Assembly (NCBI GenBank): GCA_021793375.1
Contig: JAJYSY010000002.1
Coordinates: 1 to 64,000, forward strand
Length of the DNA stretch: 64,000 bases
Reading direction: 5' to 3'
From: Bacteroidota bacterium
GTDB lineage: Bacteria; Bacteroidota; Bacteroidia; Flavobacteriales; Flavobacteriaceae
Both the position numbers and the translations under genes were made by a program. A model generated the notes under the pieces. That model had not been told where the DNA came from. It made no database searches and saw only the letters and a list, made by a program, of their open reading frames with translations. Positions within the stretch are counted from its first letter, which is position 1; every line of letters starts with the position of its first letter. Below, in pieces: positions 1 through 64,000 of this stretch.

Positions 1-70
1 TGATTTTCAAAGCATGAAGATACTAAATCTCTACGATTTCTCCTAATAATTAATCTTAGAAAAAGAAAAA

Positions 71-96
71 AGCTGCCCCAGTTATGAGACAGCTTC
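71..96 (-). terminator. Rho-independent terminator of the FKBP gene
   Basis: A 10-bp stem (71-80 pairing with 87-96, with G-T wobbles in its lower part) and a 6-base loop are followed on the minus strand by a T-rich run (TTTTTTCTTTTT, reading out to about position 59). It lies 23 bases past the stop codon of the FKBP gene, so it is the probable end of that transcript. Positions 1-58 hold nothing I can assign. Confidence 0.75.
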
Positions 97-119
97 TTGA
101 GAATATACTTATTTCTCTA

Positions 120-548
120 TTAGTTAATTTCAACAACTTCTATCTCGAAATTAAGCTCTTTTCCTGCTAAAGGGTGATTTGCATCTACAACAATAGATTC
201 TTCTTTTACTTCAGCTATTCTTAATTGCTGCTCTCTTCCGTCAGGCATTTGTGCAGCCAATCCCATTCCTACTTCTGGTTTTATTTCTGCAGGAAGTTGA
301 GATTTAGGAATTTCTTGGAAAAGTTCTTTTTTAACTTCTCCATAAGCTTCTTCCGGAGCTATTGATATTTCCTTTTTCTCATTAAGTTCCATGTCTAACA
401 CTCCTTTCTCAAATCCGGGAATCATCATCCCCGCTCCTACTTTAAACTCAAGCGGATCGCGGTTTAATGAACTGTCAAATACTTGTCCATCATTAAGTTT
501 TCCGGTGTAGTGCACTTTTACAGTGTCGTCTTTTTTTACTCTACTCAT
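120..548 (-). CDS. FKBP-type peptidyl-prolyl cis-trans isomerase (SlyD/SlpA-like)
   Basis: Cytoplasmic prolyl isomerase and folding helper of the SlyD/SlpA branch. The N-terminus carries the FKBP core (VKVHYTGKLNDGQVFDSS, then PLEFKVGAGMMIPGFEKGV). An insert-in-flap segment follows (EKKEISIAPEEAYGE, then the AAQMPDGR region), and the core closes with HPLAGKELNFEIEVVEI, which is typical of SlyD-like proteins. The His/Cys-rich metal-binding tail of E. coli SlyD is absent. I place the start at the ATG giving MSRVKKDDTVKV, where family similarity begins. An in-frame ATG 42 bases upstream (position 590) is also possible and is the first ATG after the predicted transcription start. The gene is single, with its own promoter and terminator. 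Confidence 0.9.
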   Translation of the reverse strand: MSRVKKDDTVKVHYTGKLNDGQVFDSSLNRDPLEFKVGAGMMIPGFEKGVLDMELNEKKEISIAPEEAYGEVKKELFQEIPKSQLPAEIKPEVGMGLAAQMPDGREQQLRIAEVKEESIVVDANHPLAGKELNFEIEVVEIN

Positions 549-609
549 AAATAGAATTTTGTAATTATTCTGTGGAAATGAATTTTTCATTTCCGATTTT
601 TTAGAAATG

Positions 610-617
610 CAAAGTTA
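610..617 (-). promoter_or_regulatory. Predicted -7 element for the FKBP gene
   Basis: On the minus strand the sequence reads TAACTTTG, a full match to the Bacteroidota -7 consensus TAnnTTTG. It lies 20 bases from the upstream candidate ATG and about 60 bases from the preferred one. No convincing -33 TTG was found at the usual spacing. Confidence 0.5.
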
Positions 618-695
618 TAAAGAAGATATCATCTAACCACAGAAAAAACTGTTTTTCAGCTTATTAAATTCTCTTGTTAATTGTTATCAAACAAA

Positions 696-1655
696 TTATT
701 CTCCTCCTTCATCTGCCGGAGTTAAATTATACTCTTGTCCTCCGTCTTTATCATTAGGATTTTTTATTTTTTCATCAGTAGAATGAAAGTCAAACCTATA
801 AGATGCTCCTATTCCAATTTGCCAACGGAAAGGCGTGTTTTTAAAGTTAACCATTCCTGATAAATCCACCTGAAGATCAGGCATAATCAAATAAGCTCCT
901 CCCAACCTCAATAATTCATCGCTATAAAAATCATCTATAATAGTTTGAAATTCCGCAAAAATTGTGGAACGCATCCCCACAGCTTGTGTAAAGGTAAATA
1001 TAGCAGAATATCTTTTGTGGTCATCGGTCAATCGATCTGCAATAAAATTCATTACCAATGCTGAATTTCCCCAATTGTGTTGAGTTATCAAAGCCAATTT
1101 TAAACTGGAATTTGCAATTTCTCCACCAAAAAAAGGATAACCTTCCGGACGACTTCCCGGGGTGAAATTATATCCTGCATAAACAGAAACAGCCGGCAAT
1201 AAATCTCGCCATTGAAAGCTGTTGTTTGCTTTCCAACTATACAGATTTGGTTTTTCAAATTCCCTCATTTTATAAGGATCATATACCAAATATTTTGCGC
1301 CAATAGTGTTTGATCTAAAATTTGAAGAAGAAACCGTTTCTGTGGTTCCGCCAACAGGAATTTCTTGTTTAATAAAATTAAAATCTCCGCGAATATTCAA
1401 TTCCAGATTTTCTAAAAGCAAACCATATCTGATTTCATATTCCGATCCGAAATTCTTGGTTTTTATATCTGTTAAATCATGTTTATCCACTCCATAATAA
1501 GGTCCGACTTCTACTTGAATAACATCTCGTCCTACCGCAAAACCACCCTGAGAAACTCCGGGACGATTTGCGTTTATGGTTTCTGTATATTGCGCATACA
1601 TGGAGGGAGAAAATCCTATGGTGAATAAAAAAATTATAAGCAGTATTTTTTTCAT
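696..1655 (-). CDS. Outer-membrane beta-barrel protein, transporter/MetA-pathway-like
   Basis: Secreted 319-residue protein with a signal peptide (MKKILLIIFLFTIGF, cleavage after YAQ). The mature protein opens with ETINANRPGVSQGGFAVG and alternates short hydrophobic beta strands with loops, as in the barrel family related to the 'MetA pathway of phenol degradation' proteins (PF13557) that is widespread in Bacteroidota. It should sit in the outer membrane, but its substrate cannot be read from sequence. The acidic C-terminus (EYNLTPADEGGE) extends beyond the last strand (YRFDFHS). It is monocistronic, with its own promoter. The family call is by pattern recognition, so moderate confidence. Confidence 0.65.
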   Translation of the reverse strand: MKKILLIIFLFTIGFSPSMYAQYTETINANRPGVSQGGFAVGRDVIQVEVGPYYGVDKHDLTDIKTKNFGSEYEIRYGLLLENLELNIRGDFNFIKQEIPVGGTTETVSSSNFRSNTIGAKYLVYDPYKMREFEKPNLYSWKANNSFQWRDLLPAVSVYAGYNFTPGSRPEGYPFFGGEIANSSLKLALITQHNWGNSALVMNFIADRLTDDHKRYSAIFTFTQAVGMRSTIFAEFQTIIDDFYSDELLRLGGAYLIMPDLQVDLSGMVNFKNTPFRWQIGIGASYRFDFHSTDEKIKNPNDKDGGQEYNLTPADEGGE

Positions 1656-1673
1656 TTTCTAAGTTTTAGCATT

Positions 1674-1681
1674 CAAATATA
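1674..1681 (-). promoter_or_regulatory. Predicted -7 element (TATATTTG) with -33 TTG
   Basis: The minus strand reads TATATTTG at 1681-1674 and has a TTG at 1702-1700, with 18 bases between them. This is a good Bacteroidota sigma-A-type promoter for the outer-membrane barrel gene starting at 1655. Confidence 0.6.
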
Positions 1682-1724
1682 AATATTTTAAGTTTTTTGC
1701 AACTTCTTTTAATTATCTAATTGA

Positions 1725-1732
1725 TATTTTTG
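1725..1732 (+). promoter_or_regulatory. Predicted -7 element for DUF4834-YfhO operon
   Basis: TATTTTTG matches TAnnTTTG and lies 16 bases before the ATG at 1749. It is divergent from the barrel-gene promoter, leaving only about 40 bases between the two -7 elements. Confidence 0.5.
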
Positions 1733-1748
1733 TGAAAATTATCATTTT

Positions 1749-2027
1749 ATGATTACAGCATCTTTAACTGGTTTTTTCAAAACACTGTTTATTCTTGTCG
1801 GAATTTATCTGTTGTTAAGAATCTTGTTAAGGCGTTTTATGCCGTATATTCTTCAGTTTTTTATCCGTAGAATGGCTTCAAAAGCGGAACAAAAATTTCA
1901 CGCTCAAAATTCTAATTTTAATTCTAAAAAGAAAATAGGAAAAACCTCAATAGATTATATTCCGCCAAACAAATACAAATCTAATAAAGACTCCGGAGAA
2001 TATATTGATTACGAAGAAATTGATTAG
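1749..2027 (+). CDS. DUF4834 family small membrane protein
   Basis: Protein of 92 residues with one N-terminal membrane helix (TGFFKTLFILVGIYLLLRILL), a basic stretch (RRFMPYILQFFIRRM) and a hydrophilic cytoplasmic tail ending in GEYIDYEEID. Size and layout match the DUF4834 family of Flavobacteriia, which has no known function. It sits 33 bases upstream of the YfhO gene on the same strand and probably shares its transcript, so a supporting role in surface-polymer or membrane-protein biology is possible but unproven. Confidence 0.75.
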   Translation: MITASLTGFFKTLFILVGIYLLLRILLRRFMPYILQFFIRRMASKAEQKFHAQNSNFNSKKKIGKTSIDYIPPNKYKSNKDSGEYIDYEEID

Positions 2028-2060
2028 TTTTACGACTTTTCAGTATTATAATCATTTCTC

Positions 2061-4493
2061 ATGACTTTTGATTTAAAAAAACTTTTACCTCATATCCTTA
2101 TTATTCTTGGGTTTATCGTAGCTTCTTTAGCTTATTTTAACCCTGTTTTAAGCGGAGAAAAAATTTTTCAAAGTGATATTCAGCAATCTCGTGGAATGAC
2201 CCGCCAAGCTGATGACTTCAGAAAAGAACATCAAGAAGAAACTTATTGGGTAGATAACGCTTTTGGAGGAATGCCCTCTTATTTAATCAACAAGCGTTAT
2301 CCTGATAATTTCATAAGAAATGTAGATAAAACAATACGTTTTTTACCCAGACCGGCAGATTACCTTTTTCTTTATTTTGTTGGACTTTATGTGTTGTTTT
2401 TAGTTTTAAAAATAGATTATAAATTAGCCGCTGTTGGAGCTTTAGCTTTTGGTTTTTCTACTTATCTCATCATCATTTTAGGAGTTGGACACAACGCAAA
2501 AGCACACGCTATTGCTTATATGCCCTTGGTTTTAGCAGGTATTTTCTCCGTTTTTCGAAAAAAATATTTCTGGGGCGGTATTTTACTCGCTCTCAGTTTA
2601 GCTTTAGAGATTTATACCGGGCATTTTCAAATCACCTACTATTTATTATTGGTGGTCTTAATCATCGGAATTGCACATCTTTATCAAGCTTTTAAAGACA
2701 AAAAACTCAAAGAATTTTTTACCGCCATCGGAGTGATGGTGATTGCATTAATTTTAGGAATTGCTTCCAATGCCACTACTTTATTGACTTCAAAAGAATA
2801 TACAGATTTCAGTACACGCGGAGATACCGGATTGACAATTTCAAAAGACGGAAGTGAAAAACCCTCCAGCGGATTAAGCTATGAATACATCACAGAATAT
2901 AGCTACGGAATTGCAGAAACAATGAACCTGTTTATTCCCAGATTTATGGGAGGAGCAAGCACAGAATCCTTAGATGAAAACTCTAATTCTTATCAAAGTT
3001 TAATCGATTATGGATTACCTGCTCCGCAAGCCAAAGAAATCGTACAAAATCTTCCTACTTATTGGGGAGAACAACCCATTGTCGCAGCTCCAAATTATGT
3101 GGGTGCCAGTGTGATTTTTCTATTTATTTTAGCTTTATATTTAGTAAAAGGTAGATTAAAATGGTGGGTGGTCGGCTCCGGGATTTTAGCTTTATTGCTT
3201 TCTTGGGGAGATCATTTTAGTATTTTAACCAAGTTTTTCATAGATTATATTCCTTTATACTCAAAATTTAGAACCGTTTCTATGGTTCAAATAATTTTAC
3301 AATTCCTTATTCCTTTCTTTGGAATTTATGGATTGAGTAAAATATTTTCTGATAAAATTGATCTACAGGAAAAAACACACGCTTTAAAATGGGCAACGAT
3401 TATCACCGGAGGAGTAAGCTTATTTTTCTTGCTTTTCAAAAACATGCTTTTTGATTTTTCAGGAGCTTATGACAGTTATTATTTGCAAAATTTAGGTCCC
3501 GATTTTGTTGATGCCATCAAACAAGATCGAATCGATATGCTCAATGCTGATGCAATTAGAAGTTTGATTTTTGTGTTGATTTCTGCTTTGATTATTTATG
3601 CTTTCCTCAAAAATAAACTGAAACAAAATTTAAGCATCGGACTTTTTGCTGTGTTGATTTTAATTGATTTGATAAGTGTAGATAAAAAATATGTCAACAA
3701 AAAAGATTTCATAAAACCAAGTGAATATGCAACTGCTTTTCAAGCTTACGATGCAGACAAGCAAATTATGAAGGATAAAGAACACTTCAAAGTTTTAGAT
3801 CTTTCTACCAATCCGATGAACTCTGCAAGAGCTTCTTATTTCCACAGTTCCTTAGGCGGATATCACGCTGCAAAACCCGGACGTATGCAAGAATTATATG
3901 ATTTTCATATTGCAGAAGGACGAGATCAAGTAATCAATATGTTGAACACAAAATATTTTATCCTTGAAAATGATGGAGAAGTTTTTGCTCAATTAAACCC
4001 GGATAGAAATGGACCTGCTTGGTTTGTAAATAAAGTTCTTTTCGTAGATTCTGCCAATGAAGAAATCAAAGCTTTAGATAGCATCAATACCAAAAAAACA
4101 GCGGTGGTTAATTCTATTTATAAAGACAACTTTAATCAACAAGAATTTGCTTCTCATTCAGAAGATCAAATTCATTTAGAAAGTTATCAACCCAATGAGT
4201 TAACTTATTCTTACACACTTCAAGAAGATAGATTTGCTGTTTTTTCAGAAATATATTATCCAAAAGGTTGGGAAGTAAAAATTGATGGAAAAGAAGTAGA
4301 AATGATTCCAACAAATTATGTTTTACGCGGAGTTATTTTGCCAAAAGGAGAACATGAAATTACTTTTAAGTTTGATCCAAGAATTATTAAAGTTGGTAGT
4401 TCCATCACGCTTTCTACCGGAATTTTATTTTTAATTTTAATTATAGGAGGAGTATTTTTTAACTTTAAAAAGAGAAAAAACCTAAACGCTTAA
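2061..4493 (+). CDS. YfhO family polytopic membrane protein
   Basis: Large (810 aa) inner-membrane protein with about 12-14 hydrophobic helices and a soluble C-terminal region (about residues 560-775), followed by one last helix and a basic tail (FKKRKNLNA). This is the layout of YfhO proteins (PF09586), which in Firmicutes are tied to glycosylation of cell-wall polymers and resemble GT-C glycosyltransferases. An acidic periplasmic loop after helix 1 (about residues 40-80) could hold the catalytic carboxylates expected of GT-C enzymes. It is followed 13 bases later by a cytoplasmic glycosyltransferase. The pair may help build or modify a surface glycan; the acceptor is unknown. Confidence 0.85.
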   Translation: MTFDLKKLLPHILIILGFIVASLAYFNPVLSGEKIFQSDIQQSRGMTRQADDFRKEHQEETYWVDNAFGGMPSYLINKRYPDNFIRNVDKTIRFLPRPADYLFLYFVGLYVLFLVLKIDYKLAAVGALAFGFSTYLIIILGVGHNAKAHAIAYMPLVLAGIFSVFRKKYFWGGILLALSLALEIYTGHFQITYYLLLVVLIIGIAHLYQAFKDKKLKEFFTAIGVMVIALILGIASNATTLLTSKEYTDFSTRGDTGLTISKDGSEKPSSGLSYEYITEYSYGIAETMNLFIPRFMGGASTESLDENSNSYQSLIDYGLPAPQAKEIVQNLPTYWGEQPIVAAPNYVGASVIFLFILALYLVKGRLKWWVVGSGILALLLSWGDHFSILTKFFIDYIPLYSKFRTVSMVQIILQFLIPFFGIYGLSKIFSDKIDLQEKTHALKWATIITGGVSLFFLLFKNMLFDFSGAYDSYYLQNLGPDFVDAIKQDRIDMLNADAIRSLIFVLISALIIYAFLKNKLKQNLSIGLFAVLILIDLISVDKKYVNKKDFIKPSEYATAFQAYDADKQIMKDKEHFKVLDLSTNPMNSARASYFHSSLGGYHAAKPGRMQELYDFHIAEGRDQVINMLNTKYFILENDGEVFAQLNPDRNGPAWFVNKVLFVDSANEEIKALDSINTKKTAVVNSIYKDNFNQQEFASHSEDQIHLESYQPNELTYSYTLQEDRFAVFSEIYYPKGWEVKIDGKEVEMIPTNYVLRGVILPKGEHEITFKFDPRIIKVGSSITLSTGILFLILIIGGVFFNFKKRKNLNA

Positions 4494-4506
4494 AAAATAA
4501 AAGCTG

Positions 4507-5793
4507 ATGAAAAAAGTATTAATTATCACTTATTATTGGCCTCCAGCAGGAGGCCCGGGAGTGCAGCGTTGGTTAAAATTTGTAAAATATCTTCCGGATT
4601 TTGGAATAGAACCTATTGTTTTTATTCCAGAAAATCCTACTTATCCGATTCAAGACAAAAGTTTATTTGAGGAAGTTTCTCCGAACTTAAAAGTCATCAA
4701 ACAACCTATTTTTGAACCTTATAAATTCGCTAATTTAATAGCTAAAAAGAAAACAAATCAATTCAGCAGCGGAATTATAGATCCACAAAAAGAACAAACT
4801 TTTTTACAAAAAACAATGCTGAGTATTCGCGGAAATCTCTTTATTCCGGATGCGCGAAAATTTTGGATAAATCCTTCAACAAAATTTTTAAAATCCTATG
4901 TAAAAAAACATCAAATCAACACCATAATCACTACAGGTCCACCACATAGTGTCCACCTCATTGGATTAAAGCTAAAGCAAAAATTAAATTTAAAATGGAT
5001 TGCAGATTTTAGAGATCCGTGGACGAAAATTAGTTATCATAAAAGACTAAGGTTGAGTAAGTATTCACAAAAAAGACATCGCCAACTTGAAGCAACAGTC
5101 CTTAAAAATACTAATCATATTATTACAACAAGTTGTAAAACAAAACAAGACTTTAAAAAAATTACAAATCAGCCAATAACAGTAATTACCAACGGATATG
5201 ACATTTACTATAAAAAAAATACACAAACCCTCGATAATACTTTTACTCTTTCACATATAGGTAATTTACTTTCCGGAAGAAACCCTGAAAATCTTTGGAT
5301 TGCCCTTAGTGAATTAATAGAAGAATACCCAAAAATAAAGTCCCAATTAAAAATTCAATTTATCGGAAAATTAAGTGATGAAACTGTACAAAGCCTTAAC
5401 TTAAACAAATTGGCTCCATATATAAAAATAATAGATTATGTACCTCATAAAAAAGCTATAGAATATCAGAAAAAATCTCAAATTCTTCTTTTGATTGAAG
5501 TAGATAGTAAAGAAACTCGAGAAATTATTCCTGGAAAACTTTTTGAATATTTAAACGCAAAAAGACCTATCTTGGCTATTGGCCCAAAAGATTGGGAAGT
5601 AAAGAAAATCATTGAAGAAACCAATAGCGGTTTTTGTTTTTCTTTTCAAGACAAAAAAGAAATAAAATCTGTTTTACTCACTTTTTTTAAAGCCTATCAA
5701 AAAGGGAAATTAACTGTAGATTCTAAAAACATCGCACAATATCATCGGAAAAATCTCACCAAAAATTTAAGCGAAATCATCAAAAGTCTTTAA
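4507..5793 (+). CDS. Glycosyltransferase family 4-like (GT-B fold)
   Basis: 428-residue GT-B glycosyltransferase. The N-terminus MKKVLIITYYWPPAGGPGVQ is the typical GT4 acceptor-domain start with a Gly-rich loop, and the middle has the ADFRDPW motif common in this Bacteroidota group. The nucleotide-sugar domain is visible from about residue 245 (LSHIGNLLSGRNPENL) to EIIPGKLFEYLNAKRPILAI, which holds the conserved E of the EX7E-like motif. It is cytoplasmic and likely acts on polysaccharide or lipid-linked glycan precursors. It follows the YfhO gene and ends 3 bases from the stop codon of the convergent ABC exporter gene. Donor sugar unknown. Confidence 0.85.
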   Translation: MKKVLIITYYWPPAGGPGVQRWLKFVKYLPDFGIEPIVFIPENPTYPIQDKSLFEEVSPNLKVIKQPIFEPYKFANLIAKKKTNQFSSGIIDPQKEQTFLQKTMLSIRGNLFIPDARKFWINPSTKFLKSYVKKHQINTIITTGPPHSVHLIGLKLKQKLNLKWIADFRDPWTKISYHKRLRLSKYSQKRHRQLEATVLKNTNHIITTSCKTKQDFKKITNQPITVITNGYDIYYKKNTQTLDNTFTLSHIGNLLSGRNPENLWIALSELIEEYPKIKSQLKIQFIGKLSDETVQSLNLNKLAPYIKIIDYVPHKKAIEYQKKSQILLLIEVDSKETREIIPGKLFEYLNAKRPILAIGPKDWEVKKIIEETNSGFCFSFQDKKEIKSVLLTFFKAYQKGKLTVDSKNIAQYHRKNLTKNLSEIIKSL

Positions 5794-5796
5794 GAT

Positions 5797-7554
5797 CTAA
5801 ACAGAAGCAAACTGAACTTCATGCAGTTTTTTATAGTATCCGCCTTCTTTCTTCAATAATTCATAATGTGTTCCCTGCTCCACAATTTTTCCTTTTTCCA
5901 TCACAATAATATTATCTGCTTTTTTGATGGTCGCCAATCTATGGGCAATAATTATAGAAGTTCTTCCCTCCGTTATTTTTTCTGTAGCCTGTTGAATTAA
6001 TAATTCACTGTTGGTATCTACAGAAGAAGTAGCTTCGTCTAAAATCAAAATACTGGGTTTACTGACATAAGCTCTTAAAAATGAAATCAATTGACGCTGC
6101 CCGGAAGATAACATCACTCCTCTTTCTTTTACATTATAATCATATCCTCCCGGCAAGCTGCTGATAAAATCATGTACGCCTATTTTTTTAGCAGATTCAA
6201 TAACTTCTTCGCGGGTGATTTCAGGATTATTTAAAGTGATATTATTTAAAATTGAATCTGCAAACAGGAAAACATCTTGTAAAACTACTGCGATTTCCTC
6301 GCGTAAAGATGCTAAAGTAATGTCTTTTATATTTACCCCATCAACCAAGATTTCTCCTTCATCAATTTCATAAAATCTGCTGAGTAAATTGATAATTGTA
6401 GATTTTCCTGCTCCTGTGGCTCCAACAATAGCAATAGTTTGGCCAGCTTTTACTTCTAAAGAAATTCCGCGTAAAACTTCTTCTCCTTTTAAATAACTAA
6501 AACGAACATCTTTAAAAGTAATATTTCCTTTAATATCCTTAATTTCTTCTGTTCCTTCATCAGCAATATAAGATTCTGTGTCCAAAACCTTAAACACTCT
6601 ATTTGCCGCCACCATTCCCATTTGCATGGTGTTAAATTGGTTTGCCAATTGTCTTAAAGGTCTGAAAAGAATCTGAATCAACTGCAAAAACATTACAATC
6701 ACACCAAAGCTTAAATTGGCGTCTTTCATAATATTCATCCCGCCATACCAAACCACTAAACCAATAGTAAAAGAACTGGCAATATCTGCAATTGGAAAAT
6801 AAAATGAGTTATACCAAACTGTTTTTATCCAAGCTTTTCTGTGTTTGTCATTAATCTTTTTAAATCTTTCATATTCTGTTTTTTCCCTTCCAAAAATCTG
6901 AACAATTTTCATTCCGGTGAGGTGTTCTTGCACAAAAGAATTCAGATTTGCCACTTGATTTCTAACATCTTCAAAAGCTATTTTCATTTTCTTTTGAAAA
7001 ACTCTTGTGGCGTACATAATAAAAGGCATCACTGCCATTACCAAAAGTGTTAGTTTCCAGTTTTGATAAAACATCACAATCAAAACCACAGACATTTTCA
7101 GTAAATCACTGACAATCATAAAAAGTCCTTCACTAAAAACACTGGCAATGGTTTCTATATCACTAACTGCTCGTGTTACCAATCTTCCGACAGAAGAGCG
7201 ATCGTAATATTGTTTTTTGAACGCTGTCATTCTTTTAAAAAGTTTTGTTCTGATATCGCGAATCACCATCTGCCCCAACCAATTGGCGTAATACACAAAT
7301 AAAAACTGAAAAACTACTTCCAGAATTAAAGCAATTCCCATCAAACTGATGAAAAAAACCAATTGAGAATAATCTTTGGGAACTATTCCTTCGTCGATGG
7401 TTATTTTTGTTAAATAAGGACGAGCTACTCCAAAAAAAGACAATAAAATTGCTGCTAAAGCAACAAAATAGAAAACCAATTTATAAGGTTTTGTATATTT
7501 CAACAGTCGTTTAAACAACTGCATATCAAATATTTCTCCTGTTTTTGAAGACAT
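5797..7554 (-). CDS. MsbA-like ABC exporter (fused permease and ATPase)
   Basis: Half-size type IV ABC exporter of 585 residues, expected to work as a homodimer in the inner membrane. The six-helix transmembrane domain (about residues 15-320) is followed by the nucleotide-binding domain: Walker A GATGAGKST (about 380), Q-loop VVLQDVF, signature LSSGQRQL, Walker B ILILDEATSSVD and the H-loop IIAHRLAT. All catalytic residues are present. The family includes the lipid A flippase MsbA and multidrug exporters, and substrate cannot be decided from sequence. It starts inside the truA stop codon (TAATG overlap), so the two are translationally coupled. Confidence 0.9.
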   Translation of the reverse strand: MSSKTGEIFDMQLFKRLLKYTKPYKLVFYFVALAAILLSFFGVARPYLTKITIDEGIVPKDYSQLVFFISLMGIALILEVVFQFLFVYYANWLGQMVIRDIRTKLFKRMTAFKKQYYDRSSVGRLVTRAVSDIETIASVFSEGLFMIVSDLLKMSVVLIVMFYQNWKLTLLVMAVMPFIMYATRVFQKKMKIAFEDVRNQVANLNSFVQEHLTGMKIVQIFGREKTEYERFKKINDKHRKAWIKTVWYNSFYFPIADIASSFTIGLVVWYGGMNIMKDANLSFGVIVMFLQLIQILFRPLRQLANQFNTMQMGMVAANRVFKVLDTESYIADEGTEEIKDIKGNITFKDVRFSYLKGEEVLRGISLEVKAGQTIAIVGATGAGKSTIINLLSRFYEIDEGEILVDGVNIKDITLASLREEIAVVLQDVFLFADSILNNITLNNPEITREEVIESAKKIGVHDFISSLPGGYDYNVKERGVMLSSGQRQLISFLRAYVSKPSILILDEATSSVDTNSELLIQQATEKITEGRTSIIIAHRLATIKKADNIIVMEKGKIVEQGTHYELLKKEGGYYKKLHEVQFASV

Positions 7555-8300
7555 TAATTCAGTTTTAAATTTTCCGGATAAGTAATTTTATGTAAAAATA
7601 GCCCTTTTGCAGCCATAGATTTTCCTGCTCTGCTTCTATTTTTACTTTTTAATATTTCTTCTAAATCCGATAAAGTTTTTTTTCTTTTTCCAATTTCTAA
7701 TAAAGTTCCTACAATTGCTCTAACCATATTTCTTAAAAACCGATCAGCAACTATAGTAAAAATCAATTGATCTTCTATTTTTTGCCAATCAGCTTTTTCT
7801 ATTTTACAATTATAAGTTCTTACATCTGTTTTTACTTTTGAAAAACATTGAAAATCAGTATGTTTTTTTAGTATTTCACAAGCTTCATTCATAATATCCA
7901 CTTCTATTTTTCCGGGAATTAAACACGAAAAATCTCTGGTAAATGGATTTTTTTCTAAAGAAATATAATATTTGTATTCTCTTGAAATCGCATCAAAACG
8001 CGCATGTGCATCAGCTTTTACCGGATATATTTGGTAAACCACAATAGCTTCTGGCAACATTCTGTTGAGTTTATAAATCAAATCTTTTGCTTTAAAAGAT
8101 TTTTCTAAATCAAAATGAGCTATAAAATGTTTGGCATGAACTCCGGTGTCTGTTCTGCCTGCTCCTATAACCTCAACTTTTTGTTGAAATATTTTTGCTA
8201 AACAAGTTTCTAAAACTTCTTGTATAGTAATAGCATTGGGTTGTTTTTGCCAACCGTGGAAATTCGTTCCATCATAAGCTAATTCTATAAAATACCTCAA
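7554..8300 (-). CDS. truA: tRNA pseudouridine synthase A
   Basis: Converts uridines 38-40 in the tRNA anticodon stem-loop to pseudouridine. The catalytic Asp lies in the motif GAGRTDTGVHA (about residues 47-57), preceded by the family start RYFIELAYDGTNFHGWQKQP and followed by SREYKYYI and FLRNMVRAIVGTLLEIG. The length (248 aa) is normal for TruA. The stop codon overlaps the start of the ABC exporter by one base. A TAACTTTG promoter element lies about 20 bases upstream. Confidence 0.95.
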   Translation of the reverse strand: MRYFIELAYDGTNFHGWQKQPNAITIQEVLETCLAKIFQQKVEVIGAGRTDTGVHAKHFIAHFDLEKSFKAKDLIYKLNRMLPEAIVVYQIYPVKADAHARFDAISREYKYYISLEKNPFTRDFSCLIPGKIEVDIMNEACEILKKHTDFQCFSKVKTDVRTYNCKIEKADWQKIEDQLIFTIVADRFLRNMVRAIVGTLLEIGKRKKTLSDLEEILKSKNRSRAGKSMAAKGLFLHKITYPENLKLN

Positions 8301-8319
8301 AACTACTTTTTAAAAAACG

Positions 8320-8327
8320 CAAAGTTA
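8320..8327 (-). promoter_or_regulatory. Predicted -7 element for truA-ABC exporter
   Basis: The minus strand reads TAACTTTG, matching TAnnTTTG, 19 bases from the truA start. No TTG was found at the preferred -33 distance. Confidence 0.45.
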
Positions 8328-8381
8328 AGATATTGCAATTGTTTTTCATAAAGAAGTGCAGACTGTTCTATTCTTTAAAAT

Positions 8382-10754
8382 TTATTTATTCTTTTTTCCT
8401 CCAAATATTTTTCTAAAAATTCCTTTCTTTTCCTTTCTCGCTTCTCTTCTTTCTTTTCGTTTTCTTTTACGTTTTTCTTTTCTGGTTTCTTTTTTTATTT
8501 CTTTTTCAGATTTTTCAAATGTGATATAATCTGTATTTTTTCCAAAAACTTTTTCAAAAAAACCATCTTTTTCTGTGGGCGGACAATCCAAAGAAGCAAG
8601 AATTTCTGCCGAAGGTTTTTCAAATCTTTTTGTTGTAAATGTATTAAAATCTTCATCAGCATTCATTTTTTGTAGCATTCCCGCAAAAATAGGTAAAGCA
8701 GAATTAGCGCCTTGTCCTAACGCTGTGGAAGGAAATTTTATTTGTGAATTATCATTTCCTACCCAAGTTACAGTTACTAAATCAGGTAATAATCCCACAA
8801 ACCAACCATCTTTATTTTCTTGTGTGGTTCCTGTTTTTCCGGCTAAATCATTTTGAAAATGATAAACATTTCTCAGTCTTTGTGCTGTTCCTTTGTTGAC
8901 AACATTTTTTAATATTTCTAAAGTTTGCTGACGAGTTTTTTCTTTAAAAACTTCTTTAGATTCTTGTTTTGGATGAAATTCAGCAATAATATTTCCGTTT
9001 TTATCTTCTATTTTTTCAATAAAATAAGGATTAACAGGTTTTCCTTCATTTAAAAAAACAGCGTAAGCTTTTGCTAAATCCAATAATTTAATTTCAGAAA
9101 CGCCTAAAGCAATCGAAGGTTGATTTTCTATTTTTTCTTTTATTCCAACTTCTTGAATTTTATCTATAACTTTTTGAATTCCAACATCTCTTAAAACTTT
9201 TATCGTGATGGTATTCAAAGATTGTGTTAAGGCTTCTGACAAAGAATAATTTAATTTTTCATCGATATTTTTATTGGCATTTCTTGGTCTCCAGTTTTTT
9301 AAATCTGTATAAGTTACTTCGTTTGCCGGATAATAATCACAAGGTTTAATTCCATTTTCTAAAGCTGTTGCATAAACAAAAGGTTTAATTGTAGAACCGA
9401 CTTGTCTTTTACTCTGTGAAACATGATCATATTGAAAATACCTATAATCAATTCCTCCAATATAAGTTAAAACAGCCCCGGAATGAGGATCTAAAGAAAC
9501 CATTCCCGTGTTTAAAAACTTCAAATAATGCCTTAAACTATCTATAACTGAAACAATTTTTACTTCATTTTTTTTCCAATTATATAATTCTGTTTCTTTT
9601 GCTATACTCAAAGAGTCCAATATTTCTGCTTTTGAAAAACCTTTGCGAGATAATTTTTTATAAGCAGAAAGCTTTTGTATTTCTTTTTGAACAATTTCTG
9701 AATTTGCTCGCCAAGGCGGATTATTTCCAAAAGAATTTTCAAATTTTTCTTGTAATTCCATCAAATGTTTTCGCATAGATTCTTCTGCATACTTCTGCAT
9801 TTTAGCATCTAAAGTAGTATAGATTTTTAATCCATCTTCTTTGATTTTATAAGCACTTCCATCGGGTTTTCTATATTTTTTATCCGCTAATATTTTTTTA
9901 GTTTCTTTTCTGACTTGTTCCACAAAATAAGGAGCCGGAGCAGTACTGGAGCCATAATTTTTATAATCTATCTTTATTTTTTCTTTCATCACAGCTATGG
10001 TTTCTGCGGTGGTGAGAAATCCATATTTTTCCATTTGTTTTAAAACCACATCTCTTCTCAATTGACTTCTCTCAGGAAATAATCTGGGATTATAAGAATG
10101 ATTTGCTTTTAATGTTCCCACTAAAGTTGCTGCTTGAGATAAGGTTAAGTTTTTTGTTTTTGTATTAAAAAATTTCTGAGCAGCACTTTCAATTCCATAA
10201 GTATCTCCACTAAACGGAACTGTATTTAAATAAAGCGTAAGAATTTCATTTTTATCATAGATTTTCTCTAATCTTCTGGCCACAATACTTTCTCTTATTT
10301 TATTAATAACCACACTCATAAAAGCAAAATTCTTTCTGCCATACAAGTTTTTTGCCAGCTGTAAAGTGATGGTACTCCCCCCGCCGGAAGATTTATCTTG
10401 CATTAAAATTGTTTTCAACAAAACTCGCATCACACTTTGTTGATCTACACCATTATGTTCATAAAATCTTGCATCTTCTGTAGCGATTAAAGCTTGGATT
10501 AATTCCTCTGGAATTTCTTCAAAAGGTATAGATTCTCTATCAGTGATAAAATATTTTCCTATCAGTTTTTCATTTCTGTCAAATACTTGTGATGCTTGAA
10601 TATGCGAAAGATTAGATAATTCTTCTTGTTCTGGAATTTTCCCGAAAAAACCATAATAAATACTCGCGTAAAAACCTAAAATCAATAGAAAAAACAAGCA
10701 TAAAAATCCTGCAATCCATTTTATCCATTTATTGTTTATAAGTTTTTTCAACAT
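8382..10754 (-). CDS. Penicillin-binding protein 1A, bifunctional murein synthase
   Basis: Class A PBP that polymerises and cross-links peptidoglycan in the periplasm. After a short cytoplasmic start and one membrane helix (WIAGFLCLFFLLILGFYASI) comes the GT51 glycosyltransferase domain, with the catalytic region IATEDARFYEHNGVD and the GGSTITLQLAKNLY stretch. The transpeptidase domain has the nucleophile motif STIKPF (SxxK), SLN and KTGTT. The C-terminus is an unusually basic tail rich in K, R and E ending in GGKKNK. I prefer the ATG giving MLKKLINNKW; a start 27 bases upstream (MIKEIANIF) is in frame. It appears monocistronic. Confidence 0.93.
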   Translation of the reverse strand: MLKKLINNKWIKWIAGFLCLFFLLILGFYASIYYGFFGKIPEQEELSNLSHIQASQVFDRNEKLIGKYFITDRESIPFEEIPEELIQALIATEDARFYEHNGVDQQSVMRVLLKTILMQDKSSGGGSTITLQLAKNLYGRKNFAFMSVVINKIRESIVARRLEKIYDKNEILTLYLNTVPFSGDTYGIESAAQKFFNTKTKNLTLSQAATLVGTLKANHSYNPRLFPERSQLRRDVVLKQMEKYGFLTTAETIAVMKEKIKIDYKNYGSSTAPAPYFVEQVRKETKKILADKKYRKPDGSAYKIKEDGLKIYTTLDAKMQKYAEESMRKHLMELQEKFENSFGNNPPWRANSEIVQKEIQKLSAYKKLSRKGFSKAEILDSLSIAKETELYNWKKNEVKIVSVIDSLRHYLKFLNTGMVSLDPHSGAVLTYIGGIDYRYFQYDHVSQSKRQVGSTIKPFVYATALENGIKPCDYYPANEVTYTDLKNWRPRNANKNIDEKLNYSLSEALTQSLNTITIKVLRDVGIQKVIDKIQEVGIKEKIENQPSIALGVSEIKLLDLAKAYAVFLNEGKPVNPYFIEKIEDKNGNIIAEFHPKQESKEVFKEKTRQQTLEILKNVVNKGTAQRLRNVYHFQNDLAGKTGTTQENKDGWFVGLLPDLVTVTWVGNDNSQIKFPSTALGQGANSALPIFAGMLQKMNADEDFNTFTTKRFEKPSAEILASLDCPPTEKDGFFEKVFGKNTDYITFEKSEKEIKKETRKEKRKRKRKERREARKEKKGIFRKIFGGKKNK

Positions 10755-10897
10755 AAAAATATTAGCTATCTCTTTTATCAACGTTAAGTCTTCAGAAAAA
10801 GTTTTTAATCTTTTTTATTTTATAAACTCTTAACTTTTAAAGATGATAATTCTCTATTTGTTTTTATTTTTAAATTTTAAATTCAAAAATCGATTAT

Positions 10898-11659
10898 ATG
10901 AAATCTTTTATATTAAAATTTATTTTACTGCTTTTTTCTTTGTTTTTTATTTCCTCAATTCATGCACAAGAAACCAAAATTATGATTCGTGCTAAAGCAA
11001 AAGATGCTAAATTCATCGGATCTTCTATTGGCGGAGCTGAAATTGTAGTAAAAAATGCAGAAACACAAGAAATCTTAGCCAAAGGTTTGACAACAGGAAG
11101 CACAGGAAATACAGAAATAATCATGGAAAAACCTCATCAAAGAAAACCCAATTTAAGCGATGAAGAAACTGCCGGGTTTTTAGCAAAAATAAATCTTGAA
11201 AAACCTACTTTTTTAACCATTGAAGCCAAAGCACCCATCAATGCAAAACAAGCTAAAGTGATGAGCAGCACCCAACTTTGGGCAATTCCTGAAAAAGATA
11301 TTTTAGGAGATGGAGTGGTTTTGGAAATTCCCGGGTTTGTAGTAGATATTCTTTCGCCTCAACGTCATAATATTTATGAAAAAAACACTGAAATAGAAAT
11401 AAAATCTAATATTGTAATGATGTGTGGTTGCCCAATTACTCCCGATGGAATTTGGAATGCTGATGATTATGAAGTGAAAGCAATTCTTAGTAAAGAAAAT
11501 AAAACCATCAAGGAAATTGAAATGAAATATGATGGAAAACCCAATACTTTTTCCGGAAAAATAAATGAAAATCCGGGATTATATGAAATTACCGTTTTTG
11601 CTTATGATGCAAACACCGGAAACACGGGAGTAGACAAGACAAATATTATTATTAATTAA
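10898..11659 (+). CDS. Secreted protein of unknown function with a Cys-Gly-Cys motif
   Basis: 253-residue protein with a clear signal peptide (MKSFILKFILLLFSLFFI, cleavage after HAQ). The N-terminal half looks like an immunoglobulin-like/carboxypeptidase-regulatory fold (GSSIGGAEIVVKNAETQEIL then LTTGSTGNTE). The C-terminal half has a second beta domain (FSGKINENPGLYEITVFAYD). Between them is MMCGCPITPDGIWNADDYEV, with the only two cysteines of the mature protein, which could bind a metal or form a disulfide. It stands 66 bases before a flavin reductase and hemerythrin gene and may be co-transcribed with them. I do not recognise a named family, so no function is assigned. Confidence 0.7.
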   Translation: MKSFILKFILLLFSLFFISSIHAQETKIMIRAKAKDAKFIGSSIGGAEIVVKNAETQEILAKGLTTGSTGNTEIIMEKPHQRKPNLSDEETAGFLAKINLEKPTFLTIEAKAPINAKQAKVMSSTQLWAIPEKDILGDGVVLEIPGFVVDILSPQRHNIYEKNTEIEIKSNIVMMCGCPITPDGIWNADDYEVKAILSKENKTIKEIEMKYDGKPNTFSGKINENPGLYEITVFAYDANTGNTGVDKTNIIIN

Positions 11660-11725
11660 GCACATTTTTATTTTTTTAAAGCAAATATCTTTTAAAGATT
11701 GTATTTTTAGCAAAATGATTTTTTT

Positions 11726-12388
11726 ATGTATCACCTAAAAATTTTACAGAGAAACTATATTTCACACGACACCATTCGTTTTATTATAGAAAAACCAAAG
11801 GATGAAGATTTTATTTATCATCCTGCTCAAGCAGCACATCTTTCTATAAACAAGCCGGGTTGGGAAGATAAAAAAAGACCTTTTACTTTTACTTCTTTAA
11901 ACGATTGGCCTGAACTTGAATTTGTTATTAAAATTTATGAAGATCGTGAAGGCGTAACACATCAGTTTTCAAAGCTTGAAGTCGGCGATGAAATTATTTT
12001 ACACGATGTTTTTGAAACTTTAAAATACAATGGTCCCGGAATTTTCTTGGCCGGAGGAACAGGAATTACACCTTTTATAGCAATTTTCAGAGCATTGAAA
12101 GCCAGTGGTAATTTAAGAAATATTGCTTTGTTATATTCCAACAAAACACAAGAGGATATTCTTTTTGGAAAAGAATTACACGAAATGTTGGGCAATGCTT
12201 TTATGAATGTTTTTACCAGACAAGGGGTTATTGGATTTAGAGAACGTCATATTGACAGAAAATTCTTGATTGAAAATATCGGAAATTTTGACCATAGATT
12301 TTATGTTTGCGGTCCAAAAGATTTCACAGAAGATATCACTAAACATTTAATTAGTTTGGGTGCCAAACCTGAAGCTATTACTTTTTAA
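11726..12388 (+). CDS. Ferredoxin-NADP reductase-like FAD/NAD(P) oxidoreductase
   Basis: 220-residue flavin reductase of the ferredoxin-NADP reductase superfamily without an attached iron-sulfur domain. The FAD-binding barrel has RPFTFTS (an RxYS variant), and the NAD(P) domain has FLAGGTGITPFIAI, LLYSNKTQEDILF and FYVCGPKDF. It should transfer electrons from NAD(P)H through FAD to a partner such as a flavodoxin, ferredoxin or iron protein. The next gene, 12 bases on, encodes a hemerythrin-domain protein, a plausible but unproven partner. Confidence 0.85.
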   Translation: MYHLKILQRNYISHDTIRFIIEKPKDEDFIYHPAQAAHLSINKPGWEDKKRPFTFTSLNDWPELEFVIKIYEDREGVTHQFSKLEVGDEIILHDVFETLKYNGPGIFLAGGTGITPFIAIFRALKASGNLRNIALLYSNKTQEDILFGKELHEMLGNAFMNVFTRQGVIGFRERHIDRKFLIENIGNFDHRFYVCGPKDFTEDITKHLISLGAKPEAITF

Positions 12389-12400
12389 AATTAAATTATT

Positions 12401-12919
12401 TTGGAAAAGCCTATTCATGATTTTTTCTCAAAAGATCACCGACGTGTAGATTTGTTGTTGGAAAAAGCAATTCAAGATTTAGATAATATCAACATGGAAA
12501 TTTATCAAGAATTTAGAATTGCTTTATTGACGCACATCAAAATGGAAGAGAATATTCTTTTCCCTGCGGCGAAAAAAGCCAACAATGGAAAACAACTTCC
12601 AGATTTTCAGCGTTATAGATTAGAACACGCTGCTATCACTACTTTATTGGCTGTTTATCCTAATCCTGAATTGATTAAAGTTTTAAAGTATGTTTTAGAT
12701 CAGCACGATGAGGCAGAAGAAAAACCTGGAGGAATGTATGATGTTTGTGAAAAACTCACCAACAGTCAAACTTCAGATCTTTTGAAAGAATTAAAAAATA
12801 TTAAACCAACTCCTGTTCATCCCCCCAAAAAGGAAGATTATGTTTTTGAAGCAGCAAAACGTGTTTTATCAAGAGCAGGATACGATTATGATGAATTGGC
12901 AAAAAAGCTTTCTAATTAA
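12401..12919 (+). CDS. Hemerythrin HHE domain protein
   Basis: 172-residue soluble protein with a four-helix HHE cation-binding domain. Likely di-iron ligands are H in FFSKDHRRVD, H and E in HIKMEENILFPA, H in RLEHAAI, and H and E in LDQHDEAEE. Such proteins bind oxygen or nitric oxide, or handle iron. A C-terminal extension (about residues 125-172) is unassigned. The start is a TTG codon; no ATG lies upstream in frame before the previous stop. It follows the flavin reductase by 12 bases, so the two are likely translated from one message. Confidence 0.85.
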   Translation: MEKPIHDFFSKDHRRVDLLLEKAIQDLDNINMEIYQEFRIALLTHIKMEENILFPAAKKANNGKQLPDFQRYRLEHAAITTLLAVYPNPELIKVLKYVLDQHDEAEEKPGGMYDVCEKLTNSQTSDLLKELKNIKPTPVHPPKKEDYVFEAAKRVLSRAGYDYDELAKKLSN

Positions 12920-12958
12920 GCTGTGGTTTTATCATCTGAAATAAGTTTTATTCTCCAA

Positions 12959-12987
12959 AAATAAGTTGATTTTTAATCAGCTTATTT
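12959..12987. terminator. Bidirectional terminator between hemerythrin and ABC permease genes
   Basis: A 12-bp stem (12959-12970 with 12976-12987, one G-T pair) and a 5-base loop are flanked by A-rich and T-rich runs on both sides. It serves two convergent genes, and the permease stop codon lies inside the right arm. Confidence 0.7.
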
Positions 12988-14151
12988 TTTTATCAACTTT
13001 TTTGTTTTTCGAATTTTAAAATATAAAATAATTGCTGAAAGTGTTAAACAAACCACAGCGATAATCCCCATATTAAGCAAAGGTTGATAAATATGAGATA
13101 TCCCGGAGTGATTGAGATAAAGCAATCTAAAAATCTTTAAATAATGCGTCAAAGGAATTAAATCTGCAATAGTTTGCACCCAAATTGGCATTTGACTTAA
13201 AGGCCAAGTAAATCCGCTTAAAATAAAACTTGGTGTGGCTACAACCATTAAAACTTCTGTAGCTTTTAATTGATCCGGTAAAATTATGCTCACCAATACT
13301 CCAATTCCGCAAACTGCTAAAATAAAAACAAAAGTACTCAATGCGAAAGCTCCTAAAGCTCCGCCAATGATCATATTATAATATTTGGAAAAACCCCAAT
13401 ACATTAAAATAATTCCAATAGACATCAATAAATACGGAATGATTTTTACGGCTAACATCCCTAAAGCATTGGGCATTTTTTCTACTAATTCTGTAAAAGT
13501 TCCATTTTCATATTCTGAAGCAAAAGTCAAAGCTAATCCCAAAAGTAAAACCTGTTGAAAAACTGTTAACAAAACACCGGGAAGCATAAAGTATAAATAA
13601 TTTCCACTTCTGATGCTTTGTTTAATAATTGTGGTTTTAAAAGGTTCATAATTTTGAGCAGCTATATATTGCGGAACGCCTTTTTTCATTTGAGATTCTA
13701 TTTGAATTCCGGCTTTCATCGTCATTGCAACAGTATTTACTGCCATCAAAGCGGTGTTTGAAGTCAAAGTATTGGAAGCATCTACAAAAAGACTAATTTC
13801 AGGCAAGCGATTTTGCTGAATATCTGCTGCAAAACTTTTGGGAATATCAACAATAACAGTGGCTTCCAAATCTATGGCTTTATCTTTTACACCAAACATA
13901 GAAGGCAAAATTTTTACGACTTCCACGCTTTCATTTTCTTCTAACATATCGATGAATTTTGTACTCATCGGACTGTTATCCTGATCGACCACAATAATGG
14001 GTAAATCAGTTATTTTTCCTTTTTGATAAACTGCTCCAATCAACACACCATATAAAATTGGTGCACCAATAAAGAGAATCCTCAACACTTTATTGTTGAA
14101 AAATAATCTGAATTCTCGTTTTATTAATTGAATAAAATTTTTCACAATCAA
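12982..14151 (-). CDS. ABC-2 type permease (YhhJ/YbhR-like)
   Basis: 389-residue inner-membrane permease: one N-terminal helix (NKVLRILFIGAPILYGVLIGAV), a large periplasmic domain (about residues 45-180, including ITDLPIIVVDQDNSP and the VDASNTLTSNTALM segment), then five or six helices including the ABC-2 signature region LKATEVLMVVATPSFILSGFTWP. This layout is that of drug or lipid exporters such as YhhJ and YbhR/S. It begins one base after the stop of the HlyD gene and shares an operon with tolC. No ATPase is encoded in the tolC-hlyD-permease unit; the nearest is GldA-like, further upstream on the same strand. Confidence 0.88.
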   Translation of the reverse strand: MIVKNFIQLIKREFRLFFNNKVLRILFIGAPILYGVLIGAVYQKGKITDLPIIVVDQDNSPMSTKFIDMLEENESVEVVKILPSMFGVKDKAIDLEATVIVDIPKSFAADIQQNRLPEISLFVDASNTLTSNTALMAVNTVAMTMKAGIQIESQMKKGVPQYIAAQNYEPFKTTIIKQSIRSGNYLYFMLPGVLLTVFQQVLLLGLALTFASEYENGTFTELVEKMPNALGMLAVKIIPYLLMSIGIILMYWGFSKYYNMIIGGALGAFALSTFVFILAVCGIGVLVSIILPDQLKATEVLMVVATPSFILSGFTWPLSQMPIWVQTIADLIPLTHYLKIFRLLYLNHSGISHIYQPLLNMGIIAVVCLTLSAIILYFKIRKTKKLIKK

Positions 14152-15117
14152 TTATTTCTCAAGTTCTAAAGAAACTGTTGCTTTGGTAATTAATCCGCTG
14201 ACTTCTTCAGGATTATCAGGGTGAACAAAAACTTCAAAAAGCGTTTGTTGCATGTCAAAATCAGGATAAGCGGTTGCAATATTAGCATAAGCACTTAAAG
14301 CTTTTACCGCAGTAACTTTTCCGGGAATTAATTCTTCATCTTTATAAAGAACTTTTATTTTCACTTCTTTTCCGGGTTGAATATTTCCTAATTTTTCTTC
14401 AGCTATTGTAAATCTAAAATGAACGGAAGAATCTATATATCCTCCAATCACAGGATATCCCGGCAAGGCCAATTCTCCGATTTTTAAATTTATATTTTCT
14501 ACTGCCATATCTTGTGGAGCAATCATATATTTTTCTTTTTCTGCTGCTCCCACTTCAGAAATTGCTCCTGAAGCTTGTAATTGCTGACCTAAAGCCATGG
14601 TTTGCTGCTCTATTCTTGCGCCTGTTTTGGCTTCTTCTAATTCTGTTTTAGCGGCTTCATATTGATTTCTTGCTCCTTGATATTTTGCGTAAACCTCATC
14701 AAATTGTTGTTGAGGAACCAAACTGTCTTGCAACATTTTTTCTAATCTGTCTAATGATTTTTTTGCAAAATCAAATTGCTCTTTCAATCCGCCTACTTTG
14801 TTTTCCAATTGTTTTAATTGTCCCGCTGTTGCGCCTTGTATTGCCATTTGATATTGTGCTTCAGCAGATTTAAAAGCACCTTCTGCTTGTTGTTTTTTTG
14901 CATCAACTTCAGGAATATCCAAAACTATTAAAGTATCTCCTTTTTTGACTCTATCTCCTTCCAACACTAAGATTTTTTCTACATTTCCGGGAACTTTCGT
15001 GACCACAGAAATCTGATCTCTTTCGATTTTTCCCATAAAAGCCGGATCTATTTTTTTCTTATTACAAGAAATCAAGATCAATAAAAATCCTAAAGGTAAA
15101 ATATTTTTAATTTTCAT
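14152..15117 (-). CDS. HlyD-family periplasmic adaptor lipoprotein
   Basis: Membrane-fusion protein linking the inner-membrane permease to the TolC-like channel. The signal ends in a lipobox (LGFLLILISCNKKK), so it should be lipid-anchored. A biotinyl-lipoyl-like domain follows (VPGNVEKILVLEGDRVKKGDTLIVLDIPEVDAKK), then a long coiled coil (about residues 65-175) and a beta barrel (FRFTIAEEKLGNIQPGKEVKIKV). I prefer the start MKIKNILPLG; MRIMKIK, 9 bases upstream, is possible. The gene overlaps the end of tolC and directly abuts the permease gene. Confidence 0.9.
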   Translation of the reverse strand: MKIKNILPLGFLLILISCNKKKIDPAFMGKIERDQISVVTKVPGNVEKILVLEGDRVKKGDTLIVLDIPEVDAKKQQAEGAFKSAEAQYQMAIQGATAGQLKQLENKVGGLKEQFDFAKKSLDRLEKMLQDSLVPQQQFDEVYAKYQGARNQYEAAKTELEEAKTGARIEQQTMALGQQLQASGAISEVGAAEKEKYMIAPQDMAVENINLKIGELALPGYPVIGGYIDSSVHFRFTIAEEKLGNIQPGKEVKIKVLYKDEELIPGKVTAVKALSAYANIATAYPDFDMQQTLFEVFVHPDNPEEVSGLITKATVSLELEK

Positions 15118-16510
15118 AATCCTCATAAATTTTATCCAATAATTCTCCTGTTCCCAATAAAAGTTCTATCGCTGCATTTCGTTGATTGAGAATTTGATTG
15201 TAATAATTCAAATTCACTTTATAAAATTCATTTTCAGAAGCCAATCTTTCTGTTAAATCAACTATTCCTGAAGCGTATTGTTTACTGGCTAAATTCAAAT
15301 TATTTTTCGCAATTTTCACTTGTTGTTCTGCTACCAAAACTTTTTTATCAGCAGTTTGAAGATCTACTTTATTTTTATGAATTAATAATTCCAATTTCTC
15401 TTGGGTATCTTTTAACTTTGTTTCGCTGATTTCTAATTCTATTTCTGCTTTTTTTATTTTTTTTCGATTTTCTCCTCCTTTAAAAATATCCCATTTCAAT
15501 CCTATTCCAACAGCTGCAGCCGGTTCTAATCTGATGTGATCTGCTCTGGCTTTTACATCTCCCGCAACAGGAACATCTCTGAATTTTAAACTTGAATTAA
15601 ACGCATCTAAGTAAGTTAAATTTCCAAAAGCAAAAACCGTGGGAAAATCTAATCCTTTTTCTTTTTTATATGCATATTCTTTAGCTTTTTTGCCGGATTC
15701 CAAAGCTTTTAGTTCTGCTCTGTTTTCAGGGTTTTCAGCAGAATTTTTCACCAAAAAAGGTTGTAATTCATACATAATACCTTCTAATTCACTTTTTGAC
15801 ATTCTTGTTAAATAAGTCAATTTAGCATACAAAACTTCTCTGTTTCCTTCTGCTTCTACTCTTTTTTCTTCCAATTCTAAAATTGCCAATTTAAGTTTAT
15901 CTCGATCATAAGGAATTGCTAAACCATTTTCTATGGCTTTCAAAACTTTTTGGTGTTCTTTATTTAATCTTTTTTCTGAATCTTCTAAAAGTTTATCTAC
16001 TTCATTTAACAACATTAACTGATCAAAAGTCAATACTACTTCTTTGGCTACTTCTTCTTTTCCGGCTTCTGCCAAAAAACTTTCTGCTTTTTGTTTTTCT
16101 TCTAAAGCTTTAATTCCTTTGTTTACTTGACCTCCGGCAAAGATTATTTGTCGTGCAGAAACTCCTCCCATCAAAACTTGTGTTTGAAAATTAGACACTA
16201 AAGCATCTTCAAAAATCGGTGTTCCGGTGATGGGCAAATAATGTGTGGGAAATTCAGGACTCAATTGAGAGTATAAATAACCGTATCCTCCAATTAAGGA
16301 AACTTGAGGTAGATTTTTTCCTTTAACAGCTTCTTTTTCCAATTGTGTTCCATCACTTTCTTTTTGCTGAATTTGGACTTCAGCATTTTCTGTAATGGCT
16401 TGTTGAATAGGTTTTTTTAAAACTTCTTCTACAAAACTCTGTGCATGAGATTGAAAAACAGCACTTAAAAGAAAAATTCCAACTAAAAATGATTTATTTA
16501 AATTCTTCAT
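15107..16510 (-). CDS. TolC-family outer-membrane efflux channel
   Basis: Outer-membrane factor with a signal peptide (MKNLNKSFLVGIFLLSAVF, cleavage near SHAQ) and the long helical repeats of TolC proteins (about residues 30-460). A typical stretch is GLKWDIFKGGENRKKIKKAE, followed by heptad-rich coiled coils and YASGIVDLTERLASENEFYK. It forms the trimeric exit duct for the tripartite exporter with the downstream HlyD and ABC-2 permease. Nine extra residues upstream (from 16537) are in frame, but the signal peptide reads best from MKNLNK. It is preceded by a Crp/Fnr regulator gene. Confidence 0.9.
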   Translation of the reverse strand: MKNLNKSFLVGIFLLSAVFQSHAQSFVEEVLKKPIQQAITENAEVQIQQKESDGTQLEKEAVKGKNLPQVSLIGGYGYLYSQLSPEFPTHYLPITGTPIFEDALVSNFQTQVLMGGVSARQIIFAGGQVNKGIKALEEKQKAESFLAEAGKEEVAKEVVLTFDQLMLLNEVDKLLEDSEKRLNKEHQKVLKAIENGLAIPYDRDKLKLAILELEEKRVEAEGNREVLYAKLTYLTRMSKSELEGIMYELQPFLVKNSAENPENRAELKALESGKKAKEYAYKKEKGLDFPTVFAFGNLTYLDAFNSSLKFRDVPVAGDVKARADHIRLEPAAAVGIGLKWDIFKGGENRKKIKKAEIELEISETKLKDTQEKLELLIHKNKVDLQTADKKVLVAEQQVKIAKNNLNLASKQYASGIVDLTERLASENEFYKVNLNYYNQILNQRNAAIELLLGTGELLDKIYEDYEN

Positions 16511-16585
16511 ATTTTCAGAATTTACACTAAGATGCAAAATTCTATAAAAATATGCATTTAATTTTTCAGATATCTTAAAAAATTA

Positions 16586-17164
16586 TCATTTAACTTGTGA
16601 ACGAATCACACTTAAGGTTTGTTGTGAAATTCCTAAATAAGAAGCGATATCTCCTAAAGGAGCACGAAGAATAATTTCCGGATTTTCAGCTAATAATTGC
16701 TGATATCGTTCTTGTGCATTTTCAAATTGAATTTTATTTAATCGGTTGGAAAAACTTCTTAAAATATCTACTAAAATCTGCTGAATTAATTTATTCATTT
16801 CCAAGCTGTTTTCTGTCCAATTTTTAACTTTCTGAAAAGGAATTTGAAAAATTACAGTCTGATTTTCAAGCGCTGTCAGCCCATAAATAGAAGTTTTATT
16901 TTGAAGATTGTTTTTATAAAAATTTTCTGATCGGGTGATAAATTTATTTTCTGTCAAAAAGTGATGTGTAATCGATTTATCTTCTTTATAATAAAACATT
17001 TTTACCAATCCATTTTCTACAAAATAAATATTTTTGGAAATGCTATTTGTAGGCAAAATCACTTCTCCTTTAGCAAAAGTTTTTCGCTCTCCGGAAAATA
17101 TTAAATCATCTGTAATTTCTGTTGGCAAATGAAAATGCTGAGAAAGATAATCCTTTAAATTCAA
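16586..17164 (-). CDS. Crp/Fnr family transcriptional regulator
   Basis: 192-residue regulator with an N-terminal cyclic-nucleotide-binding-like beta roll (KTFAKGEVILPTNSISKNIYFVENGLVKMFYY) and a short C-terminal helix-turn-helix (APLGDIASYLGISQQTLSVIRSQVK). There are no Fnr-type N-terminal cysteines. The DNA-binding part ends directly after the recognition helix, as in many compact Bacteroidota members. It lies between gldA (3-base gap) and tolC, so it probably controls this efflux operon. The effector is unknown. Confidence 0.88.
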   Translation of the reverse strand: MNLKDYLSQHFHLPTEITDDLIFSGERKTFAKGEVILPTNSISKNIYFVENGLVKMFYYKEDKSITHHFLTENKFITRSENFYKNNLQNKTSIYGLTALENQTVIFQIPFQKVKNWTENSLEMNKLIQQILVDILRSFSNRLNKIQFENAQERYQQLLAENPEIILRAPLGDIASYLGISQQTLSVIRSQVK

Positions 17165-17167
17165 GTA

Positions 17168-18088
17168 TCAAGCTTTATTTGTTGGTGTTTTTTCTGTAGT
17201 TGCTTCTCTGAATAAATCTTCTAAATTTTTTAATTTTTGATTCATCTGAAGAATTTTCAATCCTTTTTCTTGTGCAAAATCAAATACTTCAGAACGCATA
17301 TCTTTTTGTGTATTAAAACTGAGTTCATAGAAAAAGCTTCCGGTTGGATTTTCTATTTTATTCAAATTTGGAAGTTTTTGCAAAGCCACATTTTCTATTT
17401 TATAATCAAATTCTACTTGGATGATTTGTTGATTTTCTTCTCTTAAATCTTTTAATTTTTGATCGGCAACTAATTTTCCTTTATGAATGATAATCACTCT
17501 ATCGCAAACAGCTTCTACTTCTTGCATAATATGAGTAGAAAGTAAAATAGTTTTTGTTTTTCCGATTTCTTTAATCAATTCTCTGATTTCTACCAACTGA
17601 TTTGGATCCAATCCGGTGGTGGGTTCATCTAAAATCAAGACTTCAGGATTATGCAGTAATGCAGCTGCCAACCCTACTCTTTGACGATATCCTTTAGAAA
17701 GTTGTTCTATTTTTTTATGGGCTTCCAAAGTTAATCCGGTTAAGGTGATAACTTCTTCAATTCGTTTTTTTTCTATTTTATGAACTCTTCCGCAGAATTG
17801 TAAATATTCTCTGACATACATTTCTAAATACAACGGATTATGTTCAGGCAAATACCCAATTTCTTTTTGGATTTGTAATTTTTCTGTAGCTACAGATTTT
17901 TCATTTACAAAAGCTTTTCCTGAAGTTGGAGAAATAAATCCAGTGAGTATTTTCATGGTAGTAGATTTTCCCGCTCCATTTGGTCCTAAAAAACCAACAA
18001 TTTCTCCGGATTTTATTGAAAAAGAAACATCGTTTACTGCTTTTTGCGAACCATAAATTTTTGTAAGATTTTCTACTTTAATACTCAT
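17168..18088 (-). CDS. gldA: Gliding-motility-associated ABC transporter ATPase GldA
   Basis: 306-residue ABC ATPase with Walker A GPNGAGKST (about 36-44), Q-loop, signature LSKGYRQRVGLAAAL, Walker B VLILDEPTTGLDP and H-loop STH. The segment IGYLPEHNPLYLEMYVREYL matches the GldA type of Bacteroidota, where GldA works with GldF and GldG in gliding. GldF and GldG are not in this window. The C-terminal about 90 residues (IIQVEFDYKIENVALQ onwards) are the usual GldA/CcmA-like extension. It lies between the symporter gene (5-base gap) and the Crp gene (3-base gap). It may also power the nearby ABC-2 permease, which lacks its own ATPase. Confidence 0.82.
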   Translation of the reverse strand: MSIKVENLTKIYGSQKAVNDVSFSIKSGEIVGFLGPNGAGKSTTMKILTGFISPTSGKAFVNEKSVATEKLQIQKEIGYLPEHNPLYLEMYVREYLQFCGRVHKIEKKRIEEVITLTGLTLEAHKKIEQLSKGYRQRVGLAAALLHNPEVLILDEPTTGLDPNQLVEIRELIKEIGKTKTILLSTHIMQEVEAVCDRVIIIHKGKLVADQKLKDLREENQQIIQVEFDYKIENVALQKLPNLNKIENPTGSFFYELSFNTQKDMRSEVFDFAQEKGLKILQMNQKLKNLEDLFREATTEKTPTNKA

Positions 18089-18093
18089 AATTT

Positions 18094-19779
18094 TTATGCT
18101 TGCGTTTTAAGTTCTTCATCATTGTTTAAAAACTGCAAAATAATTGCTATTCCCATCACCAAAGCACAGCCAAATAAATTCAACCATAAATAAGGCATCC
18201 AATCAAACCACCAACCAATAATAACAATTATTTGTGTGATTAATGCAGCTATAAAAACAGCTTTACTCTTTACATATTTCACGAAAAATGCCAAAAGAAA
18301 AATTCCCAATACATTTCCATAAAAAATAGATCCGATAATATTGACCAGCTGAATTAAATTATCAAATAAATGTGCTGTACAAGCCACAAGAATTGCTAAA
18401 CCTCCCCAAAGTAAAGTAAACCATCTTGAAGCTTTTAAATAATGTTTTTCATCTTTTTCTTTTTGCTGGTTTCTTCTGTATAAATCCACCACGGTTGTAG
18501 AAGCCAAAGCGTTGAGTTCTGAAGCTGTGGAAGACATAGCTGCAGATAAAATCACCGCTAATAAAAGTCCGATTAATCCGCGGGGAAGATTATTTAAAAT
18601 AAAATGGATAAAAACATAATCCTTATCGTTGGTTTCTATTTTTTGATCTATTTCTGCTAAAACCTCTGCTCCTGAATTTCGAAGTTCTCGATCTTTTTGA
18701 TTATAAAATTTTATTTCTTCTTTATAAGTCGCCTTTTGAGCAGGATTTTCTGTTGTGGCAAAAGCCAAAGCAGATTTAGCTTTTTTCTGTTGATTTATTT
18801 CCAGTTCTTTTTGTAAATCTTGATATGCTTCAGAATGAATTCCCGCTTCTTCTGCCAAAGGATTAAAGCTTAAAGGTGTGGAATTAAATTGATAAAACAC
18901 AAAAACCATTACACCTACCAACAAAATAAAAAACTGCATAGGAACTTTTACCAATCCATTGAAAATCATCCCCATTTGACTTTCGCGAATAGATTTTCCT
19001 GATAAATATCTTTGTACTTGACTTTGATCTGTTCCAAAGTAAGACAAAGACAAAAATGTTCCGCCTAAAATTCCACTCCAGATGGTGTATCTATTATCGA
19101 AATCTAAAGAAAAATCTAAGATTTCCATTTTTCCGCTTGCCCCGGCGATTTCCAAAGCTTTTCCAAAAGTAATATCTTCCGGTAAATAACTTAAAATCAG
19201 AAAAAATGCAATAAACATTCCGCTGAAAATAACTGCCATTTGTTGTTTATGCGTAATATTTACTGCTTCTGTTCCTCCTGAAACGGTGTAGATAATCACC
19301 AACAAACCAATGATAAAATTTAAGGTGATTAAATCCCAACCTAAAACTACAGAAAGAATAATAGAAGGAGCAAAAATGGTAATTCCGGCAGCTAATCCTC
19401 TTTGGATTAAAAAGAGAATTGCGGTTAAAGTTCTTGTTTTTAAATCAAATCTACTTTCCAGAAACTCATAAGCAGTATAAACTTTTAAACGATGGTAAAT
19501 CGGAATAAAAACCAGGCAAATCACCACCATTGCAATGGGTAATCCAAAATAAAACTGGACAAATCCCATTCCATCACTAAAAGCTTGACCGGGTGTAGAT
19601 AAAAATGTGATGGCACTGGCTTGCGTTGCCATCACAGAAAGTCCGATGGTCCACCATTTACTTTTACTTCCTCCTTTTAAAAAGTCTTGAACTTCTTTCT
19701 GACCTCTTGTTTTATAAGCGCCATAGATGACAATAAATCCAAGGGTACAAAGAAGAATTATCCAATCTAAATAATCCAT
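18094..19779 (-). CDS. Sodium:solute symporter (SSS family)
   Basis: 561-residue inner-membrane transporter with about 13 helices of the SSS fold (PF00474). Recognisable parts are SKWWTIGLSVMATQASAITFLSTPGQAF, RLKVYTAYEFLESRFDLKTR and LSYFGTDQSQVQRYLSGKS, the last a highly conserved SSS helix. Between helices 8 and 9 (about residues 315-390) is a long charged insertion (ELEINQQKKAKSALAF and KIETNDKDY), typical for Bacteroidota members. The solute is unknown: sugars, myo-inositol, sialic acid and others fit. It is preceded by a 34-codon ORF and followed 5 bases on by gldA, apparently in one transcript. Confidence 0.9.
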   Translation of the reverse strand: MDYLDWIILLCTLGFIVIYGAYKTRGQKEVQDFLKGGSKSKWWTIGLSVMATQASAITFLSTPGQAFSDGMGFVQFYFGLPIAMVVICLVFIPIYHRLKVYTAYEFLESRFDLKTRTLTAILFLIQRGLAAGITIFAPSIILSVVLGWDLITLNFIIGLLVIIYTVSGGTEAVNITHKQQMAVIFSGMFIAFFLILSYLPEDITFGKALEIAGASGKMEILDFSLDFDNRYTIWSGILGGTFLSLSYFGTDQSQVQRYLSGKSIRESQMGMIFNGLVKVPMQFFILLVGVMVFVFYQFNSTPLSFNPLAEEAGIHSEAYQDLQKELEINQQKKAKSALAFATTENPAQKATYKEEIKFYNQKDRELRNSGAEVLAEIDQKIETNDKDYVFIHFILNNLPRGLIGLLLAVILSAAMSSTASELNALASTTVVDLYRRNQQKEKDEKHYLKASRWFTLLWGGLAILVACTAHLFDNLIQLVNIIGSIFYGNVLGIFLLAFFVKYVKSKAVFIAALITQIIVIIGWWFDWMPYLWLNLFGCALVMGIAIILQFLNNDEELKTQA

Positions 19780-19789
19780 TCAGAAGATT

Positions 19790-19894
19790 TTAAGTAAATA
19801 AATAAGTCAAAATATAGAAAAACAAAATATATAAAGCATTAGCAATTAAGACTAAGCTGTAACTTTTTTTCCAAATATATTTTGATTTTGCCAT
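19790..19894 (-). CDS. Small 34-residue membrane protein upstream of the symporter
   Basis: An ORF of 34 codons with ATG at 19894 and TAA at 19790-19792, ending 10 bases before the symporter start. The protein begins MAKSKYIWKKSYSLVLIANA and continues LYILFFYILTYLFT. A basic/aromatic N-terminus is followed by one hydrophobic helix of about 20 residues. Its position 25 bases after the previous gene and directly ahead of the symporter, and its clean composition (positive charges first, then a helix), make it a likely real gene. It could be a small accessory subunit of the transporter, by analogy with other transporters that have tiny partners. No homology search was possible. Confidence 0.55.
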   Translation of the reverse strand: MAKSKYIWKKSYSLVLIANALYILFFYILTYLFT

Positions 19895-19919
19895 TTAAGA
19901 ATTTGTTTATTTTTTATAA

Positions 19920-20498
19920 TTATGGAGTAATCATAATATGTGAGCGGTGCGTATCTGCATCCATCAACCAAGGCATTCCTTTTCCTTGTGGTTTGTCAGG
20001 CAATCCGGTTTCTTCTACACTCATGTAAGGTTTATAGAAAACATATCTCAATTTTCCGTCTTTTACTTCTCCTGTTTCAACATTATAATTTGCTTGATCA
20101 GCAGATAAAACATAAAGAATTGCAGCTTCTTCCGGCATTTCTAATTTTCCAGAATCGATTTCTTTTTTACGGATTTCTTGTTTTTCTTCAGCCGATTTTC
20201 CTTCTGCTTCCAATTCTCTTCCACGCTGCATAAATGCTTCTAATTTATTGCTGTAGCAAGCTGCGCTAAATCCTTCTTTTTTAGGATCGTCTGCCAAACA
20301 GACTAATTCATTATTTCCCTCTCTTAAAGTTATTAGTTTTCCGTCTGCATTATATCCTAAAACTTTTGCTCCCTCTTGAAACATTTGAGGTGCTGCCTGA
20401 ACAGTGGCTTTAATTTGTGCATCTTTTGAAGGGATTTTATTTTGAGCATAAGCTCCAATCGTGAAAAGCGTTAATAATACTGATAATGTTTTTTTCAT
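19920..20498 (-). CDS. Conserved secreted protein of unknown function
   Basis: 192-residue protein with a signal peptide (MKKTLSVLLTLFTIGAYAQ). The mature part is hydrophilic, with VLGYNADGKLITLREGNNELVCLADDPKKEGFSAACY, whose two cysteines probably form a disulfide, a charged helix (RGRELEAEGKSAEEKQEIRKKEI), and a conserved-looking end (KGMPWLMDADTHRSHIMITP). I recall similar proteins across Bacteroidota with no assigned role. It heads a minus-strand series of genes (small ORF, symporter, gldA and so on) with short gaps, so it may be the first gene of that transcript. Confidence 0.7.
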   Translation of the reverse strand: MKKTLSVLLTLFTIGAYAQNKIPSKDAQIKATVQAAPQMFQEGAKVLGYNADGKLITLREGNNELVCLADDPKKEGFSAACYSNKLEAFMQRGRELEAEGKSAEEKQEIRKKEIDSGKLEMPEEAAILYVLSADQANYNVETGEVKDGKLRYVFYKPYMSVEETGLPDKPQGKGMPWLMDADTHRSHIMITP

Positions 20499-20615
20499 AA
20501 GTTTAGTTTTAAAAGTTTAAATAATTTTTTTTATGATTTCTATTTGGTTAAAAATATTGATAATAATAATGCTAAGCAATTAATTTTATGATTTTTCAAA
20601 AACCGGAAAATAATA

Positions 20616-21794
20616 TCAATTAGTTTTTACGGTTTTTCTTTTGTGATATATCTTATCAACAATTACGGCAATTGCTCCATCTCCCATCACATTTGCAGCG
20701 GTTCCAAAACTATCCATTGCAATATAAAGTGCAATCATCAAGCTTTGTTCTTCTTCGCCAAAACCCAACACAGAACTCAACACTGCCAAAGCTGCCATAA
20801 TTGCTCCGCCGGGAACACCGGGTGCGGCTACCATAGTTATTCCTAACATAGCGATAAATCCGAGCATTTGAAGAAAATCTATCGGGATTCCTTGAATTAA
20901 CATTAATGCAATAGCACAAGCTACTATTTTTAAAGTGCTTCCTGCCAAATGAATGGTTGCACAAAGTGGAATGCTAAATCCGGCAATTTTTGGATCTACT
21001 TTGTTTTTTTCTGCTTGGGCCAATGTAATCGGAATTGTTGCTGCAGAAGATTGTGTTCCTAAAGCTGTAAAATAAGCCGGCAACATTGTTTTCATCATTT
21101 TAAAAGGATTTCTTTTAGCGATAAATCCTGCGATGATATATTGCATTATCAACAAGAAAATATGAAGTAAGAAAATCACTCCGATTATTTTGACAAAGGT
21201 TTTTAGAATAACAAAAACTTGTCCGCTGTAAGTCATATTAAGAAAAATTCCGAAGATGAAAAGCGGTAAAAAAGGAATGATTATTTTTTGAATAATTTTC
21301 ATTATGATTTCGCCAAATTCTTCGAAAACATTTTTTAAATAATTCCCTTTTAAACGAGAAATTGAAACTCCCATTAAAAAAGCAAAAACCAATCCGCTCA
21401 TCACATCAAAAATTGGTGGCATGGCAATTTCAAAATAAGGTTTTAGATTGTTTTCGCTTCCAAACTCAATAATGTTTTCATTTTCTAAGAGTTTTGGAAA
21501 AACTTCTATGCTCACACCATAAGTCATCAATCCGGAAATTAAAGTAGAGCTATAAGCAATCAAAATAGTGATCAGCAATAATTTTCCGGCTTGATTTCCT
21601 ATATTTCCTATTGCGGGAATTATCAATCCCACAATAATCAACGGAATAATAAAGTCGAGGAAATTCCCGAAAATTCCATTAAAAGTGATAAAAATTTTAC
21701 TGATGGATTCCGGCAGATAATTTCCTAAAATACTTCCCAGCACAATTGCTAAGATGATTTTTAAGAGAAGATTATTTTTGATAAGTTTTTTCAT
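20616..21794 (-). CDS. Dicarboxylate/amino acid:cation symporter (DAACS family)
   Basis: 392-residue inner-membrane transporter of the glutamate/aspartate/C4-dicarboxylate family. It has 8 helices plus re-entrant hairpins. Diagnostic parts are the serine-rich first hairpin (ALGTQSSAATIPITL) and APGVPGGAIMAALAVL, the second-hairpin equivalent, followed by YIAMDSFGTAANVMGDGAIAVIVDK, where the conserved D, N and D residues bind substrate and sodium. The length is normal. It follows the PIG-L gene by 31 bases and is probably co-transcribed. The substrate (Glu/Asp, Ser/Thr or C4 acids) is undecided. Confidence 0.92.
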   Translation of the reverse strand: MKKLIKNNLLLKIILAIVLGSILGNYLPESISKIFITFNGIFGNFLDFIIPLIIVGLIIPAIGNIGNQAGKLLLITILIAYSSTLISGLMTYGVSIEVFPKLLENENIIEFGSENNLKPYFEIAMPPIFDVMSGLVFAFLMGVSISRLKGNYLKNVFEEFGEIIMKIIQKIIIPFLPLFIFGIFLNMTYSGQVFVILKTFVKIIGVIFLLHIFLLIMQYIIAGFIAKRNPFKMMKTMLPAYFTALGTQSSAATIPITLAQAEKNKVDPKIAGFSIPLCATIHLAGSTLKIVACAIALMLIQGIPIDFLQMLGFIAMLGITMVAAPGVPGGAIMAALAVLSSVLGFGEEEQSLMIALYIAMDSFGTAANVMGDGAIAVIVDKIYHKRKTVKTN

Positions 21795-21825
21795 CGATGA
21801 ATTTTCTAAATATTATAGAATCAAT

Positions 21826-24324
21826 TTATAAAGCTAAAATATTAGCAAATAAGCGATAAGCTCCGGGAACACCGGCAGGCAATTCTCTAAAAAAACTCAA
21901 TCCTGTGTAAACATAATGTCCTTCTCCATATTTGGCAACCAATAAACTTCCTTTGAGTTCTTTTTCTCCTTGATCATTCATTCCTAAAATTGGGGTGAAT
22001 TTTCTATTCCATTTTTTCGCAAAATACAAACCTCTTTCTTGTACCCAATTATCAAAATCTTTTGAAGTAATTTTATTGGGATAATTCAACACTGGATGAT
22101 TTGGTGCCAAGAAATTTACAGGAGAATTTTCATCTGTTACGCGTTCACGACCTAAAGTCATTTTATAAGGAGCAATTTCTTCTGTTTTAATTCCCATCAG
22201 CTGACTGTATTGTGTGATTAAAGTTCCGCCTTTTTTTACATAATCAAACAAAACATCTTGGTGTAAAATCAAATTATCATTTACGTTATAAGCTCTGATT
22301 CCTGTGATAACAGCGTCGTAATTTTGTAATTTTTCTACACTTAAATTTTCTCCGGAAATTTCATCTACTTTATACCCTATTTCTCTTAATCCTGTCGGAA
22401 TTTCATCTCCTGCTCCTTGGATGTAAGCAATATTTTTTCCGCCGATTTTAAGTTCTATGCGATTAGCTTTTGTTTTTGCCGGCAATAAAACTCTTTTTAA
22501 AGGAATATGAGGATAATCTATTTTATGTAATTCTTTAGTGAAAATTTTTCCATCGACTTCAAACTTGGGAGTAATTTCTGCTTCTGATTGCTGTTTTGGC
22601 GGAGTTATGGTAAATTTTAAAGTTTTGGATTGTGATTTTTGTTTTAAATCTACTTTTATTTCTTTAGGAGAAATTTTCCAATCCTTTGGAATTTCCAAAC
22701 TTAAATTTCCATTTATTTTATTTTTAAATGCTTGGATTTCTACTTCTATTTCTCTGGGAGAGTGATCTGCAAAAACTAAAACTTTATCTTTCATCTTTAC
22801 AGAAACATCAGGTACAACAGCAAAAGGTTCTCGGATTTCTCCTTTAATTTGATCTACTTTTTTATAAGTTAAATCTCGTTCAAATGTCAAAGAAACACCA
22901 TTGATTTCTATTTCAAAATCAGCTGTGATAACCGCCGGAGTTTTTGGCAAACCCAACAACTCTTTTTGAGGAATATCATACATCCCCGCAGAATGAGAAT
23001 TTTCTAACCAATAAGGAGTAGTGTATTTATGATTTTCAGGAATGAGGATTGTTTCTTTTTTCTGAAAACTTTCTTCTTTTTTTAATTCTTGATTATAAGA
23101 AAAAACATCATTTTTTGCTGTAGAAAAATTTAGACTTTTTAGTTTGATATTTTGATTTGAACGGTTGATGGCTTCCGCATTAATTTTGACTTTTTCAGTT
23201 AAACTTGCAAATTCTTCCGAAGTGGAAATTTCTAAAAATAACCCGGTGGCAGCAGCTATTATTTCTTTGATTTGCTGTATTTTTAAATCTCGCCAATATT
23301 CATCTTCTAAATTTTGAATAAGCTGATAAGCTTTTAGTAATTCCGGAACACTTTTTTGCGGATTGGTAAAGTCGAATTCCTCTTGAACTTTATAAAGAAT
23401 TTTCCCGATTTCTTTTCCTCTTTCTACTCTGCTCCAAGTGGTATTTATACCTTCAAAAATATCTTTTCCTGCATTTTCTATATCTCCTTTTATGGGTTCA
23501 ATAAAATGTAAATCTTCTCCTCTTTCTCCTGCTGAACCAAATCCTTGAGATTTATGCTGACTTCTACTTAAAGCGGAAATTTCTGTATTAGATTTTCCTA
23601 AAATCGGTAAATATTCTCCGGCGTTTACTGTTAAAAACCCATCGTGATCAGCAGCTAAATATTTTTCTTTGCTTCCATAAAAAAACCAAGAATCATTAAA
23701 ATACATACGATTGGGTTGCCAAGGTTTAAAGAACTTCAGCTGTTCTGGATATTCCTCTTTTTTTCCTGACAATTCAAAAGCTTCTGTGCTTAAAATTGCA
23801 GAAGCAGTGTGATGTCCATGAGTATCTCCTTCGGTTCTGTGATTAAATCTGTTGATGACCACATCAGGTCTGAATTTTCTGAAAGTCCACACCACATCTC
23901 CTAAAATTGTGTTTTTATCCCAAATATTAAAAGTTTCTGTCGGATTTTTAGAGAATCCAAAGTCTATGGCTCTGGTAAAAAATTGTTCTCCTCCATCAAT
24001 ATTTCTGGCAGCCAATAATTCTTCAGTTCTGATTACACCTAACAATTCGTTGATTTCTGTTCCGATCAGGTTTTGTCCGCCATCTCCTCTGTTTAAAGAT
24101 AAATATCCTACTCTTGCATTGGTTTTGTTGGATAAATAAGAAATCATTGTGGTATTTTCATCATCGGGATGTGCAGCTACATAAAGCACGGAACCTAAAA
24201 AATTAAGTTTTTCTATTTTTTTATAGATTTCTGCTGAAGAATATTCTTGTTGGTGTTGAGCAGAAAGAAAAGTTGTAAAAAAAAGAACGACAAAAGATAG
24301 ATAAAAAGATTTCTTCATTTTCAA
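21826..24324 (-). CDS. Secreted PIG-L family deacetylase, multidomain
   Basis: 832-residue protein with a signal peptide (FYLSFVVLFFTTFLSAQ). The N-terminal PIG-L/LmbE domain (about residues 40-260) has the zinc motif AAHPDDENT and the distal GHHTA histidine, so it should remove N-acetyl groups from a sugar substrate, probably in the periplasm. The middle is beta-rich (VKMKDKVLVFADHSPREIEVEI), and the C-terminal region (about 620-830) resembles a glutamine amidotransferase-like or ThuA-like fold (YDAVITGIRAYNVND, YVKKGGTLITQYS). Three-part proteins of this type are common in Bacteroidota. It has its own promoter and is divergent from the S24 regulator. Confidence 0.85.
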   Translation of the reverse strand: MKMKKSFYLSFVVLFFTTFLSAQHQQEYSSAEIYKKIEKLNFLGSVLYVAAHPDDENTTMISYLSNKTNARVGYLSLNRGDGGQNLIGTEINELLGVIRTEELLAARNIDGGEQFFTRAIDFGFSKNPTETFNIWDKNTILGDVVWTFRKFRPDVVINRFNHRTEGDTHGHHTASAILSTEAFELSGKKEEYPEQLKFFKPWQPNRMYFNDSWFFYGSKEKYLAADHDGFLTVNAGEYLPILGKSNTEISALSRSQHKSQGFGSAGERGEDLHFIEPIKGDIENAGKDIFEGINTTWSRVERGKEIGKILYKVQEEFDFTNPQKSVPELLKAYQLIQNLEDEYWRDLKIQQIKEIIAAATGLFLEISTSEEFASLTEKVKINAEAINRSNQNIKLKSLNFSTAKNDVFSYNQELKKEESFQKKETILIPENHKYTTPYWLENSHSAGMYDIPQKELLGLPKTPAVITADFEIEINGVSLTFERDLTYKKVDQIKGEIREPFAVVPDVSVKMKDKVLVFADHSPREIEVEIQAFKNKINGNLSLEIPKDWKISPKEIKVDLKQKSQSKTLKFTITPPKQQSEAEITPKFEVDGKIFTKELHKIDYPHIPLKRVLLPAKTKANRIELKIGGKNIAYIQGAGDEIPTGLREIGYKVDEISGENLSVEKLQNYDAVITGIRAYNVNDNLILHQDVLFDYVKKGGTLITQYSQLMGIKTEEIAPYKMTLGRERVTDENSPVNFLAPNHPVLNYPNKITSKDFDNWVQERGLYFAKKWNRKFTPILGMNDQGEKELKGSLLVAKYGEGHYVYTGLSFFRELPAGVPGAYRLFANILAL

Positions 24325-24341
24325 AGTTTTCGAGGTTTGAG

Positions 24342-24349
24342 CAAAGGTA
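24342..24349 (-). promoter_or_regulatory. Predicted -7 element for the PIG-L gene
   Basis: The minus strand reads TACCTTTG, an exact TAnnTTTG match, 17 bases from the start codon. The nearest TTG upstream is 25 bases away, longer than the usual spacing. Confidence 0.5.
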
Positions 24350-24465
24350 AAGTATTTGTAGAAAATCTGTTCATCAAAAATCGCTTAACAAGATAAAGTT
24401 CTGCTGTTTTTTATCTTAAAATTATTTTTTCGGTATTAAATTTTGCAAATAATACATTTAATATT

Positions 24466-24487
24466 TAGCTTTACGGAAATATTCCGT
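24466..24487 (+). promoter_or_regulatory. Promoter with overlapping palindromic operator for the S24 regulator
   Basis: The sequence 24473-24487 reads ACGGAAATATTCCGT, a perfect 6-bp inverted repeat around a 3-base centre. It overlaps the last base of a near-consensus -7 element (TAGCTTTA, 24466-24473), which has a TTG at 24443-24445 with 20 bases between. The palindrome thus covers the predicted transcription start. A related imperfect half, CTTTACGAAATAT (24516-24528), recurs just before the preferred start codon. This is the layout expected of an autorepressed regulator gene. Confidence 0.55.
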
Positions 24488-24526
24488 TTTTGAATGGATA
24501 TTTTCCAAAACAAAACTTTACGAAAT

Positions 24527-25306
24527 ATGGAAAAAGAATTATTTGTCAAACGATTTAGAGAGATTCGAGAAGATTTACATTTTACACAAGTTGAGTTTGC
24601 AGAAAAATTAGGAATTAAAAACACCACTGCAGATATTGAAAGAGGAAGAACTAAACTTTCCGGAGAAGTAATTAAAGAATTACTCAAACAATTTCGTATT
24701 AATCCACTTTGGATTTATGGGGAAAGCAATCAGAAATACTTGGATTTAGATAAAGTAAATGTAATGCCCAAAGTGATTACTGTAGATGGAGAAGGAAATG
24801 ACAACACATTGATGGTCAATCAAAAAGCTGCAGCGGGATATCCTCAAAATATTCAAGAAACAGGTTGGCAGAAAAAACTCCCTGCTTTTAATTTGCCTTT
24901 ACCGGAATACAGAAATGCAACTTATCGTGGTTTTCAAGTAGAAGGAAATAGTATGGAACCCAATTTGGAGGCCGGAGAATGGGTTTTGGGAAAAGCAATG
25001 GATAATATTTCTTACATCAACGAGGGAAAGATATATGTGATTATTACTTTTGATTCTGTTTTGGTAAAAAAACTCTATAAAATTCCTAATAATTCTTCTG
25101 AAGTCAGGTTGGTTTCTATCAATCCGGAATATCCTCCTTTTAATTTAGCTGTAAATGAAATTCAAGAATTATGGCAAGTGAATTCTAAACTTACTTTTTC
25201 TTTAAATGGAAATTCTGAAAATTCTATTTTACAAGAACTCAAAGAATCTATGGAAGAATTGAAAAGAGAACTCAACAGTTTTAAAAGAAAAAGAGCGTTA
25301 AATTAA
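24527..25306 (+). CDS. XRE-family regulator with S24 (LexA/CI-like) peptidase domain
   Basis: Repressor-type protein: an N-terminal helix-turn-helix (FREIREDLHFTQVEFAEKLG, then TADIERGRTKLSGE), a linker, and a C-terminal S24 domain. The S24 part has the possible self-cleavage site Ala-Gly in QKAAAGYPQN, the catalytic Ser in VEGNSMEPNLEAGEW and the Lys in DSVLVKKLYKI. By family knowledge such proteins are inactivated by RecA-stimulated self-cleavage after DNA damage, but some members are not cleaved. I place the start at MEKELFVKRF; an ATG 33 bases earlier (24494) is in frame. No phage genes adjoin it. The end is an acidic/basic coiled-coil-like tail (ELKESMEELKRELNSFKRK). Confidence 0.85.
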   Translation: MEKELFVKRFREIREDLHFTQVEFAEKLGIKNTTADIERGRTKLSGEVIKELLKQFRINPLWIYGESNQKYLDLDKVNVMPKVITVDGEGNDNTLMVNQKAAAGYPQNIQETGWQKKLPAFNLPLPEYRNATYRGFQVEGNSMEPNLEAGEWVLGKAMDNISYINEGKIYVIITFDSVLVKKLYKIPNNSSEVRLVSINPEYPPFNLAVNEIQELWQVNSKLTFSLNGNSENSILQELKESMEELKRELNSFKRKRALN

Positions 25307-25365
25307 AAAGTAAAAAACGTTTAATATCTAACCCCCTAAATAATGATTAAACAACATCAAAATTT

Positions 25366-25796
25366 ATGAAAAGAGCAATAGAAATTGCTCAACAAGGAGT
25401 GGATAACAACAAAGACGGCTCTTTTTGCGCTATTATGATGGAAAACGGAAAATTATTACCGATAGTTATAATCAAATTACCTCAGAAAATGATCCCACTG
25501 CTCACGCTGAAATTTCTGCTATCCGAAAAGCTTGTGAAAAAATAAATTCTTTTCAACTGGAAGACTGTGTTATCTACACTTCTTGTGAACCTTGTCCGAT
25601 ATGTTTTGGCGCTATTTATTGGGCAAGAGTAAAAGCTGTTTATTATGCTTGCACAAAAGAAGATGCCATTGAAATAGATTTTGACGATCAGTTTATTTAT
25701 TAAGAATTAGATAAAAACATAGATGATAGAAATATCAAGTTTGTCAACCTGTTAAGAGAAGATGCAAACAAGTTTTTAACCTCACTCCTATTATAG
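25366..25796 (+). pseudogene. Degraded nucleoside (guanine/cytidine-type) deaminase
   Basis: Reading from the ATG at 25366 gives MKRAIEIAQQGVDNNKDGSF, the normal N-terminus of the GuaD/TadA-like deaminases, but the frame is lost in the A-run near 25447-25451. One added base there would restore GKIITDSYNQ. The next frame holds the zinc motifs PTAHAEISAIRKAC and SCEPCPICFGAIYWARV. It then hits TAA at 25701, after which the same frame continues as ELDKNIDDRNIKFVNLLRED and ends at TAG 25794. So it has at least one frameshift and one nonsense codon in an otherwise recognisable gene. The middle fragment alone has no proper start, so I treat it as inactive. Confidence 0.85.
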
Positions 25797-25996
25797 AATG
25801 CAACTGGTTAAACTGATAGTGATTAACAATCCCAACTCAACAAAAGCTTTTTAAATGTACTTATTGACAAGAAGAGATTCGCATCGCTTATCATCTTTTA
25901 TTTTTTGTATAGAAACCACAATCGATGATAATTTTATTGGTTTCTTCTAAATTAGATAAGAAATACACAGAATAAAAAGGAGCCAATCATAGAACT
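25797..25996. other. AT-rich spacer between two pseudogenes, no feature recognised
   Basis: About 200 bases with stop codons in every frame I read. No gene, hairpin or promoter is convincing. It may be further decayed coding DNA, but nothing identifiable remains. Confidence 0.4.
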
Positions 25997-26880
25997 ATGA
26001 AAAAACTTTCGCTCTACTTCTATTCTCTTCACTAATTTCTTTCTCTGAAAACAAAAAATAAGATTGTAATTACATCACAGATTATTATCAATTAATTTAT
26101 AAAACAGACTTAGAATTTGAAACAGAAAATTATAAAAAAAGCTTAAATTATATCAAAATGTATTTAACTCCTGTGAAGCTAAAAATACATTTGAATATAA
26201 CGAAATACGCAAATTCACGGAAAGTTCAGCAATTTTAGAAAAGTTTGACATCACCTACAAATACGCAAAAAATAAATTTTAAATGGCGTCAAATTAAACA
26301 AATCTCAAAATAATAAGAACTTTGATGAATTTTCATCATCAAATTACGGAAAAAACTTATTACTGATTTTGAAAATAAAGTTGATTTTAAATTGCGAGAC
26401 GAATTGGTTGAGATGCGAAATGCTGATCAATTATATCGTAGCGAAAATAACAAAAAAAATTGGGCTAAACAGGACAGTATTGATAAACTACATGAAAAAC
26501 GACTAATCGAAATTTTTTAGAAAACTGGATACCCAACCGGCAATATTGTCGGATCAGTACTATGAATTATCCTAGAGATATTGAATTGTTTTTATTACAT
26601 ACAAAAGACAGTATTCGATTGAATTATTTCATTCCAAAAATTAAAGAATTTACAGTAAACGGAACAGCTCCACCAAGAGTATTGGATATTATGATTGATC
26701 AATATTATTCGTACAATGATAAACCACAAATTTATGGAACATATAAAAGACAAGACGGCGAATATGCCATAATTATTGATGATAAAAGAAGTCAGACAGT
26801 AATCGAATTTCAATAGGATTATCATCATTAAAACTAAAAGGAAAAAAGATAGTTTAAAGCAAATTAAACATGGATTTTAA
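25997..26880 (+). pseudogene. Heavily decayed DUF6624-like protein gene
   Basis: Stitching three frames together gives one continuous protein of about 290 residues. MKKLSLYFYSLH ends at a stop near 26033. DCNYITDYYQLIYKTDLEFE begins at 26062 in another frame. FNSCEAKNTFEYNEIRKFTE (26163 on) and ILNGVKLNKSQNNKNFDEF follow in further frames. RDELVEMRNADQLYR comes next, with a TAG at about 26518, then KTGYPTGNIVG, and then NYPRDIELFLLHTKDSIR to QIYGTYKRQDGEY. A last shift gives KQIKHGF and TAA at 26880. The DQLYR, YPTGNIVG, LLHTKDSIRLNYFIP and QIYGTY order resembles DUF6624. At least five frameshifts and one nonsense codon are seen; the 84-codon ORF at 26562-26816 is only a fragment. Confidence 0.75.
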
Positions 26881-27150
26881 GAGAAACATTTAATTATTCA
26901 AAAAACAAGTTTTTTAGATTTTTTCTTCATAATTCATAAACTCCTTTTCAAAATTATTAAAAATAAAGAATAAATTCTGCTGAAAGGATTTATATAAAAT
27001 CATTTCTCCAAAAATCTAATTATATTTCTCTCAATTCCATTATTTTATTTTTAATTTATTTTTACTTTCTTATAGATTTCCTTAACTTTATTCAAGTTTT
27101 GAATATAATTTTTATTTAAAACTCTCAGGGTAATCAAAAATCAAGAAGAA
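26881..27150. other. Intergenic AT-rich leader of the porin gene
   Basis: 270 bases of very AT-rich sequence without an ORF. A TTTTGAATATAA stretch near 27100 could belong to a promoter, but no full TAnnTTTG element stands at a proper distance from the porin start. Confidence 0.35.
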
Positions 27151-28344
27151 ATGACAAAGTTAATCTACAAAAAAATATTCTTTTTATTATTGTTTTTCTT
27201 CTCCTATTTCTTGATTTTTAGCCAAGAAAAACAAACAGAAATTGATTCTTCTGCCACGCCGATAATTCCTGTAAACAAGCCTGATTTTGCCAAAAATATC
27301 AATGTAGTTTTAGATATGAGATTTGATTTTTTAAATCACTTTGAAAATAAAACTGATCCGGAAGATTTTACAGAATTTAGAAACAGTATTGTAGCTTTAG
27401 GAATTTCAGGAAAAGTTCATGAACGCGTCAGTTTTACTTTTAGAAATAGATATAACAGAGAAACAGCTGTGCAATCTTTAGATATGCTGGGCGGTTCTAT
27501 TGAAATGGCTTATGTAGATGTTTCGCTCAGTCCAAAATTCAATCTGCAATTAGGAAAAATGTTTGCGTATTTTGGCGGATATGAATATGAGTTTAACCCT
27601 TTATATGTATTGGAATACAACGACATCCAAGACAATCTTTTAAATTATGTTACCGGATTGGGAGTTAAATATCAACTTTCTGATAAACATTCTTTTGGTT
27701 TTCAAGCTTTAAATTCCAGAACCATGACTTTTGAAGATTTATTTGAAGGAAATGTTTCTGAAAAAGTAAAAGAACCCAAATGGCCCTTAGCTTTGGTTGC
27801 CAATTGGGAAGGAAGTTTTTTTGATGGACTTTTTGAAACTAAATACAGTTTTAGCCGATTTAGAATAGCAAAAGGACACGCCACCACCACTGCTTTTACT
27901 TTGGGAAATAAATTTGAATACAAAAATTTTAAATTGATGTATGATTTTAATTATGATTATGAAGAACTGGACACCAAAGGAATTATCACTAATATCTCAG
28001 AGGAAGAAAATATTGCCAATGATGTAATATATATTGAACATTGGATAAGAAGTGAATATGATTTTTCAGAGCATTTCACTGGTTTGCTTACTTTGATGAC
28101 CAGCAATGCTTACACTAAAAATATTCCGCAAGAAAATAGCGGAACAAATAGAATTAGAACCAGCTACGGAGTTGTACCCACAATTTATTACAAACCTTTT
28201 AAAAATCTGAATTTACAGTTTTACGCTGCTTATATTGGCAGATTTTACAAATATTCCAATTTTGCTCACCAACAACTTGATGTTTCTGATTATACTACCG
28301 GAGAATTTAGATTAGGATTAATTGCTCCGCTTTTAATTTTATAA
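27151..28344 (+). CDS. Porin, Porin_O_P (phosphate-selective porin-like) family
   Basis: 397-residue outer-membrane barrel with a signal peptide (FFLLLFFFSYFLIFSQ). It begins with INVVLDMRFDFLNHFEN, then GISGKVHERVSFTFRNRYNR and LSPKFNLQLGKMFAYFGGYEYEFNP, the pattern of Porin_O_P proteins in Bacteroidota. It ends in a hydrophobic strand (TGEFRLGLIAPLLIL). The name comes from phosphate-selective OprP, but Bacteroidota members have not all been shown to be phosphate-specific. It is a single gene following the decayed patch, with no pho-type operator that I recognise. Confidence 0.8.
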   Translation: MTKLIYKKIFFLLLFFFSYFLIFSQEKQTEIDSSATPIIPVNKPDFAKNINVVLDMRFDFLNHFENKTDPEDFTEFRNSIVALGISGKVHERVSFTFRNRYNRETAVQSLDMLGGSIEMAYVDVSLSPKFNLQLGKMFAYFGGYEYEFNPLYVLEYNDIQDNLLNYVTGLGVKYQLSDKHSFGFQALNSRTMTFEDLFEGNVSEKVKEPKWPLALVANWEGSFFDGLFETKYSFSRFRIAKGHATTTAFTLGNKFEYKNFKLMYDFNYDYEELDTKGIITNISEEENIANDVIYIEHWIRSEYDFSEHFTGLLTLMTSNAYTKNIPQENSGTNRIRTSYGVVPTIYYKPFKNLNLQFYAAYIGRFYKYSNFAHQQLDVSDYTTGEFRLGLIAPLLIL

Positions 28345-28445
28345 AAAGATTATCTGCTAAATCATAAAATAATTATTTCTTTCTTGCTGAATTTTATTAA
28401 CTTCGAAAGCTAAATTCTCATAATCCTTAAACCTAAAACTCTCTT

Positions 28446-28769
28446 ATGGAAAAACTTCAATCTTACCTCAAAACCCTGAGAGTTGTTCTTATTTTCTTGA
28501 CAACCTGTGAGTTAATTTATTTCGGAATTGCCTTAAGCGCCAGCGATTTAAGAAAAAGTCTTGACGATCAATTTTATGCAGTTTTATTTTTAGCAGCTTT
28601 TCACCTGATTATGCTTTTTATCTTCTTATGGCTAAATTGGTATAAATTACCCATCAATACTAAAATGAGAACAAACAATTCTTTCTTACTGATTTTTTTG
28701 GGAATTTTAGGAATGTGGTTGTGGATGCCAAGCAGCGACGATATTGATGGTTTATCTAATTTCAAATAA
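28446..28769 (+). CDS. Small three-helix membrane protein, unknown function
   Basis: 107-residue protein with three predicted helices (LRVVLIFLTTCELIYFGIAL, FYAVLFLAAFHLIMLFIFLWL, NSFLLIFLGILGMWLWMPS). The loop before helix 2 is charged. No known domain was recognised. It lies 101 bases after the porin gene and 216 bases before the RIC gene, same strand, with separate promoters probable. The start at 28446 is the only ATG near the beginning of the hydrophobic part. Confidence 0.65.
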   Translation: MEKLQSYLKTLRVVLIFLTTCELIYFGIALSASDLRKSLDDQFYAVLFLAAFHLIMLFIFLWLNWYKLPINTKMRTNNSFLLIFLGILGMWLWMPSSDDIDGLSNFK

Positions 28770-28880
28770 AACAAACATAGCTTTTTTGTATTTCAAATTT
28801 TTATAAAAAAATATCCTCTTCTCCTCTTTCTTTATTTTTTTAAAATAAAAAAACACTGCATAAATCTCTTTTTATTTTTA

Positions 28881-28923
28881 TTAAGGACAAAATTGTCTTT
28901 AATTAGAAAAAAGTTTATATTTG
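28881..28923 (+). promoter_or_regulatory. Promoter with palindromic operator for the RIC gene
   Basis: Bases 28881-28902 form a 22-bp near-perfect palindrome: arms TTAAGGACAA and TTGTCTTTAA around two central bases, with one mismatched pair. Its TTG (28893-28895) is also the likely -33 element, 20 bases before the -7 element TATATTTG (28916-28923). A protein bound here would block the polymerase. The start codon is at 28986. The core GACAA-n2-TTGTC suggests a dimeric regulator, possibly of the Rrf2/NsrR kind, but the regulator is not in this window. Confidence 0.6.
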
Positions 28924-28985
28924 TACGGAATTCTTTTCGTTTAAAGACGAAAATTAAATTTTAAAAACATATAAAACTTGTTATT

Positions 28986-29729
28986 ATGGTTAGCACATCA
29001 AATACTCAAAGAAAAATTCAAGAATTTGTTGCTGATGATTATCGCACCGCTGAAGTGTTTTCTAAATATGGAATAGACTTTTGTTGTCGTGGAAATAGAA
29101 CTTTAGAAGAAGTAATTGCAAAAGAAAAAATAAACGGAGAAGATTTATTAAACGATCTTGCTAATGCTTCACAAGCATCTACTGCTCAAAATATTGATTA
29201 TAAATCTTGGCCTTTAGATTTATTGATGGATTATATCGAGAAAAAACACCACAGATATGTGGCAGAAAAGTCTCCTGTCATCAATTTTTATTTAGATAAA
29301 ATTGCCAGAGTTCACGGAGAAAGACATCCGGAATTATTTGAAATTAAAAAACTTTTTAAAGAATCTGCCGAAGACCTTTTAAGTCATATAAAAGAGGAAG
29401 AAAATATGTTTTTCCCTTATATCCGTGAGGTATTGGAAGCTAAGTCAACAGGAAATATTCCTAAAAAACCGGAAGGATATGAAAACATTGATAATCCGAT
29501 TGCAAAACTGATGGAAGAACATGATGATGAAGGCGTTAGACACAGAGAAATCGCTAAATTATCTAATAATTACACCATGCCTGAAGATGGGTGTAATACG
29601 TATAAAGTGGCTTTTAAAATGTTGAAAGATTTCCAAGATGATTTGCATTTACACATTCATTTGGAAAACAATATTTTATTTTTAGAAGCTAAAAAGCTTG
29701 CAGATTCCTTACCATCTACTGCAAACTAA
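28986..29729 (+). CDS. ric: Iron-sulfur cluster repair di-iron protein (RIC/ScdA/YtfE)
   Basis: Repairs iron-sulfur clusters damaged by nitric oxide or oxidants. The N-terminal DUF542 domain has the signature AEVFSKYGIDFCCRGNRTLEEV (two adjacent Cys). The hemerythrin-like domain has the di-iron ligands in EKKHHRYV, ARVHGERHPEL, HIKEEENMFFP, MEEHDDEG and HLHIHLENNILF. The length (247 aa) is normal for the family. A strong promoter with a palindromic operator candidate lies upstream and a hairpin terminator downstream, so it is a single-gene regulated unit. Confidence 0.93.
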   Translation: MVSTSNTQRKIQEFVADDYRTAEVFSKYGIDFCCRGNRTLEEVIAKEKINGEDLLNDLANASQASTAQNIDYKSWPLDLLMDYIEKKHHRYVAEKSPVINFYLDKIARVHGERHPELFEIKKLFKESAEDLLSHIKEEENMFFPYIREVLEAKSTGNIPKKPEGYENIDNPIAKLMEEHDDEGVRHREIAKLSNNYTMPEDGCNTYKVAFKMLKDFQDDLHLHIHLENNILFLEAKKLADSLPSTAN

Positions 29730-29759
29730 TTTTATATTTTTTGTTTTTATAGTTTGTTG

Positions 29760-29792
29760 AACTGCGCAATTCTGTATGGGAATTGCGCAGTT
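29760..29792 (+). terminator. Rho-independent terminator of the RIC gene
   Basis: A perfect 13-bp stem (29760-29772 with 29780-29792) and a 7-base loop are followed by T7. It is very strong and GC-rich for this genome. The convergent gene ends 8 bases on at 29800; in that direction there is no T-run, so the hairpin mainly serves the plus strand. Confidence 0.85.
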
Positions 29793-29799
29793 TTTTTAT

Positions 29800-31233
29800 T
29801 TATTCTTTATAGCCAAAAAGCTTTTGTTTTTTAATCTGCTTAGCTACATTTTCCGGGAGTTTTTCTTCCCAACCTGTTTCATTATTTTCTATCATTCTCA
29901 ATACTTCTCGAGAGAAAATATCTAAATATTCTGGGGCGTAATCTTCAATGTCAACAAATTTTCCATAGTGCTGAAAATATTTATATAAATCTTGCATTTG
30001 CTCCGGAACTTCAACATTTTCACTGGTGGTTATTTCTCCAGTTTCTTGATTTTTAAATGGATAAAGATAAACTTTTAGGTTTTCGGTAAATAGTTTTCCA
30101 AAAGCTTCTAAAGTTCCACCGATTAAATCTTCATAATAATGTTCATCAAAAATATAAATCAAGTTATCCACCCCCATTGCTAAAGCTTTTTTCTCATTGC
30201 TGTAGCGTTCTAAGTATTCTACTAATTTATAATATTCTTTAAAAGTTGAGATCATTACTTTTTGTCCCATTGCTCCTAAAAGATTTGCTCTATGTAGAAA
30301 ATCTTCATCACTCACTGCTCCATACGCACTCAAATTAGACAAAGTAATTTCAAAAATACTGATAGTGTCTTCTTTTTTGATTTTATTTTCCTCTAAAAAT
30401 AACGCTAAGGATTTTTCATAAATATCCATATTTACTTTTGTAACCGGACGGAAACTTCCTCTTAAAGCCAATACATTTTTACTATAAAGTTCATCAGAAA
30501 TCAATAAGTTATGTCCGTCAGGATCAAACATTACTGCTTCTGTCATTCCATTTTTTATCAGCTCTAAACTCATCAGTCGGTTATCGACATTTTCAAAACA
30601 AGGTCCTGAAAAATTGATGGTATCAATTTCTAATAAATCTTTATCTATATGATCATAAAGATGTCTCAGCAAACTTTTGGGGGCGTCATAATGATAATAA
30701 GCGTAGTAAATTAAATTTACCCCAAGTGTTCCCAATGTGTTTTGCTGATAAAGTGCTTTATTTTCATGAAAACGAACGTGCATAGTTATTTCACTATAAT
30801 CTTCATCGGGTTTAGTTTGATATCGAATTCCTACCCAACCATGACCTTGAAATTTTTTAGCATAATCTATGGTTGCAACAGTGTTGGCAAAACAGAAAAA
30901 TAACTTATCCGGATTTTTTTTGCGATCCACGCGTTTTTCTATTAAATCCAGCTCATGAGAAAGCATTTTTCGCAAACGAGATTCTGTCACATAACGTCCA
31001 TCATCTTCTGCGCCATATATGGCATCACTAAAATCTTTTCCGTAAGCACTCATCGCTTTTGCAATGGTGCGTGAGGCTCCTCCGGCGGCAAAAAAGTTTC
31101 TAACTGTTTCTTGTCCTGCTCCGATTTCAGAAAAAGTTCCAAAAATACTTTTGTTGAGATTTATGCGTAATGCCTTGCTTTCTGTTGAAGGGATATCTTC
31201 ATAAACTCTATCCCCCATTATTGTTATTGACAT
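29800..31233 (-). CDS. Conserved soluble protein of unknown function (about 480 aa)
   Basis: 477-residue cytoplasmic-looking protein without a signal peptide or membrane helix. Prominent blocks are IFGTFSEIGAGQETVRNFFAAGGASRTIAKAMSAYGKDFSDAIYG near the N-terminus, FFCFANTVATIDYAKKFQGHGWVGIRYQ, NTLGTLGVNLIYYAYY, MTEAVMFDPDGHNLLISDELY and LRGSFRPVTKVNMDI. I recall close relatives in Bacteroidota and Proteobacteria under inconsistent names, among them 'nicotinic acid mononucleotide adenyltransferase' and 'TonB-dependent receptor'. Neither fits the visible sequence: there is no nucleotidyltransferase HxGH motif and no barrel. I assign no function. It is divergent from the metallo-hydrolase gene. 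Confidence 0.7.
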   Translation of the reverse strand: MSITIMGDRVYEDIPSTESKALRINLNKSIFGTFSEIGAGQETVRNFFAAGGASRTIAKAMSAYGKDFSDAIYGAEDDGRYVTESRLRKMLSHELDLIEKRVDRKKNPDKLFFCFANTVATIDYAKKFQGHGWVGIRYQTKPDEDYSEITMHVRFHENKALYQQNTLGTLGVNLIYYAYYHYDAPKSLLRHLYDHIDKDLLEIDTINFSGPCFENVDNRLMSLELIKNGMTEAVMFDPDGHNLLISDELYSKNVLALRGSFRPVTKVNMDIYEKSLALFLEENKIKKEDTISIFEITLSNLSAYGAVSDEDFLHRANLLGAMGQKVMISTFKEYYKLVEYLERYSNEKKALAMGVDNLIYIFDEHYYEDLIGGTLEAFGKLFTENLKVYLYPFKNQETGEITTSENVEVPEQMQDLYKYFQHYGKFVDIEDYAPEYLDIFSREVLRMIENNETGWEEKLPENVAKQIKKQKLFGYKE

Positions 31234-31269
31234 ATTTTACTGTTTTATATTAAATACTGCTTTAACTGT

Positions 31270-31277
31270 CAAATATA
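31270..31277 (-). promoter_or_regulatory. Predicted -7 element for the 29800-31233 gene
   Basis: The minus strand reads TATATTTG, a full match, 36 bases from the start codon, within a 100-base divergent intergenic region. Confidence 0.5.
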
Positions 31278-31308
31278 AAGATAAGCGATGAAACCGAAAA
31301 AATAGTTT

Positions 31309-31316
31309 TACATTTG
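31309..31316 (+). promoter_or_regulatory. Predicted -7 element for the metallo-hydrolase gene
   Basis: TACATTTG matches TAnnTTTG and lies 17 bases before the GTG start at 31334, implying a leader of only about 10 bases. Confidence 0.5.
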
Positions 31317-31333
31317 TAACAAAAGAATAAAAT

Positions 31334-32095
31334 GTGAAAGTTACATTTTTAGGTACAGGTACTTCTCAAGGAATTCCGATGATTGGATGTCAACATCCGG
31401 TATGTTTAAGCAATGATCAAAAAGACAAGCGTTTACGATCTTCTGCTATGATAGAATTCAATAATTCTCGATATATTATTGATTGTGGTCCGGATTTTAG
31501 ACAACAAATGTTAGCTAATAACGTGGAAAGTATCGACGGAATTTTATTTACGCATGAACACACTGACCATATGATTGGTTTGGATGACATCAGACCTTTT
31601 TATTTTCAGCAAGGAAATATTCCACTTTATGCAGAACCAAGAGTGATTAAAGCTTTAGAAAAAAGATTTGATTATATTTTCAGCACCAAAAATAAATATC
31701 CGGGAATCCCTTCTGTAGATGTTTTCCCTGTTTCTGAAAAACCTTTTTTTCTCAATGATTTAGAAGTTATTCCAATTCGTGTTTTTCATGGAAAACTCCC
31801 TATTTATGGTTATCGTTTTAGAGATTTCACATATATCACCGATGCTAAAACAGTTCCGGATGCAGAAATAGAAAAAATTAAAGGCACCAAAGTTTTAGTT
31901 ATCAATGCGTTGAGAATAAGTCATCATCATACTCATTTTAATTTAGCGGAAGCTTTAAATTTTATAAAAAAAGTAAACCCCGAAAAAGCTTATTTTACAC
32001 ATATCAGTCATCTTTTAGGCTTTCACGAAGAAGTAGAAAAGAAATTGCCTGAAAATGTATTTTTAGCTTATGATAATTTAAAAATAACTATTTAA
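31334..32095 (+). CDS. MBL-fold metallo-hydrolase (PhnP-like)
   Basis: 253-residue metallo-beta-lactamase-fold enzyme of the PhnP-like group (phosphodiesterase-type). Seen are the opening VTFLGTGTSQGIPMIGCQHPVC, whose Cys may bind structural zinc in PhnP, RSSAMIEFNNSRYIIDCGPDFR, the metal motif THEHTDHMIGLDD, and later histidines in ISHHHTHFN and THISHLLGFH. The start codon is GTG: the overlapping ATG reads straight into TGA. The next gene starts within the stop codon. Confidence 0.85.
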   Translation: MKVTFLGTGTSQGIPMIGCQHPVCLSNDQKDKRLRSSAMIEFNNSRYIIDCGPDFRQQMLANNVESIDGILFTHEHTDHMIGLDDIRPFYFQQGNIPLYAEPRVIKALEKRFDYIFSTKNKYPGIPSVDVFPVSEKPFFLNDLEVIPIRVFHGKLPIYGYRFRDFTYITDAKTVPDAEIEKIKGTKVLVINALRISHHHTHFNLAEALNFIKKVNPEKAYFTHISHLLGFHEEVEKKLPENVFLAYDNLKITI

Positions 32096-32595
32096 TGAAA
32101 ACAAAAATATTTTTATACCTCTTTGTATTTGCTTTAGTTTCTTTGATTTTTCAATACATGAATTACAAAAGTTATTCTGAAGCCAAAGAAAATGAAGTTG
32201 CTGTTTTAAAAGCAGAAATAAATGATCTTGAAGTGGAAAATGCAATGAATTTAAAAGCTGCTAAAGAAGGAGAAGATCGAGGTTTTACTTTAAAAACAAA
32301 CACTAAAGCAAGAGAGTATTTTGAAGACATGCAAATTGATGTGGATTCTATTGCCGATGAAATTGAAGCCAAAATAATTGCTAAAAATCACTCAGAAGAA
32401 GATAATTCTTTGGTTCCTTACGCCGGAATCACCGGAACTATGAAAATCAACAGAATAGAAATTCTGAATCATCGCTGGGTTTTAGCAGAATTTACTGATG
32501 GAACTTATTGGGGAGAAGCTATTATTGCTTATTTCTTAGATGAAGACAACAATTTGGAATTTGATACTATTGATGGTTTTTTATATAGTGAATAA
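32095..32595 (+). CDS. Single-helix membrane protein of unknown function
   Basis: 166-residue protein with one N-terminal helix (IFLYLFVFALVSLIFQYMNY), a coiled-coil segment (SEAKENEVAVLKAEINDLEVE, about residues 28-50) and a small C-terminal alpha/beta domain (GTMKINRIEILNHRWVLAEFTDGTYWGEAIIAYFLD). Its ATG overlaps the stop of the metallo-hydrolase gene by one base, so the two are coupled. I recall similar genes in this position in Flavobacteriia but know no function. Confidence 0.7.
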   Translation: MKTKIFLYLFVFALVSLIFQYMNYKSYSEAKENEVAVLKAEINDLEVENAMNLKAAKEGEDRGFTLKTNTKAREYFEDMQIDVDSIADEIEAKIIAKNHSEEDNSLVPYAGITGTMKINRIEILNHRWVLAEFTDGTYWGEAIIAYFLDEDNNLEFDTIDGFLYSE

Positions 32596-32615
32596 TTTTT
32601 TCACTATATAAAAAA
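32577..32615. terminator. Bidirectional terminator
   Basis: A perfect 16-bp AT-rich stem (32577-32592 with 32600-32615) has T6 at one base and A6 at the other, with a 7-base loop, so it can end transcripts in both directions. It serves the convergent genes ending at 32595 and 32638; the stop codon of the first lies in the loop. Confidence 0.75.
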
Positions 32616-32637
32616 CCTTTTTCTAAAAATAACAGTT

Positions 32638-33288
32638 TTATTCTGCTAACCATTTCTTGATTTCCATAAAGTTTTCCGGACTCACACCATGACCTACCGG
32701 AAATTCAGAATATTTTACTTTTATAGCTAAATTTTCTAAAAACGGTTTGGTTTTTCTATCCCATTCCACCGGAACCACCTCATCTAAATAACCATGAGAA
32801 CTGTAAACTTTTAAATTGGAAAAATCTCCTTTTTCAAAGTTTTCTTTTAATAACGGCTGATGGATATATCCGCTCATTGCCACTACTCTACTTACTTTTT
32901 CAGGATAAGACAAAGCCACTGCATAACTTAAAATTGCTCCTTGACTAAATCCAAATAAAATAATATTATCCGGATCTGCATGATAATTTTCAATCACTTC
33001 GTCAATAAATTCAGCAATAGTATCTCTTGAAGCTACTGCTTGTTCATCATTGGTGAATTTTTTATTTCCCGGTTCATAAGTAATAGCATACCAAGCATTT
33101 CCGTAAGGCTGCATAGGAATGGGAGCTTTTGCTGAAACAATTAAATATTTTTCATCCAACTGCGGAGAAAAAGAGAATAAATCATTTTCATTACTTCCAT
33201 ATCCATGAAGCATTATAATTGTAGGAGCTTTTTCTTTTAAAGAAGAAGCTCTTAAAACATGTTCTAAACAAAGGTTTTTTGTGGTCAT
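32638..33288 (-). CDS. Alpha/beta hydrolase (phospholipase/carboxylesterase family)
   Basis: 216-residue cytoplasmic esterase of the Abhydrolase_2 family. The oxyanion region is IIMLHGYGSNENDLF, the nucleophile elbow ILFGFSQGAILSYA, and the acid and histidine appear in SSHGYLDEVVP and FPVGHGVSPENF. The length is normal. Substrates are short acyl esters or lysophospholipids in the family; here unknown. It overlaps the DUF4870-like gene by four bases (ATGA) and ends the four-gene operon starting with the vWA gene. Confidence 0.9.
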   Translation of the reverse strand: MTTKNLCLEHVLRASSLKEKAPTIIMLHGYGSNENDLFSFSPQLDEKYLIVSAKAPIPMQPYGNAWYAITYEPGNKKFTNDEQAVASRDTIAEFIDEVIENYHADPDNIILFGFSQGAILSYAVALSYPEKVSRVVAMSGYIHQPLLKENFEKGDFSNLKVYSSHGYLDEVVPVEWDRKTKPFLENLAIKVKYSEFPVGHGVSPENFMEIKKWLAE

Positions 33289-33641
33289 TTTATCAATCTT
33301 TTAAACCATTTTTGAAATAAGTTTCCAAATATAGGTAAATAGGTCAAATTTCCTTGTATAGCTGCAATAAAGCCAAAACCCCATAAAACAATAAAAAACA
33401 ACCAAAACGGAGTAATAATAAATAAAATATCAATGCCATTTTGCAAAGCGATTTCGCTTATTCCTGACAATAGTATTCCCAATAATATAAACAGCAAATT
33501 CAAACCCAATGCTTGTCGAATATGAAAAATAGCAAATTCATTTTTATCTTCTTGATTCATACTCCAAGCAATCAGCGTTCCCACCAATGTTAAATAAGCA
33601 ACAGTAGCGGTGTTTTTTCCTTTTTTAATTTGCTCGTTCAT
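33285..33641 (-). CDS. DUF4870/Tic20-like small membrane protein
   Basis: 118-residue protein with three helices: NTATVAYLTLVGTLIAWSMN, NLLFILLGILLSGISEIAL and IDILFIITPFWLFFIVLWGFGF. Between the first two lies EDKNEFAIFHIRQALGLN. The 'FA.FH.RQ' segment followed by a hydrophobic core is the feature of DUF4870 and Tic20-like proteins. Function unknown. It overlaps the preceding gene by one base and the following one by four, so it is firmly in the operon. Confidence 0.75.
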   Translation of the reverse strand: MNEQIKKGKNTATVAYLTLVGTLIAWSMNQEDKNEFAIFHIRQALGLNLLFILLGILLSGISEIALQNGIDILFIITPFWLFFIVLWGFGFIAAIQGNLTYLPIFGNLFQKWFKRLIK

Positions 33642-34897
33642 TATTGTTGATTTAAAATTAATCGGTTATTTGACAAAACTCCTAAAGCTTTTCCTTTTAA
33701 TTCTTCTTCCAAGAAAATATGATTTTTTGATTGAGAATAAATATTTTCTTCCTTGAATTTAAAGTTTTCATCCGGATCAAAAAAAGTAATTTCTGCTGTT
33801 TTTCCTTTTTCTATTTTCGGATTTTCTAAACCAAATCTATTTCTATTTTTTGTTAATAATTCTATGGTTTTTTCTACTCCAAATAAGTTATTTAATGCTC
33901 CAAAAGCACTTTCTAATCCTAAAGTTCCATATTTTGCTTGTTCAAATTCGAGTTTTTTATACTCAATATTCATCGGTCTATGATCTGAAGTGATCATATC
34001 TATAACTCCGGATTTCACTCCTTCTATCAAAGCTTTTCTGTCTTCTTCTGTTCGAAGAGGTGGTTTTATTTTATATACAGAATCAAATTCTTTGAGTTTT
34101 TCATCTGTAAAAAACAAATTAGGAATAGCCACACTACAACTCACATCCAACCCTTCTTTTTTTGCTTTTGCAATTCGCGCCACACTTCCGGCAGTAGAAA
34201 TTGTTGGAATATGTAATCTTCCTCCTGTATAAGTCAAAATTTCAAGATCTCGACTGATTTGTAATTCTTCTGCAAAATTGGGCATTCCTTTCAATCCCAT
34301 TTTTGTACTGACTTTTCCTTCATTGACAACCGCATTTTTTGTCAAAGTTTCTTCATTTGGAAAAGACATAATCAAAGCATTAAAACTCTGACTGTATTGC
34401 AATGCTATTTTTAGCAAATTCGGATTTTTAATTGCTTTTTTATAATCTCCAAAAGCAACAGCTCCGGCGAGTTTCATATCAAAAAGTTCTGCTAATTCTT
34501 TTCCTTCTCCTTTTTGTGTTAAACTTCCTATCGGAAAAAGATGTGTTGCAGCGGCAAAAGATTTGTTTTTCAAAAAATTTACCGAAGCGTGATTATCAAT
34601 CACCGGAGAAGTATCTGGATTTAAGGCTACAGCTGTAAAACCTGATTTTGCAGCAGTTAAAAGTCCATTTTCTATAGTTTCTCGTTCTTCATATCCGGGT
34701 TCTCCAAAACAAACACTACTGTCAAACCAACCTGCAGAAATATGTAAATTCTTATGAGTTATTGTCTGATCTGCTGATGTTTCTATGTTAGAAGAAATAT
34801 CAATTATTTTTCCGTTTTCTATTAAAACATCTACTTTTTGCTGATGTAGTGGATTATTTTTTTCAATAATCTGAGCAGATTTAATTAAAATCCTCAT
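33641..34897 (-). CDS. Dihydroorotase-like amidohydrolase lacking metal ligands (pseudoenzyme)
   Basis: 418-residue type I dihydroorotase homologue, probably cytoplasmic. The frame is full length and intact: opening beta sandwich, GWFDSSVCFGEPGYEERETIENG, GFTAVALNPDTSPVIDN, HIPTISTAGSV, ITSDHRPM and the final GKTAEITFFDPD. The catalytic HxH of the family (as in DMHVHLREPG) is replaced by SVC. The aspartate-pair motif reads FGDYK and the 'HxxD/HCED' region reads SFPNEET. The 'AHVST' histidine is T in HIPTIST, so most metal ligands are gone. It is therefore unlikely to cyclise carbamoyl-aspartate and may be a structural partner, like the inactive PyrC' (PyrX) of some aspartate transcarbamoylases. 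It lies in a vWA-DUF4870-esterase operon. Confidence 0.85.
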   Translation of the reverse strand: MRILIKSAQIIEKNNPLHQQKVDVLIENGKIIDISSNIETSADQTITHKNLHISAGWFDSSVCFGEPGYEERETIENGLLTAAKSGFTAVALNPDTSPVIDNHASVNFLKNKSFAAATHLFPIGSLTQKGEGKELAELFDMKLAGAVAFGDYKKAIKNPNLLKIALQYSQSFNALIMSFPNEETLTKNAVVNEGKVSTKMGLKGMPNFAEELQISRDLEILTYTGGRLHIPTISTAGSVARIAKAKKEGLDVSCSVAIPNLFFTDEKLKEFDSVYKIKPPLRTEEDRKALIEGVKSGVIDMITSDHRPMNIEYKKLEFEQAKYGTLGLESAFGALNNLFGVEKTIELLTKNRNRFGLENPKIEKGKTAEITFFDPDENFKFKEENIYSQSKNHIFLEEELKGKALGVLSNNRLILNQQ

Positions 34898-34904
34898 AGT
34901 TGGT

Positions 34905-36842
34905 TTATTTTAATAATTTTAAAAGCAAAACTTCTATTATAAGAAAAATCAATGCAAAAATAACAAACCATTTCCAAAGATGGTCAACTTCATTTTTATT
35001 TATCTCTGTTTTAAAATAATCTTTGATATCATAACTCAAACTTGAATTGGAAAATTCGGCTAAATCTTGAAATATCATTTGATTTTCTGATCGATTATAA
35101 TTAAAACTCAACTGTGCTTTTTTCTCTTCTTGTTTTAAAACTTGATAAGTTCCGGCTTTTTCCGGTAAATCTGTTAAAGTGATTTCTACTTTATCATTAA
35201 ATCTTCTTTGCTGAGGAATAAATTTATCTTTTTCATTTTCTAAATGTAAAACTTCATCTTTTTCTAAACTAATCGGTAAATTTATAATATGCTTTTCTCC
35301 TAAAGTATAAGCCAATTGAGGTTGTTTTAAACTTTGTTTTGCCATATTGTAAAACGTGGGGGCAATTAACGGAGATTGTTTAAAATTAGAGTTTTCTAAA
35401 GCTAAAGAAGTGGTAAATATATAAGTGTTTTTATAGCTGATTAAAAAATCATTTCCATTGTTAAAACTCAACACAGAATTTCCGGAATTGATGTTGTGAT
35501 TAAAGCTTCCTTTTGTTTTGGGATATTGAAAATTATCTACTTCACTATCAAAAACATCTGCATATAAAGGATGAGAAAAATTGATGTTTGTTATTTTTAA
35601 ATCCCTGGATTGAAATTCTTTTAAACTCCCAATTTCTAAATTTAAAAGTAAATTATTATAAGTTTCCAAAGTTGATTTTTCCGCAGGAATTATGGTGATA
35701 AACCCTCCATTTTCTTGATGTTTTTCAAGAATATTTATCAATCCGTTAGGAATATTTTTCAATTCGTTTAAAACAATTAAATCTGCATTTTCAAATTTGT
35801 TGTAATCCACCTCATCTTGCAATAAAGATATAAAATCAAATTTTGTTTTATTGTAAATCCTATGTAGGAAATTTTCAACTTCTTTGTTTTCACTTAAAGC
35901 AAGAATTTTTATTTTCTTCGGTTTTTGAAGACTGAAAAATAAGGTATTATCAAATCTTAAACTGTTGTCTTCTATTTCAATAAATCCTTCTAAATTTGTT
36001 TCTTCTTCCGGAATTGAAAATTCGGCAATTGCTGTGCTGTCTTCTTCAAATCCTGCACTGCTTTTTGCCAATAATTCTTTGTTGGATTTATATAAACTCA
36101 CCGGTAAAGTTTCTGTAACAGGATGACTTGAAGAAAGTTGAATTTCTAAATCTTTAGCATTTTGAGAAGAAAAATAAACACTATCTACGCTAAAATTCAC
36201 TTGATTTTCTCCTTTTAATTGTATAAAATCTGTTTGAATTTCTTCTTCTATCTGCGGATTTTCTTTAAAGTTTTTTGCCTGAAAATCAGAAATTGCAATA
36301 AATTGTTTTTGCGTTTCTTGTCTTTGCGAAAATATTTTTTTAGCTCTTAAACTGATGGTTTTAAAATCTGCTTCTACCGGAGAATAATCAATCTTTAAAA
36401 GTTTATCTTTTAATTCAGAAAGCGGTTGATTTCTGAATTCTTCATCATTTGTTATAACGCTTAAAACCATATCATCCGGCAAAGTTTGTAAAACTTCTTG
36501 CACAGCTTGTTTCAACAATTCTCCTTGTGCTCCCTTTTGTTGCATACTAAAAGAATTGTCAATATAAACAACGGTTTCTTTTTCTTTTAAAGCTTGTGAG
36601 GTATTGGGAATAAAGGGTTGTGCAAAAGCAAAAACTATAGCTGCTAAAGCGAAAAGTCTTGCCAAAAGGGTGAGCCATTTTTTTAATTGAGAACTTTTTC
36701 TGGTTTGCGATTCTACTTTTTTAAGAAATTTCACATTGGTAAAAACTTCTTTTTTAAATCTACGCAAATGAAAAAGGTGAACAATTATGGGAATTAACAA
36801 CAGAAAAAGTGCGTAAAGAAATTCCGGGTGTTTAAACTGCAT
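34905..36842 (-). CDS. BatA-domain vWA membrane protein
   Basis: 645-residue membrane protein with the N-terminal double-helix BatA (aerotolerance) domain: FLYALFLLLIPIIVHLFHLRRFKKEVFTN, then LLARLFALAAIVFAFAQPFIP. A von Willebrand A domain follows, with the MIDAS-like DNSFSM, a long beta-rich periplasmic part, and a C-terminal helix (WFVIFALIFLIIEVLLLKLL). By family such proteins bind metal and partner proteins and are linked to stress tolerance, but the role is not settled. It is the first gene of the operon leading to the dihydroorotase-like gene 7 bases on. Confidence 0.88.
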   Translation of the reverse strand: MQFKHPEFLYALFLLLIPIIVHLFHLRRFKKEVFTNVKFLKKVESQTRKSSQLKKWLTLLARLFALAAIVFAFAQPFIPNTSQALKEKETVVYIDNSFSMQQKGAQGELLKQAVQEVLQTLPDDMVLSVITNDEEFRNQPLSELKDKLLKIDYSPVEADFKTISLRAKKIFSQRQETQKQFIAISDFQAKNFKENPQIEEEIQTDFIQLKGENQVNFSVDSVYFSSQNAKDLEIQLSSSHPVTETLPVSLYKSNKELLAKSSAGFEEDSTAIAEFSIPEEETNLEGFIEIEDNSLRFDNTLFFSLQKPKKIKILALSENKEVENFLHRIYNKTKFDFISLLQDEVDYNKFENADLIVLNELKNIPNGLINILEKHQENGGFITIIPAEKSTLETYNNLLLNLEIGSLKEFQSRDLKITNINFSHPLYADVFDSEVDNFQYPKTKGSFNHNINSGNSVLSFNNGNDFLISYKNTYIFTTSLALENSNFKQSPLIAPTFYNMAKQSLKQPQLAYTLGEKHIINLPISLEKDEVLHLENEKDKFIPQQRRFNDKVEITLTDLPEKAGTYQVLKQEEKKAQLSFNYNRSENQMIFQDLAEFSNSSLSYDIKDYFKTEINKNEVDHLWKWFVIFALIFLIIEVLLLKLLK

Positions 36843-36911
36843 AATCTATTTCTCAGGTTTTCAAATATAGAAAATACCCCCTATTTTACCAGTAAAAACT
36901 TTCTAATTATT

Positions 36912-38138
36912 TTATTTAGTAGGTTTTTGTTTTTTAATTGTAAATTCAAAAGTTGTATATTTTCCTACTTCAGAATCCACTTTTATTTTTCCGCCAAGTT
37001 TTTGAACAATTTTTTTTACGGTAGATAATCCAATTCCATTTCCCTTTTTTCCATGTCGATCTCGATCTGTGGCAATAGAGAATAATTGAAAAATATTTTC
37101 TTGTTCTTCTTTTGGAATTCCCATTCCATTATCTGTAATCTTAAAATGATAATATTTCTTTTTCTCTTCTGCTGCTATATCTATGATGGTTTTTTCTTTA
37201 TCATTATACTTTAAACTATTGCCTAATAAGTTGACAAATATTTGTTCTAAAGCAGATAAATTACAAACCAAATCAAAGTTGTGTTCCGGAAAATTTATTT
37301 CGCAATTGCTGTCTATATTTAAAATATCTACAATTCTTTCTAAGAAATCTTTTAAAGCAAAAGGTTTATCTATATTGTCTTCTGAAGAGATATTTTCTGT
37401 TTCATAATACTCTAAAATATGAGAAATATATTCGCTCATTCCCAAAGAAGATTGTTTTAATCTTTTTAAATACTCCAATCCTTGTTCATCTAATTTTTCA
37501 GCGTATTTTCCTCTTAAAATATCAATGGTCATGATAATGCTTGCCAAAGGCATTTTTAAATCATGAGAAACTGCTCCTGCAAATTTTTTTAAAGAAGAAT
37601 TATGTTGTCTTAATTCTACTTTAGACTGGGTTAATTCTTTGTTTTTTTCTCTTAATTCAAACAAAATTTCCACTTGATTTCTCAACGTGTTTAAAGCTTG
37701 TTTTTGAGGTTTTGTCAGTTTTCTGGGTTTATGATCCAAAATACATAAAGCTCCTAAAGAATTTCCATTTTTATCTCTGATGGGATATCCTGCATAAAAT
37801 ATAATAGGTTCTTCTTCAGCTGTTACAAAAGGATTGTCTTTAAATCTATTTTCTAAACGCGTATCCTCAATTTCCATATTATTTTCAGGATTGAGAATTG
37901 CATGAGAACAGAAAGCCATTTCTCTGGGGCATTCGCTAAAATTTGTTCCTGTTTTAGATTTTATCCATTGTCTGTTTTCATCTATTAAGCTAATCATAGC
38001 AATAGGAGTCTTACAGATATAAGCAGCTAATTCTGTAATATTATCATATTGTTTTTCTGCCGGAGTATCTAAGATATTCAAGTTTTTTAAAGATGCTATC
38101 CGCTTTTCTTCTTTTATTTTACTTTCTGCTTTTTTCAT
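36912..38138 (-). CDS. GAF-domain sensor histidine kinase
   Basis: Soluble kinase, about 408 residues from MKKAESKIKEE (a start 24 bases upstream is possible). A GAF domain (about residues 20-165: YDNITELAAYICKTPIAMISLIDENRQWIKS to PIRDKNGNSLGALCILD) is followed by a coiled coil, the HisKA dimerisation helix with the phospho-acceptor His in FAGAVSHDLKMPLASI, and the HATPase_c domain with the N-box LLGNSLKYND, G1 ITDNGMGIP and G2 GKKGNGIGLSTVKKI. No cognate response regulator is adjacent. The signal sensed by the GAF domain is unknown. Confidence 0.92.
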   Translation of the reverse strand: MKKAESKIKEEKRIASLKNLNILDTPAEKQYDNITELAAYICKTPIAMISLIDENRQWIKSKTGTNFSECPREMAFCSHAILNPENNMEIEDTRLENRFKDNPFVTAEEEPIIFYAGYPIRDKNGNSLGALCILDHKPRKLTKPQKQALNTLRNQVEILFELREKNKELTQSKVELRQHNSSLKKFAGAVSHDLKMPLASIIMTIDILRGKYAEKLDEQGLEYLKRLKQSSLGMSEYISHILEYYETENISSEDNIDKPFALKDFLERIVDILNIDSNCEINFPEHNFDLVCNLSALEQIFVNLLGNSLKYNDKEKTIIDIAAEEKKKYYHFKITDNGMGIPKEEQENIFQLFSIATDRDRHGKKGNGIGLSTVKKIVQKLGGKIKVDSEVGKYTTFEFTIKKQKPTK

Positions 38139-38204
38139 AATAGAATAATTACAAACATACAACCTCGATTTTGATTTAACAAGCCTTTAAGAAAAATATA
38201 AAAG

Positions 38205-38969
38205 TTAAAATGCTTCAAATACGCCCAATCCAAAAAGTGCAAAATCATATTTAGCCGGATCTTCAGGATCGAGTTTTCTTAAATTTTCATCTAATTCTTT
38301 TACTGCTTTTGCATCGTTTTGTTTTCGTTTTAATAGATTTAATTTACGAGCGATTCTTCCGCTGTGCACATCCAACGGACAAGATAATGTTTTAGGAGAG
38401 ATTCCTTTCCATAAACCGAAATCTACTCCGTTTTTATCTTTTCTTACCATCCAACGTAAAAACATATTTATACGTTTTGCAGCAGAATTTTTTAAAGGAT
38501 CACTGACGTGTTTTTGTGTTCGAGTAGGATGATCTATTTCAAAAAATATTTTCTTAAAATGATGTATAGCTTTTTGTGTAGAAAACTCATCGGTGTATTT
38601 TGTAAATATATTTTCTAATCCACCGTGATTTTTATAAATATGTTGTAAAGCGCGTGTGAAATACTTAAAATCTTCTCCGTTAAAAGTTCGGTGTACAAAT
38701 CCTTCTAAATCTTTTCTGTCTTTTTCTGAAGCATTTTTAATGAAATCAGCAGGAGAATTCCACAGTAATTCCATCATTTTATTTCCACTTTTTAAGATTG
38801 TTTTTCTATTTCCCCAAGCGATGGTTGCTATCAAAAAACCGGAAATTTCAATATCTTCTTTTTTTATAAATTGATGTGGAATTTGAATAGGATCTGTAGT
38901 AATAAATTCAGGATTGTTGTATTGTTTTACTTTATAATCAAGAAAATCTTTTTGCTCTGCAAGCGTCAT
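38205..38969 (-). CDS. TIGR02757 family conserved protein
   Basis: 254-residue cytoplasmic protein that matches TIGR02757: LAEQKDFLDYKVKQYNNPEFITTDPIQIPHQF, IATIAWGNRKTILKSGNKMMELL, HRTFNGEDFKYFTRALQHIYKNHG, NMFLRWMVRKDKNGVDFGLW and the ending YDFALFGLGVFE. The family is widespread in Bacteroidota with an unknown activity. The Cys/Asp/His in LSCPLDVHSGRIARKLNLL could be functional, resembling a DNA-glycosylase-like helical layout, but that is only an impression. Confidence 0.85.
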   Translation of the reverse strand: MTLAEQKDFLDYKVKQYNNPEFITTDPIQIPHQFIKKEDIEISGFLIATIAWGNRKTILKSGNKMMELLWNSPADFIKNASEKDRKDLEGFVHRTFNGEDFKYFTRALQHIYKNHGGLENIFTKYTDEFSTQKAIHHFKKIFFEIDHPTRTQKHVSDPLKNSAAKRINMFLRWMVRKDKNGVDFGLWKGISPKTLSCPLDVHSGRIARKLNLLKRKQNDAKAVKELDENLRKLDPEDPAKYDFALFGLGVFEAF

Positions 38970-39044
38970 CGAAGTATTGATTTTTTACTTTTTATAATTT
39001 TTTCTTTTATCTTAACTTTTAATTTAAATGAAAGTTGTACAAAA

Positions 39045-39797
39045 CTAATCTTCTTTAAAATAATATAAGCCTATATTAAATAATATATAAACCAGAATAA
39101 TAACAGGAAGTGCAATAAATTTCAATACATAAATTGCTGCGGCTGAAAATATAATCAGTAAATATCTATACCAATTTTCTTTAAAGCTGAAATTTTTAAA
39201 CTTTAATCCAAAAAGTGGTAATTCTACATTAAGTATAAAACAGCTGAAAATAGTTAAACACAGCAAAAACCATTTATTTAATAAGATTAAAGAAACAAGT
39301 TCTGAGTTTTGATAAGTCAAAATCAGAGGAATGCTAAAAATAAGAATTGCATTTGCCGGCGTGGGTAATCCTATAAAAGAAGAAGTTTGCCGAGAATCAA
39401 TATTAAATTTTGCCAATCTATATCCGGAAGCCAAGGTGATTGTTAACCCTATTAAAGCAATAACAGGCAAATCAAATTCAAAAGCAGGGATTTTTTCCCA
39501 ACGCAAAAAAACGCCTTCTGTTTCTGTTGAAAAAGATCTGTTTAGTAGTTGCACCATTACAATTCCCGGGGCTAATCCGCTGGTGATTAAATCTGCTAAA
39601 GAATCTAACTGCAATCCCAATTCACTGGGAACTCTTAAAAGTCTGGCGAAAAATCCGTCAAAAAAATCAAAAAAAATTCCTATTCCCACAAAAACAGCTG
39701 CAAAAACCAAATGATTTTGCACCGCAAGAATAACGGCAATACTGCCAGCAGCCATATTACATAAAGTAAAAAAGTTGGGAATAAATTTTCTAATCAT
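39045..39797 (-). CDS. pssA: CDP-diacylglycerol-serine O-phosphatidyltransferase
   Basis: 250-residue inner-membrane enzyme that makes phosphatidylserine, the precursor of phosphatidylethanolamine. The CDP-alcohol phosphotransferase motif is at about 47-69: DGFFARLLRVPSELGLQLDS, then LAD. Six to seven helices follow. The length is normal for the type II PssA of Gram-negative bacteria. The start MIRKFIPNFFTLCNMAAGSI is a typical PssA opening. It stands alone between the TIGR02757 gene and the O-acylation operon. Confidence 0.93.
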   Translation of the reverse strand: MIRKFIPNFFTLCNMAAGSIAVILAVQNHLVFAAVFVGIGIFFDFFDGFFARLLRVPSELGLQLDSLADLITSGLAPGIVMVQLLNRSFSTETEGVFLRWEKIPAFEFDLPVIALIGLTITLASGYRLAKFNIDSRQTSSFIGLPTPANAILIFSIPLILTYQNSELVSLILLNKWFLLCLTIFSCFILNVELPLFGLKFKNFSFKENWYRYLLIIFSAAAIYVLKFIALPVIILVYILFNIGLYYFKED

Positions 39798-39895
39798 CTA
39801 TAGCGTATGTGTGAGTAACAGATTTCAAAAATACTTTTTAAAATTATAGAAACAATTTTAAAATCTAATAATTTCATCTGTTTTTTAAGTAAATT

Positions 39896-41554
39896 TTAAA
39901 ATTGAAAATAAATAAAAGGCTGTGTTCCGGATCCTGCGGTAGCATAAACCAACCAAAAAACTAAACCTATCATTGCTCCTTTCACAATTATGGGCATTTT
40001 ATAAAATCCTAAACTTGCTTTTTTCACGATTTTCTTTGGTAAGAAATGCCAAATAAAACCAACTAAAAGTAAGATTAAAACATATTGATAAGCTTGAATT
40101 ACAATCCACCAATTTTGAGGTTCCCATTGTAGATTTGTAATATTATTAATCACTTCCAAAGCTATGGAAAAATCTTTTGCTCTAAAGAAAATCCAACAAA
40201 AACACACAAAATGAAAAGTGATTAAAACAGAAATAAATCGCCAGGTTTTGGTAATCCATTTTGGTGAATTTTCTCTTTTTGGAAATAATGTCATCACTAA
40301 TTTATGAAAAGCTAAAGCTAATCCGTGTAAAGCTCCCCAAACAATAAATCTTAAACTCGCACCATGCCATAATCCTCCCAATAACATGGTGGTCATCAAA
40401 TTAAAATTGGTAAACAATGCTTTTCTGCTGTCTTTTACAAACAAGATGGTCATCAAGAAAACCAATAAACTTCCGCTTGCGATATATAAAGGATAAGGAG
40501 ATTTTTCCCACATATAAATTCCCCACCAAATGACACCTATAAAAAATAAAGAAGGAAATAAATATCCGCCAAAACTTCCTCTTCTGTTTCCTCCTACAGA
40601 AATGTATAAGAAATCTTTTAACCAAGTTGATAAAGAAATATGCCAACGCCTCCAAAATTCTGTGATAGAAGCAGATTGATAAGGAACATCAAAGTTGATG
40701 GGTAATCTGTATCCCAACAACAAAGCAATTCCTATGGCCATATCTGAATATCCAGAAAAATCACAATAAATCTGAATGGCATATCCATAAGTTGCCAACA
40801 AATTTTCTATTGCAGAATAAGAATTTGGAGCGTCAAAAACTCGATCTACAAAGTTGACAGAAATATAATCTGAAATAACAGCTTTTTTCAATAATCCTCC
40901 TATAATCAACAAAATAGCTTCATTTAATTCTGCTTTGGTGAGTTTTATTTTGCTGTATATTTGAGGTAAAAAATCTTTAGCCCTCACAATTGGTCCGGCA
41001 ACAAGCTGTGGAAAAAAGGAAATGTAAAATATATAATCTAAAAAAGTTTCTGCAAGTTTTACTTCTTTTCTGTAGATTTCAATAATATAACTGATGGATT
41101 GAAAAGTAAAAAATGAAATTCCCACCGGAAGAATTATCGCTTTAAAATGAAAATCATTTCCGGTAAGATAATTGACGTTTTCTATAAAAAAATTAGTGTA
41201 TTTAAAATATGCTAAAACCCCAAGATTGGAAATCACACTGAGTACTAAATATATTTTTTTTCGAAGAGGATTTTCTTCATTATGAATCAATCTGGCTAAA
41301 AAATAATCTAAAATTGTAGTTCCAACCAACAATAAAAAATATAATCCGCTGGATTTATAATAGAAAAACAAAGAAAAAATTACCACATACAGCAAACGCA
41401 ATCTGAATTGGCGTCGCATTAAAATGTAAAAAATATAAAATGCAGTAAATAATCCTAAAAATAACCCTGAGTTAAACAACAAAGGATTTTCCGGATCATA
41501 AGTAAACCAAGATTTCCAATCTTCTAATAAATTAAGCAAAAAATCCCAACTCAT
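39896..41554 (-). CDS. MBOAT family O-acyltransferase (AlgI-like)
   Basis: 552-residue polytopic inner-membrane acyltransferase. Key features are IILPVGISFFTFQSISYIIEIYR, PQLVAGPIVRAKDFLPQ, FCDFSGYSDMAIGIALLLGY, WRRWHISLSTWLKDFLYI and the catalytic-His segment LGGLWHGASLRFIVWGALHG. It is thought to move acyl groups across the membrane to surface glycans, as AlgI does in alginate acetylation and DltB in D-alanylation. The last bases of the preceding SGNH gene overlap its start by four bases, and the cluster carries two SGNH partner proteins. Confidence 0.93.
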   Translation of the reverse strand: MSWDFLLNLLEDWKSWFTYDPENPLLFNSGLFLGLFTAFYIFYILMRRQFRLRLLYVVIFSLFFYYKSSGLYFLLLVGTTILDYFLARLIHNEENPLRKKIYLVLSVISNLGVLAYFKYTNFFIENVNYLTGNDFHFKAIILPVGISFFTFQSISYIIEIYRKEVKLAETFLDYIFYISFFPQLVAGPIVRAKDFLPQIYSKIKLTKAELNEAILLIIGGLLKKAVISDYISVNFVDRVFDAPNSYSAIENLLATYGYAIQIYCDFSGYSDMAIGIALLLGYRLPINFDVPYQSASITEFWRRWHISLSTWLKDFLYISVGGNRRGSFGGYLFPSLFFIGVIWWGIYMWEKSPYPLYIASGSLLVFLMTILFVKDSRKALFTNFNLMTTMLLGGLWHGASLRFIVWGALHGLALAFHKLVMTLFPKRENSPKWITKTWRFISVLITFHFVCFCWIFFRAKDFSIALEVINNITNLQWEPQNWWIVIQAYQYVLILLLVGFIWHFLPKKIVKKASLGFYKMPIIVKGAMIGLVFWLVYATAGSGTQPFIYFQF

Positions 41555-42987
41555 CTACTCTGTTTATTTTGCATATATAAGTAATAAGCATACATTATGG
41601 CTTCATTAAATAATTCTGCGGAATATTGATATCCTTTTTCAGAATAATGCACATAATCTTTGGAAATTATTCCTTTTGAAAAATTTTCTCTAATCAGATT
41701 TTTTCCACCTAAAACTGAAAACAAATCCCAAACAGCAAAATTTTCTTTTCCCGCTAAGTTTTTCAAACAAGAAGTATAATTTTCTTCATAAGTATTAGGA
41801 AATTGTCTTTTTAATAAAGAGGGCGGCGGAGTGGTAAAAAGAATAGGGATATCAGGATGATTTTTACGGATATTTTTTATAAAAGTTTGCAGTCTTTCTT
41901 TATATTTTTCTTTTTCTAAATTATCGTGTGCTTCATTGGTTCCCAAAGAAATAATCAATAAATCCGGAGCTAATGTTTTAAGTTCATCAAAGAAAAGAGA
42001 AGTTTTGTTATAATCAGCAAATCTTGCTCCATTTACGCCAATTCCACTATAGATAACTCCGGGTTGATCATTTTCTAAAACAAATCCGTTTAAGGAATAT
42101 TTTTCTTTATTTCCGTTGGCTAAAAACCAAATAGATTCCATTGCTTTTTCTGAATGCAAAACAAAATCATCTTGATTTTTATCAAAGTTTAAAATTTGAA
42201 AATCTGTGTGATTTACAGGTTGTGGTTTTTCTGATTTCACGGGAATTATCAGTTTATCTCCTGCTCTTATCGCATTGGAATGCAGATTATTTGCTTTTTT
42301 TATGTCAGCTATACCCACACCGTATTTTTGTGCGATTATAGATAAAGCTTCTCCGGATTTAATGAGATGAGTTTTTCTTTCTATTGTATATTTTTTAAAA
42401 GAAATCGGTTTATTAGTTTTTGCCGGAACATAAAAATTTGCAGTTTTTGGGGTGAGTAATTTTAAAGTATTGAAATAATATTTTTCGTCTTTAATTTTTA
42501 AATTCACCGCAAAATCTTTGAATTTTGTTGTCAATCCAAATCCACTCACGCCTATAGAATCTATTTCTTTGGCAAAAATATTTCTCTTTCCTTCCCAAGG
42601 AACAGAAGAGGAATAAGTCACTTCTTTAATTCCGTTAGTATTAGCTAAATTATAAGGAAAAGTAAATCCTAATCCGGCATTTCCAAATCTTTCTTGAAAA
42701 AGCGTTCTGTTTTTTCCGGTGAAAAATCCGGCTTGAATATGAGAATCTCCAATATGAACAATTCTTACTTTTGATTTTTTTCCTAAATCCAGCTGATATA
42801 ATTTTTCAAAAAAATCTTCTAAAACTTCTGTGTTTAGCAATTCTTTGTTTTCTGCAGAAAGTTTTACAAAATCTTTCTTTATGGAAAAATCATTTACTGC
42901 TGCAATTTCAGCGTCAAAATCTTGAGCTGATAAAACACCGAAAACCAAACAAAATTTGATCAAACTTATTTTACGAAGTAGAAACAT
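41551..42987 (-). CDS. SGNH/GDSL hydrolase with embedded LysM domain
   Basis: Secreted SGNH-hydrolase-fold protein (478 aa from MFLLRKIS) with a signal peptide ending in LSAQ. Block I is VRIVHIGDSHIQAGFFTG with the catalytic Ser, block III SLGTNEAHDN, and block V the D and H near KDYVHYSEKGYQYSAELF. A single LysM repeat (HLIKSGEALSIIAQKYGVGIADIKKANNLHSNAIRAGDKLIIPV) sits in the middle, so it may bind peptidoglycan or chitin-like glycans while acting on a sugar. An in-frame ATG 30 bases upstream overlaps the previous gene. Acyl transfer to or from surface polymer with the adjacent MBOAT is likely. Confidence 0.87.
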   Translation of the reverse strand: MFLLRKISLIKFCLVFGVLSAQDFDAEIAAVNDFSIKKDFVKLSAENKELLNTEVLEDFFEKLYQLDLGKKSKVRIVHIGDSHIQAGFFTGKNRTLFQERFGNAGLGFTFPYNLANTNGIKEVTYSSSVPWEGKRNIFAKEIDSIGVSGFGLTTKFKDFAVNLKIKDEKYYFNTLKLLTPKTANFYVPAKTNKPISFKKYTIERKTHLIKSGEALSIIAQKYGVGIADIKKANNLHSNAIRAGDKLIIPVKSEKPQPVNHTDFQILNFDKNQDDFVLHSEKAMESIWFLANGNKEKYSLNGFVLENDQPGVIYSGIGVNGARFADYNKTSLFFDELKTLAPDLLIISLGTNEAHDNLEKEKYKERLQTFIKNIRKNHPDIPILFTTPPPSLLKRQFPNTYEENYTSCLKNLAGKENFAVWDLFSVLGGKNLIRENFSKGIISKDYVHYSEKGYQYSAELFNEAIMYAYYLYMQNKQSR

Positions 42988-44521
42988 CAGCGGTATCTTT
43001 TTGCAATTCTTTTTCATGTTGTATTTTTAGTTCTTCCTGACGAAGACTATCTTTTTTCCTTTCCTTTTTTTCTTGTTGTTTTTTTATTTCTTTTTGTTTT
43101 ACTTTATATTCTTCAAATCCTTTATCTATATTTTTATAAATCAATTCTGCAATTTCTCTTGCCCCATTCGGATTGAAATGCGTATAATCTTTATTGGCTT
43201 TTTGCGGTTCTTCTTCTACCCATTTCACCATACTTCCTTCGCCACCCATCAAAGCATATAAGTTGATAAATCCTGCTTTTTCTTCTGCTGCATAAGATTT
43301 TTGTGCTGCCAATAAATAATTTACCGCAGAATCTGTTTGCATTCTTGTATCATATTTTTTTGCTTTATCAGCAATTGAAATTACTAAAACAGAAGATTTC
43401 GGAAAAAGTTTTCTTACATAAGAAACCACATTTTTCATTCTTGAGCTATACCAAGCATAATTAAAAGAATCTGAATTTAAAACATTTGTTCCAAAATGTA
43501 AGACAATTAAATCATAATTCAACTCATTTTGAAAAGCATGCATCAAATCTCTTTTCAGTTGTGTAATGGGCAATCCTGAATTTCCTCTTTTAGAAAAATT
43601 ATCTACTTGAACTCCTGTTGGAATATCAAAATTCACCCCATAAAAAGGTATGGAATCCGCTTTTTCAAAATGCAATTCAAAATTGTTTAAAACTCCTGAT
43701 TTTAATGCTAATTTATTTAGTTTTTCCGCAGATTTCAACTCAAAAGAAGTTGTGTCTTTTAAAGTTATCATTTTAACTTCAGCAGAATCATTTGTAGAAT
43801 TTCCATAATATAAAACAGGATTTGGCAAAAGATTATCTCCTGCATTTACCCCGGATTTATAACTCACCGAAGGATAACCCAAACTATCTTCTGCATAAAA
43901 AACCATTCCTGTTAATCCAAAAGGAAAATCTTTATCATGTTTTTTCATAAAAGAATAAGTTTTCCAATTATTTGAAAATCTATGGATTATACTTGCTCTG
44001 CTGTTTGCAGATTCCGAAGTAATAGGAACAAATCCTACTCCTCTTCCTCCGTATTTCTCTTGAAATTTTCTTCTGATATCTTGTACAATCAAATCTCCAT
44101 CCGTCATCGAATCTCCAAAATAAGCGATTCTAACTTTTTCATCATCAGGATTTTCTTCTAATAACGCCAATTGTTTATAGAAAAATTCCAGATAAGTTTC
44201 TTTTTCTAAATCTTCTGTTCTTGCATCCACAATTTTAGGTTCTTCCGGAGTAGATTTTTCAACTGGTTTTTCTGTGGTATCTTTTATTTTTTCTTCTATT
44301 AATTTTTCTTCTTTTTCTATCTCAATTTTCACGGAATCCTCCTCTTCTTCTGTTTCCATTGCAGATTCCATCCATTCATCAACAGCTTGGTGTTCTTTAT
44401 CTAACGCTGTTGTTTCAGGAAAAATATTTTCAGGCAAAATCTTCTTGAAAAACAAGAAAAAGCTCACTGCCAATAATAAAGTGAGTATAGCGGATTTCCA
44501 AGATTTTTTATTAGAATGCAC
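42971..44521 (-). CDS. Membrane-anchored SGNH/GDSL hydrolase
   Basis: 516-residue protein with a single N-terminal membrane helix (AILTLLLAVSFFLFF) and an acidic coiled-coil linker (about 40-110, rich in E and K). The SGNH domain has block I VRIAYFGDSMTDGDLIVQDIRRKF, block III LHFGTNVLNS and the last His near KDYTHFNPNGAREIAELIY. It ends in a charged tail (about 450-516) rich in K and E. It lies first in the MBOAT operon. A membrane-anchored SGNH plus a LysM SGNH suggests a transferase/esterase pair for O-acylating an envelope glycan. Confidence 0.85.
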   Translation of the reverse strand: MHSNKKSWKSAILTLLLAVSFFLFFKKILPENIFPETTALDKEHQAVDEWMESAMETEEEEDSVKIEIEKEEKLIEEKIKDTTEKPVEKSTPEEPKIVDARTEDLEKETYLEFFYKQLALLEENPDDEKVRIAYFGDSMTDGDLIVQDIRRKFQEKYGGRGVGFVPITSESANSRASIIHRFSNNWKTYSFMKKHDKDFPFGLTGMVFYAEDSLGYPSVSYKSGVNAGDNLLPNPVLYYGNSTNDSAEVKMITLKDTTSFELKSAEKLNKLALKSGVLNNFELHFEKADSIPFYGVNFDIPTGVQVDNFSKRGNSGLPITQLKRDLMHAFQNELNYDLIVLHFGTNVLNSDSFNYAWYSSRMKNVVSYVRKLFPKSSVLVISIADKAKKYDTRMQTDSAVNYLLAAQKSYAAEEKAGFINLYALMGGEGSMVKWVEEEPQKANKDYTHFNPNGAREIAELIYKNIDKGFEEYKVKQKEIKKQQEKKERKKDSLRQEELKIQHEKELQKDTADVSTS

Positions 44522-44705
44522 TGAAATTTAGATTTTAAAAACACAAAAGTACAAAACCAAGCTAAATTTTTAGCTATAAAAACTCTTCAAGCTGAGTTTA
44601 AAATGATTTTACAAATTAAAACAAGGGGATTTACAAAAAAAATTAAAATTTTATTATATAAATTAAAAGAGAAGTTTTATCTTTGAAAAAAATTAGCAAC
44701 AAGAC
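44522..44705. other. Intergenic region between SGNH and small membrane protein genes
   Basis: About 184 bases between divergent genes. It holds the TATCTTTG promoter element at 44678-44685 for the small gene and AT-rich leader sequence. No other feature was recognised. Confidence 0.4.
44678..44685 (+). promoter_or_regulatory. Predicted -7 element for the 56-residue protein gene
   Basis: TATCTTTG matches TAnnTTTG exactly and stands 20 bases before the ATG at 44706. No TTG was found at the preferred -33 position. Confidence 0.45.
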
Positions 44706-44876
44706 ATGATAGAATTTCAACAATGGCTCGGTTTCGTGTTATTTGCCTTTATCGGTTTGGCAGGTTTTTGGGTAATGCTCTTTATCTTAGGGTTTTTACC
44801 TTATTGGATTTTTGGATATTTCAAAGATCTTAAAAGACAGAAAAAAGCGGAACAACCTGAAGAGCTAAACGCTTAA
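44706..44876 (+). CDS. Small 56-residue membrane protein
   Basis: An ORF from ATG 44706 to TAA 44874-44876, encoding MIEFQQWLGFVLFAFIGLAG, then FWVMLFILGFLPYWIFGYFK, and the polar end DLKRQKKAEQPEELNA. It has one or two hydrophobic segments in the N-terminal 40 residues, then a basic/acidic tail expected in the cytoplasm. It has its own promoter element and a terminator hairpin immediately after, which supports a real monocistronic gene. No function recognised. Confidence 0.65.
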   Translation: MIEFQQWLGFVLFAFIGLAGFWVMLFILGFLPYWIFGYFKDLKRQKKAEQPEELNA

Positions 44877-44898
44877 GAAATTAAAACTATATACAGTA

Positions 44899-44939
44899 AA
44901 AAACATGCGAAAAACTTTTTTTGCGTGTTTTTTATTTTT
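44899..44939 (+). terminator. Terminator of the small membrane protein gene
   Basis: AACATGCGAAAAA pairs with TTTTTTGCGTGTT (with wobble pairs), followed by a T-rich run. It lies about 25 bases beyond the stop at 44876. Confidence 0.6.
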
Positions 44940-45040
44940 CTGATTTTAAAGAATTTTTCAGGCTTCTTTTTCTTTTTTTGTGATTTATACAATAAGCCGA
45001 AAATAAATATGTTCTTTAATAAACACAGTATTCTTTTCTA

Positions 45041-46114
45041 TTGAAATTTAAAGTTTCTTTAATATTATTTTTCGTGGTGTGTAGTTTGCAAGCGCAGACT
45101 GCACGAAAATATTCAAATGAATTTTTGAATATCGGTGTGGGGGCAGATGCTTTTGGTAAAGCAAATACAGTGGTGGCCTCTACAGCTGATGTGAATTCCG
45201 GATATTGGAATCCGGCCGGATTAATCAATGTTGAAGACTATGAAATTTCTCTGATGCACGCGGCTTATTTTGCCAATATTGCCAACTATGATTATATCGG
45301 CGGGGCTATGCCGTTGGATGATGGAAAAAGCGCTGTAGCTTTTAGCATGATTCGTTTTGGTGTAGATGATATTATGAATACCACAAAACTGATTGATGAC
45401 CAAGGAGTAATTAATTATGATCGTATCAGTCTTTTTTCTGCTGCAGATTATGCTTTTACTTTTTCTTATGCTCGACAAACTCCTGTTGAAGGACTTTCTT
45501 ATGGAGCAAACGCAAAAGTAATCAGAAGAATTATTGGGAAATTTGCTGATTCTTGGGGTTTTGGATTTGATGTTGGCTTGCAATATCACACCGAAAATAA
45601 TTGGAGTTTTGGATTGATGGCAAGAGATATTACTACTACTTACAACACTTGGAGTATTGATAAAAACAGATATAAAGATATTCAGGATGCTGTGGAAGGA
45701 CAAAATCAAGAATTACCGGAAACAACAGAAATCACTCTTCCAAAATTACAGTTAGGAGTTGCCAAATCATTTGATTTTCATGAAGATTGGCAAGTTCAAA
45801 CAGAATTAAATCTACATACAAGATTTACCAAAACCCATGATATTATTTCTACTTCTGCAATGAGTATAACACCTTCTTTTGGATTTGAAGTAGGATATAT
45901 CAATATGGTTTATCTTCGCGGAGGAATAGGAAATTTCCAAAATGAAGAACAGTTTGATGGAAGCGACAGACTTGGTTTTCAACCTAACTTTGGGGTAGGT
46001 TTCAAATATAAAGGAATTAAAGTAGATTATGCTTTTACAGATATCGGCGATCAAAGTATAGCTTTATATTCCAATGTTTTTTCTATTAGTTTAGATTGGA
46101 GTATCTTTCGATAA
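45041..46114 (+). CDS. PorV/PorQ-family outer-membrane protein (PorV2-like)
   Basis: 357-residue outer-membrane barrel with a signal peptide (KFKVSLILFFVVCSLQAQ). The sequence GVGADAFGKANTVVASTADVNSGYWNPAGL is the typical start of PorV/FadL-like proteins tied to the type IX secretion system. Further strands run to a last one (SNVFSISLDWSIFR). The start is TTG: upstream ATG at 45009 meets a stop after ten codons. It does not look like PorV itself, which carries cargo to the attachment complex. I recall the 'PorV2' label for this variant. No other T9SS genes are nearby except gldA, which is distant. Confidence 0.7.
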   Translation: MKFKVSLILFFVVCSLQAQTARKYSNEFLNIGVGADAFGKANTVVASTADVNSGYWNPAGLINVEDYEISLMHAAYFANIANYDYIGGAMPLDDGKSAVAFSMIRFGVDDIMNTTKLIDDQGVINYDRISLFSAADYAFTFSYARQTPVEGLSYGANAKVIRRIIGKFADSWGFGFDVGLQYHTENNWSFGLMARDITTTYNTWSIDKNRYKDIQDAVEGQNQELPETTEITLPKLQLGVAKSFDFHEDWQVQTELNLHTRFTKTHDIISTSAMSITPSFGFEVGYINMVYLRGGIGNFQNEEQFDGSDRLGFQPNFGVGFKYKGIKVDYAFTDIGDQSIALYSNVFSISLDWSIFR

Positions 46115-46162
46115 TTGATTAATTTTGTGTTCTTTTTTGAAAACCTTTAGTCCAATCTCTAC

Positions 46163-47761
46163 ATGAGAAACTTTTTATATGCTACAATTTCAGGAATAAC
46201 TTTAGCTTTGGCTTGGCCAACTTATGGTTTTCCTTTATTGCTGTTTTTTGCATTTGTTCCCCTACTCTATGTTGAATTTAATATCAGAAATAATCCACAG
46301 AAAAAAGGAGGTTGGAAAGTGTTTTTTCTCACCTATTGGGGATTTCTTATTTGGAATATTATCACTACTTCTTGGATTTATTATTCCACTGCAGTAGGAA
46401 TGGTTTTTGCCATTGTTGTCAACACTTTGTTGATAACTTTAGTGGTAATTATTTATCATCATGTAGCAAAAAAAATCAACTTTTTAGCCGGAGTAGTTTT
46501 CCTAATCACCCTTTGGATTTCTTTTGAGTATTTTCATTTAGATTGGGATTTTTCTTGGCCTTGGCTAAATCTTGGAAATGGTTTTTCTGAATATCCACAA
46601 TGGATTCAATGGTATGAATACACCGGAACTTTTGGAGGAACTTTATGGGTTTTAGCAGGAAATTTAATCCTCTTAAGAACTTTGCTGTTATTTAAACAAG
46701 AAAAAGAAAAAAGCATTTTATACAGAGGAATTTTACAAGTTGTATTATTGATTTGCATTCCTATTGGAATCTCCTATTATATATGGAATAATTATGAGGT
46801 GGAAGAAGATTCTAAAAACTTAGAAGTTTTAATTTTACAGCCTAATATTGATCCTTACAATGAAAAATACAACACTAATGACGAACGCATTGGGCTATTA
46901 TTAAAACAACTCACCGAGGAAAATATTTCTACAAAAACGCGATTGGTTATTGCTCCTGAAACTGTTTTTGCAGATGGAACAGATCGCAGTAATTTTGAAA
47001 ATTCCCCTGCTTATAAATACGGATTAGAAATCATAGATAAATATCCTAACACTGCTTTTATGGCAGGAATTTCTTTTTATGATTTGATAAGAAATGAAGA
47101 AGAAATAAAACCACAAACTAACTTCTTAAGACCCGGATTATGGTTTAATGATTATAACTCAGCTTATATTTTAGCTCCGGGATATCAAGATCAAATTTAT
47201 GATAAATCAAAATTGGTTGTAGGGGTAGAAACTTTTCCTTTTCAAAGTGTTTTAAAACCACTTTTAGGAGATATTATGTTGGATTTAGGCGGAACCGTAG
47301 CTATGAAAACTACTCAACCTGACAGAGGTGTTTTTGATTTTGCAGAAGATGATACCACCGGTCCTATTATTTGTTATGAATCTGTGTATGGAGAATTTGT
47401 GAACGGATATGTCAATAATGGCGCACAGTTTTTAACTATTATCACCAATGATGCTTGGTGGGAAAACACCCAAGGACACAAACAACATTTGAGTTATGCT
47501 CGTTTGCGTGCTATAGAAAATAGAAGAGATATTGCCAGAAGTGCAAATACCGGTATTTCTGCAATCATCAATCAAAAAGGAGAGGTTTTAAAGAAAACTA
47601 AATACGAAGAACAAACTGCAATAAAAGGAGATATTTATTTAAATGATAAAATTACTTTTTACACCAAACACGGAGATTATATTGCTCGAGTTTCTAATTT
47701 TATGACTTTATTTATTTTTTTATTTGCTGTTTTTAGAAGAAGAAAACCTTTATTTGTTTAA
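46163..47761 (+). CDS. lnt: Apolipoprotein N-acyltransferase
   Basis: 532-residue inner-membrane enzyme that adds the third acyl chain to lipoproteins. About six to eight N-terminal helices (to about residue 210) precede the nitrilase-like periplasmic domain. The catalytic triad is visible: E in RLVIAPETVF, K in YDKSKLVVGVETFP, C in GPIICYESVYGEF. A final helix (NFMTLFIFLFAVFRRRK) closes the protein. The length is normal. It lies 48 bases after the PorV-like gene and 65 before ftsB. Confidence 0.93.
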   Translation: MRNFLYATISGITLALAWPTYGFPLLLFFAFVPLLYVEFNIRNNPQKKGGWKVFFLTYWGFLIWNIITTSWIYYSTAVGMVFAIVVNTLLITLVVIIYHHVAKKINFLAGVVFLITLWISFEYFHLDWDFSWPWLNLGNGFSEYPQWIQWYEYTGTFGGTLWVLAGNLILLRTLLLFKQEKEKSILYRGILQVVLLICIPIGISYYIWNNYEVEEDSKNLEVLILQPNIDPYNEKYNTNDERIGLLLKQLTEENISTKTRLVIAPETVFADGTDRSNFENSPAYKYGLEIIDKYPNTAFMAGISFYDLIRNEEEIKPQTNFLRPGLWFNDYNSAYILAPGYQDQIYDKSKLVVGVETFPFQSVLKPLLGDIMLDLGGTVAMKTTQPDRGVFDFAEDDTTGPIICYESVYGEFVNGYVNNGAQFLTIITNDAWWENTQGHKQHLSYARLRAIENRRDIARSANTGISAIINQKGEVLKKTKYEEQTAIKGDIYLNDKITFYTKHGDYIARVSNFMTLFIFLFAVFRRRKPLFV

Positions 47762-47779
47762 TTTTAATTTTCATTTAAA

Positions 47780-47802
47780 AAGATAATAGAAATTATTATC
47801 TT
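47780..47802 (+). terminator. AT-rich inverted repeat after lnt, possible terminator
   Basis: A 9-bp stem AAGATAATA/TATTATCTT with a 5-base loop is followed by ATCATTTTTC. It is weak and AT-only, and could also be a regulatory element before ftsB. Confidence 0.4.
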
Positions 47803-47826
47803 ATCATTTTTCATATTTCTATTTAT

Positions 47827-48159
47827 ATGATTTTCAAAAAACTAAGACAAAAACGCTGGTTTAGGATTTTAAGCAATAAATATTTGCTTATTCTCCTTGT
47901 TTTTAGTGTTTGGATGCTTTTTTTTGATAGTAATTCTTATCTGATTCATAGAGAATTAAACGAAGAAATTGAAAAACTTAAAAACAACGAAGAATATTAT
48001 CGAGAGGAAATAGAAAAAGATCGTTCTGTTATGAAGCAACTCCAAGACGATGAAGGAATGGAACGCTATGCTCGAGAAAAGTATTTTATGAAACGTAAAA
48101 ATGAGGATATCTTTATCATTGAAGTTAAAGATACCCTCAAATCGGGAGTATCCCACTAA
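47827..48159 (+). CDS. Septum formation initiator FtsB/DivIC-like protein, C-terminal codons altered by an insertion
   Basis: Membrane-anchored division protein: a basic cytoplasmic start (FKKLRQKRWFRILSNK), one helix (YLLILLVFSVWMLFFD), a coiled coil (RELNEEIEKLKNNEEYYREEIEKDRSVMKQL) and a short distal domain (GMERYAREKYFMKRKNEDIFIIEV). It should couple with the FtsL/FtsQ-type complex at the septum. The gene originally ended DTLKSKK: the sequence after the downstream target duplication (49481-49488) reads in frame TCT AAA AAG TGA. The IS256 element replaced the last two codons, so the protein now ends DTLKSGVSH, two residues longer. Its functional core is intact. Confidence 0.85.
   Translation: MIFKKLRQKRWFRILSNKYLLILLVFSVWMLFFDSNSYLIHRELNEEIEKLKNNEEYYREEIEKDRSVMKQLQDDEGMERYAREKYFMKRKNEDIFIIEVKDTLKSGVSH
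48136..48143. repeat. 8-bp target site duplication, left copy (CTCAAATC)
   Basis: CTCAAATC at 48136-48143 repeats exactly at 49481-49488, bounding the IS element. Eight bases is the usual duplication size for IS256-family elements. The preceding C is shared too, so a 9-bp duplication is also possible. Confidence 0.85.
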
Positions 48160-48178
48160 CTGTGTAAGTTAAGATTGA

Positions 48179-48206
48179 GGGCTTGAAAAAACGTTTTTTC
48201 AAGCCC
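48179..48206 (+). terminator. Hairpin terminator inside the left end of the IS element
   Basis: GGGCTTGAAAAA pairs perfectly with TTTTTCAAGCCC around ACGT and is followed by a T-run (48207-48211). It lies upstream of the transposase gene, so it stops transcripts coming in from ftsB and shields the transposase from outside read-through. It now acts as the ftsB terminator. Confidence 0.8.
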
Positions 48207-48239
48207 TTTTTAATTTTTAATCCTTAATTTATACGCATT

Positions 48240-49436
48240 ATGAAAAAAGAAGAATTTTTAACCGATGAGTTTTTGGAGCAGTTCAAAAATGGAGAAGAGC
48301 TGACTAATTTTTTAAAGCAAATTCAAAAACGAGGTATTGAGAAGATACTTGAAGGCGAATTAGATGCCCATTTAGGCTATGCCAAACACGACAAACGCAA
48401 GTCCTCTAATACCCGCAATGGATATGGTAAAAAGAAGCTTAAAACCGATATGGGAGAAGCTGAAATTAAAGTGCCTCGCGACCGGGAATCAAGCTTTGAA
48501 CCCACTCTTGTCCCTAAACGGGGCAATATGGCCAAAGGTGTTGAGAATGTAATTATATCGCTCTATGCCAAAGGAATGAGCAACGAAGATATCCAGGAGC
48601 AGCTGGAAGAGATTTATAATTTTGAACTCTCTACCAGTGCCATATCCAGGATAACCGACCGTATTACAGACGATATTACAGCTTGGCAAAACAGGCCTTT
48701 GGAGCTGGTCTATTTAATTGTATGGATGGACGGGATTGTCTTCAAGGTCAGAGAAGACTCAAGAGTGGTCAATAAGACCATTTATATTGCTGTAGGACTG
48801 CGCAGAGATGGCTTAAAAGAAGTCTTAGGACTATGGTTGGGCAAGAATGAAAGCGCCTCTTATTGGATGAGCGTATTGACTGATATGAAAGCCCGAGGAG
48901 TTGAAGACATCTTAATTACGGCAACCGATAATTTAAATGGGTTTACTAAAACAATAAAAGAAGTTTTCCCTGAATCTAAAACTCAAATTTGTGTGATCCA
49001 TCAGATCAGAAATGCAGCGCGTTATGTGGTCTGGAAAGACAAAAAAGAGTTCTCTAAAGACCAGAAGGCTATCTACGCAACCCCTAACGTACAGGCCGCT
49101 GATGCAGCTTTAAAAAACTTTGAAAAGAAGTGGAATAACAAATACCGATACGCCGTTCAAAGTTGGCAAAACAACTGGAATGAACTCAGTGTCTTTTTTG
49201 ACTTTCCGGTAGAAATCAGAAAGATTATTTACACCACAAATCTAATCGAAAATCTAAATGGGAAAATCAGGAAATACACCAAAAACAAACTCTCATTCCC
49301 GACCGATCAGGCAGTTATGAAATCTGTTTATTTAGCCGTTAGAGAAGCTACTAAGAAATGGACTAAACCTATCAGAAACTGGGGAGTGATACTTAATCAA
49401 TTTTTAATTATATTTGAAAAAAGGGTTCGATTATAA
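48240..49436 (+). CDS. IS256-family (Mutator-type) transposase
   Basis: 398-residue DDE transposase that cuts and inserts the element. The N-terminal part ([33 protein letters not shown]) is typical of the IS256 family. The catalytic residues are D in [13 protein letters not shown] in [12 protein letters not shown], and E in [15 protein letters not shown]. The frame is intact, so the element may still be active. It begins 34 bases after the internal terminator hairpin and ends 44 bases before the right end of the element. Confidence 0.95.
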
Positions 49437-49480
49437 AACCAAACCCTTAATCTAACTTACACACTTTACGGGATAGTGTC

Positions 49481-49488
49481 CTCAAATC
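49481..49488. repeat. 8-bp target site duplication, right copy (CTCAAATC)
   Basis: Second copy of the target duplication. The bases that follow (TAAAAAGTGA) are the original 3' end of ftsB, giving S-K-K-stop in frame. Confidence 0.85.
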
Positions 49489-49499
49489 TAAAAAGTGAT

Positions 49500-50057
49500 T
49501 TATAACCACTCTACTTTTTCTTCTATAGAAGTTTCACGCGTTCCTTCCGGTAATTCTGTATCATAATTTCCCATATAGAAAATTCCTAAACACTGTTCTC
49601 CTTCTGCTAAATCAACAAACTCTCCCATTTTTTTGATCAAATTTGTCGGAGAACTCCAATAAGAACCGATTTTCATTTCAGCAGCCATCAACCACATATT
49701 TTGAACTGCCATTGCAGTAGCAGCTATTTCCTCCCACTCCGGAACTCTTTCTTTTAAATCTCTTTGCATACAAATTAAAATCACACAAGAAGAACGTTCG
49801 CATTTTTCGGCTATTCCTTTATATTTTCTTTCTGAAAACTTTTTAACGGTTTCTTTATATTTTTCACTTAAAAAATTTCCCAACTCCGTTAGTTTTTCTT
49901 CTTGCACAACTTTAAAACGCCAAGGTTCTGTTCTTCTGTGGGAAGGTGCCCAGTTTGCAGCTTCTAAGATTTTTTCTATCTGCTCTTTTGTGATAGGTTT
50001 ATCGTTATATTGCCTTGGAAAAACTGCTCTTCTGTTTTTAATTACCTTTTCAATCAT
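49500..50057 (-). CDS. Nitroreductase family protein
   Basis: 185-residue FMN-dependent nitroreductase-fold enzyme. The N-terminus has RRAVFPRQYNDKPITKEQIEKILEAANWAPSHRRTEPWRFKVVQ, where the first arginines and SHRRTEPW bind FMN, and the middle has EIAATAMAVQNMWLMAAEMKIGSYWSSP. It is expected to be a dimer reducing flavins, quinones or nitro compounds with NAD(P)H. The native substrate is unknown. It ends 11 bases from the right end of the IS duplication, opposite ftsB. Confidence 0.88.
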   Translation of the reverse strand: MIEKVIKNRRAVFPRQYNDKPITKEQIEKILEAANWAPSHRRTEPWRFKVVQEEKLTELGNFLSEKYKETVKKFSERKYKGIAEKCERSSCVILICMQRDLKERVPEWEEIAATAMAVQNMWLMAAEMKIGSYWSSPTNLIKKMGEFVDLAEGEQCLGIFYMGNYDTELPEGTRETSIEEKVEWL

Positions 50058-50108
50058 AATTTATTCAATAAATATTTTTACAAAATAAAAGTCCAAACTT
50101 AAGCAAAT

Positions 50109-50149
50109 AAAAAAGACTGATAGTTTTCTTAACATATCAGTCCTTTTTT
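50109..50149. terminator. Hairpin terminator between nitroreductase and Omp28-like genes
   Basis: AAAAAAGACTGATA (50109-50122) pairs with TATCAGTCCTTTTTT (50135-50149) with one mismatch and a 12-base loop. On the minus strand it follows the stop of the 50171-51439 gene and has T6 beyond it, so it ends that transcript before the nitroreductase gene. Confidence 0.65.
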
Positions 50150-50170
50150 ATTTAATTTTTCTTCAAAGTT

Positions 50171-51439
50171 TTATTGAAATTCTACGGTTTCATTTAAACC
50201 TAAACCTTGAACCTGTAAAACAGTTCCTTCTTCATCTAAAACAAAAATCACTACTTCTCCATCTTCTATCACTTCAAAATACTCTCCCATATCCATATCA
50301 TAAGATTTTTTATAATCTATTAAAGCATCTGTAGCAGGAATTGGATCTCCAAAAATATTGGTCATCGCATGTCTTAAAACTTGATTGTTTTCATAATCAG
50401 GAATCGGATTTCCTGCTTGATACCAAGGACTATTTTCATCTTCATTTAAATAACTGGTTTGATCGTGATATAGCTTATTTTCAAGTGCAGCCACAACAAT
50501 CTTCATATTTGATAATCCTGAAGTAGAAGCCACACGAACATCTACACTTAATTTTGAATCTCTCAATTTAGTTTTTGCTGCTATCCCGATTTCACTTTCT
50601 TCTCCTACATAATCCAAAACAGTATTTGGATTGTCATCATTCCAACTGATAGTTCTATTAATCAAGCCTTTAGGAAACTCTCCATACGGATTATATTCTG
50701 CCAACAAAGGATCAATATTTTCATATTCATAAGGGTCCGGATTGGAATCACTACTACTTTTATGAATAGCTATAGTAGAAACCAAGTCTGTCATTTCTTC
50801 CACCTCAGCAATAATGCTTTGCAAACGCGGACAATATCCACACCAAGTTCCGGTGTAATCTTCTATCAATGCTCTTTGAACCGGCGCTACAACAGTAAAT
50901 TCAGCCGGATCTGTAGTAATGGTCTCTTCATTTTCTGAAATGTATTCTGCATAAACTTCATACTCCCCAACTTCTGCTGAACTAAAAGTATTTCCTTCAA
51001 TAACTTCTCCATTTACATAAAATGTTCCTTGATTGCTAATATCTTCTCCAGTACTCACATCATATAAAGTAAAAGTATTAAGTTGATTTTTAAGCAAACT
51101 GTTATGACTGATTATCATTCCTTCTGAAACTGTAAAAGAAATAGTGTTTGAAGATAACTCTCCAACAAAAGCTTGTACTTCATAATCTCCACTTTCTTCA
51201 AAAGTGTAAGAAACTCCATCGACTAACTCTCCGTTAATGTGGAGTTCCATCTCTTCTGTATAGTCTAAATAATCATCTCCTTTCAGCCAAAATTCAACAA
51301 TTTGGTGAACAGGAATATTGGTGGAGTTTGCATCATACTCCAACGTCAATGCTTTTAACTTTAGTGGTTTATCATTGTCTGTACATGATAAAAACGCTCC
51401 TAAAGTAAAGAACAGTAAAAAAATTCGGAAAATCTTCAT
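50171..51439 (-). CDS. Omp28-like lipoprotein with thioredoxin-fold CxxC domain
   Basis: 422-residue lipoprotein (signal FLLFFTLGAFLSC). The N-terminal part contains two Ig-like repeats (about residues 28-105 and 108-190). The C-terminal domain has a thioredoxin-like active site, IEDYTGTWCGYCPRLQSII, where Cys-x-x-Cys may perform thiol exchange. It resembles the Omp28-related family of Bacteroidota. It is divergent from the TlpA-DUF6029 gene pair and may cooperate with them in extracytoplasmic disulfide handling or adhesion. Confidence 0.8.
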   Translation of the reverse strand: MKIFRIFLLFFTLGAFLSCTDNDKPLKLKALTLEYDANSTNIPVHQIVEFWLKGDDYLDYTEEMELHINGELVDGVSYTFEESGDYEVQAFVGELSSNTISFTVSEGMIISHNSLLKNQLNTFTLYDVSTGEDISNQGTFYVNGEVIEGNTFSSAEVGEYEVYAEYISENEETITTDPAEFTVVAPVQRALIEDYTGTWCGYCPRLQSIIAEVEEMTDLVSTIAIHKSSSDSNPDPYEYENIDPLLAEYNPYGEFPKGLINRTISWNDDNPNTVLDYVGEESEIGIAAKTKLRDSKLSVDVRVASTSGLSNMKIVVAALENKLYHDQTSYLNEDENSPWYQAGNPIPDYENNQVLRHAMTNIFGDPIPATDALIDYKKSYDMDMGEYFEVIEDGEVVIFVLDEEGTVLQVQGLGLNETVEFQ

Positions 51440-51681
51440 GTTAATTTATTAAGTTAATTTTCTATAACAAAAATTCATTTTAAGGCTTCGAAGTTAAGGA
51501 ATTTTGTTTTTATTTGAAAAGTAAAAGTTTTTTATTCTTTTTTCTCTTTCGATATTTTTATTTAAAAAAATGAAAATTAATCTTTTAGCTTAAATCAATT
51601 GAATTTTATTTTTTTCAATCTTTGAAATGGGATAATTCACAATAATTAGTTAATATTGTCTAATCTCAAAAAAACATACTT

Positions 51682-52161
51682 ATGAAAACTTTAATAACTA
51701 TACTTTTCTTATCCATCTCTTCTATAATGATGGCACAAGATCGCATGCCGAATATGAAACTTAAAGATATGCAAGGAAAAACAGTTTCTATGCAGGATAT
51801 TTCTAAAGATCAATTAGTAGTTGTTTCACTTTGGGCAACTTGGTGTGTGCCTTGCATCAAAGAATTGGAAGCCATAAAAGATGTTTATGACGAATGGCAA
51901 GAAGAAACCGGTGTGAAAATCTATGCAGTAACTGTTGATGATTCAAGAACTGTAAAAAGAGTTCGCCCGATGGTAAACGGAAAAGATTGGGATTACGACA
52001 TTGTTTTTGACACCAACAATGATTTTAAAAGAGCCGTTGGGGCATCAGCTATTCCAATGCTTTTTGTAGCAAAAGACAATGAAATTCTTTATCGCAGAAA
52101 TGGTTATGCTCCCGGAGCAGAAGATGAACTATTTGAAAAACTTCAAGAACTCTCAAACTAA
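51682..52161 (+). CDS. TlpA-family secreted thioredoxin-fold protein
   Basis: 159-residue protein with a signal peptide (MKTLITILFLSISSIMMAQ). A TlpA/AhpC-TSA-like domain has the active site LWATWCVPCIKELEAIK (CxxC), a VTVDDSRTVKRVRPM insert and the cis-proline region ASAIPMLFVAKD. It should reduce disulfides in the periplasm. The partner is unknown. It is 28 bases ahead of a DUF6029 barrel gene; the same trio with an Omp28-like protein is a recurring Bacteroidota neighbourhood as I recall. Confidence 0.88.
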   Translation: MKTLITILFLSISSIMMAQDRMPNMKLKDMQGKTVSMQDISKDQLVVVSLWATWCVPCIKELEAIKDVYDEWQEETGVKIYAVTVDDSRTVKRVRPMVNGKDWDYDIVFDTNNDFKRAVGASAIPMLFVAKDNEILYRRNGYAPGAEDELFEKLQELSN

Positions 52162-52189
52162 TCAAAAGTAAAATTAAATTCACCCCCAA

Positions 52190-53848
52190 ATGAGAAAAAC
52201 ACTTGCTTTGCTATTTGCATTAAGCTTTGGTTTAATGACTTATGCACAAGAAAATGGTTATTTTTTTGGCGATTTTGAAACAAATTCTCAATGGCTGCAA
52301 AATGATGATAAATTAGATTTTGAAGCTCCGGATGCACGTTTTCGGTCTAACAACTATTTCAATTTAAATTATAGTTATGGAAAATTCACAGCCGGTGTGC
52401 AATATGAAGCTTATCTTCCTGAAGCACTTTTAGATTATGAACCCTCTTTAAGTGGTCAAGATGGTGTGGCTAAATATTATTTGAGATATCAAGATGAAAT
52501 TTTAGATGTTACCGCCGGATATTTCTATGAGCAATTCGGAAGTGGGTTAATCTTAAGAAATTATGAAGATCGTCAGTTAGGAATAAACAATGCACTTCGT
52601 GGAATTAAAGTAAAATTCACCCCTACTTATTATTTAACCTTAAAAGGAATTTATGGAAATCAACGTTATGGGTTTGAACTTTCCGATGGATTTGTTCAAG
52701 GTTTGGATTTAGAAGTAGATTTAAATCAACTTTTAGATTTAGGAGATTGGTTTGTTGAAGTAGGCGGAAGCTATGTAGCTCGATATCAAAAAAATGAAAA
52801 AGCAGATACTTTACCGAATTACACCAACGCTTTTGGAGCAAGACTGGATATTGCCAAAGGAAATTTTTACGGAGGAATTGAATACACGCAATTAGATAAA
52901 AAACCTTTGGTAAACGACGGAAAAATTGAAAATAGTCGTTTGTTTGATGGAAATGCTTTACAAGCCAATATTGGTTTTGCCAAAAGTGGTTTAGCTATTG
53001 ACGGAACTTTCAGGCGTATGGATAACTTCAGCTTTTATAGTGATTATAGAGAAGAAGGAAATCAATACAACCAAATGTTGATCAATTATGTTCCGGCTTT
53101 GACAAAACAACAAGATTATTTGCTGGCCAATATTTATGTTTATAACTCTCAACCCAGATTATTCTTCAACCATAAAAATGCTTTTGAAGCCAGAACCGGA
53201 GAAATCGGAACACAATGGGATGTTTATTACACCGCTAAAAAAGGAACAGCTTTAGGAGGTAAATACGGAACTAAATTTTCCGGAAACTTCTCTTATTGGG
53301 CAGGTTTAGATGCTGATTTTAATTTTGACAATAACACTTATAAAACTAAGTTTTTTGGAACCGGAGAGCGTTATTACCAAGATTTCAATATAGAAATCAA
53401 AAAACGTTGGACAAAAGAATGGCATTTTGCCGTAACTTATATGAATCAAGTTATTGATGAAAGTATCACCAGCGGAGGAATTCCCGGAGGAGATGACATC
53501 AAAGCTCAAGTGGGAGTTATTGAAAACACTTACACTTTTGGCGGAGGAAGATCTGTGCGTTTAGAATTACAACATTTATGGACAAAACAAGACAGAAAAA
53601 ACTGGGCCGGAGGAATGATTGAATACAACCACAACTCTAACCTCTCTTTTTATATTGCTGATTCTTGGAATTATGAAGGAGATGGAAAACTACATTACTA
53701 TAATGTGGGAGCAGGATATACCAAAGGACGCGCAAGATTAACTGTGGGATATGGAAGACAAAGAGGTGGACTTCTTTGTGTTGGAGGAGTTTGTAGATAT
53801 GTTTCATCAAACACCGGAGCCAATATGAGTTTATCTTTGTCTTTTTAA
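52190..53848 (+). CDS. DUF6029 family outer-membrane barrel protein
   Basis: 552-residue secreted protein with a signal peptide (MRKTLALLFALSFGLMTYAQ) and a barrel-like series of amphipathic strands, starting ENGYFFGDFETNSQWLQNDDKLDF and ending in LTVGYGRQRGGLLCVGGVCRYVSSNTGANMSLSLSF, which closes on Phe as outer-membrane barrels do. Two cysteines near the end (LLCVGGVCRY) probably form a loop disulfide, which fits co-transcription with the TlpA-like gene. I place it in DUF6029; the function is unknown. Confidence 0.8.
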   Translation: MRKTLALLFALSFGLMTYAQENGYFFGDFETNSQWLQNDDKLDFEAPDARFRSNNYFNLNYSYGKFTAGVQYEAYLPEALLDYEPSLSGQDGVAKYYLRYQDEILDVTAGYFYEQFGSGLILRNYEDRQLGINNALRGIKVKFTPTYYLTLKGIYGNQRYGFELSDGFVQGLDLEVDLNQLLDLGDWFVEVGGSYVARYQKNEKADTLPNYTNAFGARLDIAKGNFYGGIEYTQLDKKPLVNDGKIENSRLFDGNALQANIGFAKSGLAIDGTFRRMDNFSFYSDYREEGNQYNQMLINYVPALTKQQDYLLANIYVYNSQPRLFFNHKNAFEARTGEIGTQWDVYYTAKKGTALGGKYGTKFSGNFSYWAGLDADFNFDNNTYKTKFFGTGERYYQDFNIEIKKRWTKEWHFAVTYMNQVIDESITSGGIPGGDDIKAQVGVIENTYTFGGGRSVRLELQHLWTKQDRKNWAGGMIEYNHNSNLSFYIADSWNYEGDGKLHYYNVGAGYTKGRARLTVGYGRQRGGLLCVGGVCRYVSSNTGANMSLSLSF

Positions 53849-53877
53849 AAAGTTGACAAAACCTATAAAGATTAATT

Positions 53878-53907
53878 AAAGCAGTTTTTAAAGACTGCTT
53901 TTTTTAT
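53878..53907 (+). terminator. Terminator after the TlpA-DUF6029 operon
   Basis: AAAGCAGT pairs with ACTGCTTT around an 8-base loop (53878-53885 and 53894-53901), followed by a T-run. It lies 29 bases past the DUF6029 stop. Confidence 0.75.
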
Positions 53908-53935
53908 TAAATTTACTTTCTAAAAATTATTTCTT

Positions 53936-54616
53936 ATGAAAATTCAATTTTACGGACAAAATTCACTTCATATCGAAGCCGGAGGAAAACATATTATTGT
54001 AGATCCTTTTATTTCTGAAAGTCCTTTAGCAAAAGACAAAGTTAAAATCGAAGATTTAAAAGCAGATTATATTATTTTAACTCATGCACATGGAGATCAT
54101 ATTTTAGATGCGGAAGCTATTGCAAAAAACACCGGAGCAAAAATAATCAGCAACTTTGAAATTGTTAATTATTACGCCGCAAAAGATATTGAAGGACATC
54201 CAATGAATCACGGAGGAAGCTTTGAATTTGATTTTGGAAAACTAAAAATGGTGAATGCAATTCACTCCAGCTCTTTTCCGGATGGAACTTACGGAGGAAA
54301 TCCTGCCGGATTTATTTTAGAAGCAGATGAAAAAACAATTTATATTGCCGGAGATACTGCTTTAACTATGGACATGAAATTAATTCCGATGAGATATAAA
54401 TTGGATTTAGCTATTTTACCAATCGGAGATAATTTCACTATGGATGTTGAAGATGCTATTATAGCAAGTGATTTTATTGCTTGTGATAGAATTTTAGGTT
54501 GTCATTATGATACCTTCGGATATATTGAAATCAACCACGAAGAAGCTTTCAATAAATTTAAAGAAAAAAATAAAGAACTGATTTTATTACCCATCGGGGA
54601 TACCGTTATAGTATGA
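53936..54616 (+). CDS. UPF0173-type metal-dependent hydrolase
   Basis: 226-residue metallo-beta-lactamase-fold hydrolase related to UlaG. Seen are KIQFYGQNSLHIEAGGKHIIVDPFIS, the metal motif ILTHAHGDHILDAEAI, the GDTAL aspartate region and the last His in GCHYDTFGYIEI. The length matches UPF0173 proteins, whose substrate is not settled. It overlaps menC by four bases (ATGA), so the genes are translated together. Confidence 0.9.
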   Translation: MKIQFYGQNSLHIEAGGKHIIVDPFISESPLAKDKVKIEDLKADYIILTHAHGDHILDAEAIAKNTGAKIISNFEIVNYYAAKDIEGHPMNHGGSFEFDFGKLKMVNAIHSSSFPDGTYGGNPAGFILEADEKTIYIAGDTALTMDMKLIPMRYKLDLAILPIGDNFTMDVEDAIIASDFIACDRILGCHYDTFGYIEINHEEAFNKFKEKNKELILLPIGDTVIV

Positions 54617-55659
54617 TAAAAGCAAATTATAAAAAATATATCTTAGATTTTAAACGCCCCAGCGGAACTTCCCGGGGCGTTTTATCTAAAAAAGAAACCT
54701 GGTTTTTAAAGTTGGAAGAAAACGGAAAAACAGGATACGGAGAATGTGGAATTTTACGCGGATTAAGTATTGATGACAGACCGGATTATAAAGAAAAAAT
54801 CCAATGGCTTTGCAAAAATATCAACAAAGATAAAAAAGAATTATTAGCAGAGTTAAAAGAATTTCCTTCCATACAATTTGGATTAGAAATGGCTTTACAA
54901 TCTTTAAAAGCAAAAAATCCTTTTGAACTTTTTCCTTCTGATTTTACCAAAGGAAAAAAGAAAATTCCAATAAATGGATTAATCTGGATGGGAGAAAAAT
55001 CTTTCATGAAAAAACAAATCGATCAAAAATTAGAAGAAGGTTTTTCTTGTATTAAATTAAAAATCGGAGCTATTGAATTTGACAAAGAATTGGAATTATT
55101 ACAATTCATCAGAAAAGAATATCCCGCTGATCAAATTGAACTCAGAGTTGATGCCAATGGAGCTTTTTCACCAAAAGAAGCTTTAGTCAAACTCAAAGCT
55201 TTAAGCAAATTTGAATTGCACTCCATAGAACAACCTATCAAACAAGGACAGTTTGAAGAAATGAAAAAACTCTGTGCTTCCACTCCACTCCCCATAGCTT
55301 TAGATGAAGAACTCATCGGAGTTTTTGAGAAAGAAAACAAAAGAAAACTCCTTGAAAAAATTTCTCCTCAATACATTATTTTAAAACCCAGTTTAGTAGG
55401 TGGTTTTCAAGGAACACAAGAGTGGATTGATTTAGCAGAAGAACTTAAAATCGGTTGGTGGATTACCAGTGCTTTAGAAAGCAATATAGGATTAAATGCC
55501 ATTGCCCAATGGACGGCTATTTTAAACACCACAATGCCACAAGGTTTAGGAACAGGAAGTCTTTACACCAATAATATTAAAAGTCCTTCAGAGGTTGTTG
55601 GAGAAACATTGACTTATCAACCTCAAAACAATTGGGACACCACAGAATTAAAATTTTAA
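54613..55659 (+). CDS. menC: o-Succinylbenzoate synthase
   Basis: Enolase-superfamily enzyme that dehydrates SHCHC to o-succinylbenzoate in menaquinone synthesis. The acid-base and metal residues are in place: KLKIG (KxK), D in ELRVDANGAF, E in HSIEQPI, D in ALDEELIG and K in YIILKPSLVGG. The length (348 aa) is usual. It overlaps the upstream hydrolase gene by four bases and lies in the same run as menE, with a CPBP protease between. Confidence 0.93.
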   Translation: MIKANYKKYILDFKRPSGTSRGVLSKKETWFLKLEENGKTGYGECGILRGLSIDDRPDYKEKIQWLCKNINKDKKELLAELKEFPSIQFGLEMALQSLKAKNPFELFPSDFTKGKKKIPINGLIWMGEKSFMKKQIDQKLEEGFSCIKLKIGAIEFDKELELLQFIRKEYPADQIELRVDANGAFSPKEALVKLKALSKFELHSIEQPIKQGQFEEMKKLCASTPLPIALDEELIGVFEKENKRKLLEKISPQYIILKPSLVGGFQGTQEWIDLAEELKIGWWITSALESNIGLNAIAQWTAILNTTMPQGLGTGSLYTNNIKSPSEVVGETLTYQPQNNWDTTELKF

Positions 55660-55669
55660 AAACAAGCTG

Positions 55670-56641
55670 ATGTTCATTGAAAAAGGATTTAAAGGATTTA
55701 GCAATTGGGGATATTATTTGGGTGGAACTCTAATAATTTTCTTCTTTTTCTTTATGGCACAAAGTTTAGTGGGAGCTTTTATACAGTTTAAAGCCATGCA
55801 TTCAGAAAATCCCATAAGCTTAGCAGAAGGAACTCTGACAGAAGTTATGAACGCTTCCGGACTTCCTGAAAATTTGATTATATTTTTTATGTTGCTGAGT
55901 TTTGTGGTAGGTTTTGGCGGAATTTATATCGCCATAAAATTTGCTCACCAAAGAGATTTAAAAAGCTTAATTACTGCTCGAAAAAAAATTGATTGGAAAC
56001 GATTTTTATTAAGTTTCACCTTAATGGCAATTGTAATTCTTGCCAGTGTGGCTTTAGCTTATTATTATAATCCGGAAGATTATAAAATACAATTTCAGCT
56101 TTTTCCTTTTTTAATTTTATTGATAATCAGCATAGCTTTAGTTCCTGTTCAAGTTGCTTTTGAAGAAATTCTTTTCAGAGGATATTTACTTCAAGGTTTT
56201 GGCGTAATTGCTAAAAATAAATGGCTTCCTCTACTCTTGACTTCCGTGTTTTTCGGATTGATGCACGGCTCAAATCCTGAAGTAGCTGAATTGGGAAAAA
56301 TTCTTCTCATTTATTATATCGGAACAGGTTTGTTTTTAGGAATTATCACTTTGATGGATGATGGAATAGAATTAGCTTTAGGTTTTCATACTGCAAATAA
56401 TTTAATTCAGATTTTATTGATTACTTCTGATTATTCCGTTTTTCAATCTCCTTCAATTTTAAAAGAAATTACCAAACCCGATAGTGCTTGGCAAGAAATA
56501 ATCTTTCCGCTTTTCATAATTTATCCTTTGTTTATCTTAGTTTTTTCTAAAGTTTATAACTGGAAAAATTGGAAAGAAAAACTCTTCGGAAAAATTTATC
56601 CTCCGGCAAAAACTATAGAAAATAACACTTATGAACTATAA
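55670..56641 (+). CDS. CPBP-family intramembrane glutamic endopeptidase
   Basis: 323-residue membrane protein with about eight helices and the Abi/CPBP motifs: FEEILFRGYLLQGF (EExxxR), FFGLMHGSNPEV (second motif His) and GFHTANNLIQILL (third motif His/Asn). By family, it is a Rce1-like protease that may process lipid-modified or signal peptides. It lies between menC (10-base gap) and menE (11-base overlap), although it has no known role in menaquinone synthesis. Confidence 0.9.
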   Translation: MFIEKGFKGFSNWGYYLGGTLIIFFFFFMAQSLVGAFIQFKAMHSENPISLAEGTLTEVMNASGLPENLIIFFMLLSFVVGFGGIYIAIKFAHQRDLKSLITARKKIDWKRFLLSFTLMAIVILASVALAYYYNPEDYKIQFQLFPFLILLIISIALVPVQVAFEEILFRGYLLQGFGVIAKNKWLPLLLTSVFFGLMHGSNPEVAELGKILLIYYIGTGLFLGIITLMDDGIELALGFHTANNLIQILLITSDYSVFQSPSILKEITKPDSAWQEIIFPLFIIYPLFILVFSKVYNWKNWKEKLFGKIYPPAKTIENNTYEL

Positions 56642-57710
56642 GAATATTCATCCTTCCTTTAAATGGCAAGGAAAAAAACTTACTCAAAAAGAAATCTTAC
56701 AGCTTGCTCAAGAATTCTCTCTTGCCGATGAGGAATATCTTCAACAAATCGGAGCTTTTTTTAAAGCTTGGTTTAATGAAAATCCATTAATCGAAGTACA
56801 AACTTCAGGTTCTACCGGAAAACCAAAAAAAATGAAAGTAAAAAAAGAATATATGCTAAATAGTGCTTTAGCTACGCAAGATTTTTTTGATTTACCGGAA
56901 AAAACCACAGCTTTATTATGTTTACCGGCAAGCTATATTGCCGGAAAATTAATGCTTGTCAGAGCTTTGTGTTTAGGCTGGGAATTAGATTTTGTAAAAC
57001 CTCAAGCCAATCCTTTAGCTGTTTTTAAGAAAAAATATGATTTTTCTGCTTTTACACCCTATCAATTAACGCATTCCTTAGCAGATTTACCTCTTCTTAA
57101 AAAATTGATGGTTGGTGGTGGAGCTGTTTCAAATTCTTTATGGAGTAAAATTCAAAATGTTTCTACAGAAATTTATGAAACTTATGCTATGACAGAAACA
57201 CTGACACATATTGCAGCAAGAAAAATCAACCATAATTCCAATGTAAAACTTCCTGCTTTTCAGCTTTTAAAAGATGTAGAAATCGATGTTGATGATAGAA
57301 GTTGCTTGATTATTAAAGCTCCAAAAGTTTCTAATGAAATAATTTTCACTAATGATATTGTAGAAATAGAAACCTCAACATCTTTTCGTTTAAAAGGTCG
57401 TTTTGATAATATTATCAACTCCGGCGGAATAAAAATAATTCCAGAAGAAATAGAAAATAAAATCAGTAAATTGATAAAAAATAGATTTTTCATTACCGGA
57501 ATTCCTGATGATATTTTAGGAGAAAAATTGATCTTAGTTATAGAAAATCCGGATAAAAATCAACAAATAAATAGTATAGAAAAAGAATTAAAAAATTCTG
57601 CTGATTTAAAAAAATATGAAATTCCTAAAGAGATTTATTTGCTTTCAAATTTTGAAGAAACACACACCGGAAAAATAAATCAACCGGAAACGTTAAAGAA
57701 AATTTTATAA
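56631..57710 (+). CDS. menE: o-Succinylbenzoate-CoA ligase (short MenE type)
   Basis: AMP-binding ligase of 359 residues, shorter than the about 450-490-residue classical MenE but typical for Bacteroidota. Motifs: VQTSGSTGKPKKMKVKKEYM (ATP loop), YETYAMTETLTHIAARK (A5), and RFDNIINSGGIKIIPEEIENK (hinge and C-terminal subdomain), then the catalytic lysine near HTGKINQPETL. The opening about 40 residues (HPSFKWQGKKLTQKE) are the usual short form. It activates o-succinylbenzoate with CoA and overlaps the CPBP gene. Confidence 0.9.
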   Translation: MNYKNIHPSFKWQGKKLTQKEILQLAQEFSLADEEYLQQIGAFFKAWFNENPLIEVQTSGSTGKPKKMKVKKEYMLNSALATQDFFDLPEKTTALLCLPASYIAGKLMLVRALCLGWELDFVKPQANPLAVFKKKYDFSAFTPYQLTHSLADLPLLKKLMVGGGAVSNSLWSKIQNVSTEIYETYAMTETLTHIAARKINHNSNVKLPAFQLLKDVEIDVDDRSCLIIKAPKVSNEIIFTNDIVEIETSTSFRLKGRFDNIINSGGIKIIPEEIENKISKLIKNRFFITGIPDDILGEKLILVIENPDKNQQINSIEKELKNSADLKKYEIPKEIYLLSNFEETHTGKINQPETLKKIL

Positions 57711-57712
57711 AC

Positions 57713-57748
57713 AAAAAACCGAATAATTTAAAAATCATTCGGTTTTTT
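57713..57748. terminator. Bidirectional terminator after menE
   Basis: AAAAAACCGAAT (57713-57724) pairs with ATTCGGTTTTTT (57737-57748) around a 12-base loop. It lies between the convergent genes ending at 57710 and 57778. Confidence 0.75.
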
Positions 57749-57777
57749 ATAAATGTGTTTAAAGATTTTTTCAGTTT

Positions 57778-58287
57778 TTAAAATTCTTCTAAATCCAATC
57801 CATAGCTTTGTAAATCATCATACGTATCTATATGAATATCTGCATCATTAGCCCAATCAGAAGGAAGAACTACAAATCTAAAAATCTGATTATCTGTAAA
57901 AATCGGATTTAAATTCGATAAATTAAAATCTCCATCAATCAACAATTCCACATCATTTGCGGTGTGATTATACACATAACTTATAGTTCCCTCAGGCAAA
58001 TAAAATTCTTGCGGAATTAAGCTGTAAGTATCTATTTGTCCGCCATCATTTGCAGAAACAGTTTCCAATCGATAGACTAAAATAGCGTCAGAATCATATA
58101 CCTCTATTCCATTAGGAATATCTACCACTGTAGAAAACATATTGGCTTGAGATTCATATCCGAAATTAACTTGTGCTTCAAAAGTTTGTCCTAATAAATT
58201 TATACCCGGATCACCTTTGTGTCCTCTTGGACCTCTACAAGCTACTAAAGTAGTTAAAATAAAAATTGATAAGATTATTTTTCTCAT
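57778..58287 (-). CDS. Lipoprotein with a short collagen-like segment, unknown function
   Basis: 169-residue lipoprotein with the lipobox signal (LSIFILTTLVAC), followed immediately by a very short collagen-like motif, RGPRGHKGDPGINL (three Gly-x-y triplets), and a beta-rich domain (VNFGYESQANMFSTVVDIPNGIEVYDSD). It ends with an acidic region. I recall this 'GxxGxxG' opening in many flavobacterial lipoproteins. It follows msrB after 8 bases, so the two probably form an operon. Confidence 0.7.
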   Translation of the reverse strand: MRKIILSIFILTTLVACRGPRGHKGDPGINLLGQTFEAQVNFGYESQANMFSTVVDIPNGIEVYDSDAILVYRLETVSANDGGQIDTYSLIPQEFYLPEGTISYVYNHTANDVELLIDGDFNLSNLNPIFTDNQIFRFVVLPSDWANDADIHIDTYDDLQSYGLDLEEF

Positions 58288-58295
58288 AATATTAA

Positions 58296-58688
58296 TTATT
58301 GATTGTTTTTAAAATTTAAACTTACAGAATTTATACAAAACCGCTCTCCGGTTTCTGTTGGTCCATCCGGAAAAATATGCCCCAAATGTCCGTCACATTT
58401 TGCACAAAGCACTTCAGTTCTAATCATTCCAAAACTGGTATCTTTTTCATATTTCACACTTCCTTTAACCGCTTGATCAAAACTCGGCCAACCACAATCG
58501 CTTTCAAATTTTGCTTTGCTTTCAAATAATTTTTGTCCACAACCTGCACAAAAATACTCTCCTTTTTCAAAATGTAAGTTATATTTTCCGGTGTGTGGAT
58601 ATTCTGTTCCTTTCTCTCTTAACACCTCATATTGCTTTGGAGTTAAAGTTTCCTTCCACTCCTCTTCTGATTTATTTACTTTTTCCAT
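58296..58688 (-). CDS. msrB: Peptide-methionine (R)-S-oxide reductase
   Basis: 130-residue enzyme that reduces R-methionine sulfoxide in proteins. Zinc cysteines are visible in YFCAGCGQKLF and VLCAKCDGHLGHIFPDGP. The C-terminal catalytic Cys is in GERFCINSVSLNF, and FDQAVKGSVKY is the conserved middle. No second resolving Cys is seen at the N-terminus, so thioredoxin probably recycles it directly. There is no signal peptide. It precedes the collagen-like lipoprotein gene. An inverted repeat (58710-58728) lies just upstream. Confidence 0.94.
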   Translation of the reverse strand: MEKVNKSEEEWKETLTPKQYEVLREKGTEYPHTGKYNLHFEKGEYFCAGCGQKLFESKAKFESDCGWPSFDQAVKGSVKYEKDTSFGMIRTEVLCAKCDGHLGHIFPDGPTETGERFCINSVSLNFKNNQ

Positions 58689-58709
58689 AAAATTATTTTC
58701 TAATTTTTA

Positions 58710-58728
58710 AAGGTAAGAATTTTACCTT
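58710..58728 (-). promoter_or_regulatory. Perfect inverted repeat upstream of msrB, possible operator
   Basis: AAGGTAA and TTACCTT are a perfect 7-bp inverted repeat around 5 bases (19 in total). On the minus strand one arm includes TACCTTTA, one base off the TAnnTTTG promoter element. It begins 21 bases upstream of the msrB start. Confidence 0.35.
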
Positions 58729-58855
58729 AATAACAATGTTAGCAACAACTATTCCAATTACTATTAAATGATAAAAAACTTAATTTTATCTTATTTGAAA
58801 TAAAGTTATCAAATAAAAAGTATTTTTGTTAGTTGAATAATTAATATAGTATATC

Positions 58856-59671
58856 ATGAATTCACCCAAGGTTTTAATTATTTTATTTGTTTTAGTTTTT
58901 CTTTCTGCTTGTCAAACTAATCCTTTCACCGGAAAAAAAGATTTGGCTTTAATTTCTAATTCAGAATTATTTCCGATGTCTTTTCAACAATATGATGAAG
59001 TTTTAAGCGAAAGTAAAGTCATTAAAAACACCAAAGAAGCAAATTTAGTTCGTTCTGTAGGAGAAAAAATAGCTCGTGCAGCAGAGCAATATTTAAATGC
59101 AGAAGGAGAAAGCGGATATTTAAAAGATTATAAATGGGAATATCATCTCATTGAAAGCGATCAAATTAACGCTTGGTGTATGCCCGGCGGAAAAATTGCA
59201 GTTTACACCGGAATTTTACCTATCACTCAAGATGAAGCCGGATTAGCAGTAGTAATGGGTCATGAAGTAGCACACGCTTTACTTAATCATGGACAACGCC
59301 GAATGAGCCAAGATCAACTCACACAATTAGCCGGAGCCGCAGGAAGTGCCGCAATGGGAAGTTCTGAAAATGCAAAACTTTTTAACCAAGCTTTCGGAAT
59401 TGGAAGTCAAGTTGGAATAGCTTTACCTTTCAGCAGAAAATTTGAAAACCAAGCTGATGAATTAGGCTTAAAATTAATGGCTATTGCCGGATATAATCCT
59501 ATTGCAGGAGTACATTTATGGGAACGCATGAGCCAAGCCAGCGGAGGAGGAAATTCTTCTGAATTTTTAAGTACTCACCCTTCTAACCAAACTCGAATCA
59601 ATAAAATAAGTTCACAAGTGGAAGACGCAAAAGCTTTGGCCAGAAAATTTGGAGTAACAAGTTTCAAATAA
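58856..59671 (+). CDS. M48-family metallopeptidase lipoprotein
   Basis: 271-residue lipoprotein (signal ILFVLVFLSAC) with a catalytic zinc motif VVMGHEVAHALLNHGQRRMSQ (HExxH) and the third ligand E in FENQADELGLKLMAIAGYNP. By family it is a membrane-associated peptidase of the LoiP/BepA/YcaL kind, degrading or folding outer-membrane proteins. The opening CQTNPFTGKKDLALIS is the typical M48 lipoprotein start. It stands alone, before an AT-rich gap and the truncated barrel. Confidence 0.92.
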   Translation: MNSPKVLIILFVLVFLSACQTNPFTGKKDLALISNSELFPMSFQQYDEVLSESKVIKNTKEANLVRSVGEKIARAAEQYLNAEGESGYLKDYKWEYHLIESDQINAWCMPGGKIAVYTGILPITQDEAGLAVVMGHEVAHALLNHGQRRMSQDQLTQLAGAAGSAAMGSSENAKLFNQAFGIGSQVGIALPFSRKFENQADELGLKLMAIAGYNPIAGVHLWERMSQASGGGNSSEFLSTHPSNQTRINKISSQVEDAKALARKFGVTSFK

Positions 59672-59826
59672 TTCTTGAAAGAATCATATTAATATTGATT
59701 TTTTATTTAATTAAACTTATAAATTAATATAATTGATTTAATCAAAATTAATAAATCATAAAGAAATAACTTGGTAATTCCAATTAGATTACATGAAAAA
59801 TATACTATTTTGGATAAGAACAAAAA

Positions 59827-60288
59827 TTATAAATACAACTTATAAGCCCAAGTAAATGAAGTAGAAACAGCTTCGTTAAAAGGATTTCTCTGCGGATGAT
59901 ATTTTCGTGTATGATATGCTGCTCCTAAACTGGTATGAAGTTTTAATTTTTTATTTGTAAAAAGAGGAAATTCTACAAAAGGCATAGCCGAAACTCCAAA
60001 TCCTAAATTTTCTTGATTTCCAAAATCGGAAAATCCAATTGAAAATCCGGTTTTTATCCCTTTTAATCGCTGCGCCCATTCTTGTTGTTTTTCCTCATGA
60101 TATTTCCCTACGCTAAAACTCAATTGTTTTTTTAGTTTCTTTTCCGGAAAATTTTCATTGGATTTATTCATCCATCCTAACATAAACTCTGAAGTAAGCT
60201 GTAAAGGTTTTGCTGATTTCTGCGAAAAATCTTGGGCGTAAAATAACATTGGAAAAATAATAAAAAGAACTCCAAAATAATTTCTCAC
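59827..60288 (-). pseudogene. Truncated acyloxyacyl hydrolase (PagL-like) fragment
   Basis: 153 codons with a signal peptide (YFGVLFIIFPMLFYAQ). The barrel segment KTGFSIGFSDFGNQENLGFGVSAMPFVEFPLF and SLGAAYHTRKYHPQRNPFNEAVSTSFTWAYKLYL resembles the front half of Bacteroidota acyloxyacyl hydrolases, which are about 350-400 residues. The frame then stops (TAA) and the following 150 bases show no continuation in any frame I checked. The C-terminal half with the catalytic His-Ser motif is missing, so it cannot deacylate lipid A. It could be a shortened form, but a deletion is more likely. Confidence 0.6.
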
Positions 60289-60474
60289 TTCAAGTATTGT
60301 TAAAATTAAAAATCCTACAAATGTTTATATTATTAACAAATTTAGCAATTATTCACATTTATGAAAATAATCTTCTTTATCAAAACTATTTTCTTCAAAA
60401 AAATGGAAAATCCTCCTACAAAGTTTTATTTTTACCCTTATTTCTTATCAAATTTTTCAAAAGAAATCTTTTAT

Positions 60475-62469
60475 ATGAATACTGAAAAACAAATCAATGA
60501 CCTGCGTAAAGAATTAGAAGAGCATAATTACAAATATTATGTTTTAGATAATCCGAGTATTTCGGATTATGATTTCGATATGAAATTAAAAGAATTACAA
60601 CAATTAGAACAAGCTCACCCTGAGTTTTACGATCCCAACTCTCCAACTCAACGCGTGGGTGGCCAGGTTATTAAAGGTTTTGAAACGATCAGACACCAAT
60701 ATCCGATGTATTCACTTTCCAATTCTTATTCTAAAGAAGAATTAGAGGATTGGGAAAAAAGAATTGAAAAATTAACCGATCAAAAAATAGAATTCACTTG
60801 TGAATTAAAATATGATGGGGCTTCTATCAGCTTATCTTATGAAAATGGCGAATTGGTTAGAGCAGTTACGCGCGGAGACGGCATTCAAGGAGATGATGTT
60901 ACGCATAATGTCAGGACAATTCGCTCAGTTCCTTTAAAATTAAAAGGAGATTATCCTGAAAAATTTGATATCAGAGGAGAAATCGTTTTACCTTTTGAAG
61001 GATTTTCTCAACTCAACGCAGAACGGGTAAAAAACGGAGAAGAACCTTATGCAAATCCAAGAAATACTGCTTCGGGAAGTTTAAAGTTACAAGACAGTTC
61101 TGAAACTGCTAAACGTCCTTTAGATTGTTTGGTTTTTAGTATTATAGGAGAAGATTTACCTTTTAAAACGCAATATGAAGGGTTGAAAAAAGCCCGTGAA
61201 TGGGGGTTTAAAATTCCCGAAGAAGCTGTTTTAGTTTCTGATGTTGAAGGAATTATGAAATTTTTAAATCATTGGGATGAACACCGACATGAACTTCCGT
61301 ATGAAACAGACGGAGTTGTGGTAAAAGTTAATGCTATTGAACAGCAAGATGAGTTGGGTTATACCGCAAAAGCACCAAGATGGGCGATGGCTTATAAATT
61401 TAAAGCTGAACAAGCTTCTACCATACTGAAAAAAATAACTTATCAAGTTGGCCGAACAGGAGCCATTACTCCAGTTGCCAATTTAAAAGGTGTCCAATTG
61501 GCCGGAACCACTGTAAAAAGAGCTTCTTTGCATAATGCTGATCAGATTGAAAAACTGGATGTGCGCGAAGGAGATACTGTTTTTGTGGAAAAAGGCGGAG
61601 AAATTATTCCTAAAATTGTAGGCGTAGATTTCAAAAAAAGAAATCCTAATTCCGCTCCCACAAAATATATTACCCATTGCCCGGAATGCGAAACAGAACT
61701 AATTCGCGCTGAAGGAGAAGCTTTGCATTATTGTCCGAATTCTGCAGCTTGCCCTCCACAAGTAAAAGGAAGAATTGCTCATTTCATTTCCAGAAAAGCA
61801 ATGGATATTTCCGGATTAGGTGCAGAAACAGTAAATTTATTAGTCAATGAAAAACTGATTAATAATTATGCAGATTTATACGAATTAAAAAAAGAACAAA
61901 TCCTACCTTTAGAACGCATGGCAGAAAAATCTGCTGAAAATTTAATCAATGGAATTGAGGAATCTAAAAAAATTCCTTTTGAAAGAGTTTTATATGCTTT
62001 AGGAATTCGTTTTGTGGGAGAAACTGTTGCCAAAAAATTAGCTTTTCATTATAAAAGTATAGAAAATATAAAACTTCAACCTGCTGAGAAATTAGTGGAA
62101 GTAGATGATATTGGCGAAAGAATTGCAGAAAGTGTGGTTGCTTTTTTTGAAGTAGAAGACAATTTAGAAATCATCAATAGGTTAAAAAATTATGGTGTAC
62201 AAATGGAAATTTCTGAAGAGGAATTAGAAAATCAAACTGAAATTTTAAAAGGAAAAACCATTGTAATCACCGGAAGTTTTGAAAAACACTCCAGAAAAGA
62301 ACTCAAACAAATGATTGAAGACAACGGAGGAAAAAACACCGGATCGATTTCTAAAAATACAGATTATTTATTGGCAGGAGAAAAAATTGGTCCCAGTAAA
62401 AAGAAAAAAGCTGAAGATTTGGGAATTCCTTTTATTTCTGAAGATGAATTTATTGAAATGCTGAAATAA
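60475..62469 (+). CDS. ligA: NAD-dependent DNA ligase
   Basis: 664-residue DNA ligase from the ATG at 60475 (MNTEKQINDLRKELEEHNYKYY); the usual LigA length is about 660-670. An upstream ATG at 60361 would add 38 hydrophobic/aromatic residues that look like translated non-coding DNA. The adenylation Lys is in CELKYDGASISLSY. Further regions: the OB fold, a zinc finger with four Cys (HCPECETELIRAEGEALHYCPN and then SAACPPQ), HhH repeats and a C-terminal BRCT domain (ILKGKTIVITGSFEKHSRKELKQM). It seals nicks in DNA replication and repair. Confidence 0.96.
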   Translation: MNTEKQINDLRKELEEHNYKYYVLDNPSISDYDFDMKLKELQQLEQAHPEFYDPNSPTQRVGGQVIKGFETIRHQYPMYSLSNSYSKEELEDWEKRIEKLTDQKIEFTCELKYDGASISLSYENGELVRAVTRGDGIQGDDVTHNVRTIRSVPLKLKGDYPEKFDIRGEIVLPFEGFSQLNAERVKNGEEPYANPRNTASGSLKLQDSSETAKRPLDCLVFSIIGEDLPFKTQYEGLKKAREWGFKIPEEAVLVSDVEGIMKFLNHWDEHRHELPYETDGVVVKVNAIEQQDELGYTAKAPRWAMAYKFKAEQASTILKKITYQVGRTGAITPVANLKGVQLAGTTVKRASLHNADQIEKLDVREGDTVFVEKGGEIIPKIVGVDFKKRNPNSAPTKYITHCPECETELIRAEGEALHYCPNSAACPPQVKGRIAHFISRKAMDISGLGAETVNLLVNEKLINNYADLYELKKEQILPLERMAEKSAENLINGIEESKKIPFERVLYALGIRFVGETVAKKLAFHYKSIENIKLQPAEKLVEVDDIGERIAESVVAFFEVEDNLEIINRLKNYGVQMEISEEELENQTEILKGKTIVITGSFEKHSRKELKQMIEDNGGKNTGSISKNTDYLLAGEKIGPSKKKKAEDLGIPFISEDEFIEMLK

Positions 62470-62478
62470 GATTGATAT

Positions 62479-62805
62479 ATGAAATATTTGTTTTTAGCTT
62501 TAGCTATTATTTTTGAAGTCATCGGATCAAGTTTTGTAAAATTATCAGAAGGATTTACAAAATTGATTCCCACTTCCATAACTATAGTAGCTTATGTCAT
62601 CAGTTTTTATTTTTTTTCACAAACTTTAAAAAGTTTACCTTTAGGGGTTGCTTATGCTATTTGGGGAGGTTTGGGAATTGTTTTAACCGCAGTGATTTCT
62701 GTAGTGTTTTTTAAACAATCTATAGATTTTCCGGCTATTTTAGGAATTTTACTTATTGTTTCAGGAGTGATTATTATGAATGTTTTTTCTAAAACAATGA
62801 GTTGA
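62479..62805 (+). CDS. Small multidrug resistance (SMR) efflux protein
   Basis: 108-residue membrane protein with four helices: KYLFLALAIIFEVIGSSFVKLSEGF, IAYVISFYFFSQTL (approximate), GVAYAIWGGLGIVLTAVISVVF and ILGILLIVSGVIIMNVFS. The conserved membrane Glu of the SMR family is in IIFEVIGSSFVK. It should act as a proton-coupled dimer exporting cationic compounds, guanidinium or polyamines; its exact subgroup is unsettled. It follows ligA by nine bases and directly abuts the next gene's stop. Confidence 0.92.
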   Translation: MKYLFLALAIIFEVIGSSFVKLSEGFTKLIPTSITIVAYVISFYFFSQTLKSLPLGVAYAIWGGLGIVLTAVISVVFFKQSIDFPAILGILLIVSGVIIMNVFSKTMS

Positions 62806-63393
62806 TTATTTTTTTGATTGGATAAAAGATTTTATTTCTTCTATATTTAACGTTATGCTAAACCCTAAACTCATAAAAATCATCCAAGAAATTAAATAAG
62901 AAGCAAATTTCTCTACTCCAAATTGAAGAAATTCTGCTTTTGAAAATATTTGCATTACCAAAACCACAAGAATATAACACAAAGATAAAATGAAATAACC
63001 TACTCTTCTTCTTTCCATAGCATATAAAAAAGTGGAAAAATAAAACAACAACAATGCGGCTAAATATCCGCCTAAGGTGACCAAAATAATTCCTGACAAA
63101 GCAAAATATTCTTCATCAGCCAAAGTAAAACTCTGTACAAAATCATCTGAAATATAAGTTACAATCGCCAGGCCTAAAAAAACTGCGTAAGTTTGTATTA
63201 TAGAAAAGAATATTCCTAAAAACTTTGAATTTGTTTTTAGCTTTTTATAATTTACCAAACTAACAGATGATGCAAAAACCATTGGAAGATACCATAAAGC
63301 TTCTCCTATAACAGGAATTATCAAAACTGTTATCACAACTATTAAAGGACTGAGTAAACTTCTCCACATAATTTTAAAATTGTTTTTCTTCAA
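62806..63393 (-). CDS. Polytopic membrane protein of unknown function
   Basis: 195-residue protein with about five or six helices, including VVITVLIIPVIGEALWYLPMVFASSVSLV, IIQTYAVFLGLAIVTYI, LSGIILVTLGGYLAALLLFYF and GYFILSLCYILVVLVMQIF. No domain was recognised. It overlaps the stop of the upstream YceI gene by 20 bases if the first ATG is used, or starts 24 bases later at MWRSLLSPL. It is convergent with the SMR gene, which ends directly at its stop codon. Confidence 0.7.
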   Translation of the reverse strand: MKKNNFKIMWRSLLSPLIVVITVLIIPVIGEALWYLPMVFASSVSLVNYKKLKTNSKFLGIFFSIIQTYAVFLGLAIVTYISDDFVQSFTLADEEYFALSGIILVTLGGYLAALLLFYFSTFLYAMERRRVGYFILSLCYILVVLVMQIFSKAEFLQFGVEKFASYLISWMIFMSLGFSITLNIEEIKSFIQSKK

Positions 63394-63916
63394 TTCTTAA
63401 TAGAATCGCAAGCTTTATCTCCTCTTCTATTTTAATTGCTCCTCCTAATTTTTTAGGTGGAGTAAGATCAAAATCACTAAAAGTCAAATCGACATTTCCG
63501 GTTAATTCCTGCGCTTCTTTTTTTAAAGTTAAGCGTTCTATGGTTTTTTCCTTTCCGGCTATTTTCAAATATAAATCAAACTCATATTCTTCATCTGTTT
63601 TTGGAGAAACTTGAAGTAATTTAAAGTAAACTTCAGGAAATTCTTTGTGTTTTAATGTTTTTCTAAAATCTTTGTTGAGCAAAAAATTTCCACACTTAAA
63701 ATCTACCACAGGAACGTGGTAAGCAAATCCTTTTTCTTGATTAAAAAAAAGCGTGTCTTTAATCTTTAACTTATAATCACATTCAAATTTTCCGATTGAT
63801 GTTTTTCCTTTAACTGTAAACTTCCCAGAAGTTAATTGTAGAGAAGAATCTTTTTCGGTATCAGTGGTAAAACCTACAAATGTGATTAATAATATTAACA
63901 GACTAAAAACACGCAT
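63374..63916 (-). CDS. YceI-like family protein
   Basis: 180-residue secreted protein with a signal peptide (FSLLILLITFVGFT). The YceI/lipocalin-like fold is suggested by SGKFTVKGKTSIGKFECDYKLKI, HVPVVDFKCGNFLLNKDFRKTLKHKEFPEVYFKL, and LTGNVDLTFSDFDLTPPKKLGGAIKIEEEIKLAILLRIE. The ending is normal for the family, which binds polyisoprenoid or other lipids. Two cysteines (FECDYK and FKCGNF) may form a disulfide. It follows an outer-membrane-like gene on the same strand, just over the window edge, as is common for YceI. Confidence 0.85.
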   Translation of the reverse strand: MRVFSLLILLITFVGFTTDTEKDSSLQLTSGKFTVKGKTSIGKFECDYKLKIKDTLFFNQEKGFAYHVPVVDFKCGNFLLNKDFRKTLKHKEFPEVYFKLLQVSPKTDEEYEFDLYLKIAGKEKTIERLTLKKEAQELTGNVDLTFSDFDLTPPKKLGGAIKIEEEIKLAILLRIEEKQF

Positions 63917-63941
63917 ATAAAAGTTTTAATCTAAGTTTTTA

Positions 63942-64000
63942 TTAGAAAGAAATAGCTGCTTCAAGTACAAACCCTTTGAATTTTCCTTCGTGCAGGGTTG
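63942..64000 (-). CDS. C-terminal end of a probable outer-membrane barrel protein (partial)
   Basis: Only the last 19 codons are in the window, ending TLHEGKFKGFVLEAAISF with TAA at 63942-63944. The final phenylalanine and alternating strand pattern suggest an outer-membrane barrel. In Bacteroidota, a DUF5777 barrel often precedes YceI, so this might be one, but the fragment is too short to say. Confidence 0.4.
   Translation of the reverse strand, partial: TLHEGKFKGFVLEAAISF

Follow-up and report, generated by a model that had tools for sequence, protein, structure and literature searches.

A conserved promoter palindrome before flavobacterial ric, rrf2 and nirK genes is the probable operator of an NsrR-like Rrf2 regulator

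Many Bacteroidota are partial denitrifiers. NsrR, the Rrf2-family regulator of proteobacteria, bacilli and actinobacteria, has three cysteines. In the sections of PMC1274295 drawn on here, its operator motif is gATGyAT-N5-ATrCATc and its targets include ytfE/ric and nirK; the same sections and parts of PMC13370916 describe HcpR, which controls hcp and has the motif GTAACnnnnGTTAC in most cases and another in P. gingivalis. In the literature we found, HcpR is the sole NO regulator of Bacteroidota. Subscription papers and RegPrecise lay outside the scope of our search, which returned no account of the motif described below or of a Bacteroidota Rrf2 regulator of the NO response, and an earlier description is possible. 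The regulator proposed here would resemble HcpR of Bacteroides in its phylum and in governing nitrite/NO stress genes, but it belongs to the Rrf2 family and HcpR to the Crp/Fnr family.

The window, a stretch of 64,000 nucleotides from a flavobacterial genome (2.34 Mb, 101 contigs, 88.9% complete), carries on its forward strand the gene ric (28986..29729), which encodes a 247-aa iron-sulfur cluster repair di-iron protein with ScdA_N and hemerythrin domains and scores 229.9 bits against TIGR03652 (cut-off 204.7). A terminator-like hairpin with a T tail follows on the same strand (29759..29793), which suggests a ric-only transcription unit. Upstream of the ATG at 28986 lies the candidate operator, a 22-bp palindrome on the forward strand (28881..28902) composed of TTAAGGACAA (28881-28890), a central AA that is not self-complementary (28891-28892) and TTGTCTTTAA (28893-28902). 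Its arms form ten pairs, one of them mismatched, and its core, AGGACA-AAAT-TGTCTT (28884-28899), is an instance of RGAYA-n4-TRTCY. The TTG at 28893..28895, inside the right half-site, we take to be the -33 element of the ric promoter, following an earlier reading and the usual form of Bacteroidota promoters. The -7 element, TATATTTG (28916..28923, forward strand), is separated from this TTG by exactly 20 bases and starts 31 bp past the core start at 28885, a spacing that the rrf2 genes of relatives show most often; it fits TAnnTTTG, the -7 consensus in the part of PMC9723704 used here. An earlier note, made from the letters of the window, had described a 22-bp palindrome with one mismatched pair and two central bases, its TTG standing 20 bases from TATATTTG; the coordinates confirm the first point and the geometry of the second is exact. 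Past the -7 element, the ric 5' untranslated region also holds an inverted repeat, TTTTCGT-TTAAAG-ACGAAAA (28934-28953), read by eye.

As a structure, the palindrome is unremarkable. Palindromes of 22 bp that have no more than one mismatch occur 5 times in the window, where Markov-random sequence has 10.5 on average, and the 12-bp core GACAANNTTGTC, again with at most one mismatch, was found twice where shuffles predict 2.65. We therefore rejected the idea that the palindrome is statistically unusual per se, being no commoner than in shuffled or Markov-random sequence, and its weight rests on conservation and on the identity of the genes that carry the site.

Three such genes were found in the genome of the window. 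A search for Rrf2 genes returned one, matched at C72:14398-14781 (gene at G000:C72:14392-14823), and since the assembly is 88.9% complete a second could be missing; some 60 bp in front of this gene, a relaxed pattern search located a similar palindrome. The pattern MRGAYANNNNTRTCYK has 12 matches in the genome as compared with 17 for the reversed control, so there is no genome-wide excess. Nine of the 12 are inside reading frames, including one at C79:2479 that falls at a frame end, 27 bp before the next start codon, and the 3 intergenic sites precede nirK, ric and rrf2. All three promoters read TTG-20-TAnnTTTG, with TAnnTTTG 31 bp past the core start. The same motif thus occupies the same promoter position before ric, rrf2 and nirK, and it is conserved with the Rrf2 clade across Bacteroidota. 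The nirK product scores 374.1 bits (curated cut-off 296.3), and its gene is followed by two cupredoxin genes and then, at the contig end, by the first part of another, divergent ric gene. The same divergent gene begins at two contig ends (L053 5592-5840 and L052 12502-13230) with one amino acid difference, and from these near-identical starts contigs C27 and C92 probably abut. Downstream of rrf2 is a cbb3-like heme-copper oxidase gene (COX1) whose product aligns best to cbb3 CcoN and weakly to NorB; two other COX1 genes were found. The gene upstream of rrf2 matched no Pfam or NCBIfam family.

To count sites in relatives we used RGAYA-n4-TRTCY, derived by eye from ric and rrf2 promoters with corrected starts. 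It replaces the core GACAA-n2-TTGTC of the earlier note, which has 4 genomic occurrences, as against 2 of its reversed control; RGAYAANNTTRTCY was also discarded, with 5 places, 3 of them inside coding sequence, against 8 for its reversed control. A de novo palindromic motif search returned coding sequence in two of the four groups (close Rrf2 and ric) and, for the middle Rrf2 group, ATATGATatatATCATAT and AAAGAtaaatttaTCTTT. Rrf2 genes were grouped by phmmer score to the protein of the window's genome, at thresholds of our own choice: close (at least 115 bits, n=33), middle (at least 58, n=32) and distant (below, n=29). The ric set held 52 of 53 genes, one having been dropped because its upstream stretch was too short, and takes in the window's own ric, the divergent second ric and two partial genes. 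Sites were scored within 150 bp of the start codon, with dinucleotide shuffles as controls. Exact sites precede 25 of 33 close rrf2 genes in same-family genomes, our own included (shuffle 0.0), 10 of 32 in the middle group (0.05) and 16 of 52 ric genes, the window's own included (0.05), so that the palindrome is conserved upstream of homologous ric; none was found before the 29 distant genes (0.0). With one mismatch allowed the counts rise to 30/33, 20/32, 2/29 and 24/52 for the close, middle, distant and ric sets (shuffles 1.2, 1.55, 0.8 and 1.65), which leaves 28 of 52 ric genes with no site at that tolerance. The comparison sets share at least one contig (L184 and G066:C191, judged by equal length and match position), and related species are not independent, a relatedness that inflates these counts.

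The motif also held in sequences from which it had not been written. A census of the Rrf2 clade gave 49 matches of at least 115 bits in 45 of 120 sampled genomes; 16 held-out members, unseen when the motif was drawn up, included 11 with an exact site (mononucleotide shuffle 0.02) and 15 with at most one mismatch (0.94). Among named Bacteroidota loci, taken as the best 80 of 553 and including Marivirga, Roseivirga, Aquimarina, Winogradskyella, Flavobacterium and Muricauda, an exact site precedes rrf2 in 59 (shuffle 0.2), 57-63 bp before the ATG in 53 of them. Ten of the 80 rrf2 genes, 7 of them from Flavobacterium, depart from the motif at 2 or more positions. Of the same best 80 loci, 57 yielded a ric gene. 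The 107 intergenic sites include 59 before rrf2 and 39 before ric, with 10 more in coding sequence, and all but one of the ric sites (38/39) come just after an rrf2 stop codon. For nirK of relatives, where 27 of 28 matches over cut-off were scored, 7 genes have an exact site (Markov-random 0.15) and 16 a site with at most one mismatch (3.05).

The regulator gene and ric tend to occur together. Close Rrf2 genes are present in 36 of 52 ric-bearing genomes and in 9 of 68 others (120 sampled), and in 26 of the 28 genomes having the window's ric subfamily, as assigned by score and by our own choice. The remaining 16 of 52 ric-bearing genomes have no close Rrf2, which counts against the operator reading given below; the middle Rrf2 group has a very similar site, and the motif is therefore not proof of this one regulator. 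In that middle group (MLSNSSKYAIKAV..., in L112, L119, L126 and others), ATATGAT-n4-ATCATAT often adjoins AAGAYA-n4-TATCTT, the paired sites sitting in the gap that separates the regulator gene from a small, divergent, lipoprotein-like one (names assigned by eye).

Genes neighboring rrf2 were compared with Pfam and NCBIfam families. In the relatives L190, L193 and L241, rrf2 is followed by a gene of 748-749 aa and then by ric, and in L251 these two genes follow rrf2 after a cupredoxin gene; two of the 748-749-aa proteins were tested, and PF22085, the NorB cytochrome c-like domain, was identified in both (245 and 247 bits, cut-off 29), although NCBIfam gave neither a name. Aquimarina megaterium (L193) has one site between divergent nirK and rrf2. 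Homologues of the gene upstream of rrf2 were tested from near rrf2 in four named loci, and all 4 exceed the Pfam cut-off for bacterial globins; for the homologue from the same genus, in L129, no family was matched. The gene directly after rrf2 in L051 (2361-4190) encodes a cbb3-like oxidase subunit of 609 aa that has a long extension at its N-terminus; L129, L160, L189, L216 and L255 also have a homologue behind rrf2, and this oxidase is possibly an unusual NO reductase. In L203, an Arenibacter, rrf2 and ric are separated by a tryptophan 2,3-dioxygenase-like gene (4542-5501; PF03301, 90 bits), which encodes a heme protein whose place in an NO locus is puzzling. In four nirK promoters (L271, L275, L287 and L293) the Rrf2-type site is preceded, at a distance of 53-59 bp, by ATGAy-n4-rTCAT (one mismatch in L287), which suggests joint control of those promoters by a Crp/Fnr protein.

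The protein encoded on C72 is a clear member of the Rrf2 family (PF02082, 84 bits, cut-off 30; rrf2_super, 83.5 bits, cut-off 73.3), and it falls below the curated NsrR, IscR and CymR models: 25.5 bits on the NCBIfam NsrR equivalog (cut-off 182), less than two members of the distant group reach (55.8 and 61.1), 46.1 and 30.4 bits on the IscR equivalogs (cut-offs 207.55 and 275), and far below the cut-off for CymR. Its predicted model (mean pLDDT 89.5) resembles known Rrf2-family regulators in fold, with best Foldseek E values of 1.4e-7 for RsrR, 6.6e-7 for CymR, 3.1e-6 for IscR and 7.9e-6 for NsrR. Residues C93, C100 and C106 do not vary among the 20 Rrf2 sequences aligned; since these include outgroups, the cysteines are not specific to NsrR, and by analogy with described family members they probably hold an iron-sulfur cluster. 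In a tree that left out two rows of doubtful start (one close, one middle), the 32 close proteins formed one branch (100/99), and E. coli NsrR and IscR fell outside the clade on branches of more than three changes per column and with a bootstrap that had not converged, so that orthology may or may not hold.

We consider it highly probable that the palindrome is the operator for the NsrR-like Rrf2 regulator encoded at G000:C72:14392-14823. Judged from sequence, it is most likely an on/off switch, conserved widely, for a small iron-sulfur regulator that detects NO, and the held-out, NorB and globin results lend support to the operator reading. The suggestion of the earlier note that it might mark a flavobacterial nitric-oxide or redox regulator gains support from the presence of the motif upstream of homologous ric genes, of nirK and of the single Rrf2 gene that the search of the genome returned. 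Like NsrR, the regulator has the Rrf2 family domain and fold, three cysteines and predicted targets in NO metabolism: the site stands before ric, nirK and the rrf2-oxidase genes here, and before ric and nirK in relatives. Unlike NsrR, it would recognize RGAYA-n4-TRTCY, and it misses the curated NsrR model. According to the earlier note the core differs from the E. coli NsrR consensus; gATGyAT-N5-ATrCATc does not occur at the ric promoter even when 3 mismatches are allowed.

Our best reading is that an NsrR-like, autoregulated Rrf2 repressor controls NO production, NO removal and damage repair; binding and the response to NO are what we infer. In outline, an Rrf2 dimer with an iron-sulfur cluster on the three conserved cysteines would sit on the -33 region and block RNA polymerase, and NO would destroy the cluster, so that the dimer leaves the DNA. 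Release would switch on ric (repair), nirK (conversion of nitrite to NO), rrf2 itself and the oxidase-like gene downstream of it, possibly an NO reductase. Cluster binding, repression by covering -33 and release by NO are drawn from NsrR and IscR biology and would apply here by analogy; the scheme is weakest at the NO signal and at the part assigned to the cbb3-like oxidase. With operator and regulator defined, NO-controlled genes of marine and soil flavobacteria could be predicted from sequence, and the means by which these organisms escape self-poisoning by NO would become testable.

The same Rrf2 protein might bind the site and respond to iron-sulfur cluster status or to oxygen and redox conditions in general, as IscR or RsrR would, rather than to NO specifically. 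IscR and RsrR are as near as NsrR, or nearer, in sequence and fold, and RIC proteins have been proposed, in the part of PMC9268430 used here, to repair clusters damaged under oxidative and nitrosative stress alike. The regulator shares its family domain and predicted fold with IscR, RsrR and CymR, but scores far under the IscR and CymR model cut-offs, and the distant Rrf2 group, two members of which score best with the CymR and IscR models among named regulators, has the site in 0 of 29 genes. Because the genes that bear the site or adjoin rrf2 include nirK, ric, NorB-like and globin genes, a set centred on NO, we regard a general redox signal as possible but rather unlikely. Binding by a Crp/Fnr-family regulator of the HcpR, DNR or FNR type is far less probable still. 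The genome has Crp-type HTH genes (3 over cut-off) and ATGAy-n4-rTCAT also occurs in 10 of 27 nirK promoters of relatives, but nothing ties those genes to the palindrome, and the conserved site precedes rrf2 genes themselves, as counted above in the best 80 of 553 loci. The core matches neither GTAACnnnnGTTAC nor FNR-type TTGATnnnnATCAA: the HcpR motif has no occurrence near 28881-28902 with up to 2 mismatches, and the one overlapping TTGATnnnnATCAA hit (28871-28884) has two mismatches, a level at which the window holds 139 hits against 116 expected. A chance palindrome in an AT-rich promoter, bound by no regulator, is scarcely credible: palindromes of this size are common in the window and the core alone is not enriched, but conservation before ric, rrf2 and nirK far exceeds that in shuffles and the geometry is identical in three promoters of the genome.

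Returning to the operator of the Rrf2 protein, its symmetry varies with its place in the promoter. Of 85 distinct rrf2 sites, 68 have a TAnnTTTG that begins 29-32 bp beyond the site, and these 68 have G in the right half in 48 cases (as TTG in 47) and the equivalent C in the left half in 16; the other 17 have the right G in 8 and the left C in 6. Sites before ric behave differently. They lie a median of 31 bp before the ric ATG, TAnnTTTG follows at 29-32 bp in 2 of 56, and the 54 without that placement have the right-half G in 7 (against 48 of 68 at rrf2, Fisher p = 1e-10, nominal since the sequences are related). All 56 together show a slight opposite asymmetry (1 versus 8 discordant pairs, p 0.04). 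The palindrome thus appears to be pulled out of symmetry where it is also the -33 element, and at ric sites of relatives the operator may affect a subsequent step, or a different promoter. Extending this to the phylum, we think it fairly likely that the Bacteroidota Rrf2 clade provides the general repressor, responsive to NO, of genes for denitrification and for defence against NO (nirK, ric, globins and NO-reductase-like oxidases), with an operator that doubles as the -33 element and is made asymmetric by selection for TTG only where the two overlap. Operator asymmetry coupled to the unusual Bacteroidota promoter would provide a rule for reading other operators in the phylum. Three bases into the operator there is often a TAnnTTTG, as in TAAATTTG (L051 1837, L053 3148; 41 of 85 rrf2 sites), so that the operator could also double as the -7 element of another promoter.

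Follow-up and report, generated by a model that had tools for sequence, protein, structure and literature searches.

The window analyzed here is a 64,000-nucleotide stretch at the start of a contig from a member of the Flavobacteriaceae. It contains the division gene ftsB (divIC), which adjoins lnt and is interrupted in its last codons by an insertion sequence (Table 1). Beyond the element lie the severed end of ftsB and a convergent nitroreductase-family gene, the stop codon of which (49500-49502) directly abuts the original ftsB stop codon (49497-49499). The gene ftsB is present in 58 of 60 related genomes, and in the interrupted copy the DivIC/septum formation initiator domain (PF04977) is matched above the cut-off at residues 23-98. 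Just upstream of lnt-ftsB is a gene (45041-46114) with a sub-threshold match to PorV of type IX secretion. Scans for Rfam families, tRNAs, and tandem repeats found nothing bearing on the insertion.

Table 1. Features at the interrupted ftsB locus (positions are those of the window).
Feature	Position	Strand	Basis
ftsB/divIC, 110 aa as interrupted; last codons GGA GTA TCC CAC TAA are IS sequence	47827..48159	+	ORF; Pfam DivIC PF04977 E=3e-10
Left target-site duplication CTCAAATC	48136..48143		Direct reading, script, relatives
IS256-family insertion sequence, 1337 bp	48144..49480	+	Borders common to second copy, 96% identical
Left terminal inverted repeat (extended, imperfect)	48144..48181	+	End comparison including relatives
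Intrinsic-terminator-like hairpin (14 bp, -19.4 kcal/mol, z -5.35) and T tract inside left end	48177..48212	+	Fold; relatives; covariation
Transposase, 398 aa, intact	48240..49436	+	NCBIfam transpos_IS256 E=1.2e-123; Pfam Transposase_mut; PDB 6xg8 E=6e-113
Right terminal inverted repeat	49444..49480	-	End comparison including relatives
Right target-site duplication CTCAAATC	49481..49488		Direct reading, script, relatives
Severed ftsB end: rest of Ser codon, two Lys codons, TGA stop	49489..49499	+	Direct reading
Weak hairpin then T-rich stretch, possible nitroreductase-gene terminator	49491..49511	-	Scan score at threshold; -6.2 kcal/mol, z -0.96 (weak)
Nitroreductase-family gene, convergent; stop codon abuts original ftsB stop	49500..50057	-	Pfam Nitroreductase E=7.7e-33; same arrangement in G001

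The protein encoded by the element is an IS256/Mutator-type DDE transposase. It scored 412 bits against NCBIfam NF033543 (transpos_IS256), where the cut-off is 150, and matched Pfam PF00872 (Transposase_mut) with E=1.9e-110. Nearly its whole length also matched PDB entry 6xg8, a crystallised Mutator family transposase that we take to be that of ISCth4. The architecture agrees with that of the IS256 family, in which one ORF of about 400 aa occupies an element of 1.3-1.5 kb (here 398 aa in 1337 bp) with imperfect terminal inverted repeats of about 20-30 bp and a target duplication of 8-9 bp (here 8). The matches to the three databases and the borders of the element bear out the family assignment of the original prediction.

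Both direct reading and a script placed the element between two exact copies of CTCAAATC, with inverted repeats GGGAGTATCCCACTAACTGTGTAAGTTAaGATTgAGGG / GACACTATCCCGTAAAGTGTGTAAGTTA-GATTaAGGG at its ends. The chance that an exact 8-bp match would sit precisely at both ends is about 1.5e-5, and the length of the duplication is that seen in resolved relatives, about 50 of which have exact copies. The borders were fixed independently by a second copy of the element in the same genome, which begins and ends at identical bases. The 8-bp duplication and 1337-bp element that had been proposed are correct to the base.

This second copy (G000:C73:61142-62474) is 96% identical to the first and lies on another contig (locus L002, G000:C73:59642-63974, with the element at 1501-2833 of that locus). 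Its neighbors are an NtrC-type response regulator gene, which has its stop codon 8 bp before the element, and a convergent ORF that lies about 15 bp beyond it. In its transposase gene a 4-bp deletion and a 1-bp insertion scramble about 20 residues before the frame is restored. No matching target duplication was found at its flanks, and we therefore consider it older or rearranged. The proposed search for other copies and their duplications was successful as to the copy but not as to a duplication. Absence of a match was also observed in G094, a complete genome in which four of nine near-identical copies (L147, L152, L154, L155) have no matching duplications, as if recombination between elements had rearranged the chromosome. 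Carriage of the element by plasmids was considered and rejected because the plasmid matches were more distant relatives only, with long matches at no more than 70% DNA identity.

A related genome was examined for the uninterrupted allele. In G001, one other genome of the same genus, ftsB is convergent with an orthologous nitroreductase gene (59% identical to the one beside the insertion) with no element between them. The sequence of this locus indicates that ftsB and the nitroreductase gene are true neighbors and that G001 has the ancestral neighborhood. The flanks of the element can thus be regarded as genuine. The FtsB protein of G001 ends in DSLEKNKQ; the GVSH-type ending is therefore not one that this relative has in the absence of the element. 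The assembly is a draft of 101 contigs that is 88.9% complete and has two copies of the element, conditions under which contigs could be misjoined through a repeated IS so that the two flanks do not really surround one copy. However, a false join would not produce an identical 8-bp duplication, the same two genes are directly adjacent in G001, and a 4% difference between the two copies makes them distinguishable. Such an artefact, which the original prediction had named as a possible source of error, is extremely unlikely.

Reconstruction of the empty site gave GAT ACC CTC AAA TCT AAA AAG TGA, encoding DTLKSKK followed by a stop codon. With the element in place the reading frame instead ends KDTLKSGVSH-TAA. 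The serine at the junction is retained (TCT to TCG), the two lysines are lost, and Gly-Val-Ser-His is gained. Codon reading thus upholds the in-frame exchange, with two residues lost and four gained, that had been proposed from the letters. The exchange starts at residue 107. Among about 30 relatives FtsB is conserved up to approximately IFIIEYEDSL, beyond which length and composition vary; some of these proteins stop right after this motif. A sequence search found no solved structures of FtsB homologues and we therefore turned to the work on FtsQ-FtsB from E. coli, where contact with FtsQ is limited to FtsB residues 64-87, residues 88-103 are disordered, and FtsB cut at D90 is functional, whereas FtsB cut at Y85 is not (PMC6134095). 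The exchanged residues fall after the region equivalent to this functional part. By analogy with E. coli the new tail looks harmless and FtsB function is expected to be unaltered.

Based on the free variation of this tail among relatives and the functional D90 truncation in E. coli, the acceptance of a transposon by an essential-type gene, which the original prediction had presented as a surprise, is ordinary; the exchange falls past the portion of FtsB that is conserved and functional, and gene 3' ends are the habitual landing place of this lineage of elements (see below). We also considered whether the new tail is adaptive, with GVSH or the changed 3' end of the ftsB mRNA altering division. 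The insertion is intact and recent-looking, and members of the lineage have added similar short tails to other genes, both of which would fit an adaptive role. This is nonetheless very improbable given that FtsB tails vary freely in relatives and the E. coli tail past D90 is dispensable. Moreover, three other unrelated genes took such tails, as would be expected if insertion at 3' ends produces them as neutral by-products. These encode an FdhD/NarQ protein (L158, tail DTIPKSV), a DUF4440-like protein just under the Pfam cut-off (L149, tail DTIP), and a thioesterase-like protein (L080, tail G). A further candidate, L101, was not counted since it is a fragment without a Pfam hit. The ftsB exchange is one of a series of such events in the lineage, and taken alone it is a small neutral event that is biologically mild.

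The left end of the element contains a hairpin and T tract resembling an intrinsic terminator. Nearly all of 33 distinct relatives have an equivalent hairpin of differing sequence, and in an alignment of 19 sequences compensatory changes occurred at 8 of 9 consensus pairs. A covarying terminator hairpin is thus conserved across the lineage within the first 120 bp of each element (L067-L146). The extended inverted repeat, which has its counterpart at the right end (AACCC...), shares sequence with the 5' arm of this hairpin. The hairpin should block read-through from ftsB into the transposase gene while providing the host transcript with a new end. A second terminator at the right end was ruled out by folding (z -0.24). 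The idea that stop codons in every frame are a special feature of the element's ends was not convincing; all three frames were closed within 45 bp at the left end of 33% and the right end of 55% of distinct elements versus 26% of shuffles.

We determined where this lineage inserts by scanning one genome per species, which yielded 80 loci, labelled as Bacteroidota taxa or metagenome-assembled genomes, with transposases 72-78% identical, to which 20 regions from related whole genomes were added. This gave 53 distinct insertions with a resolvable 8-bp duplication, 52 of which had enough flanking sequence for analysis. Sites were classed on reconstructed empty sites with a home-made ORF caller and terminator scan, and every other position in these loci served to set the expectation; some genomes contributed more than one insertion. 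Nearly half of the sites were between convergent genes (25/52 versus 1.25 expected, p=8e-27) and another eight were within the end of an ORF, no more than 20 bp from its 3' end (0.85 expected). Tandem genes flanked 12 sites (4.7 expected), only seven were elsewhere in ORFs (43 expected), and none of the 52 was between divergent genes. This bias was robust to the ORF length threshold and was spread over 31 genomes. A simpler test of neighboring genes gave a similar picture, with 34 of 48 copies of the lineage in convergent positions (34:14) versus 6 of 27 (6:21) in a small control of IS4/IS5 and IS110 copies from the same bacterial family (p=8e-5).

Some of this bias must be survivorship because intragenic hits in useful genes get lost. 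It could be argued that survivorship is all there is, with insertion being random and harmless sites such as gene 3' ends staying visible. Insertions of an IS256-family group (p-MULT 1) have been described as random and lacking a motif (PMC3942029), and a broad survey found IS256 among many families that are over-represented between convergent genes (PMC9208149). Within convergent DNA, however, where harm should be uniformly low, 13 of the 25 sites had a predicted terminator no more than 15 bp away, compared with 12% of convergent control positions (p=1.4e-6), and a run of at least four A or T was present in 13 of the 25 duplications versus 16% in controls. The small set of intragenic sites was likewise rich in such runs (4/7 versus 13%), and copies of other IS families within this bacterial family had no convergent excess, albeit in the small control described above. 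Selection plays a part, yet it is not an obvious explanation for enrichment inside convergent DNA, and we consider survivorship unlikely to be the whole explanation.

Several insertions fall within the T tract of a clear terminator (L119, L135, L164, L131, L105, L106, L118) and two are inside the terminator hairpin itself (L148, L157). As in elements that target terminators or REPs, copies of this lineage show a significant association with terminators or palindromes at the 3' ends of genes. No description of this association was found in the non-subscription literature searched. It is a tentative possibility that the lineage is a true terminator seeker. The transpososome may read the A/T-tract-plus-hairpin DNA or the supercoiling of intrinsic terminators at 3' ends, and the terminator at the left end of the element may replace the one that is disrupted, allowing cost-free settling beside essential genes. 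At ftsB, the target site lies in the tail of the weak minus-strand hairpin (49491-49511, z -0.96). Because this pre-existing terminator is weak, the ftsB site is a better example of insertion at 3' ends than of insertion at terminators.

We consider it highly probable that an IS256-family element was pasted into the end of ftsB, that the function of the gene was kept, and that the site is typical of a lineage that settles between convergent genes and at 3' ends. The DDE transposase would have inserted a circular copy of the element, a form known from the copy-out/paste-in pathway of ISCth4 (PMC7780238), at an A/T-rich site of 8 bp within the final three ftsB codons, at the point where this gene and the nitroreductase gene meet stop to stop, and host repair would have duplicated the 8 bp. 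Translation of ftsB now enters the left inverted repeat and halts at the TAA there to produce the GVSH tail, and the left-end terminator would end transcription. FtsB probably retains its function, as the exchange affects only residues past the conserved strand that contacts FtsQ. The bias of the lineage may reflect a preference for A/T-rich DNA, probably supercoiled or hairpin-prone, together with selection against harmful insertions.

There are precedents for a sharp target bias in an IS256-type element. The related ISCth4, whose transpososomes have been solved, favors target DNA that is A/T-rich and supercoiled (PMC7780238), and five of the seven copies of ISRm5, another IS256-family element, are in REP palindromes (PMC1525189). 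This is therefore not a new kind of element. The present element resembles IS256 and ISCth4 in its match to the transpos_IS256 equivalog and full-length match to 6xg8, its 1.3-kb size, single ORF, inverted repeats, 8-bp duplications, and A/T-rich targets. It differs from them in its conserved left-end terminator hairpin and in the concentration of its lineage at gene 3' ends; insertions of IS256-type elements, by contrast, have been described as random (PMC3942029). ISRm5, like other REP-targeting elements, goes into palindromic repeats, and these are mostly between convergent genes (PMC1525189), but the targets here are ordinary intrinsic terminators and A/T tracts rather than a dispersed REP family. 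The Mutator-type elements TnGBS, ISLre2, and ISKra4 have distantly related transposases and share a gene-sparing habit, yet they target the region upstream of sigma-A promoters (PMC3942029), whereas the lineage described here prefers the opposite end of the gene.

The ftsB case is a useful example of a widespread transposon lineage at gene ends that sometimes rewrites the last residues of host proteins, and what it adds is a pointer to elements that markedly favor gene 3' ends, possibly for a physical reason. Should the cause be physical and not survivorship, the view of IS256-type insertion as random would be corrected, and the lineage would be a tractable system in which to study how terminator structure or supercoiling is read by a DDE transposase. 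Group IIC introns likewise insert beside intrinsic terminators, but these are retroelements with an unrelated mechanism. Elsewhere in the window, a nucleoside (cytidine/guanine-type) deaminase-like gene (25366-25703) is apparently split by a frameshift, with its N-terminal part at 25366-25545 and its zinc-site part (HAE...PCPIC) at 25425-25703 in another frame, suggesting either a pseudogene or a sequencing error.
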